Virus record (IMG/VR): IMGVR_UViG_3300021142_000093
Location: 1-35,096 of that record
Source of the DNA: a virus
Strand: one strand, 5' to 3'
DNA length: 35,096 bases
The notes below the pieces were generated by a model. That model did no database searches, was not told where the DNA came from, and saw nothing but the letters and a program-made list of their open reading frames with translations. This document shows, in pieces, positions 1 to 35,096 of this stretch (the stretch's first letter is position 1; the number at the start of each line of letters is the position of its first letter). The translations under genes and the position numbers were made by a program.

Positions 1-1
1 C

Positions 2-733
2 ATGTTGGGACAAGTCTTCACTCAACAAAAAGATTGGGGTAAACGATTCAACGATTCTTCTATGATGGGTTTCGTTATCGTACCTGCACAACCATTTGGT
101 TACAACTATCTTGGTGGCAAGTTGTTGGCTGCAATCTGTACTTCACATGAAGTTCGTGAGATTGTCAATAAGAAGTACAACATGAACCTATGTTTGTTTG
201 AGACTACCAGTTTGTATGGTAGTTCTAAACAAGTGTCACAATATGATGGCATGAAACCATACATTCGTTTCAAAGGTCTTACCGAAAGTGACTTCTTGCC
301 TATGATGCACGGTAAACCTTATTCAGATTTGCGTGACTATGTACAGGATAGAACTGGTCCATTGGTTGAAGATGATGCTTCTAGTAAGAAGTTGAAAATC
401 TCGATGAAGATTATTTCTTTGACCAAGGCTGCACTAAAAGGTACAGATGCAGGTAAAAAGTTTGATGCAACGATTGAAAAGGCCAAAGGCCTGACCGAAC
501 AAAAACGTTACTATGTTAGTGACTATGGTTTCAAGAACATGGTTGATTATGTGAACTGTAAAACCGATGTGTTGATTCCAGGTGAAAATTATGAGAAACA
601 TAAACTGGCCAACTTGATTGAATGGTGGAGAAATAAAGCCATCAATCGTTATGTAACATTGCATAATGAAGGTCGGTTAAAAGATGAACTTGAAGTTTGG
701 ACTTCTGGAAAGGAGATCCAGATTATTCGATAA
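2..733 (+). CDS. DUF4338 (DruA-like) phage protein, 5' end cut by window
   Basis: The frame is open from the first bases, so the Met at position 2 is probably internal and the N-terminus lies outside the window. The visible part has the block GYNYLGGKLLA, then SHEVRE, then ETTSLYG and SQYDGMKP. I recall this order from DUF4338 proteins of marine T4-like phages, a family related to DruA of the bacterial Druantia anti-phage system. The C-terminal half is basic and contains WWRNKAINRY. The biochemical role of the phage versions is unknown to me. The next gene starts 22 bases downstream. The family call rests on remembered motifs, not on a search. Confidence 0.6.
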   Translation: MLGQVFTQQKDWGKRFNDSSMMGFVIVPAQPFGYNYLGGKLLAAICTSHEVREIVNKKYNMNLCLFETTSLYGSSKQVSQYDGMKPYIRFKGLTESDFLPMMHGKPYSDLRDYVQDRTGPLVEDDASSKKLKISMKIISLTKAALKGTDAGKKFDATIEKAKGLTEQKRYYVSDYGFKNMVDYVNCKTDVLIPGENYEKHKLANLIEWWRNKAINRYVTLHNEGRLKDELEVWTSGKEIQIIR

Positions 734-736
734 ATA
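729..736 (+). promoter_or_regulatory. Possible late promoter box GATAAATA
   Basis: One mismatch from the T4 late box TATAAATA. It overlaps the stop of the upstream gene and lies 20 bases before the ATG at 756. A single near-match in AT-rich DNA is weak evidence; position is the main support. Confidence 0.3.
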
Positions 737-755
737 CTTTTATTTGGGGATTAAC

Positions 756-1811
756 ATGGCACAATCTGGCGCAGGAGCAGAAGTAACCGCTTTGGCGGAA
801 AGTTTACAGGCTTACGCTTGTGCCACTCGTCAGTTTCTAGGAAAAGATTTGGAAGATATATCTCAAGTCAACAATAAGACTATTCTTGATGCTGATTGTG
901 ACCGAACTCTCAAACAATGTATTTCCGGATTAGATGCAGAATGGTATCACAGTGTGATTGTCACTGCAAATAAGATTTTTAAAGATTTTGGTATCACAGG
1001 CAAAAATTATAAGTTCTATCGTGGTGGAAAATTAGTTGGTGAAATTTATAAAGAGTTTGGCCGATTTAGAAAAGAAAGTGGTATCTCTGGCGACGATAAA
1101 TGGAACCCAGCAGACATTTGGATGGCCAAGAAAGATTTCAAATTTGAAGATGAACACATTTCATTAACAGAATATAATCGTTACATTTATGACCAATACC
1201 AAAGTGGAAAATTGGTCGGAATATCATTGAAAAAGATTCCCAAAGGTGCAGCTACATCCAAGGTATATAATGACGGTAAACCACCTGCAGCAGAATTCAG
1301 AGGATTCAAACTTGGTCCTAATATGGGAGATTCTAAAGACATTTACATCCAATACAAGTCTGAAGGTAAAGATGGTGAAATACAGTTGAGAAATTTCTCA
1401 AGTCGTCCTGTTACATCGTCATGGCAAGGAGAAATTAAAGGTAAAACTGCTGCTGGTGGTAAAATTGGTGGGGGTGTATTAATTTCTTTAGCTGATGAAT
1501 GTGGTGTTTCAGGATTAACTAAACCGAGTTCATTCAGTTCAAATATAGATAAACCATCCGATAAAGTATTCGACACTTTTGCTAAAATGTTCAAAGAACT
1601 TTCTGGTGTTAAAACAAGTGTGAAAGATTTGACACTTGAAGCTAAGATGAATCAGAAAAGAGATAAAGTTTGGTGGATGTCCAAATATTTGGGATTAGCA
1701 TATTGTTATGCCATTCAAAAAAGTGGAAAAGAAGATGTTGTTACAAAAGCAATCTTTGGTTATGGTTCTTCTGCCACAAAAAATAGTAGTATCTTTATTA
1801 AATATAGTTAA
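756..1811 (+). CDS. Conserved phage protein with WNPADIW motif, function unknown
   Basis: This 351-residue soluble protein starts at ATG 756 after a GGGGA-type ribosome site; an upstream in-frame start at 684 would overlap the previous gene heavily. It carries KWNPADIW near residue 120 and VGISLKKIPKG near residue 160. I recall these in a family of T4-like phage proteins of unknown role. The pattern (a tryptophan-rich acidic motif followed by a lysine pair) is loosely reminiscent of nuclease-like proteins, but I cannot identify a catalytic site. A GATAAATA box at 729-736 lies 20 bases upstream, one base from the T4 late promoter box. Confidence 0.65.
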   Translation: MAQSGAGAEVTALAESLQAYACATRQFLGKDLEDISQVNNKTILDADCDRTLKQCISGLDAEWYHSVIVTANKIFKDFGITGKNYKFYRGGKLVGEIYKEFGRFRKESGISGDDKWNPADIWMAKKDFKFEDEHISLTEYNRYIYDQYQSGKLVGISLKKIPKGAATSKVYNDGKPPAAEFRGFKLGPNMGDSKDIYIQYKSEGKDGEIQLRNFSSRPVTSSWQGEIKGKTAAGGKIGGGVLISLADECGVSGLTKPSSFSSNIDKPSDKVFDTFAKMFKELSGVKTSVKDLTLEAKMNQKRDKVWWMSKYLGLAYCYAIQKSGKEDVVTKAIFGYGSSATKNSSIFIKYS

Positions 1812-1813
1812 AC

Positions 1814-2068
1814 ATGAAAAACATAATTGACAATGATGATGACTTTGGATTCTCGGCTATCTCAGCTGAAGACTATGAAGCACGTATCACCAAAGCCGCA
1901 GAACCAATCAACGACTACAAACAAAGACTTGAATCGGTAGAGGCAATCATTCTACCATTCTTAGAAAAACTCCGAGACACTGGAGACAAAGAATACATAT
2001 ATTGGCCTAATCGTAAACCAGCGATTGACAAACAAATCGAAAAGATATTGAAACTGACTAGAGGATGA
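1814..2068 (+). CDS. Small conserved T4-like phage protein
   Basis: An 84-residue acidic protein starting MKNIIDNDDDFGFSAIS and ending in a helical stretch with EYIYWPNRKPAIDKQIEKI. I recall this arrangement (DDFGFS near the start, YIxWPxR near the end) from a short conserved protein in many marine T4-like phages; its role is not known to me. The gene begins 2 bases after its upstream neighbour and is followed after one base by the sugar island, so it may be co-translated with both. No signal peptide or membrane segment is visible. Confidence 0.7.
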   Translation: MKNIIDNDDDFGFSAISAEDYEARITKAAEPINDYKQRLESVEAIILPFLEKLRDTGDKEYIYWPNRKPAIDKQIEKILKLTRG

Positions 2069-2069
2069 A

Positions 2070-2783
2070 ATGAAAGCTACAGTGATTATACCAACTACAG
2101 GTTCTCCTGAGTTGCATGATGCTTTGAAAACTGCATTATCTCAAAACCAAACCCAAGTTTATGTTGTTTGTGATGGTGATGAATACAGAGGTAAGGTAAA
2201 ACCTATCGTTGATGAATATGCAGGTTGTGACAATCTAAAAGTTTGTTATTTACCAATCAACGTTGGTGCAAATGGTTTCTATGGCCATCGTGTCTATGCC
2301 GCATTTACTCACCTCATAAACACACCTTACATACTTTACCTGGATCAAGATTGTGCGATGGAATCCAACCACGTACTGTCTTGCATACGAACCATAGAAG
2401 AAAAGAACCTGGACTGGTCCTATTCACTCCGTAAGATACACGACAAAGATGGTAAGTTCTTATGTTATGATGATTGTGAATCTTTAGGTAAATGGCCAGT
2501 CTTTAGTGGTGATTATAGTCATATAGATACTAATTGTTATTGCATAAAAACAGAAGTTGCAGTAAAATTGGCACAAGTATGGCACGGTGGTTGGGGACAA
2601 GATAGAGTTTGGTTACAAGCACTGTCCCAATACTTTCCAAAATTTGATTGTACAGGTGAATACACCGTCAATTATAGAGTAGCAGGAAATGCTGGTTCAG
2701 TCAAACCAGAATTCTTCTTGCATGGTAATGAAGTGATGAAACAGAAATATAATGGAGTTTTCCCATGGCGAAGCAAAATCTAA
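2070..2783 (+). CDS. GT-A fold glycosyltransferase (family 2-like)
   Basis: The protein opens with ATVIIPTTGSPELHDAL, the usual family 2 start (beta strand, then loop to the nucleotide site). It continues with VVCDGDEYRG near residue 35 and YLDQDC near residue 90, which fits the DxD metal/nucleotide-sugar motif. A later HGGWGQDRVWL resembles the acceptor-side ED/QD loop. At 237 residues it is a minimal catalytic domain without membrane segments. The donor and acceptor cannot be read from sequence. It is the first gene of a coupled sugar island, its end overlaps the next gene by 19 bases, and GAGGATGA lies just before its start. Confidence 0.8.
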   Translation: MKATVIIPTTGSPELHDALKTALSQNQTQVYVVCDGDEYRGKVKPIVDEYAGCDNLKVCYLPINVGANGFYGHRVYAAFTHLINTPYILYLDQDCAMESNHVLSCIRTIEEKNLDWSYSLRKIHDKDGKFLCYDDCESLGKWPVFSGDYSHIDTNCYCIKTEVAVKLAQVWHGGWGQDRVWLQALSQYFPKFDCTGEYTVNYRVAGNAGSVKPEFFLHGNEVMKQKYNGVFPWRSKI

Positions 2784-3631
2784 TTATTGGTGGATGCACC
2801 AACTACGGTATCAATGAACTAAAACCATGGGTGTTGTCTATCAACGAGACAATGCCTGATGTAAAAAAAGTAATGTGTATTGGCAATGCGACACAAGAAA
2901 CCCGAGATTGGTTGGTCGAACAAGGATTTGAACTTGTTCCTATGCCTCAAGCAAACATTCCGGTTCACGTATTGCGTTTCTTGTCTATCTATGAATACCT
3001 ACGTGAAAACTGGGAACAATATGAATATGTCATCACCACAGATGTGAAAGATGTATACTTTCAAAAAGACGCATTTAAATTCTTAGACTACCATAATGTT
3101 GGCGTCAGAGATATGCACCAATTGGTTTGTGGTTCTGAAGCCTTGAGATATAAAGATGAATCTTGGGGTAACGAAAACTTGTTACAGGCATATGGTCCAT
3201 ACATTCATAATCTATTCAAAGATAACATCATTTACAATGTTGGTGTTCTTGGTGGTTCTGCTGAATACATGAGAGACTTGGTGTTTAACATCTTCTCTAA
3301 TGCAACCAATCGTCCAATTCCTATTGTTGACCAAGCCGTATTCAACGTACTAATCAATACACAACCATACAAAAATGTTGTGTTCAAAACTTGGATGGAT
3401 CATGGTTGGGCAGTTCAAGCAGGTACAGTTGCAGACCCATCTAAGATTGATGGTTTCAGACCAAATCTTTTGGAACCAGAACCAAAATTTGTTGATGGTA
3501 AAGTAGTCAACTCTAAAGGCACAGAATTTGCCATCGTACACCAATATGACCGTGTGCCAGAATGGAAAGAATTTGTTCGTGTCAAATATGGTCAAAATGA
3601 TCCACAACAATTCTTTACTTACAGAGTATGA
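2765..3631 (+). CDS. Putative glycosyltransferase, second in sugar island
   Basis: A 288-residue soluble protein. It starts NLIIGGCTNYGINELKPWV, has a segment YVITTDVKDVYFQKD near residues 88-102 in which DVKD can serve as a DxD-type motif, and then NVGVLGGSAEYM and DQAVFNVL. These features fit GT-A transferases that read DxD followed by an N-G-G loop. The family number cannot be assigned. The start is ATG 2765, with GGAG about 8 bases upstream inside the previous gene. The stop overlaps the next ATG in an ATGA arrangement, so translation is probably coupled. The donor sugar is unknown. Confidence 0.65.
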   Translation: MAKQNLIIGGCTNYGINELKPWVLSINETMPDVKKVMCIGNATQETRDWLVEQGFELVPMPQANIPVHVLRFLSIYEYLRENWEQYEYVITTDVKDVYFQKDAFKFLDYHNVGVRDMHQLVCGSEALRYKDESWGNENLLQAYGPYIHNLFKDNIIYNVGVLGGSAEYMRDLVFNIFSNATNRPIPIVDQAVFNVLINTQPYKNVVFKTWMDHGWAVQAGTVADPSKIDGFRPNLLEPEPKFVDGKVVNSKGTEFAIVHQYDRVPEWKEFVRVKYGQNDPQQFFTYRV

Positions 3632-4305
3632 AAATAGCATTGTGCTTTTCTGGTCAGGCCAGAGCATTTGAAAAAGGTTACGAATATTACAAACGTAACC
3701 TATTGGATCACTATGATGTGGATGTTTACATTCATACATGGGATTTTCCTAATGCACATGAATACATTGACTTGTATCAAGCTTGTGCATGGCAACGTGA
3801 ACCTACAAGAACCACACAAGCCGATATAAAGTATACGAATACACCAAATCCACAACGCCATCCTCCACGTTTTACCGAGAGTATGTTATATTCAATGTAT
3901 CGTTGCAGTCAACTTATAAATGGTGAGTATGATTGGGTGATTAAGTCACGTTCTGACTATGCACTCAATGGTCGAATTCCCTTTGAACATTGGGACAATT
4001 CGAAGTTGTATATACCAAATTGTCGTATGGTACCTGAAAAAGATTTTGGTAATGACCAATTTGCTTTCAGTTCACAAGAAAACATGATGAAGTATATGTC
4101 AACCTATTTGAATATAGAAGATTATTACAATGAAGGTGCAGTATTCATTGGTGAAAACTTAATGCAAGCCAACTTACATAAACATGGTTTGTTCGGTGAT
4201 AAACTTGAGTATGTCAACATGAATAATCCATTCCCACCAGGTCCACATAATGGTTCTTGGCATTCTCTGATTCGTGATGATGTTGAACAATGGAAAAAGT
4301 CGTAA
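3628..4305 (+). CDS. Glycosyltransferase-like protein (MKIALCFSGQ family)
   Basis: This 225-residue protein opens with KIALCFSGQARAFEKGYEYY, followed by DVDVYIHTWD and DWVIKSRSDY. That order is typical of poorly characterised glycan-synthesis proteins that start ALCxSGQxR and carry VDVFIHTW. The S-R-S-D-Y strand could hold the nucleotide-sugar acidic pair. There is no membrane segment. It overlaps its upstream neighbour by 4 bases and its downstream neighbour by 16. The glycosyltransferase assignment is inferred from family resemblance and from the neighbours; a chain-modifying role other than transfer is possible. Confidence 0.55.
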   Translation: MKIALCFSGQARAFEKGYEYYKRNLLDHYDVDVYIHTWDFPNAHEYIDLYQACAWQREPTRTTQADIKYTNTPNPQRHPPRFTESMLYSMYRCSQLINGEYDWVIKSRSDYALNGRIPFEHWDNSKLYIPNCRMVPEKDFGNDQFAFSSQENMMKYMSTYLNIEDYYNEGAVFIGENLMQANLHKHGLFGDKLEYVNMNNPFPPGPHNGSWHSLIRDDVEQWKKS

Positions 4306-5036
4306 AGTTATTCAACGGTCATTCAGGTAGTTTTGTAGCACTTTTAGAAGACACAAAAAGAAAACGTTTGTTTGTACGTAAAGTCTTTAATGTTGGAAGA
4401 AATGTGGAAAGACTATCTGTATTGAATGAGCTTGGTTATCCTGTACCAAAAATCTATGACCACCGAAACGATGTTCTAGACATGGAATACATTCATGGAC
4501 TTGACATAAAGAACTATCTATTGTATAATAATCCGGTTGCGTTATATGAATTTATCTGTGAGTTGATTGAATCGTTTGAACAAACCGTAACTGGTTACAA
4601 AGACTATACTGAAACATACCACGAAAAACTGGAATGGTTACCAAGTGACTTTCTATTTACCAAAGATGAGTTGATTGCAGAGTTACCTAAACTCCTACCT
4701 CAATCCTTGTATCATGGTGACCTCACACTAGAGAACATTCTATATACTGATCCTGGGTTTCACCTAATTGATCCTGTGACGATTGAATATGATTCATTCG
4801 TATTCGATATGGCCAAGTTGAGACAAGATATACAATGTAAATGGTTTATTCGTAATAGTGATGTTCATTTGGACATCAAACTACAAACCTTGTTTGAATT
4901 ATTAGAACAATCTTTTCCTTCATACTTCAATGATAGTTTATTAATATTGATGTTGTTGAGGGTATTGAAACATTGTAAAAAAGATGATGATAACTACCGG
5001 TTCTTAATGAAAGAGATTGAAAGATTATGGAAATAA
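4290..5036 (+). CDS. APH/choline-kinase fold phosphotransferase
   Basis: The protein has the small-molecule kinase signature YHGDLTLENILY near residues 147-158 (catalytic Asp in HGD, then Asn) followed by FHLIDP, the metal-binding Asp of the DFG-equivalent. An ATP-site Lys in FVRKVF and the acidic MEYIHGLDIKNYL hinge are also visible. At 248 residues it is close to the minimum for aminoglycoside/choline-kinase folds. Because the next gene is a nucleotidyltransferase, I infer that it phosphorylates a sugar or alcohol that is then activated, comparable in logic to a LicA-LicC pair. The substrate is not visible. It overlaps both neighbours. Confidence 0.7.
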   Translation: MEKVVKLFNGHSGSFVALLEDTKRKRLFVRKVFNVGRNVERLSVLNELGYPVPKIYDHRNDVLDMEYIHGLDIKNYLLYNNPVALYEFICELIESFEQTVTGYKDYTETYHEKLEWLPSDFLFTKDELIAELPKLLPQSLYHGDLTLENILYTDPGFHLIDPVTIEYDSFVFDMAKLRQDIQCKWFIRNSDVHLDIKLQTLFELLEQSFPSYFNDSLLILMLLRVLKHCKKDDDNYRFLMKEIERLWK

Positions 5037-6049
5037 TTGTACCAGCAGCTGGTCTGTCTACCAGATTTCCCGACATGAAACCAAAGTACCTTTTGTATGA
5101 TTACAAAGGTGACTTGATGTTGAAGAATGCCATTCAACCATTTTTGGGTAAATATGTAATCACTATTGGCATTCTCAAAGAACATGATGACAAGTACCAA
5201 GCATCTAAGTTTATCGAACATGAGTTTGGTATGTTGGTCAATGTTGTGGTGTTGGATGAACCCACTAGAGGTCCTGCCGATACTGTGTATCAAATCTTAG
5301 CAATGGCCAATATCAATAACACATCCATTCTAATCAAAGACTGTGATAGTTTCTTTCAACATGAAGAATCTGACGGCAACTACGTTTGTATCTCTCGTAT
5401 CTCTGAACATGAAGTATTGAAGAAACTTTCATCTAAGAGTTTTACGGTTGCAAATGAACATGATATTATTACCGATATTATAGAGAAACAAGTTGTATCA
5501 GATACATTCTGTGTTGGTGGTTACAAGTTTGCTTCTGTTGAACAATACATTCAAGCATTCAAAGCTTTGAAAACTGACCGTGAAGTGTTTGTGTCTGACG
5601 TTATCAATATGATGCTGGGTTGGGGTGAAATCTTCGTTAACAAATCTGTGACAGATTATATTGATGTTGGTACCGCATCGGATTGGTTTGAATACAACGA
5701 CAAGCCAGTTATCTTCTGTGATATTGATGGTACAATCGTTAAGGCTCAATCACGTTTGGATTTGGAAACACGTAAACCATACGAACCACTACAGAACAAT
5801 GTCAACAGACTTTTGGAGTTACAAGAGAAAGGTTCACAAATCATTTTTGTTACAGCAAGAGAATCTGAATATCGTCCAGCAACAAGAGAAATGTTGTATG
5901 AGTTAGGTTTCAAGAGTTTTAGTTATATTGATGGTCTACAAACAACAAGTCGTATTCTAATCAATGACTACAACAATGCAAATCCACACCCACGGGCAAT
6001 AGCTATAAATATCAAACGTGACAGTGATAACTTACAGGATTTTCTATGA
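5027..6049 (+). CDS. Nucleotidyltransferase-HAD phosphatase fusion
   Basis: This 340-residue protein has two domains. Residues 1-225 are a sugar-nucleotidyltransferase fold: VPAAGLSTRFPDMKPKYLL is the G-x-S/T-R-F...KPK nucleotide loop, GPADTVYQIL is the base-binding segment, and KDCDSFF carries the metal Asp. Residues from about 232 form a HAD domain: FCDIDGTIV is motif I with both Asp, FVTARESE is motif II, and LINDYNNANPHPRA fits the acidic motif region. Such fusions are known in capsule-type gene clusters. It probably activates the product of the upstream kinase while the HAD half removes a phosphate. The start overlaps the previous gene by 10 bases. Confidence 0.75.
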   Translation: MEIIVPAAGLSTRFPDMKPKYLLYDYKGDLMLKNAIQPFLGKYVITIGILKEHDDKYQASKFIEHEFGMLVNVVVLDEPTRGPADTVYQILAMANINNTSILIKDCDSFFQHEESDGNYVCISRISEHEVLKKLSSKSFTVANEHDIITDIIEKQVVSDTFCVGGYKFASVEQYIQAFKALKTDREVFVSDVINMMLGWGEIFVNKSVTDYIDVGTASDWFEYNDKPVIFCDIDGTIVKAQSRLDLETRKPYEPLQNNVNRLLELQEKGSQIIFVTARESEYRPATREMLYELGFKSFSYIDGLQTTSRILINDYNNANPHPRAIAINIKRDSDNLQDFL

Positions 6050-6792
6050 TTATATACATGAACATGACAGATTCACTTGGAGACTTTCTAAGTGGACTAC
6101 CAACACTTAAAGGCATTCACGATGCCTATGGTAAGTTTCAACTTATCATCAAATCAACCAATCGCAAATTCAGAGGCATCAAAGAGTTGTTGGAATACCA
6201 AGACTTGTTTGCGTCAGTTAATTTTGACGATGAGGTCTTTGTTCAAGGTGCTATGCACATGTTTATTCCACCAAATAAAATTAACGAATTCACCAATAGT
6301 CCGATTCGTCCAGGTGAAGTTTGCCGATTTGAAAATGCAATGAAGGATATGTACGGTTTAAAGTTTGAAGCTGATGACAACTTTGTTATTAAGTTTCCAG
6401 AAATGACTACAAATAAAACCGATGACTATATTGCCGGAGACCGTTGGGCAGGACCACAAATTGATGGTCGCCGTGCAGTAAATGTCTTGGCAGGACTTGA
6501 CGGAGTGACGTTTTTAGACTATAATGAAGACTTGTTGACAAACTGTGCTATCATTAAATCCTCCAACAAACCTTTCATTGGTAACTTTACCGGTTCTGCC
6601 GTTTTGGCCAACCTACTTGACAAAGAAATGTGGGTTGTTTGGAAAAAAGAAGATTGGGCACCACAGTTTTGGAATGGTGAAGACATTCTTTGGGACAATG
6701 GTAAAAACATTCAACAAACTTTTGAACGACACTTCTATACAAATAGAAACTGTAAATTAGTTCATGCATCCGAATTGAAAGACTTACTATGA
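6046..6792 (+). CDS. GT9-like (heptosyltransferase-like) glycosyltransferase
   Basis: A 248-residue protein starting IIYMNMTDSLGDFLSGLPTL, which matches the N-terminal loop of ADP-heptose transferase-like GT-B enzymes (S-L-G-D...PTL followed by a helix). The C-terminal part has PFIGNFTGSAVLANLLDKEM, comparable to the donor-side G-x-G/P-A-A-N loop of that family. It is shorter than cellular GT9 enzymes (usually above 300 residues), so it may be divergent or reduced. The gene is ATGA-coupled to both neighbours. A TATAAATA string at 6004-6011 upstream may be chance. Confidence 0.5.
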   Translation: MIIYMNMTDSLGDFLSGLPTLKGIHDAYGKFQLIIKSTNRKFRGIKELLEYQDLFASVNFDDEVFVQGAMHMFIPPNKINEFTNSPIRPGEVCRFENAMKDMYGLKFEADDNFVIKFPEMTTNKTDDYIAGDRWAGPQIDGRRAVNVLAGLDGVTFLDYNEDLLTNCAIIKSSNKPFIGNFTGSAVLANLLDKEMWVVWKKEDWAPQFWNGEDILWDNGKNIQQTFERHFYTNRNCKLVHASELKDLL

Positions 6793-7418
6793 TTAAAAAT
6801 TATGAAATGATTAGACCTGGTCACTGGCATCAAGTTGTTAGAACAGGTCCCGGTCCTACTTACTCAAACGACTACATGGAATACTACAACAAGATTCCTT
6901 CAGATAAAATGTCACAAATCAGATACAATGTTTTGTGGGATTATATTGACAATTTTGAATCGGTTTGTGATGTTGGTTACGGAAATGGTGCCTTTTTAAA
7001 GTATTGTAGTATCACCAAAAAAGCCTACGGATATGATGTTTCAGATTATCCTGTACCTGAGGGTGTCACCAGATTGAACCGTGTAGAAGATATTGATGTT
7101 GACGTTGTAACATTCTTTGACTCTTTAGAACACATGGAACAACCAGACCTAGAAGGTTTCTTGAGAAATCTAAAGACTAAACATGTGGTCATTTCACTAC
7201 CTTGGTTCCATGAACACAAGGGTTCTGAATGGTTTACAACTTGGAAACACAGAAAACCAAACGAACACTTCCATCATTTTGACGTTCATGGGTTGGTCGG
7301 ACTTCTAACCGACTCTGGTTATAAGATTGTCCACGTTGGAAACGAAGAAGATGGTATTCGCAGACCAGTAGATTCACTACCAAATATCTTGACCATTGTG
7401 GCCACCAAGATAGTTTAA
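6789..7418 (+). CDS. SAM-dependent methyltransferase
   Basis: A class I methyltransferase fold: residues 57-68 read VCDVGYGNGAFL (motif I, the glycine-rich SAM loop), followed by AYGYDVSDYP (acidic residue binding the ribose) and VVTFFDSLEHM (motif IV region with the usual xxxxLEHM ending). A later NEHFHHFD and the final strand region fit the same fold. It ends the sugar island and overlaps the preceding gene by 4 bases, so I infer it methylates a sugar or glycolipid made by the neighbours. Protein or DNA as substrate cannot be excluded. Confidence 0.75.
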   Translation: MIKNYEMIRPGHWHQVVRTGPGPTYSNDYMEYYNKIPSDKMSQIRYNVLWDYIDNFESVCDVGYGNGAFLKYCSITKKAYGYDVSDYPVPEGVTRLNRVEDIDVDVVTFFDSLEHMEQPDLEGFLRNLKTKHVVISLPWFHEHKGSEWFTTWKHRKPNEHFHHFDVHGLVGLLTDSGYKIVHVGNEEDGIRRPVDSLPNILTIVATKIV

Positions 7419-7445
7419 CGAGTATATATCATTCCCAACATTCCT

Positions 7446-7474
7446 ACAGTTTAGACCAGTCTAGGTGAAACTGT
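7446..7474. repeat. Imperfect hairpin between sugar island and late block
   Basis: ACAGTTT (7446-7452) pairs with AAACTGT (7468-7474), with an inner AGA/TCT pairing. It lies exactly against the TATAAATA box at 7475. There is no T-run, so I do not call it a terminator. It could be a transcription pause site or a regulator site for the promoter. Confidence 0.4.
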
Positions 7475-7482
7475 TATAAATA
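7475..7482 (+). promoter_or_regulatory. T4-type late promoter TATAAATA
   Basis: An exact match to the T4 late promoter box, lying in the only sizeable gap (7419-7524) between the sugar island and the structural block, 42 bases upstream of ATG 7525. Late boxes of this type are read by a phage sigma factor (gp55) with the sliding clamp. The position, strand and following virion-type genes support the call; no clamp or gp55 gene is in the window. Confidence 0.65.
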
Positions 7483-7524
7483 CATTGTGGCAACCAAAGT
7501 GTGTTGCAAATCTCAGAGGTATTA

Positions 7525-8727
7525 ATGTTATCTTTCAAAACCTACATCAAAGAGAGCACCGAAGAAGAAGAAGAAGGTGCGAGTCGCCAGATTAAACATC
7601 TGACGCACGTAGAAGACCGTCCTCTCCAGACTGGAGAAAAAGGTGCTCAACATGCAATTAAGTCTTTGACCGCAGCAGCTGACCACATCTCTAAAGGCAA
7701 GAAGACTTCAGAATTAACAACAAAATATGATGGTTCACCAGCAATTGTCTATGGCCATCACCCAAAAACTGGTAAATTTTTTGTTGCATCCAAGTCTGCT
7801 TTCAACAAGACTCCAAAGATTAACTACACTCCAAAAGATATTGAAATGAACCACGGACACGCTCCAGGGTTGGTTTCTAAATTGAAAGATGCACTAGAAC
7901 ATCTACCTAAGATTGCACCAAAAGAAGGTGTTTATCAAGGTGATATGATGTTTGGAACTTCAAAAGGTGATAAAGTTAAATCTGGTGAAGGACATTCATT
8001 TCATCCAAATCCTTCAGGTTTGACTTATACGGCTCACGGAGACCATGCGGCCGCAGTTAAAAAAGCCAAGATTGGTGTTGTAACTCACCTATCATATAGC
8101 GGTGACGATTCACACAATCTAAATGCTTCACATGAAGTAAACCACGAGAAATTCCAAAAACACCCTGATGTATTCTCTGTGGATCCAAGAATGGACACAT
8201 CTAAAGTTCATTTTGGTAAAGAAGAACAAAAAGAATTCCATAAACATATTATTGCTGCACAGAAACAACACGACACACATGGTTTTGACATGTATGCAGG
8301 CACCAGAGAACATCACGGTGTTGGTGGTGCATTAGAAACTTATATGAATCATACAGTTCGTACAGGTGAAGAACCTAATCACCAGAACTTTAAAAATTGG
8401 TTAGAAACCAAGAAGAATAAAGATATTGATAAGTTGAAAGTTGAAAAGAATAGGGTTACCAAACAAGGTGAACTGAAGTCTGAACTTGATAAGATTGAAC
8501 GCAATAAGAAACATTACAATAACATATTCAAACTACATGGCCATCTACAAAAGGCCAAAGATGCGTTGATTAACGTTATGAATCAACACCAAGAATTCGA
8601 GCACACACATGGTGGTGAGAAGGCCAATCCTGAAGGTTACGTATTTCACCATGGTAACGAATCTGATAAATTTGTTAACCGTGCAGAATTCTCACGTAGA
8701 AACTTTGCGGGTATAAGGAACATTTAA
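7525..8727 (+). CDS. DUF6267-like protein with ligase-type nucleotidyltransferase motifs
   Basis: A 400-residue protein. The start at ATG 7525 (AGAGG 5 bases upstream) gives MLSFKTYIKES, a capsid-targeting-like peptide; a GTG at 7501 is less likely. Residues 66-74 read TKYDGSPAI, the KxDG motif I of covalent nucleotidyltransferases (DNA/RNA ligases, capping enzymes), with Lys67 as the candidate AMP-accepting residue. GVYQGDMMF near 136-143 resembles motif III and PEGYVFHHG near 370 resembles motif IV. KFVNRAEFSRRNF may stand for motif V. Similar T4-like phage proteins are filed as DUF6267. Activity is inferred; the final K-x-K motif is not classical. Confidence 0.65.
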   Translation: MLSFKTYIKESTEEEEEGASRQIKHLTHVEDRPLQTGEKGAQHAIKSLTAAADHISKGKKTSELTTKYDGSPAIVYGHHPKTGKFFVASKSAFNKTPKINYTPKDIEMNHGHAPGLVSKLKDALEHLPKIAPKEGVYQGDMMFGTSKGDKVKSGEGHSFHPNPSGLTYTAHGDHAAAVKKAKIGVVTHLSYSGDDSHNLNASHEVNHEKFQKHPDVFSVDPRMDTSKVHFGKEEQKEFHKHIIAAQKQHDTHGFDMYAGTREHHGVGGALETYMNHTVRTGEEPNHQNFKNWLETKKNKDIDKLKVEKNRVTKQGELKSELDKIERNKKHYNNIFKLHGHLQKAKDALINVMNQHQEFEHTHGGEKANPEGYVFHHGNESDKFVNRAEFSRRNFAGIRNI

Positions 8728-9701
8728 TGCTTACATTCAAAACTTTCTTATTGTTGGCGGAAGAAAGAGGTAAATTATCATCTTCTGGTGCAATGGCACA
8801 AGCACATATTGATAAGTATATCAAACCATATATTAATTCAAAAGATTTCACACATACACTTGCAGCCGAACATGAGGATTTGCCAGTCGGTTCAAAAATT
8901 CAAATTAAAAAAGTGTTGAATTTTCGTGGGAAAATGCATGTGGATGCAAGAGACCACCTAGGATTACAACAAATTATTCCTCTATCTAAACTACACAAAC
9001 CAGGTGAGGCTCCAACAAACAAAGGACATGATTATGAAACCAAGTTTGTTGAACGTTTGAAAAAACATCAAATTATGCCTTCACACTTATCTGGTGCAGG
9101 TTCAACCTCAGGTACAGACTTTGCTGTTGAAAATCGTAAAAAAGGAACATTCCATCCAGGTACTGTTGATGGAAACTTATTAAATGGTGAAACAAAGAAT
9201 GGTGTAACTGCGGCCATGGGTCAATTGACCATTCATCACACAAAAGAAAAAGGTTGGCATATTGGTGACGCCGCAAGAAGTAAACGACCAAAGTACGCTG
9301 AACAAATAGAAAAATCTGGCATTTTGCAACATTTAAACAAACACCTAAAAGATCCTAACAAGGCTGAAACGACAGCTTCAGGTCTAGCAAAGACAATTGA
9401 GATTAAACATCCGAATTTGGATCCAGGTCATGCCTACCTACAAGACCATCACGTTCATGTGTTACAAGTTGGTGGTTTTGGAACGTATAGTGTAGGTAAA
9501 AAAGATGAAACTGGCCACGGTCTACCTAATATATCAGGTAAAGGTGTCTGGAGAATTCGTGAGAAACAGAAAGGTAACAAGTCAGCTAGAACTGTTGCAT
9601 TTCATCCTGATGGTAAAAATGGCTTGGATAAAAGTCATATTGATTTAGATAATGACGAACATTTGTTCAATTTTAAGAAAAGTTTAGGATTTAAAGACTA
9701 A
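8727..9701 (+). CDS. Putative PD-(D/E)XK-like nuclease with capsid-targeting-like N-terminus
   Basis: A 324-residue basic protein. Residues 1-13 are MLTFKTFLLLAEE, matching the leader peptide of its neighbours. In the middle, KGHDYETKFVERLKKH (helix with a Glu) is followed by STSGTDFAVE (Asp131), then LNGETKNG (Glu155 and Lys157) and MGQLTIHH (Gln166). The order Asp - about 23 residues - ExK - Gln fits a PD-(D/E)XK nuclease core. The C-terminus contains HVHVLQVGGFGTYSVG and is otherwise featureless. Start and previous stop share one base (TAATG). The nuclease reading is an inference from motif order; a DNA-binding structural role is the alternative. Confidence 0.5.
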   Translation: MLTFKTFLLLAEERGKLSSSGAMAQAHIDKYIKPYINSKDFTHTLAAEHEDLPVGSKIQIKKVLNFRGKMHVDARDHLGLQQIIPLSKLHKPGEAPTNKGHDYETKFVERLKKHQIMPSHLSGAGSTSGTDFAVENRKKGTFHPGTVDGNLLNGETKNGVTAAMGQLTIHHTKEKGWHIGDAARSKRPKYAEQIEKSGILQHLNKHLKDPNKAETTASGLAKTIEIKHPNLDPGHAYLQDHHVHVLQVGGFGTYSVGKKDETGHGLPNISGKGVWRIREKQKGNKSARTVAFHPDGKNGLDKSHIDLDNDEHLFNFKKSLGFKD

Positions 9702-11629
9702 TGAAATCATTTTTAGAAAAATTAGAAGATGATTCAAAAACCAAGAAGCCAGTAGTTATGGCTTTTGGTCGGATGAATCCACCTACTATTGGCCACGAAA
9801 AATTAGTCAATAAAGTAAAACAAATTGCAAATGATTATAAGGCACCACACCATATCATCATTTCACATTCAGTTGATGCAAAAAAGAATCCATTGGATGT
9901 TGCATCTAAACTGAAACATGCCAAACGTTTTTTCCCTGGTTCAAATATTGAAGCATCATCGAAAGAACATCCAACTTTCTTACAACATGCTCAAAAACTG
10001 TTTCAAGCAGGCCACGACCACTTGATTATGGTTGCAGGTTCTGACCGTATTCCTGAATATGAAAATAAACTAAAACAATACAATGGTGTAGGTAAAGGTT
10101 CACTATACAACTTCAAAAAGATTGAAGTGAAGTCTGCTGGACACCGTGACCCTGATGCCGAAGGTGCAGAAGGTATGTCCGCATCTAAAATGCGTGAACA
10201 TGCATCCAATAATAACTTTGGTGAATTCAAACAAGGCATACCATCACACGTTCCAGAAAAACATGCAAAAGAATTGTTCCGTGATGTTCGCCGTGGCATG
10301 GGTATCAACGAAAACTACAATCGTGGTTTGTTCAAAGCCATCTTTGTGACTGGTGGACCTGGTTCCGGTAAAGATGTTATCATTCGTGAAGCAATTGCAG
10401 AACGTAAAGCAGTTGAGTTGAATGTTGGTCAGGCATTTAACTATCTGATGGATAAGAAACAACTTTCTGAAAAATCAGGTGACTTCCGTAGAGAAGCAAT
10501 TCGTAATCGTGGTCCTTTGATTATCAATGGTCCTGCCGATGACTATGAACACATGATTCAAGTCAAAGAAGAACTGGAAGAACTAGGTTACAATACAACC
10601 ATGGTGTTTGTTGATACAACCAATGAAGCCAGTTACATGAGAAATCAAAAGTTGACTAAGATGATTGCAGAAAACGCAAGATTCGAAAAGTGGACACAAT
10701 CTCAACAACTTAAAGAAACTTACAACAAAGACTTTAGAAAGTTTATTAGTTTTAATAACAGTGGTTCTTTAAGTGCAATCGAAGAAGATATTACCGATGC
10801 ATATGAGTATTTGAGTGTATTCTTGGATGAAAAAGTATATACCGAATCTGCATATACTTGGTTGGAAAGTCACGGTAAGCTAAATACCAATGACTCTATT
10901 AAAGTACTTGTTAAGGAAGAAAAACATGTTGAAAAAGGCTCTAGGTTTATTCAAAAATTTAACGAGAGAAAAGCCAGCGGATTTACCAAAGTTGGAGGAA
11001 CAGGACAACCAGCCGAAACTCCAGACAGTATCCCAGCCGACAATCGTGCAGGAGACAAAAACGCCGACAACATCAAGTGGGACTCGCCGAAGAAAAGAGG
11101 CACCTACACCTTCAGAACCTACAGTGAAGAAACCGGTCCAAAAGTCCAAAAGTTCTCAGAACCAAAAGAAACCAATTTCAGCAAAGACAACGACAAAGAA
11201 AAGCACGGTAAAAAAGCAAGATTAAGTCCTAGTGCAGGTCGTGTACAACAAAATAATGGTATAGGTTCAGAATATGATTCAAGAGCTGGTGGCCAAGGTG
11301 CCGCAGCTGGTGCAGGTTTAGGTAATCAAACTTACAGTGAAGGTATTGGTCCAGAAGCAAGTAATGGTGATGTTGTTAACTACTCAGCCATGACAAAAGG
11401 ACCACAACCAAACCCATTGGAAAGTGGAGAACCAAAACAACCTAAATCCTTTAGTAAGTTCAAAAAAAATCTTAAGGAATTCAATGGGTTCCAGAATGAT
11501 GTTGAATCGGGTGTTGGTGGTACATTAGGCGGTGCTAGTAATAAAGAACCGATGGAAGATCCAAAAAACAAGGTAGGTTATACTTACGATGTAATCAAAA
11601 ATAAAAAGAAAGCTGGAGTAAAAAAATGA
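9701..11629 (+). CDS. Fused NMN-adenylyltransferase-like and P-loop protein with long disordered tail
   Basis: A 642-residue protein. Residues 17-36 contain VVMAFGRMNPPTIGHEKLV, the HxGH-type nucleotide loop (T-I-G-H at 29-32) of cytidylyl/adenylyltransferases, and SASKMR (160-165) corresponds to the ISSTxxR triphosphate motif. Residues 212-225 (KAIFVTGGPGSGKD) form a Walker A loop that starts a second, kinase-like domain, with VFVDTTNE further on. From about residue 410 the chain is low complexity, rich in Lys, Gly, Ser and Pro. Similar proteins are annotated cytitidyltransferases in T4-like cyanophages. Residues 1-9 (MKSFLEKLE) resemble the leader peptides of adjacent genes, but without a clear L/I-x-E site. 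Confidence 0.7.
   Translation: MKSFLEKLEDDSKTKKPVVMAFGRMNPPTIGHEKLVNKVKQIANDYKAPHHIIISHSVDAKKNPLDVASKLKHAKRFFPGSNIEASSKEHPTFLQHAQKLFQAGHDHLIMVAGSDRIPEYENKLKQYNGVGKGSLYNFKKIEVKSAGHRDPDAEGAEGMSASKMREHASNNNFGEFKQGIPSHVPEKHAKELFRDVRRGMGINENYNRGLFKAIFVTGGPGSGKDVIIREAIAERKAVELNVGQAFNYLMDKKQLSEKSGDFRREAIRNRGPLIINGPADDYEHMIQVKEELEELGYNTTMVFVDTTNEASYMRNQKLTKMIAENARFEKWTQSQQLKETYNKDFRKFISFNNSGSLSAIEEDITDAYEYLSVFLDEKVYTESAYTWLESHGKLNTNDSIKVLVKEEKHVEKGSRFIQKFNERKASGFTKVGGTGQPAETPDSIPADNRAGDKNADNIKWDSPKKRGTYTFRTYSEETGPKVQKFSEPKETNFSKDNDKEKHGKKARLSPSAGRVQQNNGIGSEYDSRAGGQGAAAGAGLGNQTYSEGIGPEASNGDVVNYSAMTKGPQPNPLESGEPKQPKSFSKFKKNLKEFNGFQNDVESGVGGTLGGASNKEPMEDPKNKVGYTYDVIKNKKKAGVKK
10926..11225 (+). CDS. Possible overlapping gene inside the fused NMNAT/P-loop gene
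   Basis: A 99-residue reading frame lies wholly inside the larger gene, shifted +1. It starts MLKKALGLFKNLTREKPADL and becomes rich in Lys, Thr, Pro and Ser. An AAGGAAGA ribosome site ends 5 bases before its ATG, better than many accepted starts here. The stretch 10981-11160 has only 23 T in 180 bases, much lower than its flanks, as expected when two frames are constrained together. The larger frame continues in recognisable style afterwards, so it is not replaced. The alternative is a chance open frame in a low-complexity linker. Confidence 0.35.
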   Translation: MLKKALGLFKNLTREKPADLPKLEEQDNQPKLQTVSQPTIVQETKTPTTSSGTRRRKEAPTPSEPTVKKPVQKSKSSQNQKKPISAKTTTKKSTVKKQD

Positions 11630-13299
11630 TTAACTTTAACAAAAAAGACGCGGTTGCTGATGCTATTGCAAGAATTCTTCAACAAGAAGAAGCTGAATGT
11701 GTAACTAAACCTGAAGCAAAAAATATTGCTAAAAAGGAAGTTAAAGGTCACGAAAAGTCAATGCATCATAAAGAAGAAATTGACGTAAATGACCGTACAG
11801 AAGATATGATTGGTGGTCGTGTCAAGACTAAACGTAAAGACGATGTTGGTCCTGGTACAGATGGTAAATCAACCAAAGCTCGTTTCCATGCAGGTCCTAA
11901 AAACGAAGAATATGAAACCAAAGAATTGACTAAAGGCAAACCTCCAGCTACAGTTAAGACCGCTAAACCTCAACCAGAAAAAATGGAAGACAAAGAAGCA
12001 AAACGTGAACGTAAAATGTTGGGTATGAAAGAATCTATTTCTCTTAAAATGTTCAAAGAGAAATATGAAGAAAGTTCAATCTATGATGACTTGATTAACG
12101 AAGTTCTTTCTAAAGACGCTTCTGCTGGTGCATGGATTCACGACTTTGTTCATTCAGACAATCCTAAGTTTGCTGGTAAGTCTAAAGAAGAACGTAAGAA
12201 ACAAGCTCTTGCTGCATACTACGCAAAACAAAAAAATGAAGAAGCCGTTGAAGAAGGTGTTGTTGACACCTTGAAAAAAGGTATCAAAGCTGTTGGTAAG
12301 GCACTTGGTGGTCCAGATGACGAAGGACACAGAAAAGACCTACAACGCAAGATGGGTGTTCCACAAACTGGTAAACCTGCAATGGCCAAGAAGAATGAAG
12401 AAGTTGAACAAATTGAAGAAAAGGTATTAGAAACTTTATTCCAAACGGTTCATGGTGAACATTCGGTTAATAGTCAAACACATACACATCCGGATGACAA
12501 ATATTATAATACAAACACTTTAATACATAGAGGAAACATTAAGAAAGAAGGCGGAGCAAGAAAAAAATTTGAAGTGCATAGCCATATAAATCGTGGACTT
12601 ACTTTTATGACGCATCATTCTGATGACGAGAAAAAGGCCATAAAGGATCATTTGGTAAAAAACAAGATGGCTCACAAATCAACTCCAATTTCAGAAGAAG
12701 TTGAACAAATTGAAGAAGGTCTAGGCCATTGGGCAATCAAACAGATGGTTAGATTAACTAACAAAAATGATTTGGAATGGCACCATGTAAATGTGGCACA
12801 AAAAGAAATAGATAACAAGTTGAAGAATCATCCACAAGCCGCCAGAATTTTAAATAAACACAAAAAAATGGCAAAAGATGCTCAATATCACAAGAAATCG
12901 GATGATGAAGCAAGACAACATTTTGCTGACAACATGCAAACACTACACAATGATATTAAATCTACACATAGTGTAAAAGAAGAAACTGTTGAAGAGGGTT
13001 GGGATGACATGGTTAAGGCTGCACAAGATAAAGTGAAGTCTGGTCCTAAACCATCAGGTGGCTCTGGTGTGAAAAAGGGTTCACGTTATGGTGGCGGCAA
13101 ACAAGCTGACAAACCAGAACATGATGATGAAAAACCAGTTAAAGAAGCAAAAGACCCTAACATGGATGCAGGTTGTGGTTCTGCTCCAAATTTTGCAACA
13201 AGTGATAGCAAACCTATGACAGTTGCAAAAAACCTTGCTAAGAAATCAATGAAAAGATTAAAATCCGAAATGTTGGGTAAAGCACCAGGAAACAATTAA
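11626..13299 (+). CDS. Modular internal/virion protein with repeated EEVEQIEE linkers
   Basis: A 557-residue, strongly charged protein. Residues 137-150 (SISLKMFKEKYEES) look like an internal copy of the capsid-targeting-like peptide. Residues 168-204 hold AGAWIHDFVHSDNPKFAGKS and a basic helix, a block I recall from many marine T4-like phage proteins. EEVEQIEE occurs at 258-265 and 357-364, encoded by an identical 24-base repeat (12397-12420 and 12694-12717), with related EEAVEEG at 205-211 and EETVEEG at 452-458. These acidic linkers separate small His/Lys-rich modules. A prohead role is inferred. ATGA overlap couples it to the previous gene. Confidence 0.6.
   Translation: MINFNKKDAVADAIARILQQEEAECVTKPEAKNIAKKEVKGHEKSMHHKEEIDVNDRTEDMIGGRVKTKRKDDVGPGTDGKSTKARFHAGPKNEEYETKELTKGKPPATVKTAKPQPEKMEDKEAKRERKMLGMKESISLKMFKEKYEESSIYDDLINEVLSKDASAGAWIHDFVHSDNPKFAGKSKEERKKQALAAYYAKQKNEEAVEEGVVDTLKKGIKAVGKALGGPDDEGHRKDLQRKMGVPQTGKPAMAKKNEEVEQIEEKVLETLFQTVHGEHSVNSQTHTHPDDKYYNTNTLIHRGNIKKEGGARKKFEVHSHINRGLTFMTHHSDDEKKAIKDHLVKNKMAHKSTPISEEVEQIEEGLGHWAIKQMVRLTNKNDLEWHHVNVAQKEIDNKLKNHPQAARILNKHKKMAKDAQYHKKSDDEARQHFADNMQTLHNDIKSTHSVKEETVEEGWDDMVKAAQDKVKSGPKPSGGSGVKKGSRYGGGKQADKPEHDDEKPVKEAKDPNMDAGCGSAPNFATSDSKPMTVAKNLAKKSMKRLKSEMLGKAPGNN
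12397..12717 (+). repeat. 24-base direct repeat flanking an inserted protein module
   Basis: Bases 12397-12420 and 12694-12717 are identical over 24 positions and encode EEVEQIEE in the same frame. They bracket a 273-base module (12421-12693) in the 557-residue protein. Identity at the DNA level, including third positions, suggests recent duplication or recombination at the linker. Confidence 0.85.
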
Positions 13300-13300
13300 T

Positions 13301-14497
13301 ATGACAGCCAAAAAAGTTAAATCAATTGTTAAGACCAATGTGGCCGATAAGGCCACTTTTGGTACTAACCCAAAAGACCCTTGGTCTACTAAGGCTGAGT
13401 TGGGTGAGAGTGCCGGTCTCGACAAATATCTTTTGTCTAGAGGTATCAATCCTAAGTTCGTTTCTAAAGACACAAAGGTTGCTCATTCTAAAAGTAACCA
13501 GTTCAAACAATGGGCTCGTGACCATGCAATGAGAGAAGATACTGTTACTCCTTCTCCAACTATGGACCGTTTGCGTCAGATTAAGAAAAAAGAACGTGAA
13601 GGCAAAGTGATTCATCACCAAGAATCTACACTAGGTCCTCGTGCAGATAAACTATTGGCACGTTCAGATTCAGCATTCAAAGCTGGTGATAAAGAAACAT
13701 CTTCAAGAGCTCATAAGTTGTTTATGAGAGCAAAAGAGAAACATCTTTCTAATCCAGATAATGCAGAAAAACATAGAGCTCATGTTATGGGTGGTGCAGG
13801 CGACTATTATAAGTCCAAGAAACCAGGTCAATACGTAGGTGATTCTGTTGAGTTGGAAGGTAATATCGTTTCAGAAATGAATGTTTGCGAAGAATGTAAT
13901 CAAGACCCATGTGCATGTAGTCATGGATTTGTTGATGAATCAAAAGAAGCAGACTACGGTGGTGATTATCAATCTGCTGTCCATGCAGTAAAAGCAAAGG
14001 CAGAAAAGAAACCTGTTGATATGAAGTCTCTTGCTGCTCGTATGCAGGCATCTTATCGCCGTGATAACGAAGCGAAAAAGGTTAAAGCAATACCTGCAAT
14101 GAAAGAGAATATGATGGATCCATCCGCTCCATCACAAGCGCCAGTTGATGGTGCAAACAGTTCAAATGACTGTGAACCACAACCAACTAAACAACCTCAG
14201 ATTTCTAAGGCTGCAAAACTTATTAAATCACTTAAAAAGACTAAAGTGGTAAAAGAAGAATTGTATGACCATGAAAAAGAGGACAAGTCTGTTAAATCTA
14301 ACAAGAAAACGACTTTCCAAAAACCAGGTGAAGATTCCGTGACAAAAGAACAACCCCAAGCTGCGGCAGTTCTAAGTGGTGGTAAAACAATGACTGGTAC
14401 ACCTCGTGATGTAGTCGAAATTGACCCGATGATGAAAATGCGTAAACATGTTCCAGACGGTCAGAAACAAAACGAAAAACCACAAAAAAACGGTTGA
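13301..14497 (+). CDS. Putative virion/internal protein with CxxC cluster
   Basis: A 398-residue basic protein with little predicted globular order. Residues 36-70 contain ESAGLDKYLLSRGINPKFV and KVAHSKSNQFKQWARDH, a block I recall from T4-like phage structural proteins. A cysteine cluster CEECNQDPCAC lies near residue 197 and could bind zinc. The rest is rich in Lys, Ala and Pro with short acidic motifs such as VKEELYDHEKED. It starts one base after the preceding stop and precedes a late promoter-like box. No enzymatic motif is visible. A role as an internal or scaffold-associated protein is inferred from neighbours and composition. Confidence 0.55.
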   Translation: MTAKKVKSIVKTNVADKATFGTNPKDPWSTKAELGESAGLDKYLLSRGINPKFVSKDTKVAHSKSNQFKQWARDHAMREDTVTPSPTMDRLRQIKKKEREGKVIHHQESTLGPRADKLLARSDSAFKAGDKETSSRAHKLFMRAKEKHLSNPDNAEKHRAHVMGGAGDYYKSKKPGQYVGDSVELEGNIVSEMNVCEECNQDPCACSHGFVDESKEADYGGDYQSAVHAVKAKAEKKPVDMKSLAARMQASYRRDNEAKKVKAIPAMKENMMDPSAPSQAPVDGANSSNDCEPQPTKQPQISKAAKLIKSLKKTKVVKEELYDHEKEDKSVKSNKKTTFQKPGEDSVTKEQPQAAAVLSGGKTMTGTPRDVVEIDPMMKMRKHVPDGQKQNEKPQKNG

Positions 14498-14504
14498 ATA
14501 AATA
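14497..14504 (+). promoter_or_regulatory. Possible late promoter box AATAAATA
   Basis: One mismatch from TATAAATA, overlapping the stop of the previous gene and 28 bases before ATG 14532, whose ribosome site is AAGGAG at 14519-14524. It fits an extra promoter for a highly expressed virion protein ending at a strong terminator. Confidence 0.45.
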
Positions 14505-14531
14505 AACAATAAGTCTTCAAGGAGAAAAAAA

Positions 14532-15158
14532 ATGTCAGCATGGGGAAATACAGATAACCACAATCAAAAACCAAAGTCACCAGCGGAACGTGAAGTTCGT
14601 GAAACGTTGCAATTCCAAGTTCTTACTGGCAACACAGCAGGTAATAACGTCATTCAAGTTTCATACAATGACGGTGGTCTAAACAACGTTGCAAACGTTG
14701 GTGTTGCAGGTGGTCAATACGTTTACTTTTGGGCAAATGGATTTGGTGTGAATGGTGGCCAAAACGGCAACGGCGTTCCAGGTATGTTTGCATCAAACAC
14801 AACAGTTTCTGGAATCAGCGGTAATACAATCACATTGTCTACCAACTTGTTCGGTAACGTCAGCAATACCTTTGGTGTTGAATTTGACAAAGCAATTTCA
14901 CGTCCATCAACAAAAACTGTTGAACAAACATACAACTCAGATACCATTTTGGTGACACCAACACGTTTAGCTAACGCAAACAGTCAATTGTCTTTGGGTG
15001 GTGCTGCACACGTTGGTTGGAATCACTATCAGAAGAAAGTGAACAACGATGGTACTGTTCGTATCTTGCAAGAAACTCTAGTCACTTTGGCCAACCCAGT
15101 TGCTTCTAATACAACTTCTGGTAGCACAAGTTTTGGCTCAGTTTACACTGGAGTTTAA
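14532..15158 (+). CDS. Putative abundant virion structural protein (MSAWGN family)
   Basis: A 208-residue protein starting MSAWGNTDNHNQKPKSPAE and otherwise rich in Asn, Gly, Thr and Val, with beta-strand patterns such as NTITLSTNLFGNV. The xxWGNxD start followed by small beta domains is a pattern I recall from structural proteins of marine T4-like phages. Three features suggest high late expression: its own late-type box, a strong AAGGAG ribosome site and a private terminator immediately downstream. Decoration, tail or collar location cannot be told from sequence. It has neither a signal peptide nor a membrane segment. Confidence 0.6.
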   Translation: MSAWGNTDNHNQKPKSPAEREVRETLQFQVLTGNTAGNNVIQVSYNDGGLNNVANVGVAGGQYVYFWANGFGVNGGQNGNGVPGMFASNTTVSGISGNTITLSTNLFGNVSNTFGVEFDKAISRPSTKTVEQTYNSDTILVTPTRLANANSQLSLGGAAHVGWNHYQKKVNNDGTVRILQETLVTLANPVASNTTSGSTSFGSVYTGV

Positions 15159-15161
15159 TAT

Positions 15162-15182
15162 AGACACCTTCGGGTGTCTTTT
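15162..15182 (+). terminator. Rho-independent terminator with TTCG loop
   Basis: AGACACC (15162-15168), loop TTCG, GGTGTCT (15173-15179), then TTT. A perfect 7-bp stem with the stable UUCG tetraloop, 4 bases after the stop of the 14532 gene. Confidence 0.85.
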
Positions 15183-15187
15183 ATAAT

Positions 15188-15574
15188 ATGTTTGAAAACT
15201 TGAATGAAGATAATTTTTTGATGTATGCGGTGAAGTGTTACAGCTCACCGCATTGCATTATGTCAGAGTTTGAGGGAGATATCAAACGAACTAAGTATCT
15301 AAAGAGATTATTCCGTAGATATAAAGTGACCAAATCACTTAAAGAACGTTTGATATTGAATCACATCATTTTATTGAACAATGTTTTTGGCACAGAAGCC
15401 ACAGCTAGAATATTGTTCTATAAGACTGATGAACGAGATTATGATATTTTGAAGACATTTCTGGACTATCTAAACCTTATGCCAGATGTGATTTGTGGAA
15501 TTAACGGTAAAAACATACATACATCCGATATACCATTAAATTCAGGTGTTGTAGAAATATTGAGAAACATATGA
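15188..15574 (+). CDS. Conserved T4-like phage protein (DUF7207-like)
   Basis: A 128-residue mostly helical protein containing FLMYAVKCYSSPHC, then YLKRLFRRY, LKERLILNHIILLNNVFG and a final ILKTFLDYLNLMPD. I recall this order (AxKCY, KYIKRLxxRY, ERLILNHxIxLxNVFG) as a single conserved family in marine T4-like phages, filed as DUF7207. Function is unknown to me. It starts just downstream of a terminator, so transcription must come from read-through or an unseen promoter. It is ATGA-coupled to the next gene. Confidence 0.7.
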   Translation: MFENLNEDNFLMYAVKCYSSPHCIMSEFEGDIKRTKYLKRLFRRYKVTKSLKERLILNHIILLNNVFGTEATARILFYKTDERDYDILKTFLDYLNLMPDVICGINGKNIHTSDIPLNSGVVEILRNI

Positions 15575-15870
15575 AAACCTTTAAACAATTTGTTGAATCT
15601 GCCGCTTGGCAACGCAAAGAAGGTAAAAGAGATTCTGGTGGTTTAAACCAGAAAGGCGTTGACTCTTATCGTAGAGAACATCCTGGTTCTAAATTGAAAA
15701 CTGCTGTTACAACTAAACCATCTAAATTGGATCCCGATTCTAAGTCAGCTAAACGCCGTAAATCATTCTGTGCTAGAATGTCTGGTATGAAGAAACGTTT
15801 AACTTCAGCAAAAACTGCAAAAGACCCAGATTCACGTATTAATAAATCACTGAGAAAGTGGAACTGCTAA
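15571..15870 (+). CDS. DUF6321-like basic protein with capsid-targeting-like start
   Basis: A 99-residue, Lys/Arg/Ser-rich protein. It begins MKTFKQFVESAA, very close to the T4 internal-protein leader style (MKTxxxFxxEA). The body reads GGLNQKGVDSYRREHPGSKL, then AVTTKPSKL and RRKSFCARMSG, and ends RINKSLRKWNC, which matches my memory of DUF6321. Its strong positive charge suits DNA binding inside a capsid. It overlaps the upstream gene by 4 bases (ATGA) and the downstream gene by one (TAATG). Its packaging is an inference. Confidence 0.7.
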   Translation: MKTFKQFVESAAWQRKEGKRDSGGLNQKGVDSYRREHPGSKLKTAVTTKPSKLDPDSKSAKRRKSFCARMSGMKKRLTSAKTAKDPDSRINKSLRKWNC

Positions 15871-16364
15871 TGAAAACTTTTACACAATACATCAAAGAAG
15901 TTAAGAAACCAACAGGCGATTTAAAGAAAGCCTGTTGGACAGGTTATACAGCTGTTGGTACAAAGAAAAAAGGCGGCCGCACAGTTCCTAATTGTGTACC
16001 TGAAGCAAAAGACCATGAGTATTCAGACCCACACATGGCAGTTAATCAATTAAAAACTATCATGCACAATGCAGAAGAATTGGTTGAAATGTTGGGTGAA
16101 CATACCGAATTGCCAGAATGGGTTGAATCGAAAATCACTTTGGCTGAAGATTACATTATGACTGTTGCAAATTACATGCGTAGTGAAATGCATGAAGAAA
16201 CTATTGAAGAAGATGGTGGTGCCATGGGTGGTGGCGTTAATGTTGCAGCTATCGCAGGTTCTGGTGACTCAAGACTTCCTGCAAGTCAAAGAGAACCTGG
16301 TGTAAGTAAGAAACACAATCCAGTTATGAGAGGCTTAGGTAAAAGAAACCCACCTAAGATGTAA
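15870..16364 (+). CDS. Small internal-type protein with CWTGYTAVG motif
   Basis: A 164-residue protein. ATG 15870 is preferred over GTG 15858 because it gives MKTFTQYIKEVKK, the shared leader, with an I-K-E that would suit a prohead-protease site. Residues 20-45 read KKACWTGYTAVG...GRTVPNCVPEA, a block found in many T4-like phage proteins. A helical region follows, with AVNQLKTIMHNAEELVEML and ESKITLAEDYIMTVANYMRS, then ETIEEDGG and a Gly/Ser-rich end. The module mixture resembles that of the 557-residue protein. The biochemical role is unknown. Confidence 0.65.
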   Translation: MKTFTQYIKEVKKPTGDLKKACWTGYTAVGTKKKGGRTVPNCVPEAKDHEYSDPHMAVNQLKTIMHNAEELVEMLGEHTELPEWVESKITLAEDYIMTVANYMRSEMHEETIEEDGGAMGGGVNVAAIAGSGDSRLPASQREPGVSKKHNPVMRGLGKRNPPKM

Positions 16365-16365
16365 A

Positions 16366-16806
16366 ATGTGGATTTTGAAATGGCTTCCTGATTGGATATT
16401 TTATGCAATACTATTAGCAGGTGTGGCAGGTTATCTTCTCACACACTTGTTAAAGTACATCCCAATTCCTATCCCCTTCATATACATGTACAAGACACCA
16501 GTTCAGTTGGTGTCTATTTGTCTCATTGCCATTGGAACTTATATGTCAGGTGCAATACATGACAACAAAGCATGGCAGAGTAGAGTAGATGAGATGCAAG
16601 CCAAGGTCGCCAAGGCCGAACAACAATCTAAAGAAGCCAACAACAAGATTGATTCTAAAACTCAACAACAAAAAACTAAGATTGTTGAGAAACAAGTTGT
16701 GGTCAAACAATACATTGACCGTGAAGTTGCAAAGTATAATGACCAGTGTGTGATTCCAAAAGAGTTTGTGAAAGCACATAACGATTCAGCGGAGCCACCA
16801 AAATGA
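16366..16806 (+). CDS. Inner-membrane spanin-like protein (Rz-like)
   Basis: A 146-residue protein with two hydrophobic segments (about residues 10-31 and 45-63), then a long charged coiled-coil segment rich in Lys, Gln and Glu (about 70-115), and a C-terminus CVIPKEFVKAHNDSAEPPK. The last block matches the [IL]PxxFVxxHN ending common in Rz-type inner spanins. It directly precedes a small lipoprotein and the endolysin, the usual lysis order. Classical Rz has one membrane segment; two here is slightly unusual. Its role would be fusion of inner and outer membranes after wall digestion. Confidence 0.65.
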   Translation: MWILKWLPDWIFYAILLAGVAGYLLTHLLKYIPIPIPFIYMYKTPVQLVSICLIAIGTYMSGAIHDNKAWQSRVDEMQAKVAKAEQQSKEANNKIDSKTQQQKTKIVEKQVVVKQYIDREVAKYNDQCVIPKEFVKAHNDSAEPPK

Positions 16807-17057
16807 AATATCTTATTCTGGTATTAATGCTTGCAGGATGTTCCACAACCGTTCCAGTGACGGTTAAATTCCCTGAACCTCCTAAATATACTGACAGATG
16901 CCCACAGTTAGAAAAACTGAAAGACGATGCCAAACTGAGTGATGTGGCCACAACTGTTACGATTAATTATTCTACATATTACGAATGTGCCGTGAAAAAT
17001 GATGCTTGGAATGAATGGTATCAAGTTCAGAAACGTATATTCGAAAGTGTAAAATAA
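16803..17057 (+). CDS. Outer-membrane spanin-like lipoprotein (Rz1-like)
   Basis: An 84-residue lipoprotein. Residues 1-13 are a signal peptide ending in the lipobox LAGC, so Cys13 would be lipidated. The mature part carries RCPQLEKLKDDAKLSDV, NYSTYYECAVKNDAWNEWY and QKRIFE, a pattern I recall in short phage lipoproteins next to endolysins. It overlaps the inner spanin gene by 4 bases (ATGA) and the endolysin by one. The two-gene partly overlapped layout is that of separate inner and outer spanins. It would act in the outer membrane. Confidence 0.75.
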   Translation: MKYLILVLMLAGCSTTVPVTVKFPEPPKYTDRCPQLEKLKDDAKLSDVATTVTINYSTYYECAVKNDAWNEWYQVQKRIFESVK

Positions 17058-17674
17058 TGGAATTGACATTACAACAACTAAAACAAATTCTTCCCAAAAA
17101 TCCATATGTCGAACACTGGTTTAAAGACCTAAGTCAACTATTTCCGGATTATGAGATTAATACGCCACAACGCATGGCGGCCTTCTTCGCTCAAGCCACC
17201 CACGAGTCTGGCGACTTCTTGTGGTTACAAGAAAACCTGAACTACAAAGCAGAATCTCTAATTAAACTGTTTGGTAGTCACTTTCCTGGTGGTCTTGCAG
17301 AAGCAAAAGAATACGAACACAAACCAGAAAAGATTGCAAACCGAATCTATGCCTCACGCATGGGTAACGGACCAGAAGAAACTGGTGACGGTTACAGATA
17401 TTGTGGCCGTGGACTAATTCAAGTTACTGGTAAAGAAAACTACACATGGTTTGCTGCATCTATCGGTATTACACCAGAAGAAGCATCAGGTTACATGCAA
17501 ACCTTTGAAGGTGCATCACAATCTGCTTGCTGGTTCTGGGAAAACAATAATCTTAATCACTATGCTGACATTGACGACTTTGTTACCATGACTAAGAAGA
17601 TTAACGGCGGCACTATTGGTATTGAAGACCGTACAGCTCGTTATGAAAGATTCTTAAAAGTTTTCGGAGTCTAA
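17057..17674 (+). CDS. Endolysin, glycoside hydrolase family 19
   Basis: A 205-residue peptidoglycan hydrolase. Motifs in order are AAFFAQATHESGDF (catalytic Glu50), QENLNYKAESL (Glu59, the second acid, in the family-typical ENLNY), and GDGYRYCGRGLIQVTGKENY, the GH19 substrate-binding block. A C-terminal INGGTIGIEDRTARYERF is also characteristic. There is no signal peptide, so export depends on a holin or pinholin. ATG 17057 is chosen; an upstream in-frame GTG/ATG-like start at 17015 would run deep into the spanin gene. Cleavage would be of the glycan strand. Identification is firm. Confidence 0.9.
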   Translation: MELTLQQLKQILPKNPYVEHWFKDLSQLFPDYEINTPQRMAAFFAQATHESGDFLWLQENLNYKAESLIKLFGSHFPGGLAEAKEYEHKPEKIANRIYASRMGNGPEETGDGYRYCGRGLIQVTGKENYTWFAASIGITPEEASGYMQTFEGASQSACWFWENNNLNHYADIDDFVTMTKKINGGTIGIEDRTARYERFLKVFGV

Positions 17675-17675
17675 A

Positions 17676-17942
17676 ATGGACGACCACAGATTAGTAAAAT
17701 ATTTCTTGTTACTACTTTTATTGCCTTTGTTATTGGCAATGTGTAGTGGTGACAGATTCAGATACCCATGTCAAGACCCAACTAATTGGGACAAAGACTT
17801 GTGTAAAGCACCCACATGTGATGTGACTAGAACATGTCCTGAACACATATTCAAAGGACAACGTGACCCAAGATTAGGACCACCAAATGCTCAACAAACT
17901 CAAACGCCTCTTCCACCAGGAGCCAACTGTAATGGAAAATAA
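17676..17942 (+). CDS. Small membrane-anchored cysteine-rich protein, lysis-associated
   Basis: An 88-residue protein with a very hydrophobic N-terminal segment (residues 8-23, poly-Leu) followed by MCSGDRFRYPCQDP and NWDKDLCKAPTCDVTRTCPEHIF. The A-M-C at residue 22-23 could act as a lipobox, which would make it a lipoprotein, or the segment is a plain anchor. Five cysteines suggest disulfides in the periplasm. I recall the RYPCQDPxNW...C...TRTCPEHIF pattern from small T4-like phage proteins near endolysins. Its role in lysis is inferred only from position. GGAG precedes the start. Confidence 0.6.
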   Translation: MDDHRLVKYFLLLLLLPLLLAMCSGDRFRYPCQDPTNWDKDLCKAPTCDVTRTCPEHIFKGQRDPRLGPPNAQQTQTPLPPGANCNGK

Positions 17943-18390
17943 TAACACTCCTTTCATGTACACAGAAGAGCAGTTGATGGCTCGTCTGAAATTCTTTATC
18001 GGTGTATGTCTTGCATTGACATTGACAGGTATTGTATTTGTGGTTTTGTTCTCACTTATTTTTGTGACACAACCATTGAACGCTATCTCTCCAATTGACC
18101 AAAAATTCTTTGAATTGATTATTCCGATTGCAACATTCTTAACAGGCACATTGTCTGGTATCATGCTGGCCGGAAAAGATCCAGAATCTCAAAGAGCTGC
18201 GTTACAGGCTGCAAATAAAGGATGGGAAAGAATACCACAAACAACGACAACAACAATGTCTGTTGGTGGTATGACAAGTACCATGTCTACAACTGCACCA
18301 CCTGCACCTTCTGCACCGATGTTCACTCCATCAGTAACAACAATTGGTGGCAAACCAGCACCAGTTCAACCACCATTTCCAATTTTATAA
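17932..18390 (+). CDS. Two-pass membrane protein, holin candidate
   Basis: A 152-residue protein with two membrane segments (about residues 15-38 and 56-76: LIIPIATFLTGTLSGIMLAG), a charged loop GKDPESQR, and a Pro/Thr/Met-rich tail. ATG 17932 follows AGGAG by 9 bases and overlaps the previous gene by 11; ATG 17887 is an alternative. Small size, two membrane spans and the place after endolysin and spanins make it the best holin candidate in the window. The conserved TLSGIMLAG block recalls a common small phage membrane protein of unproven function. Confidence 0.55.
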   Translation: MENNNTPFMYTEEQLMARLKFFIGVCLALTLTGIVFVVLFSLIFVTQPLNAISPIDQKFFELIIPIATFLTGTLSGIMLAGKDPESQRAALQAANKGWERIPQTTTTTMSVGGMTSTMSTTAPPAPSAPMFTPSVTTIGGKPAPVQPPFPIL

Positions 18391-18393
18391 ATA
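18386..18393 (+). promoter_or_regulatory. T4-type late promoter TATAAATA
   Basis: An exact TATAAATA that overlaps the stop codon of the holin candidate and lies 72 bases before ATG 18465. The leader that follows contains a 10-bp inverted repeat. Intergenic position supports a real promoter. Confidence 0.6.
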
Positions 18394-18399
18394 ATAAAC

Positions 18400-18445
18400 T
18401 GACAGCATCTTGCACACTTCTTGCATGTTTCTAATGATGCTGTCA
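18400..18445. repeat. 10-bp perfect inverted repeat in the late leader
   Basis: TGACAGCATC (18400-18409) and GATGCTGTCA (18436-18445) are perfect complements around a 26-base loop that itself repeats CTTGCA. No T-run follows, so it is not a simple terminator. It would form a stem in the 5' leader of the 18465 gene. Confidence 0.75.
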
Positions 18446-18464
18446 ACTTAATAAGGACCTAAAA

Positions 18465-18653
18465 ATGAAAAAAATTATTGCGTTGATTGCATTGTTAGTT
18501 GCAGCTTCCGTATTTGCTGCTGAAGAAAAACAAGTTTGTGTCGATAAGACTGGTAAAGACGGTAAAGTTCTTGTCGGCAAAGACGGTAAACCACAACAAA
18601 CATGCAAGACTATCAAGGTTCACAAAAAACTAGAAGTAGAAGACAAAAAATAA
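18465..18653 (+). CDS. Small secreted protein with paired cysteines
   Basis: A 62-residue protein. Residues 1-18 (MKKIIALIALLVAASVFA) are a clear signal peptide with an A-x-A cleavage site. The mature peptide is about 44 residues, has two cysteines and an internal repeat GKDGKVLVGKDGK, and ends in a Lys/Glu helix. It would be periplasmic in a Gram-negative host. No family is recognised; envelope modification or superinfection exclusion are only guesses. AAGGA lies 8 bases before the start. Its stop shares one base with the next start (TAATG). Confidence 0.65.
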   Translation: MKKIIALIALLVAASVFAAEEKQVCVDKTGKDGKVLVGKDGKPQQTCKTIKVHKKLEVEDKK

Positions 18654-19084
18654 TGTCTGATGAGTGCGTAGAGGTCAAAATTGACGTAAGTGTGATGAAG
18701 GAACAAATCCGAACACTCACACAGATTTGTGATAAGATGGATGTGGTTATAAGCCGACTAATGGATAATAACGACCGTATGGTCAACCAAATCTACGATG
18801 ACATGGATAAAAGAAAAGAATCCACCACTGCTGACATTAAAGACCTCCACTCCAGAATTACAACCGTAGATAGAAACCTTTCGGATAAGTTGGAACTTAC
18901 CGAACGCCGTATTATGGAAGAATTGAAGAATCTCAAGAGTGATATTGCCAAACATAACAAAAAAGAAGAAGATGATATCCAAAAAATCCTGCAATGGAAA
19001 TGGATGGCATTGGGTGGAATAATTGTTTGTATGTGGTTGCTAACTCATGTTAATTATGATACAATAGGGAAATTATTCAACTAA
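18653..19084 (+). CDS. Coiled-coil protein with C-terminal membrane anchor
   Basis: A 143-residue protein: about 110 residues of charged heptad-like helix (for example QIRTLTQICDKMDVVISRL and LSDKLELTERRIMEELKN), then a single membrane segment near residues 119-135 (WMALGGIIVCMWLLTHV). The start is ATG 18653, coupled to the secreted protein; the in-frame open stretch before it has no good ribosome site. The layout is that of a tail-anchored coiled coil facing the cytoplasm. Function is not known. Together with the upstream secreted protein it may form an envelope pair made late in infection. Confidence 0.6.
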   Translation: MSDECVEVKIDVSVMKEQIRTLTQICDKMDVVISRLMDNNDRMVNQIYDDMDKRKESTTADIKDLHSRITTVDRNLSDKLELTERRIMEELKNLKSDIAKHNKKEEDDIQKILQWKWMALGGIIVCMWLLTHVNYDTIGKLFN

Positions 19085-19099
19085 TCTTTCCTTTTCGTT

Positions 19100-20128
19100 A
19101 TGAGCATTTTCATTGACCGCACCTTCTTGATGAGGGTGTCACCTAAACTTCAAAAATTCACACAGAAGAAAACTGACCTGTACAATTTCAGGTGTCCTCT
19201 CTGTGGCGACTCTACTAAAAATAAATCCAAAGCTCGTGGGTATATTTTTGCCAAAAAGAACAACTATTTCTATATGTGTCACAACTGTGGTGCATCCACT
19301 ACCTTTTTCAACTTTCTGGAAAAGGTCGAACCCACCATGATTCAAGAGTACTCTTTGGAACGATACAAAGAGGGTGGTGCTGGTATGAATAACGGTAATG
19401 AGAACTATAAGAAGCCAGAACTTTTGGAAACGGTACAAGAAAAACCTGTATTCAAAGAGAAGTTGAATCTACCGGATATTGCAAGTTTACCAGATGAACA
19501 CTTCGCAAAAGAGTATGTGGTGAAACGTCTGATTCCAGAAAAATTCTTTACGGAACTATACTTTACAGAGGACTTCAAGAAATTTGTTGAAGAAGACCTC
19601 AAAGTAGAAAAAGATGGTTTGATTGATGATGACCAACGATTGATTATTCCGTTCTATGATGCGGAGAAGAATCTGGTTGCAATTCAAGGTCGTGCTCTTG
19701 GTCAATCTAAGATGCGGTACATTACCGTCAAATTAAGTGAAGATGGACACAAAGTCTTTGGACTCGATAGGATCAATCAAGATGAAATGGTCTATATCAC
19801 AGAAGGACCAATTGATTCGATGTTCTTGGAGAACGCTGGAGCGACTGCCGACTCTAATCTGAAAGCAGCAGAACGTCACATAGCCAAGGACAAGTTGGTT
19901 TTGGTGTATGACAACGAACCTCGCAATAAAGATATCTGTAAACAGATTGAAAAGTCGATTGAGGAACATTATAATGTAGTGATTTGGCCAGAATGGATTG
20001 AAGAAAAGGATATCAATGAAATGGTACTTGCCGGTTTCTCACCGGACGAAATTCAAGATATCATAAGTAATCATACATTTGTGAATCTGAGAGCCAAGAT
20101 GGAATTTATTAACTGGAAGAAAGTATAA
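19100..20128 (+). CDS. 61: DNA primase, T4 gp61 type
   Basis: A 342-residue primase. A zinc-binding domain has RCPLCGDS (Cys32, Cys35) and CHNCGAS (Cys60, Cys63). The Toprim catalytic core has VYITEGPIDSMFL near 231-243 (the catalytic Glu) and LVLVYDNEPRNKD near 266-278 (the D-x-E/N metal pair). It makes RNA primers for lagging-strand synthesis and normally works with the gp41 helicase, which is not in this window. There is no evident ribosome site before ATG 19100; ATG 19130 is possible but would lose the conserved SIFIDRTFL start. It is the first gene of the replication and nucleotide block. Confidence 0.88.
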   Translation: MSIFIDRTFLMRVSPKLQKFTQKKTDLYNFRCPLCGDSTKNKSKARGYIFAKKNNYFYMCHNCGASTTFFNFLEKVEPTMIQEYSLERYKEGGAGMNNGNENYKKPELLETVQEKPVFKEKLNLPDIASLPDEHFAKEYVVKRLIPEKFFTELYFTEDFKKFVEEDLKVEKDGLIDDDQRLIIPFYDAEKNLVAIQGRALGQSKMRYITVKLSEDGHKVFGLDRINQDEMVYITEGPIDSMFLENAGATADSNLKAAERHIAKDKLVLVYDNEPRNKDICKQIEKSIEEHYNVVIWPEWIEEKDINEMVLAGFSPDEIQDIISNHTFVNLRAKMEFINWKKV

Positions 20129-20130
20129 TT

Positions 20131-20796
20131 ATGGAAGTGAAATTAGTATCATATTCTCAAGGTGCCGATGGTAAAAACTTGTTAGACCAAGTTGCTTATG
20201 CTGCACGAGTATCAAACCCCGCAAACCAAAACAACGATGCAACCTCTGAAAAGTTGGTTCGTTATCTTATCAAGAATCAACATTGGAGTCCATTGGAGAT
20301 GGTTTCCGTGTGTCTGGAAATCAATACGACCAGAGACATTGCTCGTCAGATTCTCCGTCACCGTTCATTCTCTTTTCAAGAGTTTAGTCAACGGTATGCG
20401 GTTGCTGACTTGGGTTGGGATTACAAAGAAACGCGTTTGCAGGATACAAAGAACCGTCAAAATTCCATCAGCATTAACGATGAAGATGAGGAAAAAAGAC
20501 TTCTTGCAATTGAGTGGGAGAGAGCACAGAAACGTGTAACGTTTGCTGTACAAAAAGAGTACGATTGGGCTATTAAAAACGGAATTGCTAAGGAACAAGC
20601 TCGTGCTGTTTTGCCTGAAGGCATTACAATGTCACGCATGTACATGAACGGAACACTTCGTTCTTGGGTTCACTATATACAACTCCGCAGCGCAAACGGA
20701 ACGCAAAAAGAACATCAAGATATTGCATTAGCTTGTGCTGAAGTAATTAAAACTATTTTTCCAATGATTGAGGAGTTTACCAATGAACAGCCATGA
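20131..20796 (+). CDS. thyX: Flavin-dependent thymidylate synthase ThyX
   Basis: A 221-residue enzyme that makes dTMP from dUMP with methylene-tetrahydrofolate, FAD and NADPH. The ThyX signature RHRSFSFQEFSQRY spans residues 76-89 (RHRxxSxQExSxRY). The dUMP-binding part is seen in ARAVLPEGITMSRMYMNGTLRSWVHYIQLR. Length is normal. It starts 2 bases after the primase and overlaps the MazG-like gene by 14 bases. T4 itself uses the unrelated Td enzyme; ThyX is usual in aquatic T4-like phages. Its presence fits the ribonucleotide reductase genes downstream. Confidence 0.95.
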   Translation: MEVKLVSYSQGADGKNLLDQVAYAARVSNPANQNNDATSEKLVRYLIKNQHWSPLEMVSVCLEINTTRDIARQILRHRSFSFQEFSQRYAVADLGWDYKETRLQDTKNRQNSISINDEDEEKRLLAIEWERAQKRVTFAVQKEYDWAIKNGIAKEQARAVLPEGITMSRMYMNGTLRSWVHYIQLRSANGTQKEHQDIALACAEVIKTIFPMIEEFTNEQP

Positions 20797-21142
20797 TGAT
20801 GTAGCAAAATTTATGTATGCATGTGACCAGAACGAGTCCGATTTTGGTTCACAAGCCAACCTTTATGTCGATTTAATCATTGAAGAATTTAAAGAGTTGG
20901 TAGTTGCATTTGGCAACCGTGATATGGTTGAAATTGCAGATGCATGTGCTGACTTGAAATGGGTTATTGAAGGTCTTGAACACACACTCAAGATTCCACA
21001 ACAAGCTGTATGGGATGAAGTTGCTCGTAGTAATCTAGCAAAGATTAGTGCGAACGGAAAAGTATTAAAGCGAGAGGACGGCAAAGTCCTTAAACCAGAA
21101 GGATGGACACCGCCTGATATTAAGAGTATTCTGAAAAAATAA
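20783..21142 (+). CDS. MazG-like nucleotide pyrophosphohydrolase
   Basis: A 119-residue all-helical protein with LIIEEFKELVVAF (EExxE) near residue 34 and VEIADACADLKWVIEG (ExxD) near residue 55, the metal-binding pairs of the MazG/phosphoribosyl-ATP pyrophosphohydrolase fold. The C-terminus reads NGKVLKREDGKVLKPEGWTPPDI, a substrate-side tail seen in the same family. The start is ATG 20783, 7 bases after GAGGAG inside thyX. It would hydrolyse (d)NTPs to monophosphates, possibly dUTP or dCTP feeding ThyX. The exact substrate cannot be read. A second, different MazG-like gene lies at 30716. Confidence 0.75.
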   Translation: MNSHDDVAKFMYACDQNESDFGSQANLYVDLIIEEFKELVVAFGNRDMVEIADACADLKWVIEGLEHTLKIPQQAVWDEVARSNLAKISANGKVLKREDGKVLKPEGWTPPDIKSILKK

Positions 21143-21153
21143 TAAGGACAACC

Positions 21154-22944
21154 ATGGAATATTTAGGAATTAAGATTGATTTAGAGAGAGACAAGTTATT
21201 TGATGAATTAGGCATCAAACGACTTAGAGAATCTTATATGCGTGAAGAAGAAACTTCACCGCAACATAGATTAGCATTTGTATCAAAGACATTTGCAACA
21301 AACAAAGAACACGGACAAAGACTGTATGATTACTCAAGTAAACACTGGTTATCATACTCAACACCAATCTTATCATTTGGCCGTTCGAAAAGAGGTTTAC
21401 CAATCTCTTGTTTCTTAAACTACATTGAAGATACATCGGAGGGTTTAGTTGATAATCTTAGTGAAACTAATTGGCTTAGTATGTTTGGTGGCGGTGTCGG
21501 CATTGGCTTTGGTATTCGTTCGGCAGACGACAAATCGACTGGCGTATTACCGCATCTTAAAATGTACGATGCAAGCTCGTTGGCTTATCGTCAAGGCCGT
21601 ACCCGTAGGGGCAGTTATGCTGCTTATTTGGACATCAGCCATCCTGATATTATTCCGTTTATAGAAATGCGTAAACCAACGGGTGATCCTAATATTCGTT
21701 GTTTGAACTTGCACCACGGTGTTAATATTCCAGATTCGTTCATGGAAATCATTGAACGCTGTATGGTAGATAAAGATGCTGATGATTCATGGCCATTGAT
21801 TGACCCAGCTTCAAAAGAAGTGAGAGAAGTGGTGTCAGCAAGAGCACTATGGCAAGAATTGCTTGAATTGCGTATGCATACTGGCGAACCATACTTGCAC
21901 TTTATTGATACAAGCAATCGTTTCTTACCTAAGTTCTTGAAAGACAAAGGTTTGAAAGTTCACCAATCAAACTTGTGTTCCGAAATCATTTTACCAACAG
22001 ATGAACAACGCACTGCTGTTTGTTGTTTGTCTTCATTGAATTTGGAAACATATGATGAGTGGAAAGACGATGACCAGTTCCTAAAAGATGTTGCTGAAAT
22101 GTTAGATAACGTTTTGCAATACTTTATCGACAATGCACCCAAAACAATCAAGCGTGCTAAGTATTCTGCAATGCGTGAACGTAGTATTGGTATTGGTGCT
22201 CTTGGTTTCCATGCTTACTTGCAACGCAACGGCATTCCTTTTGAAGGTGTTATGGCCAAAGTTGCGAATAATCGCATCTTTAAAAATATCAGACAAGGAT
22301 TAGACAATGCTAACCAAATTTTGGGAAAAGAACGTGGGGAAGCTCCTGACGCTATCGGTACTGGTCAACGTTTCAGTCATATTATGGCTATTGCTCCAAA
22401 TGCTTCTTCGTCTATCATTCTACGAAATACTTCTCCTAGTATCGAGCCTTACCGTGCTAACGCTTACCGTCAGGACACTCTATCTGGAGCATTTCTAAAC
22501 AAGAATCGTTGGTTAGACGCAATCATTCAAAATGAAGCATTGAATCATAAAGAAGGTTGGGCTGATGATGTATGGTCTTCTATCATTGCTAATGATGGTT
22601 CTGTACAACACATTGAATGGATGGACGAACAGACTAAAGCAATCTTTAAAACATCAATGGAAATCGACCAACGTTGGATTATTGAACATGCTGCTGACCG
22701 TCAACAATACATTGACCAAGGACAATCATTGAATGTGTTCTTCCGTCCAGATGCAAACATCAAGTATGTACATGCAATTCACTTCTTGGCATGGAAGAAA
22801 GGTTTGAAGACTATGTACTACTGCCGTAGTGAAAAACTTGCTAAGGCAGATAAAGTGTCTAAGAGAGTTGAAAGAGAAGTTATTAAAGAACTAGATATGA
22901 GTCAAATTGTTCAAGGCAATGACTGTATCGCTTGTGAAGGATAA
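21154..22944 (+). CDS. nrdA: Ribonucleoside-diphosphate reductase alpha subunit, class I
   Basis: A 596-residue catalytic subunit. Key residues are Cys86 in CFLNY (first redox Cys), NLCSEI at 273-278 (Asn, thiyl-radical Cys275, Glu277), CCLSSLNL at 290 (partner Cys), MYYCRS near the end (radical-transfer tyrosines) and the C-terminal swinging pair in NDCIACEG. The N-terminal ATP-cone that senses dATP is absent: the protein starts directly with the catalytic ten-helix region, which explains the short length against about 760 residues in E. coli. It forms a complex with NrdB at 23191 and is reduced by the thioredoxin at 22949. AAGGA precedes the start. Confidence 0.95.
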   Translation: MEYLGIKIDLERDKLFDELGIKRLRESYMREEETSPQHRLAFVSKTFATNKEHGQRLYDYSSKHWLSYSTPILSFGRSKRGLPISCFLNYIEDTSEGLVDNLSETNWLSMFGGGVGIGFGIRSADDKSTGVLPHLKMYDASSLAYRQGRTRRGSYAAYLDISHPDIIPFIEMRKPTGDPNIRCLNLHHGVNIPDSFMEIIERCMVDKDADDSWPLIDPASKEVREVVSARALWQELLELRMHTGEPYLHFIDTSNRFLPKFLKDKGLKVHQSNLCSEIILPTDEQRTAVCCLSSLNLETYDEWKDDDQFLKDVAEMLDNVLQYFIDNAPKTIKRAKYSAMRERSIGIGALGFHAYLQRNGIPFEGVMAKVANNRIFKNIRQGLDNANQILGKERGEAPDAIGTGQRFSHIMAIAPNASSSIILRNTSPSIEPYRANAYRQDTLSGAFLNKNRWLDAIIQNEALNHKEGWADDVWSSIIANDGSVQHIEWMDEQTKAIFKTSMEIDQRWIIEHAADRQQYIDQGQSLNVFFRPDANIKYVHAIHFLAWKKGLKTMYYCRSEKLAKADKVSKRVEREVIKELDMSQIVQGNDCIACEG

Positions 22945-22948
22945 AAAG

Positions 22949-23194
22949 ATGAGTAAAAGAATTTTAAGATTTACCGCATCATGGTGCCAACCATGTAAAA
23001 CCTTGGCTGCAAACCTAGAACGTGCAGCATTGAAGATGCCTGTTGAAGTTATCGACATTGATGCACAAGAAGATATTGCTAATGAATATGGAATTCGTTC
23101 CGTACCAACTTTGGTGATGTTAGATGAAAACATTGAAGTGAAACGTTCAGTTGGTAGTAAGACAGTCAACCAATTGAAAGAGTGGGCAGTATGA
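22949..23194 (+). CDS. Small thioredoxin
   Basis: An 81-residue thioredoxin-fold protein with active site SWCQPCK (Cys13, Cys16) and the cis-proline loop RSVPTLVML. It is about 25 residues shorter than cellular thioredoxin, near the size of T4 NrdC. Placed between nrdA and nrdB, it most likely recycles the C-terminal cysteine pair of NrdA. The glutamine in CQPC (CGPC in cellular forms) will shift redox potential. The start is ATG 22949, 4 bases after nrdA; the in-frame TTG-type start at 22907 lies inside nrdA. It is ATGA-coupled to nrdB. Confidence 0.88.
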   Translation: MSKRILRFTASWCQPCKTLAANLERAALKMPVEVIDIDAQEDIANEYGIRSVPTLVMLDENIEVKRSVGSKTVNQLKEWAV

Positions 23195-24177
23195 TTAAGA
23201 AAACAACAACGAGAATTACTGACCAACGCAGTAATTTTAAACCATTCAACTATGCATGGGCTTATGACGCCTGGTTAAAACACGAACAGTCACATTGGTT
23301 GCATACAGAAGTTCCTATGTTGGAGGACACCAAGGACTGGAAGAAAAAACTAACACAAAATGAAAAAAACTTCCTTACTCACATTTTTAGATTCTTTACT
23401 CAGGGTGATATTGATGTTGCTGGTGGTTACGTTAATAATTACCTTCCCTATTTTCCTCAGCCTGAAATAAGAATGATGTTGATGGGTTTTGCTGCTCGTG
23501 AAGCACTTCATATTGCAGCATACTCACACTTGATTGAAACTCTTGGTCTTCCAGAAACCACATATAGTGAATTCTTGGAATATCAAGAAATGAAAGACAA
23601 ACACGACTATGTGTTAGACATTGCAAGTCAGAACAGTAGTAAAGAGAATACAGCTCGTCACATTGCTGTGTTTTCTGCATTTACTGAAGGTATGCAGTTG
23701 TTCTCATCATTCATTATGTTGTTGAACTTCCCACGCCACGGTAAGATGAAAGGTATGGGTCAAATCGTTACTTGGTCTATCGTTGATGAAACGATGCACG
23801 CCGAGAATATGATGAAATTATTCAAAACATATATAAACGAGAACCCCGAAATCTGGAACGATGAATTGAAGTCTAGCATCTATACAATCGCTGAAAAGAT
23901 GGTTGCACTAGAAGATAAGTTTATCGACTTGGCTTTTGATGTAAGTGAAATGGAAGGCTTAACTAAAGAAGATGTTAAGAAATACATTCGTTACATTGCT
24001 GACCGTAGATTGATTGGACTTGGTATGAAGGGTATCTTTAAAGTTAAACGCAATCCACTACCATGGGTTGAAGAAATGATTAATGCACCAACTCATACCA
24101 ACTTCTTTGAAAATCGTGCAACAGACTATGCCAAGGGTGCATTGCAAGGAAACTGGGGTGATGTTTGGGCTAACTAA
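23191..24177 (+). CDS. nrdB: Ribonucleoside-diphosphate reductase beta subunit, class Ia
   Basis: A 328-residue radical-generating subunit. Metal ligands and the radical tyrosine are in the normal spacing: Asp73 in TQGDIDV, then Glu104, His107 and Tyr111 in REALHIAAY (matching E115-H118-Y122 of E. coli), then a Glu in FTEGMQLF, then the E-x-x-H of DETMHAEN. The dityrosyl/tyrosyl cofactor is therefore expected to be ordinary di-iron. It pairs with NrdA to make dNDPs. ATG 23191 overlaps the thioredoxin stop (ATGA). The C-terminus WGDVWAN would dock to NrdA. Confidence 0.95.
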   Translation: MIKKTTTRITDQRSNFKPFNYAWAYDAWLKHEQSHWLHTEVPMLEDTKDWKKKLTQNEKNFLTHIFRFFTQGDIDVAGGYVNNYLPYFPQPEIRMMLMGFAAREALHIAAYSHLIETLGLPETTYSEFLEYQEMKDKHDYVLDIASQNSSKENTARHIAVFSAFTEGMQLFSSFIMLLNFPRHGKMKGMGQIVTWSIVDETMHAENMMKLFKTYINENPEIWNDELKSSIYTIAEKMVALEDKFIDLAFDVSEMEGLTKEDVKKYIRYIADRRLIGLGMKGIFKVKRNPLPWVEEMINAPTHTNFFENRATDYAKGALQGNWGDVWAN

Positions 24178-24186
24178 GGAGTCCAC

Positions 24187-24372
24187 ATGTCAAAAGTTAT
24201 TACAGGCGAATGCCTAAATTGTGAATCGAGTTACGAAGTTGCTTATGTTGAGCAACTCGTATCTCAAGAGTTACCGGAACACTGCCCATTTTGCGGTGAA
24301 CACATCGAAGACATTACCGAAGACTATATAGAGGATAATGACTTAGATGAAAATGATTTGAAATGGGAATAA
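24187..24372 (+). CDS. Small zinc-ribbon protein
   Basis: A 61-residue protein with two cysteine knuckles: ECLNCES (residues 8-14) and HCPFCGEH (32-39). These can bind one zinc. The C-terminal third is almost entirely Asp/Glu (EDITEDYIEDNDLDENDL). Similar short zinc-ribbon plus acidic-tail proteins are common in T4-like phages without known role; RNA polymerase or replication-factor contacts are possible. AAGGAG lies 6 bases before ATG 24187. It overlaps the next gene by 10 bases. Confidence 0.7.
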   Translation: MSKVITGECLNCESSYEVAYVEQLVSQELPEHCPFCGEHIEDITEDYIEDNDLDENDLKWE

Positions 24373-24773
24373 ACTGGTTATACAAAGACAATGACTTTAC
24401 AGAAGACCAGATTGGTGAGAATTACGGTTTTGTATACGTGATTACCAATCTGGTGAGTGGTAGAAAATACATCGGTAAGAAATTCTTCTACAGCCAAAAG
24501 ACTAAGATAGTCAAAGGTAAGAAGAAGAAACTAAAAGTTGCTTCAGATTGGCAAACTTACTACGGTTCCAACGAGGAACTGAAAAAAGATGTTATAATGC
24601 ATGGACGAGAACAGTTCAAGCGAGAGATTATCCACTTATGTCCAACCAAAGGCACAGCAGGTTACCTTGAAGCAAAAGAACAGTTCATTAATGGTGTTTT
24701 GGAAAGTGATGACTATTACAATACCTGGATTATGGTACGTGTAAGAGATTCACATATTAAAGGACTAGAATGA
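24363..24773 (+). CDS. GIY-YIG-like nuclease-domain protein
   Basis: A 136-residue protein with GFVYVITNLVSGRKYIGKKFF at residues 21-41. This corresponds to the GIY...YIG strand pair (here FVYVI and KYIGKK), followed by SDWQTYYGSNEELKK and KREIIHLCPTK with the expected conserved Arg/Glu region. The insertion KIVKGKKKKLKV between strands is basic. It could be a stand-alone nuclease; homing endonucleases of the Seg type carry extra DNA-binding domains that are absent here, so I think a repair/processing or host-DNA role is more likely than homing. It overlaps both neighbours. Confidence 0.65.
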   Translation: MGINWLYKDNDFTEDQIGENYGFVYVITNLVSGRKYIGKKFFYSQKTKIVKGKKKKLKVASDWQTYYGSNEELKKDVIMHGREQFKREIIHLCPTKGTAGYLEAKEQFINGVLESDDYYNTWIMVRVRDSHIKGLE

Positions 24774-25108
24774 GAACTGCATTAGATGAAATCAAATCCT
24801 ATGATATGATTTTTTTCACACCCAACGATGAAAATGAAGAATTGACCGTAGTCACTGCTGCACACTATAAAGAACCTGGTGAAAAACTTAAACCTGGTGT
24901 TGCAGGTGATACCTTTGATATTATCCTATTTCGTTTGGATGAAGAATATGATATTACAGACTTGGATAAGTTTGATGGTGTATTGATTGATGCCAAGGTA
25001 TACGTACATCGAATGATAAAAGAAAACTGGTATGGTATGGTTGCCAGAAAAACCACCACATCACAACACATCGTTGATGATGTATTTGCTGATTGGTCGG
25101 AAGATTGA
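24770..25108 (+). CDS. Uncharacterised acidic phage protein
   Basis: A 112-residue protein with alternating short strands and helices (for example DTFDIILFRLDEEYDITDL and VYVHRMIKENWYGMVARKT). No motif is recognised. It is ATGA-coupled to the GIY-YIG-like gene and sits one base before the oxygenase gene, so it is surely expressed with them. It could be a partner protein of either neighbour. No signal peptide or membrane segment. Confidence 0.6.
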   Translation: MRTALDEIKSYDMIFFTPNDENEELTVVTAAHYKEPGEKLKPGVAGDTFDIILFRLDEEYDITDLDKFDGVLIDAKVYVHRMIKENWYGMVARKTTTSQHIVDDVFADWSED

Positions 25109-25109
25109 T

Positions 25110-25637
25110 ATGGATGAAAAAGAATTATTTATTAAAAATTTGTTAGATAACTATTCTGTTATCAAAGAAGAATTCATGGCTAATCGTGATGATGAGAAAT
25201 CATTTGCACTTCCAGACTTTGCAGACCCAACTGTTCACTTGGAACACTGGAGAACATATTACTTGTGGTCCAGATTCAAGACACTGAAACAGTTCCTGAA
25301 AAGATTCCCTAAGACAGCTAAAATAATTGAGAACGGACCAGGAAAGTACACTGGTGGTTTTCTTTTGCTTGCTCCACATAGCACTGTACCAACTCATACA
25401 CATTATGATTGGCCAGGTGAACACTATGTTCTTCACCTACCAATTGTTGTACCAGAAGGTGATATTGGTTTTGTTATAGATGGTAAAACTCACCGTTGGG
25501 TTGAAGGTCAATTCTTGGCATTTCATTGTAACCAACCACACGGCACATTTAATAATACCGATGGTGTAAGAGTGATATTAGGATTGATTTTTGACCCAAG
25601 TTGGAAGTCTGTCCTAGAACCCTACATGGCCACTTGA
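25110..25637 (+). CDS. Aspartyl/asparaginyl beta-hydroxylase-like 2OG/Fe(II) oxygenase
   Basis: A 175-residue double-stranded beta-helix enzyme. LLLAPHSTVPTHTHYD supplies the first iron His (His98, with Asp100 in the H-x-D position), YVLHLPIVVPEGDIGFVIDG is the core strand block of the AspH family, WVEGQFLAFHCNQPHGTFN gives the second His (His144), and GVRVIL holds Arg154 for 2-oxoglutarate. The start is ATG 25110; an upstream in-frame start would overlap the previous gene by 77 bases. Phage 2OG oxygenases are widespread, but the target (host protein, virion protein or nucleotide) is unknown. The stop lies inside a strong promoter. Confidence 0.8.
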   Translation: MDEKELFIKNLLDNYSVIKEEFMANRDDEKSFALPDFADPTVHLEHWRTYYLWSRFKTLKQFLKRFPKTAKIIENGPGKYTGGFLLLAPHSTVPTHTHYDWPGEHYVLHLPIVVPEGDIGFVIDGKTHRWVEGQFLAFHCNQPHGTFNNTDGVRVILGLIFDPSWKSVLEPYMAT

Positions 25638-25662
25638 CAAATGGTTGAATTGTTGATATAAT
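25634..25662 (+). promoter_or_regulatory. Perfect sigma70 promoter TTGACA-N17-TATAAT
   Basis: TTGACA at 25634-25639 and TATAAT at 25657-25662, spaced by 17 bases, all consensus. The -35 box overlaps the stop of the oxygenase gene. A transcript would start near 25669, 18 bases before ATG 25687, and drive RNase H, DUF6433 and the cytidylyltransferase-like gene. Confidence 0.9.
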
Positions 25663-25686
25663 ACAAGAAAACTACTGAAAGATATT

Positions 25687-26550
25687 ATGATTCTCGTTGA
25701 CTTAAACCAAGTGTTGTTGGCTGGCCTCATGGCTCAGATTGCCAACCAGAAACCTAAGGTCGAACTAAAAGAAGACCTTATTCGACACATGGTTCTGAAC
25801 ATCATTCGAACCCACCTAAGAAACTTCCGCAAAGAATACGGTGAAGTAGTACTGTGTGCTGATAACCGCAAGTATTGGCGCAAGGAGTTCTTTCCACACT
25901 ACAAGGCACATCGTAAAAAGAACCGTGATAAGTCTGATTTGGACTGGCACATGATTTTTGACATGTTAGCCAAGTTCAAACGTGAATTGAAAGAAAACTT
26001 CCCATATAAAGTACTTGATGTTGAAGGTGCAGAAGCGGATGACATTATTGGTACATTGGTACCTCGTCACATCATGCACGAAAACATCCTAATCATTTCT
26101 AGTGATGGTGACTTTCTACAATTGCAACAATATAACGGCAAGGGTAACTTTACCGTCAAGCAATACAATCCAACTCAAAAGAAATTTGTGTTGTCAGAAG
26201 ACCCTATCAAAGACTTGAAGATGAAAGTCATCAGTGGTGATGCAGGTGATGGTATTCCAAACATACTATCTCCAGGTGACACCTTTGTGCGTGACATTCG
26301 CCAGAAGCGTATGACAGAAGGTCGTATGGAGAAATTCTTAACGGAAAACTTCAATGATTGGGATGAAACCTCTAAGATTGGTTATTCACGCAATTCCACG
26401 TTGATTGACTTGAAGAACATTCCTAATGATATACAAACCGCAATTATAAATACGTATGAAGAAACCAAGCCTGCCAGAAAAGGTCAAATCTTGGACTATC
26501 TGATTACAAACAAACTGAAAAATCTAATTGAAGTGATTGAGGAATTTTAA
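25687..26550 (+). CDS. rnh: 5'-3' exonuclease, T4 RNase H type
   Basis: A 287-residue FEN/PIN-fold nuclease. Metal-site motifs in order are MILVDLNQ (first Asp), EVVLCADNRKYWRKEFFPHYKAHR (D-N-x-x-x-W-R with basic arch), VEGAEADDIIGTL (E-A-x-A-D-D), ISSDGDFLQLQ (S-x-D-x-D) and ISGDAGDGIPNI (G-D-x-x-D-x-I-P-N). It removes RNA primers from Okazaki fragments, complementing the primase at 19100. Length is close to T4 RNase H (305). The gene has its own consensus host promoter, so it is probably transcribed early. Its end shares one base with the next start. Confidence 0.88.
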   Translation: MILVDLNQVLLAGLMAQIANQKPKVELKEDLIRHMVLNIIRTHLRNFRKEYGEVVLCADNRKYWRKEFFPHYKAHRKKNRDKSDLDWHMIFDMLAKFKRELKENFPYKVLDVEGAEADDIIGTLVPRHIMHENILIISSDGDFLQLQQYNGKGNFTVKQYNPTQKKFVLSEDPIKDLKMKVISGDAGDGIPNILSPGDTFVRDIRQKRMTEGRMEKFLTENFNDWDETSKIGYSRNSTLIDLKNIPNDIQTAIINTYEETKPARKGQILDYLITNKLKNLIEVIEEF

Positions 26551-26975
26551 TGAAAGCTATATACGAAATTTTAGACGAATTCGAGGCTGCAACAAATAAA
26601 GCAGAGAGAATGAAAGTTATTGAGAACAATCTATCTCATGTTTTAGTTGATGTTTTTAAATTGACGTATCATCCAGCCTTCCAATGGATGATTACAGAAA
26701 TGCCGGAAGACTATCGTGTTGCTACAGACGTTTTGCCTGGAATTACATACAGTGGTCTTAATAAAGAGTTGCGTAGATTGTATTGTTTCCGTAAAGGCGA
26801 CCCAACTGCGGAAAAACTAACAGAAAAACGAAGAATGGAACTTCTATTTCAGATTCTTAACTCGATTGAACCACGAGAAGCCGAAGTTGTTCTTGGCATC
26901 TTCCAAAAAGACTTGGGTGTTCCAGGTTTAGACTATAAGTTTGTTAAAGAGGCATTTCCAAACTTACTACCATGA
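26550..26975 (+). CDS. DUF6433-like conserved phage protein
   Basis: A 141-residue helical protein. It starts AIYEILDEFEAATNKAERM, has FKLTYHPAFQWMITEMPEDY, GLNKELRRLYCF and MELLFQILNSIEPREAEVVL, and ends DYKFVKEAFPNLLP. The pattern (YEIL...F-x-P-x-x-x-W/M-L-P, then LxxExRxLYxF, then LLExLxxxEAxxLxxxK, then VxEAFPxL) is one I recall as DUF6433, found next to RNase H in marine T4-like phages. Its role is unknown; replication-linked by neighbourhood. One-base overlap with rnh and ATGA overlap with the next gene. Confidence 0.75.
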   Translation: MKAIYEILDEFEAATNKAERMKVIENNLSHVLVDVFKLTYHPAFQWMITEMPEDYRVATDVLPGITYSGLNKELRRLYCFRKGDPTAEKLTEKRRMELLFQILNSIEPREAEVVLGIFQKDLGVPGLDYKFVKEAFPNLLP

Positions 26976-27340
26976 CAAAAGATAAGATTGTTGTTACCTG
27001 CGGTGATTATGATTTATTGAATGTTGATGATTACAGATTCCTCCAGAAATGTAAAGAACGAGGTGACTGGTTAATAGTCGGCCTCAACTCTGATATGTTA
27101 GTTACACTAAAAACTGGTGATGTTAGAAACACCTATGATGACAGACAAGAATTATTGTCAGGATTAAGATGTGTTGATGAAGTACTACGATTTAATGATG
27201 CCGATGGTACTTCAATCAACCTATTAAAAGCCGTTAAACTGTTTTATCCTCAAGCAGACATAACGTATGTTTCAAAGTATGATATGCACAACATGCCAGA
27301 AACAAGAATTAGAGGAATAACTTTCGAAGTGATTAATTAA
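26972..27340 (+). CDS. Cytidylyltransferase-like protein with altered HxGH motif
   Basis: A 122-residue protein with the Rossmann layout of TagD/HldE-type cytidylyltransferases: VVTCGDYDLLNVDDYRFLQK at residues 7-26, LIVGLNSDMLV, then NTYDDRQELLSGLRCVDEVLRF, and DITYVSKYD near the end. In active members the first loop reads GxFDLLHxGH; here both histidines are replaced (LLNVDD). The R-x-E-L/ll-x-x-l-r-x-V-D-E-V block is well kept. It may be an inactive nucleotide-binding descendant. The final ETRIRG is only loosely like the usual ISSTxxR. It overlaps DUF6433 by 4 bases. Confidence 0.65.
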   Translation: MTKDKIVVTCGDYDLLNVDDYRFLQKCKERGDWLIVGLNSDMLVTLKTGDVRNTYDDRQELLSGLRCVDEVLRFNDADGTSINLLKAVKLFYPQADITYVSKYDMHNMPETRIRGITFEVIN

Positions 27341-27349
27341 GGAGTAATA

Positions 27350-27541
27350 GTGTCTAAGTTTGTTGCAAAGTTCCGTAAAGACAGGGACTACAATGATGAT
27401 TCTGATTTTTCAGAGAAACGTAAGCGTTCAGGTAAACATGATCCAACCAAAAAGTTGACAAACTACGATTACGACAGAATGATGTATGAGGATGATGGTT
27501 ATTACCAGAAATCTTCACGTAGAAAATCACGACACCCTTAA
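27350..27541 (+). CDS. Small highly charged phage protein, GTG start
   Basis: A 63-residue hydrophilic protein (SKFVAKFRKDRDYNDDSDF..., ending KSSRRKSRHP) starting at GTG 27350, which lies 5 bases after AAGGAG; no ATG fits. It is rich in Lys, Arg, Asp and Tyr. A short S-K-F/Y-V-x-K-F-R-R-D start followed by charged sequence is familiar from small T4-like phage proteins without known role. It is the last gene before a strong hairpin and promoter. Confidence 0.6.
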   Translation: MSKFVAKFRKDRDYNDDSDFSEKRKRSGKHDPTKKLTNYDYDRMMYEDDGYYQKSSRRKSRHP

Positions 27542-27565
27542 TGTTGTAAAAAAACAACAATCCGC

Positions 27566-27594
27566 TTGATTAAAACTCCTTGATGTGTTATAAT
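27566..27594 (+). promoter_or_regulatory. Extended -10 promoter embedded in a hairpin
   Basis: TTGATT (27566-27571), 17-base spacer, TATAAT (27589-27594) preceded by TGT (extended -10). The -10 lies in the loop of the 27572-27614 hairpin, so RNA starting near 27601 lacks the 5' arm of the stem. Confidence 0.8.
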
Positions 27595-27617
27595 ACACTA
27601 TATCAAGGAGTTTTTTT
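27572..27617 (+). terminator. Terminator-like hairpin that also covers the ribosome site of the next gene
   Basis: AAAACTCCTTGAT (27572-27584) and ATCAAGGAGTTTT (27602-27614) are perfect 13-bp complements, with GTGT/ACAC pairing inside the loop and a T-run to 27617. For RNA coming from upstream this is a good intrinsic terminator. Its right arm is also the AAGGAG ribosome site (27605-27610) of ATG 27618, so read-through RNA would hide that site. RNA from the internal promoter would not. Confidence 0.8.
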
Positions 27618-27953
27618 ATGTTCATTCACGCACACATCAAACCTAAACGCAAAAAAAGTAAACCTACTGCTCAGCAACGTCAGTTGGCTGCGGAGTGGAA
27701 TGACATTGTGAAGAAATACGAGCCTAAGAAGATAGTTAACACTAATGCTTCAGCTTGGACTGGCACAAAAATGTATGTCCGTGAAACACCAAAGATTCCT
27801 TCATTAAATACAGGCAATGTTGCTGCAACCAAGGCAGAACCAAAGGTCTACACCGGCACAAAAGTGCTCGGTATTGCAACAATGCACAAATCAAACGCTG
27901 TTCCTGTGTTTAATGACAAGGAAGCAGTTGAAATTTCAAGCATGAGGCGCTAA
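27618..27953 (+). CDS. Conserved small basic phage protein
   Basis: A 111-residue basic protein: KPKRKKSKPTAQQRQLAAEW at the start, then VRETPKIPSLNTGNVAATK, VYTGTKVLGIATMHKSNAVP and VFNDKEAVEISSMRR. I recall this C-terminal block (VYTGTKVIGIxTMHKSNxVPIF) from many unrelated tailed phages, always without known function. Its ribosome site is inside the hairpin described at 27572, so expression is probably controlled by which promoter is used. No membrane segment. The first residues are Lys/Arg-rich and may touch nucleic acid. Confidence 0.75.
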   Translation: MFIHAHIKPKRKKSKPTAQQRQLAAEWNDIVKKYEPKKIVNTNASAWTGTKMYVRETPKIPSLNTGNVAATKAEPKVYTGTKVLGIATMHKSNAVPVFNDKEAVEISSMRR

Positions 27954-27954
27954 A

Positions 27955-28098
27955 ATGAAACGAGATTTAAAATTTGTTGTAAAATTACAACGTCCAGTTT
28001 GTAGAACACCAATCAAACCTGTTCAAGAACATAAAAATGATGTAAAATACAAACGTAAAGAGAAACATCCTCTTAAAGGAGAGAAAATTGTCTACTGA
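27955..28098 (+). CDS. Very small basic ORF, 47 residues
   Basis: ATG 27955 starts one base after the preceding stop and runs 47 codons to TGA 28096-28098. The product (MKRDLKFVVKLQRPVCRTPI..., ending KGEKIVY) is basic and unlike any family I know. Codon choice matches its neighbours, and it fills an otherwise empty 130-base stretch between coupled genes. No clear ribosome site is seen; coupling to the upstream stop could suffice. Confidence 0.5.
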   Translation: MKRDLKFVVKLQRPVCRTPIKPVQEHKNDVKYKRKEKHPLKGEKIVY

Positions 28099-28363
28099 TA
28101 TTGAATGGAAAGAGTTAGATGACGCTACCCGTAAATGGGCAGTATCATCACAATGGGAAAATGACATGGAAAACTATGGCGGGTCGTGGGTTACAACTAT
28201 TGAAGATGCAAATGACGGCACTGGCGATGGTATTTTGACTTTTCCACCTGAATTAGTGCTTTTGAGGGGCTGGACAGAAGGCACTTTGCTAAATTTAGAA
28301 GTGCAAGAACGTGAAAACGGCAATGTTTTGATTATTACAGAGAAAACTAATGAGTCTAATTGA
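28088..28363 (+). CDS. AbrB-like small protein, TTG start
   Basis: A 91-residue protein. TTG 28088 lies 4 bases after AAAGGAG (28077-28083) and no ATG or GTG is available in frame before the conserved part. The C-terminal half, DGTGDGILTFPPELVLLRGW followed by TEGTLLNLEVQERENGNVLIITEK, follows the SpoVT/AbrB pattern (D-G-x-G-D...lP-x-E-l-l-x-x-x-G-W-x-x-G-d-x-L-x-l-x). In bacteria this fold binds DNA, often as an antitoxin; phage copies are common and uncharacterised. It overlaps the next gene by 14 bases. Confidence 0.6.
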   Translation: MSTDIEWKELDDATRKWAVSSQWENDMENYGGSWVTTIEDANDGTGDGILTFPPELVLLRGWTEGTLLNLEVQERENGNVLIITEKTNESN

Positions 28364-30476
28364 TACAAAATCGCTTTTGGCCAAGTTGATGGCTACAGAA
28401 GACCTGCATATCGTACAATCTAATGTCGATACAGCAAGTTTCAACGTTGAAACACGAGTTTTGACTGTTCCTATTTTGAACGGAAACCTTTCTCGTGATG
28501 TTTATGACTTGTTTATGGGTCACGAAGTTGGCCACGCCTTGTATACTCAAAAATGTGACTTAGAAAAATCAATTGAACTGAAGCTCAACAAAGGTATTGT
28601 TAACGTTGTTGAAGATTCCCGTATCGAACGCAAGATTAAAAACAAATATCCTGGTATCAAAGCGCCTTTTATTCGTGCTTACAATGATTTGTATGATAGA
28701 GACTTCTTTGGAACTTATCAAAAAGACTTGAGTGAGTATAATTTTATTGACCGAGTGAATCTTCACTGTAAGGTTGGCTCTATTTTGAACATCCAATTTG
28801 ATGAATTCGAAAAAGAATTGTTGAAAAAGGTCGAAACCACTGAAACTTTTGAAGATGTGTTGAGTGTTTCTAAAGAAATCCAAGATTACATGCTGAAAGA
28901 AGCAGAGGAAGAACAAAAACAAGCGAAGCAAAAAATCAAAATCAAAATTGTTGCTGTTTCTTCTGAAGAAAAAGAAGGCAATGAAGAAGAAAAACAAGAA
29001 CTTCCTGACCTTTTAGATGATGATGTTGAGATTGAGATTGAATTTGAAGACAATCGAGACAAAAAAACCAAGCCTGAACAAAAAGAAGAAGAACAAGATT
29101 CTGAAAATACACCAAAAGATGAAAATACTTCTGAACCTTCATCAGGTTTTGATGCTGATATCAATATCAAACCTGAAGATTTGGTTGCCGAAACTGATGA
29201 AAGCTTTCACAAGAAAGAAAAACAACTTTTCGACATTGATAGAAGTGCTGTATACAAGTACGGAAACATTCCTGAACTTCCGTTAGAAGATATTTACGGT
29301 TACAAAAACCTGTGGAGAGACTATATCAGTTCTAATGGTCACGTTGCCAAAAAAGAATTCAACAAATACCGTAAAGAATCAAGCAAAGTTGTTTCTTACC
29401 TTGTCAAAGAATTTGAATTGCGTAAGAATGCTGACCAACTGAAACGTGCTTCAACAGCCAAAACTGGTGATTTGAATATGTCCAAGTTGTATGCACACAC
29501 TTTGATTGAAGATATTTTCAAGAAGGTGACTGTTTTGCCTGGTGGTAAGTCACACGGTCTTGTCCTTTTCTTGGATTGGTCAGGTTCAATGACCTCACAT
29601 ATTGGTTCTACAATGAAACAATTATTGAACTTGGTATTGTTCTGTAAGAAAGTTAATATTCCTTTTGAAGTGTATTCATTTCTGGATGAATCAAACCGCA
29701 ACATTAAGCAAAATATCAAAAAAGGTGATTTGGTTGTAAATAGTTTTGCATTGGCTAATCTATTATCAAGTAAAATGTCAGCAACAGAATTCCTCTGTGC
29801 TTGCGGCGGCCTAATGTCAATTTCTGGTTTGGCTGGTTATAGAAGAACACCAACTTTCCTATCATTCAGTGGTACTCCATTGAATGAAGCTGTTATTGCA
29901 GCCATGGAAATTGTTCCAAAATTCCAAAAAGAAAATCGTTTGCAAAACGTGAACACGGTTTTTCTTACTGATGGTGAAGGTGCTGGTATTCGTGGTGTGA
30001 TGGATGAACATGGTTATGTTGATAATCGTTATACACACTTGGTGTTTCGTGATCCTAAAACTCGCCGTGAAGAAATCTATGAAAACAAACAATGGAGTCA
30101 CATGGCACAAACCAAGAAGTTGTTGAACTTATTGAGAATTAGAACAAAATCCAATGTGATTGGTTTCTATATTTGTGGTGCTACTCAAATTTCTCATTTG
30201 GCGGCAACTTATTGGCCTGAAAAAGTCAAACAAGTTGACGGTTTGGATGAAATCAAAAGTCAATTCAGAAAAGAAAGATTCTTGGTTGGTGAATCAGAAG
30301 GCTTTGATGAATATTACTTTCTACGTGCTACTGGCATGGATACGGATGATGGTGAAGAATTGCAGTTCCATGAAAATGCCACCGTTCGTGGTATGACCAC
30401 AGCGTTTACTAAGTATGCTGGCAACAAGGTATCAAGTCGTGTTGTCTTGAACCGTTTCATTAAATTAATTGTATAA
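28350..30476 (+). CDS. Large HExxH + VWA protein (CobT/peptidase-like)
   Basis: A 708-residue protein. N-terminal region: MGHEVGHALYT at 57-66 is a zinc-peptidase HExxH helix, and NVVEDSRIE at 85-93 gives a likely third acidic ligand. Residues about 190-300 are an acidic, disordered linker. C-terminal region: LFLDWSGSM (Asp409-Ser-Gly-Ser) is a MIDAS metal motif of a von Willebrand A domain, with SGTPLNEAV and FLTDGEG as later MIDAS parts. Similar proteins in T4-like phages are annotated peptidase or CobT-like, and cellular CobT works with an AAA+ partner, not seen here. It may be a chelatase-like or proteolytic assembly factor. Confidence 0.75.
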   Translation: MSLIDTKSLLAKLMATEDLHIVQSNVDTASFNVETRVLTVPILNGNLSRDVYDLFMGHEVGHALYTQKCDLEKSIELKLNKGIVNVVEDSRIERKIKNKYPGIKAPFIRAYNDLYDRDFFGTYQKDLSEYNFIDRVNLHCKVGSILNIQFDEFEKELLKKVETTETFEDVLSVSKEIQDYMLKEAEEEQKQAKQKIKIKIVAVSSEEKEGNEEEKQELPDLLDDDVEIEIEFEDNRDKKTKPEQKEEEQDSENTPKDENTSEPSSGFDADINIKPEDLVAETDESFHKKEKQLFDIDRSAVYKYGNIPELPLEDIYGYKNLWRDYISSNGHVAKKEFNKYRKESSKVVSYLVKEFELRKNADQLKRASTAKTGDLNMSKLYAHTLIEDIFKKVTVLPGGKSHGLVLFLDWSGSMTSHIGSTMKQLLNLVLFCKKVNIPFEVYSFLDESNRNIKQNIKKGDLVVNSFALANLLSSKMSATEFLCACGGLMSISGLAGYRRTPTFLSFSGTPLNEAVIAAMEIVPKFQKENRLQNVNTVFLTDGEGAGIRGVMDEHGYVDNRYTHLVFRDPKTRREEIYENKQWSHMAQTKKLLNLLRIRTKSNVIGFYICGATQISHLAATYWPEKVKQVDGLDEIKSQFRKERFLVGESEGFDEYYFLRATGMDTDDGEELQFHENATVRGMTTAFTKYAGNKVSSRVVLNRFIKLIV

Positions 30477-30486
30477 GGAGAAGAAA

Positions 30487-30723
30487 ATGGAATTATATCG
30501 TGAATACCACGAAGGTAATAAAAAGGCGGCCGTTAACCGTATTCGAAACCCACATAACTCATACTTTGACAAATGGGAAGTTTCGATGTACGTTAATGAA
30601 TCTTTGATTCAAAAGACGCTATCAAATAGTGCAGAAGATGCCAAACATTTGGCCGAAGATTTTGTCAAAGGCCAAGGTTCTGGTGGACCCACATTGTTGA
30701 GTGAGAATATTGTCAATGGATAA
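30487..30723 (+). CDS. Small conserved T4-like phage protein
   Basis: A 78-residue protein starting MELYREYHEGNKKAAVNRI, then YFDKWEVSMYVNE, and ending AEDAKHLAEDFVKG. The E-L-Y-R-E-Y-H-E-G-N start and the A-E-D-A-A-E-N-Y/F-V end are familiar from a short protein present in many marine T4-like phages; role unknown. The start is ATG 30487 with AAGGAG 6 bases upstream; the in-frame ATA-type opening at 30469 overlaps the VWA gene. It overlaps the MazG-like gene by 8 bases. Confidence 0.7.
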   Translation: MELYREYHEGNKKAAVNRIRNPHNSYFDKWEVSMYVNESLIQKTLSNSAEDAKHLAEDFVKGQGSGGPTLLSENIVNG

Positions 30724-30991
30724 TGAAATCAAAGAAATTCTCTGTATCACCCAGGAAGAGTGTGCAGAGGTTTCTCAAGCAGTCTCTAAAATCTTCCGTT
30801 TTGGTTGGGATTCTGTTCATCCTAAAACTGGTGTCAACAACAAAGAACACCTAGAGGAAGAAGTTGGAGACCTGCTTTGCATGGTTGACATCCTTATTGA
30901 AAAGTGTATAATCTCTGATAGTGCAGTTAATGAGGCACGTAAAGCCAAAAGAGAAAAGTTAAAAGTTTGGTCTGAAATTAAAGGTCTGTAA
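30716..30991 (+). CDS. MazG-like NTP pyrophosphohydrolase
   Basis: A 91-residue helical protein with TQEECAEVSQAVSKIFRFG (EExxE) at residues 12-30 and LEEEVGDLLCMVDIL (ExxD) at about 50-64, the metal-binding core of MazG. It is a single domain, as usual for phage MazG. The likely role is hydrolysis of (d)NTPs or alarmone-type nucleotides during infection; the substrate is not visible. A complete sigma70 promoter sits inside the codons for VDILIEKCIIS. It shares one base with the next gene. Confidence 0.8.
   Translation: MDNEIKEILCITQEECAEVSQAVSKIFRFGWDSVHPKTGVNNKEHLEEEVGDLLCMVDILIEKCIISDSAVNEARKAKREKLKVWSEIKGL
30885..30912 (+). promoter_or_regulatory. Intragenic consensus promoter TTGACA-N16-TATAAT
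   Basis: TTGACA (30885-30890) and TATAAT (30907-30912) are both perfect, with a 16-base spacer, inside the MazG-like gene. RNA would start near 30919 and serve the run of small genes from 30991 on. Confidence 0.75.
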
Positions 30992-31167
30992 TGGGAAGTC
31001 TATTTGAGAGAGCAATTCGGAAACTTTCTGGTTCCACAAAAATAACTACAACCAAGAACAAGAAAACTGGTAAAACTTCTACCGTGAAGTCTACTATATC
31101 CGGTAAGTCCAAGACCTCTTACCGTACAACCAAGACTGGCGTTAAACGAAAGACAACCAGAAGATGA
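30991..31167 (+). CDS. Small Lys/Thr-rich basic protein
   Basis: A 58-residue protein starting MGSLFERAIRKLSGSTKITT, followed by repeated K-T-G-K/S-K-T units and ending KRKTTRR. It is very basic and Thr/Ser-rich, suggesting nucleic acid contact. I recall similar short proteins (start xxxFxRxxRxLxGSTxVTxTKNKKTGK) in T4-like phages. ATG 30991 overlaps the MazG-like stop by one base and its own stop overlaps the next start (ATGA). Confidence 0.6.
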   Translation: MGSLFERAIRKLSGSTKITTTKNKKTGKTSTVKSTISGKSKTSYRTTKTGVKRKTTRR

Positions 31168-31295
31168 CTGATGATGAATTGATTTACCATTATAATAGAA
31201 TGGTAGAAATCTACAAAACTCTACCTGACCTAGACCAAGAGCCTAAACGGTTTGCTTATTTTGTCCGACTTTACAGGAAATATCATTGTGGCTGA
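31164..31295 (+). CDS. Small conserved ORF, 43 residues
   Basis: The product starts MTDDELIYHYNRMVEIYKTL and ends EPKRFAYFVRLYRKYHCG. The pattern L-I-x-H-Y-N-x-M...LPxxxxEPxRFAYYVRLYxYY is one I recall as a tiny conserved protein in T4-like phages. It is coupled by ATGA to the previous gene and overlaps the next start by 8 bases. Function unknown. Confidence 0.65.
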   Translation: MTDDELIYHYNRMVEIYKTLPDLDQEPKRFAYFVRLYRKYHCG

Positions 31296-31446
31296 TTGGA
31301 AATATTTTATCAATGACAAAGCTGTGACTGAAGAAGAATACAACCAGTCCGTCAAAGACCATGCTGCATGGGTAAAAGAACGTGAACAAAAACTGGAAGT
31401 CGAACGTAAGGCCGATGAAAAGGCTTCCAAGAGGAAAAAGAAATGA
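31288..31446 (+). CDS. Small ORF with basic C-terminal helix, GTG start
   Basis: GTG 31288 lies 8 bases after CAGGAAA and overlaps the previous stop; TTG starts further up (31252, 31261) lie deep in that gene. The 52-residue product begins ADWKYFINDKAVTEEEYNQS and becomes a charged helix ending KASKRKKK. The W-K-Y-F-I-N-D-K...T-E-E-E-Y-x-x...K pattern (short beta hairpin, then helix) is seen in small phage proteins of unknown function. ATGA overlap with the next gene. Confidence 0.55.
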   Translation: MADWKYFINDKAVTEEEYNQSVKDHAAWVKEREQKLEVERKADEKASKRKKK

Positions 31447-31613
31447 TTAGTCCAGTCAGTTCGGTAAGCTTTGTTGATTATTCAAAACGCACATACGAAA
31501 TTCGTGAAGAAGGTCGTGCAGCACATAAAAACGGTAAACCAATTACCGATTGTCCGTATTCTGGACTAATGGCTATCTGGTGGAATCAAGGATGGAAAGA
31601 GGTAAAATTATGA
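31443..31613 (+). CDS. RMF-like (ribosome modulation factor-like) small protein
   Basis: A 56-residue protein. The part EEGRAAHKNGKPITDCPY (residues 22-39) followed by MAIWWNQGWKE (43-53) matches the bacterial RMF signature G-x-x-A-x-x-x-G...C-P-Y...W-x-x-G-W. In bacteria RMF binds the 30S/16S rRNA 3' end region and drives hibernating 100S dimers. The phage form lacks the basic N-terminal tail of E. coli RMF, so it could compete with or mimic the host factor, or share only the fold. It is ATGA-coupled on both sides. Confidence 0.6.
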   Translation: MISPVSSVSFVDYSKRTYEIREEGRAAHKNGKPITDCPYSGLMAIWWNQGWKEVKL

Positions 31614-31771
31614 AAGAATTTGCAATCACTTTGTTAGTGTTGACTTACAATTTAATTTTGATTGTAGGCACCACTTACCTTGTGGTCACCTACAATTGGT
31701 CCGCATGGACCTTTCTATTTACTCTTTGTCTTTTGTACATTGTAAAATATAAAGACAAAGAAAACATATAA
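31610..31771 (+). CDS. Small two-segment membrane protein
   Basis: A 53-residue protein with two hydrophobic stretches (residues 5-26, ITLLVLTYNLILIVGTTYL, and 29-44, WSAWTFLFTLCLLYIV), a short turn between them and a charged end KYKDKENI. It would be an inner-membrane hairpin. Its start is ATG 31610, overlapping the previous stop, with AGAGG 6 bases upstream. No family is recognised. It is the last rightward gene before a reverse-strand gene. Confidence 0.6.
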   Translation: MKEFAITLLVLTYNLILIVGTTYLVVTYNWSAWTFLFTLCLLYIVKYKDKENI

Positions 31772-31777
31772 AGAAGA

Positions 31778-31936
31778 TTAATAGTGGAAAATACCCATCT
31801 GTGTCTTCTTGTCATATTCACGGATTAGACGTTCTACATCACCTGTACTTTGTGGGTTACGTGATAGAATGTACATGTCCAATTGAACTTGACGAGCATT
31901 TTTGATGGAATTGAAAATTGATTTAAGTAGTGACAT
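31778..31936 (-). CDS. Reverse-strand small ORF, 52 residues
   Basis: Read on the minus strand from ATG 31936-31934 to TAA 31780-31778: MSLLKSIFNSIKNARQVQLD, then MYILSRNPQSTGDVERLIRE and YDKKTQMGIFHY. It fills an otherwise empty gap and has natural codon choice. The R-x-x-Q-L-x-x-Y-I-x-x-x-N-P-Q-S...V-E-x-L-x-R-E-Y pattern is one I recall in short phage proteins. No strong ribosome site is visible. It lies head-to-head with the 31985 gene and tail-to-tail with the 31610 gene. Confidence 0.65.
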   Translation of the reverse strand: MSLLKSIFNSIKNARQVQLDMYILSRNPQSTGDVERLIREYDKKTQMGIFHY

Positions 31937-31948
31937 AGTAGTTACGTG

Positions 31949-31966
31949 ATTAGTGTTTATACTAAT
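31949..31966. promoter_or_regulatory. Inverted repeat in a 48-base divergent promoter region
   Basis: ATTAGT (31949-31954), GTTTAT, ACTAAT (31961-31966). Rightward it contains TATACT (31958-31963); leftward TATAAACA (31961-31954), one base from the late box, 17 bases before ATG 31936. It could serve both divergent genes or act as an operator. No convincing -35 is seen. Confidence 0.35.
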
Positions 31967-31984
31967 ATATATCCAAGGAACAAC

Positions 31985-32377
31985 ATGAATGAACTAGAGA
32001 GCGCCATCTATATTGACTTATTAGAATTATACACCAGAGATTTGGAAACCGAAAATCAATGCATGTATATAATGGTTAAGGCCTATGAGATTGCAGATGG
32101 TATGAGAAAACAAATGGAACCCATTCAACCAGCACCGCAACCGGCGCTTCCGGTATTTCCAGGTCCTACCAATCCCTACCAACCTTGGCCAAACTTACCG
32201 AATTATATGTGGAATGTTACCTCTGTTACAACCGAAGAAAATCTGAGAGATACTTCATACTCATCAAAGTGGGACGCCTTTTACTATGATGATACCAAAG
32301 AGTGGACCGAACCACGCTGTTCAGACCCTCAATGCGAATTTTGCAAAGACCGTCCAGATACATTTACTGGAGAATAA
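31985..32377 (+). CDS. Uncharacterised protein with Pro-rich middle and C-terminal Cys pair
   Basis: A 130-residue protein. ATG 31985 follows AAGGAA by 6 bases. The first 45 residues are helical and acidic (ELESAIYIDLLELYTRDLET); residues 50-75 are Pro-rich (PIQPAPQPALPVFPGPTNPY); the C-terminus has CSDPQCEFC, which may bind a metal. I do not recognise the family. It is the first of three coupled rightward genes before the convergent terminator region. Confidence 0.55.
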   Translation: MNELESAIYIDLLELYTRDLETENQCMYIMVKAYEIADGMRKQMEPIQPAPQPALPVFPGPTNPYQPWPNLPNYMWNVTSVTTEENLRDTSYSSKWDAFYYDDTKEWTEPRCSDPQCEFCKDRPDTFTGE

Positions 32378-32380
32378 TAC

Positions 32381-32617
32381 GTGAAACAATGGACTGAAAA
32401 AGAATATTCCCAGTGGGTTTACTTTGACACACAAGATGGTAAAATCATTGGTGCTGTGTATAAAGTCGGTACTACTACAGGTATCTGGGGTGCTCGAGTG
32501 TACCTCAGAAATGTTAACGAAGAAGTCCTTGGGCAATTCATTGATTCTGACTATGCACGTAAAGCCGTAGAACTTTACTGGGAAATTGATAGTCGAACCT
32601 TACTAGAACACCAATGA
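32381..32617 (+). CDS. Uncharacterised small protein, GTG start
   Basis: A 78-residue protein starting at GTG 32381 with GGAG about 8 bases upstream. The chain reads VYFDTQDGKIIGAVYKVGTT, GIWGARVYLRNVNEEVLGQF, then DSDYARKAVELYW. A small beta-sheet followed by one helix ending near a tryptophan is likely (a shape common in phage proteins that add one helix to a three-strand sheet). Function unknown. ATGA overlap couples it to the next gene. Confidence 0.6.
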   Translation: MKQWTEKEYSQWVYFDTQDGKIIGAVYKVGTTTGIWGARVYLRNVNEEVLGQFIDSDYARKAVELYWEIDSRTLLEHQ

Positions 32618-32847
32618 AAATAACTGATTATGTCAAACCAATCGGATGGACGAGAGACACGAACCTGTCAGGCTATCTATCCGGAACATATGACGTTTTA
32701 GCTGTATGGCCTAACGGACCAGAAAAAGAGGTCTGGAGTCATGTGGGAATGTATAGTCAAGCGCAAGTAGAAGAAATACTGAAACGCTCTGGAATCTGTG
32801 AGGACCTCCTGAAAAAAATTTTGGAATCTGAAAAAGTGAAAAATTGA
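32614..32847 (+). CDS. Uncharacterised small protein
   Basis: A 77-residue protein: ITDYVKPIGWTRDTNLSGYL, then YDVLAVWPNGPEKEVWSHVG and a C-terminal charged helix (VEEILKRSGICEDLLKKILE). No motif is recognised. It is ATGA-coupled to the preceding gene and is the last rightward gene before the strand switch. Confidence 0.55.
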   Translation: MKITDYVKPIGWTRDTNLSGYLSGTYDVLAVWPNGPEKEVWSHVGMYSQAQVEEILKRSGICEDLLKKILESEKVKN

Positions 32848-33044
32848 AATCCTCTGAGGATTCCGGAGAAAATAAAAAATTGGAAAAAAGAGTTTGACCT
32901 GGTGGCAACTTTTATTAGCTTACCCCAGGACACTGCTCGGACCGCAACCAATCCTCAACCAACCCAACCGGTCAACCAATCCGTCAAGCCAAAAAAAAGG
33001 CATACCGAAGTATGCCAAAATGACTAACACCCAATCCTAAAGTA
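32848..33044. other. Convergent intergenic region
   Basis: About 200 bases with no credible gene between rightward and leftward transcription. It holds a short palindrome at 32848-32862 (AATCCTC/GAGGATT, one-base centre) and the leftward terminator at 32991-33016. The middle (32930-32990) is CA-rich with repeated CAACC units (CAACCAATCC, CAACCAACCC, CAACCGGTCAACCAATCC in pieces). Confidence 0.6.
32991..33016 (-). terminator. Rho-independent terminator for leftward genes
   Basis: On the minus strand GGCATAC, loop TTCG, GTATGCC, then eight T (32998-32991). A perfect 7-bp stem and long T-run, 28 bases after the stop of the 33045 gene. Confidence 0.92.
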
Positions 33045-33146
33045 CTAACCCCTCCACCAAACCACATCCGCCAGCACAACCAGCGCACAGCAGACCATAA
33101 TAGTATTGAGAACCAAAGTCTCATATCGGTTTAAAAACTTAGTCAT
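33045..33146 (-). CDS. Tiny membrane protein, 33 residues
   Basis: ATG 33146-33144 with TTAAGGAG (33160-33153) 6 bases upstream, one of the best ribosome sites in the window. The product MTKFLNRYETLVLNTIMVCC continues ALVVLADVVWWRG: a short basic head and one membrane segment. Single-span peptides of this size can act as pinholins, superinfection or membrane-enzyme regulators, but nothing specific is visible. It follows the 33157 gene by 10 bases and ends at the terminator. Confidence 0.6.
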   Translation of the reverse strand: MTKFLNRYETLVLNTIMVCCALVVLADVVWWRG

Positions 33147-33156
33147 ATAGTTCTCC

Positions 33157-33522
33157 TTAAGCCTGACGGATGGCAGCAATGTTGGCGGTCTTGCGAGCAA
33201 TGATGGCAGCAGCAATGGCATTGTCCTCTGCACCGAAGGTGGTCACCTTGGATGGTTTGCGGTTAGCCTTGGTTGCTTTGATGCCAACCGGTGCAGCTTG
33301 TTTTTCCAGCAGCTTCTGGAGGCGTGCTTGTGCTTTCTCAACCTGAGCAGCAACCTTAGCAGCCTTGGCAGCAGCACGTTGCTCTTGTGCTTGCTTACGT
33401 GAGGACTTCAGGTTAGCTTTATTCAGGTACAGGGTGGCACGTAATTCCTTAACCATCTGGGTCTGTTCAGCAATGGTCAAAGTGGCAAAGTTGGCGATAA
33501 TGGTGGTGAATTGCTTCTGCAT
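33157..33522 (-). CDS. Ala/Lys-rich helical protein
   Basis: A 121-residue basic protein: an N-terminal helix FTTIIANFATLTIAEQTQMV, a long Ala/Lys/Gln-rich coiled-coil-like stretch (residues about 30-75, EQRAAAKAAKVAAQVEKAQA), then a Lys-rich linker NRKPSK and a short Ala-rich end. The composition resembles nucleoid-associated or histone-like proteins, and the helix plus basic linker recalls H-NS-like N-terminal layouts, but no known DNA-binding motif is present. AAAAGGAA precedes the start. Host nucleoid interference is a guess. Confidence 0.6.
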   Translation of the reverse strand: MQKQFTTIIANFATLTIAEQTQMVKELRATLYLNKANLKSSRKQAQEQRAAAKAAKVAAQVEKAQARLQKLLEKQAAPVGIKATKANRKPSKVTTFGAEDNAIAAAIIARKTANIAAIRQA

Positions 33523-33551
33523 TTTGTTTCCTTTTCAATTAAGATGGATGG

Positions 33552-33580
33552 ATTGTAATGGATGGATTCGGATTTGGCAA
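33552..33580 (-). promoter_or_regulatory. Leftward promoter TTGCCA-N17-TACAAT
   Basis: On the minus strand TTGCCA (33580-33575), 17 bases, TACAAT (33557-33552), upstream of the 33522 gene. The -35 is the same hexamer as in the other leftward promoters; the -10 has one mismatch. Confidence 0.6.
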
Positions 33581-33613
33581 CGGAAGACTTTAGTATTCCA
33601 GTGCCATACTGGG

Positions 33614-33823
33614 TTAATAGGACTGGTGGCTGTGACCAATCCTGTAAACGGCACCACCAGCGGTGATACCATCGGCATCGGATTCGGCAATGTAAAGCTC
33701 TGGGAGCATCACTTCAGCAAATTCCGAATAGCTGTAGTAACCGCTTTCGGTTACCACCAGCTTTGCACCTGGAGGCAATGCGGAGAGAGCTTCTATCATG
33801 GCTGCTACTGTAATGGTTGTCAT
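33614..33823 (-). CDS. Small TVxxLIxxL-type protein, copy 1
   Basis: A 69-residue acidic protein: MTTITVAAMIEALSALPPGA, KLVVTESGYYSYSEF, then MLPELYIAESDADG. The order T-V-x-x-[ML]-I-x-x-L-x-x-[LM]-P-x-x-A-x-[LV]-x-V is shared with the 33919 gene, so the two appear related. AAAGGA (33839-33834 region) precedes the ATG. The fold looks like helix plus beta hairpin. Its own extended -10 promoter lies at 33855-33882. Confidence 0.65.
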   Translation of the reverse strand: MTTITVAAMIEALSALPPGAKLVVTESGYYSYSEFAEVMLPELYIAESDADGITAGGAVYRIGHSHQSY

Positions 33824-33854
33824 AATCTGTCCTTTGGTTTGTTTTGTTGGATCA

Positions 33855-33882
33855 ATTATACCAGAATCAGGGGAAAAGGCAA
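33855..33882 (-). promoter_or_regulatory. Leftward extended -10 promoter TTGCCT-N16-TATAAT
   Basis: On the minus strand TTGCCT (33882-33877), 16 bases, TGG, TATAAT (33860-33855). It shares TTTxxCCxGATTCTG spacer text with the promoter at 34463-34490. It drives the 33614 gene. Confidence 0.85.
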
Positions 33883-33918
33883 CCTATACTGAAAGTATTA
33901 CAGCAAACCGGTCAAGTA

Positions 33919-34101
33919 TTAGACCTCTCCGACCTGTATTACCACCACCTCAGGGTCGCCAGCGGTATGTCCCCAATCAGCGTCAAAATGGTCCACACCA
34001 TCCACGGTTTTATAAAAGTTACCACGGCGGAAGTCATTGACCGCAACCGGTGCATCCTGTGGCATAGTCTGGAGTATGGCAATTAGTTCGGATACGGTCA
34101 T
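33919..34101 (-). CDS. Small TVxELIxxL-type protein, copy 2
   Basis: A 60-residue acidic protein: MTVSELIAILQTMPQDAPVA, then VNDFRRGNFYKTVDG and ending PEVVVIQVGEV. ATG 34101 is chosen over an upstream in-frame ATG at 34140 because GGACAAGAAA precedes it and it overlaps the previous stop in ATGA form. The M-T-V-x-E-L-I-x-x-L-x-x-M-P-Q-D-A-x-V start is a familiar short phage family of unknown role, similar to the 33614 protein. Confidence 0.7.
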   Translation of the reverse strand: MTVSELIAILQTMPQDAPVAVNDFRRGNFYKTVDGVDHFDADWGHTAGDPEVVVIQVGEV

Positions 34102-34244
34102 TTTCTTGTCCAGTAAATAACAAAGAGAAACGCCACCCATACCAGTGCCAATCCAGTATATGCGGTTAGGAATGGAACGATACCGAACACAACTGCTGAG
34201 AATGCTGCCACTCCGATCAAAACCATTAACATCGGGTATATCAT
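34098..34244 (-). CDS. Small membrane protein, two segments
   Basis: A 48-residue protein from ATG 34244 (AAAGGATC 5 bases upstream). Almost all of it is hydrophobic: MIYPMLMVLIGVAAFSAVVF, a short turn, then TAYTGLALVWVAFLFVIYW and a basic end TRK, giving a membrane hairpin. Longer in-frame readings to 34352 add a hydrophilic part that lies inside the upstream gene. ATGA-coupled to the 33919 gene. No family assigned. Confidence 0.6.
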   Translation of the reverse strand: MIYPMLMVLIGVAAFSAVVFGIVPFLTAYTGLALVWVAFLFVIYWTRK

Positions 34245-34245
34245 T

Positions 34246-34431
34246 TTAGATCCTTTCAACGGTTGCACGGTAGTAGCATTCACTATTTCCAATGGTTTGG
34301 ATTTGGTGTGCATACGCCTTGGCTTCTGCCTCGGTAGTGTAGTATTTGTCATAATCTGGGTCCATCCGTTGGACTCCCCGGTCGTATTCGATAACGGTTA
34401 CCTTATACAACCCACTGATTTTGACTTCCAT
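34246..34431 (-). CDS. Uncharacterised small protein
   Basis: A 61-residue protein from ATG 34431: MEVKISGLYKVTVIEYDRGV, then DKYYTTEAEAKAYAHQIQTI and a beta-rich end. A beta hairpin, then a helix (T-E-A-E-A-K-A-Y-A) and a last strand are expected, a small alpha/beta layout common in phage proteins. GCGAGAAAACA upstream is a weak ribosome site. Its promoter is at 34463-34490. It leads a three-gene leftward run (34431 to 33919). Confidence 0.6.
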   Translation of the reverse strand: MEVKISGLYKVTVIEYDRGVQRMDPDYDKYYTTEAEAKAYAHQIQTIGNSECYYRATVERI

Positions 34432-34462
34432 TGTTTTCTCGCTTTCTTGAATGTATGGATGG

Positions 34463-34490
34463 AGTATAACAGAATCGGTGAAAATGGCAA
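34463..34490 (-). promoter_or_regulatory. Leftward extended -10 promoter TTGCCA-N16-TATACT
   Basis: On the minus strand TTGCCA (34490-34485), 16 bases ending TGT, TATACT (34468-34463). Same architecture as 33855 and 34747. It serves the 34246-34431 gene and those after it. Confidence 0.85.
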
Positions 34491-34517
34491 CCATTACTGT
34501 ACCGGATTGGTGGGTTA

Positions 34518-34721
34518 TTACTGTAGTTCTTTTAGTTTAACCAGTTCTTCCTTGGTTGTGACAAAGTGAAAGCGCTTGGACTCATTATAACATTGCTCAT
34601 AGCCTTGCTCACTAAATTCAAAATTGAAAGTCTGAACGATTCTATCTACACCAATGTCCTCTGCCGTCAATAAAGGGTAAGAGTAGGCCTTGCCAAAATA
34701 TTGTATGGTTACAGTTTTCAT
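34518..34721 (-). CDS. Uncharacterised small protein
   Basis: A 67-residue protein from ATG 34721, with AGGAGA 6 bases upstream. The chain reads MKTVTIQYFGKAYSYPLLTA, EDIGVDRIVQTFNFEFSEQG, then FHFVTTKEELVKLKEL. Two short strands, a loop and a terminal helix are likely. In-frame sequence up to 34865 crosses the promoter and is not part of the gene. No family recognised. It is the outermost leftward gene in view. Confidence 0.65.
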   Translation of the reverse strand: MKTVTIQYFGKAYSYPLLTAEDIGVDRIVQTFNFEFSEQGYEQCYNESKRFHFVTTKEELVKLKELQ

Positions 34722-34746
34722 GGTGTTCTCCTGACTTGTTGGAGCA

Positions 34747-34774
34747 AGTATATCACATTGGCCAAAATTGGCAA
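34747..34774 (-). promoter_or_regulatory. Leftward extended -10 promoter TTGCCA-N16-TATACT
   Basis: On the minus strand TTGCCA (34774-34769), 16 bases ending TGA, TATACT (34752-34747), 26 bases before ATG 34721. It lies back-to-back with the rightward promoter at 34824-34851. Confidence 0.85.
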
Positions 34775-34803
34775 GCGTCATCATAGAATAACCCACTGGG
34801 GAT

Positions 34804-34973
34804 ACTGAGAACTTTTGTGTGACTTGCCATGGGGAGTGATTGGTGTATAATAGAACCCATAGCACTGCAAAGCGAGGATCTAATCACCCCCTGCACAACC
34901 ACCAAGATTGCAAACAAAGGTTCTCAGAGCCCACCGCAATGAAAACCTAATGACTAACTGAGTACTTTTGTGT
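34804..34973 (+). repeat. 17-bp direct repeat upstream of right-end promoters
   Basis: ACTGAGAACTTTTGTGT (34804-34820) and ACTGAGTACTTTTGTGT (34957-34973) differ at one base. The first stands 3 bases before the -35 at 34824; the second lies 20 bases before TATAAT at 34994-34999. They may mark two related promoters or a regulator site. Confidence 0.7.
34824..34851 (+). promoter_or_regulatory. Rightward promoter TTGCCA-N16-TATAAT
   Basis: TTGCCA (34824-34829), 16 bases, TATAAT (34846-34851), reading out of the window. The -35 and spacing copy the leftward set, but the -10 is not extended. RNA would start near 34858 and run into noncoding DNA. Confidence 0.8.
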
Positions 34974-35096
34974 CTATTCGTGACTTTTTTGAGTATAATC
35001 TGAGTATACTTGCGTGGATTCTGTATGCTTTGTGATTATAATCGGATCGTACTAACTCACTAAGACCCAATATACTACAAAAGCATACGTATATCC
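34852..35096. other. Noncoding right end with further promoter-like boxes
   Basis: No open frame of useful length on either strand. TATAAT occurs at 34994-34999 and 35037-35042 without clear -35 boxes, and TGAGTA is repeated. RNA from 34824 could be a long leader or a small RNA; nothing more can be said because the window ends. Confidence 0.5.

Follow-up and report, generated by a model that had tools for sequence, protein, structure and literature searches.

A sigma70-type promoter nested in a hairpin predicted to mask the Shine-Dalgarno sequence of the phrog_27048 gene in a large group of environmental phages

The window, i.e. the whole stretch of DNA analysed here, is a complete IMG/VR record of 35,096 bases and probably represents a fragment of a T4-like phage; its gene content includes ribonucleotide reductase subunits, a primase, an exonuclease, and a phrog_459 peptidase. 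The gene under study (27618..27953, + strand; open-reading-frame list and family match) encodes a putative phrog_27048 protein of 111 amino acids with a conserved C-terminal motif (PKVYTG...GIATMHKSNAVPVF...SMRR) that is strongly conserved in relatives; its AlphaFold2 model is of low confidence (pLDDT 64.5, pTM 0.26). Downstream, the genes at 27955-28098, 28088-28363 (phrog_661) and 28350-30476 (peptidase, phrog_459) were assigned from reading frames and families (27955..30476, + strand), and are probably co-transcribed with the phrog_27048 gene. Upstream, a reading frame of 63 amino acids without a family match (27350..27541, + strand; open-reading-frame list and family search) stops 30 nt before the hairpin described below, a distance at which ribosomes that finish translation there are not expected to open it. 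Farther upstream, the promoter scan found a sigma70-type promoter of the same direction (25634..25662, + strand; TTGACA-17-TATAAT, extended -10, 12/12 consensus) that lacks the palindromic box described below. No + strand terminator was found by a simple scan between this promoter and position 27540; read-through RNA is therefore expected at the hairpin, and this promoter is its likely source.

The hairpin and the promoter of the phrog_27048 gene, both on the + strand, overlap. A stem of 13 bp without mismatch is formed by AAAACTCCTTGAT (27572-27584) and ATCAAGGAGTTTT (27602-27614), and the promoter scan placed an extended -10 promoter (10/12 consensus, spacer of 17 nt) at 27566-27594. The -35 element is TTGATT (27566..27571; 4/6 matches), where most relatives have TTGACA. 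It is followed by the left arm of the hairpin (27572..27584), which lies within the -35/-10 spacer and carries the anti-Shine-Dalgarno (anti-SD) motif CTCCTT, as seen by direct reading, in the fold and in relatives. The -10 element, TATAAT (27589..27594; reading and promoter scan), has an upstream TG at 27586-27587 and forms a six-base loop closed by an inner GTGT/ACAC stem (27585-27588/27595-27598). From the position of the -10, transcription is predicted to start at 27601 (± 2), on the edge of the right arm (27602..27614), and the Shine-Dalgarno (SD) sequence AAGGAG (27605-27610) lies wholly inside this arm by both reading and folding. A T7 run (27611..27617) leads from the SD to the ATG at 27618; it is a possible terminator U-tract, and from the family comparison it is not general in relatives. 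On direct reading, the initial annotation was correct to the base for the 13-bp stem, the SD in its right arm, the -10 in the loop and the -35 at 27566. In addition, comparison with relatives identified a palindromic box, GTTGTAAAAAAACAAC (27543..27558, + strand), 7 bp upstream of the -35 and centred at about -51. No second convincing copy of the promoter-in-hairpin design was found in a search of the 35,096-base window. Several promoter-like sites without the box (TTGCCA/TTGCCT-16/17-TATACT/TATAAT/TACAAT) lie on the - strand at 33.5-34.8 kb, and small reading frames start shortly downstream of these.

The segment 27540-27650 is predicted to fold with -26.7 kcal/mol, compared with -12.3 ± 2.9 kcal/mol for shuffled sequences (z = -4.96; 0/200 shuffles). 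In predicted folds of RNA with a 5' end at 27566, or at the upstream points tested, the probability that AAGGAG is unpaired is 0.00; it rises to 0.84 for a 5' end at 27600-27602, in agreement with the earlier proposal that transcripts of the internal promoter have an accessible SD. The AUG is predicted to be mostly paired in the promoter RNA (probability unpaired, 0.10), probably through a weak contact between the U-tract and an A-tract.

For comparison across phages, loci that encode the protein were drawn from IMG/VR in sets of 36 and then 80 (partly overlapping; the best 80 per scan). After removal of duplicates there remained 49 distinct promoter regions including the window, mostly from IMG/VR, which form 31 clusters at 72% identity; the clusters are not fully independent events. 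Nearly all of the 49 regions carry TTGACA or a variant that departs from it at one or two positions, a spacer of 16-18 nt, TATAAT, and a start codon 18-37 nt after the -10, and the order TTGACA, spacer with left arm, TATAAT and SD arm recurs. The arm sequences differ among the phages, yet fit each other within each phage: the duplex of a spacer with its own 5'UTR has -10.6 kcal/mol, compared with -6.3 kcal/mol when the partners are swapped between clusters (z = -9.7; 0/20,000 permutations). The same swap test gave no signal for either of two control segments: z was +0.1 for the 17 nt that precede the -35, and -0.2 for the coding start. The match of the arms was still present with the SD core masked (z = -6.9), hence a CTCC/GGAG common to the phages does not account for all of it. 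Among close pairs of relatives, two-sided changes that keep a base pair numbered 17 in register and 1-6 in slid registers, with modest covariation at the level of single positions. This conservation in relatives is the strongest evidence against a chance arrangement. In two relatives (L009, near 5950-6001; L016, near 5030-5085) only 7 nt separate the TATAAT from the ATG, and the box is present; judged by this layout, these promoters would make nearly leaderless mRNA. Six phage records hold a relative of the phrog_27048 protein, and in the neighbourhoods examined in three of these, PhiW-14, BUCT-ZZ01 and C48C1, no such promoter with hairpin was found; there, the gene closely follows the preceding gene.

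The predicted accessibility of the SD was compared in the same family. In read-through RNA, the SD is predicted to pair with the -35/spacer region at a probability above 0.5 in 24 of 30 clusters, compared with 5 of 21 in a set of other perfect promoters that have a short 5'UTR and come from 13 large relatives. The probability is below 0.5 in six of the 30 clusters, in some of which (L060, L098) the predicted stem lies just 5' of the SD, and masking would there be partial. Over the family, the SD of read-through RNA is free with a mean predicted probability of 0.24, which becomes 0.41 when the spacer is shuffled; in promoter RNA the mean is 0.73. The duplex between spacer and UTR has a mean z of -2.73 for the phrog_27048 gene and of -0.04 for 30 other promoters of these phages, i.e. 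the hairpin is not a general property of promoters within these genomes. Masking of the SD in read-through RNA is thus well supported as a general feature of the family; 31 divergent clusters have kept both the layout and arms that complement each other, with controls, which supports the initial proposal of a promoter inside a hairpin that masks the SD of upstream RNA.

The palindrome upstream of the -35, GTTG(T/C)-N6-(A/G)CAAC, is present in about 40 of the 49 distinct regions, at a distance of 7 bp (5-8 bp in some). Its spacing is fixed and its sequence conserved, unlike those of the hairpin arms, and these properties point to the box as a putative DNA-binding site. Four clusters (L035, L038, L069, L115) keep the hairpin without the box, hence the two are separable. 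A function of the box as terminator was rejected, as it lies at a fixed distance from the -35 and has no T-run behind it. The composite pattern of palindrome, 7 bp, and TTGNCA-N17-TATAAT has at least 120 matches in IMG/VR, where well under one would be expected by chance on a rough guess of the size of the collection. Among the 79 matches listed, the gene that follows is phrog_27048 in 35 cases, a phrog_459-like peptidase in 10, and a cobS-like AAA ATPase (phrog_249) in seven; RIIA-like genes (phrog_612), tRNA-like stretches and others follow in single or few cases each. Loci of this promoter class comprise window positions 27543-27558, L154, L186, L232-L250 and L370-L449, and the peptidase gene of the class encodes a VWA-peptidase. 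The composite class suggests a putative activator or regulator. Since the box promoter class is common to all three genes, the phrog_27048 protein may work with the pair of cobS-like ATPase and peptidase.

We consider it likely that the site acts as a switch that depends on the origin of the transcript, with upstream RNA masking the SD and RNA from the gene's own sigma70-type promoter being translated, and that this promoter belongs to the class marked by the box. RNA from the upstream operon would contain both arms and fold, and the SD would be hidden and the phrog_27048 gene silent; the hairpin and T7 run in the window copy may also halt part of this RNA. The gene's own promoter, with the left arm encoded in its -35/-10 spacer, would give RNA from about 27601 without this arm, and this RNA would be translated. 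The promoter is probably of the GTTG(T/C)-N6-(A/G)CAAC class, and a phage or host DNA-binding protein could set its timing. The basis of this reading is the anatomy of the site, the predicted folding, the conservation and matched change of the arms, the specificity for the gene, and the box at fixed spacing; from these we infer the RNA starts, the translational silence, the timing and a protein that binds the box.

Related arrangements are found in other genetic elements. The transposases of IS10 and IS50 are guarded from outside transcription in this manner, as RNA from their sigma70-type promoter lacks the left arm and read-through RNA is masked; these are transposon ends with low basal expression, not part of a phage developmental programme. 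The genes e, soc, 49 and I-TevI of T4 (also segB, and mobE of Aeh1) have a hairpin that masks the SD, with a late promoter inside or nearby (PMC3014915, PMC2988022). In the T4 e-type genes, upstream RNA folds and is silent, and transcripts of the nearby promoter begin without the left arm (PMC3014915, PMC2988022); translation of early e RNA is poor, about 100-fold below that of structure-free RNA (PMC3014915), and I-TevI, segB and mobE follow the plan of e (PMC2988022). When refolded, T4 e gave -14.9 kcal/mol and two TATAAATA boxes, one at -34 and one, within the hairpin loop, at -21, which bears out the analogy to e drawn in the initial annotation (PMC3014915). Common to the e/soc type and the window are the hairpin that masks the SD in upstream RNA and the lack of the left arm in own-promoter RNA, both by prediction in the window and the latter conserved in relatives. 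The promoters differ: T4 uses the late promoter TATAAATA, which was looked for at the site and not found, so that the window is not a member of the T4 late-promoter type, whereas the window and its relatives have TTGATT/TTGACA-17-TATAAT, a sigma70-type promoter as originally proposed. The window differs further from the e/soc type by a left arm located in the 17-nt spacer, the upstream box, an unrelated gene, and the T7 run. For sigG of B. subtilis, a large hairpin has been proposed that would keep RNA from the upstream spoIIG promoter untranslated and that transcripts of the sigG promoter are unable to form (PMC5942855). The hairpin is thus confined to read-through RNA, as predicted for the window from the position of the 5' end, and homology is not claimed; sigG is a bacterial gene with a sigmaF/sigmaG promoter and a hairpin of 20+ bp, whereas the window holds a phage gene. 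What is new here is the sigma70-type promoter with its spacer as anti-SD arm, the promoter-class box, and the large phage group.

The hairpin could instead serve mainly as intrinsic terminator of the upstream operon, with masking of the SD as a by-product of tight packing. The window copy shares with intrinsic terminators a stem followed by a T-run (13 bp, then T7, with four of the T paired), and the gap between SD and ATG is T-rich in the family (T fraction 0.59, compared with 0.33 in other genes), though the right arm extends into pairing with the -35 or with the A-rich left-arm end, and part of this richness can come from that. The simple terminator scan did not list the site at 27572-27614, presumably because it allows loops of 3-8 nt only. 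However, of the 41 family members whose SD contains GGAG, just 5 have a T-run of at least five behind it, the T7 of the window being the longest of the 41, and several relatives have GGAGATTTGTT, GAGATAATTGT or GGAGGTAAC at and after the SD; the property conserved is the pairing of the SD with the spacer. Unlike in common intrinsic terminators, the window stem holds the SD of the next gene and has a promoter in its loop. We therefore regard a mainly terminating function as unlikely. Of the earlier statement that stem and T-run stop or mask RNA from upstream, masking is well supported and stopping is uncertain; in the window copy, the hairpin with T7 may stop part of the upstream RNA, and termination is possible to this extent.

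Improbable as well is a function of the inverted repeat as DNA, either as the operator of a repressor or as a palindrome that aids promoter opening. The repeat does enclose the -10 in nearly all relatives and its inner pairs flank the TATAAT, but arm sequences change from phage to phage, as do loops and bulges, and the outer arms follow the SD rather than a fixed motif and fit much worse when swapped. A role in RNA processing or stability at the 3' end of the upstream mRNA (e.g. as an RNase III site) would account for a stable stem shortly after the upstream reading frame; it is the less probable of these two. The stem takes in the SD of a gene with its own promoter, other promoters of these phages lack such a stem, and a search of 27000-28400 against 4227 Rfam families gave no match at E <= 1. 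A chance overlap of hairpin and promoter-like sequence, as might be met in AT-rich DNA with 64 promoter-like sites in the window for 46 expected (promoter scan), was rejected by the conservation of TTGACA/TATAAT with hairpin over 31 clusters and by the swap test.

Read as a transcript-origin switch, the site means that the trick of T4 lysozyme exists on ordinary sigma70-type promoters too, encoded in the -35/-10 spacer, and that selection has kept the design in a large environmental phage group. The 17-nt spacer that serves both promoter and RNA switch is a compact design that can be searched for, and unrelated phage genes are preceded by it as well: two IMG/VR scans with the pattern TTGACA...CTCC...TATAAT yielded 58 distinct promoters with their own ribosome-binding site, of which 16 reach p < 0.01 when compared with spacer shuffles and 14 have a duplex below -14 kcal/mol, the genes behind them being other than phrog_27048; these scans selected for CTCC in the spacer, and any rate taken from the 58 promoters is a biased estimate. 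The box at fixed distance offers a concrete starting point for asking how these T4-like phages might control the timing of some of their genes. More tentatively, and with some doubt, this whole group of T4-like phages may employ a box-dependent sigma70 promoter class, read by a putative activator, for timed transcription; the timing of phrog_27048 would then be enforced both at RNA synthesis and at translation, and the spacer hairpin may have arisen repeatedly at other phage genes. Strong examples of a sigma70 promoter within an anti-SD hairpin before unrelated genes were seen at L304, L505, L587, L541, L302, L343, L319, L512 and L563; the arrangement of L319 ends in GGAGAGGTTTTTTTATG, as does that of the window.
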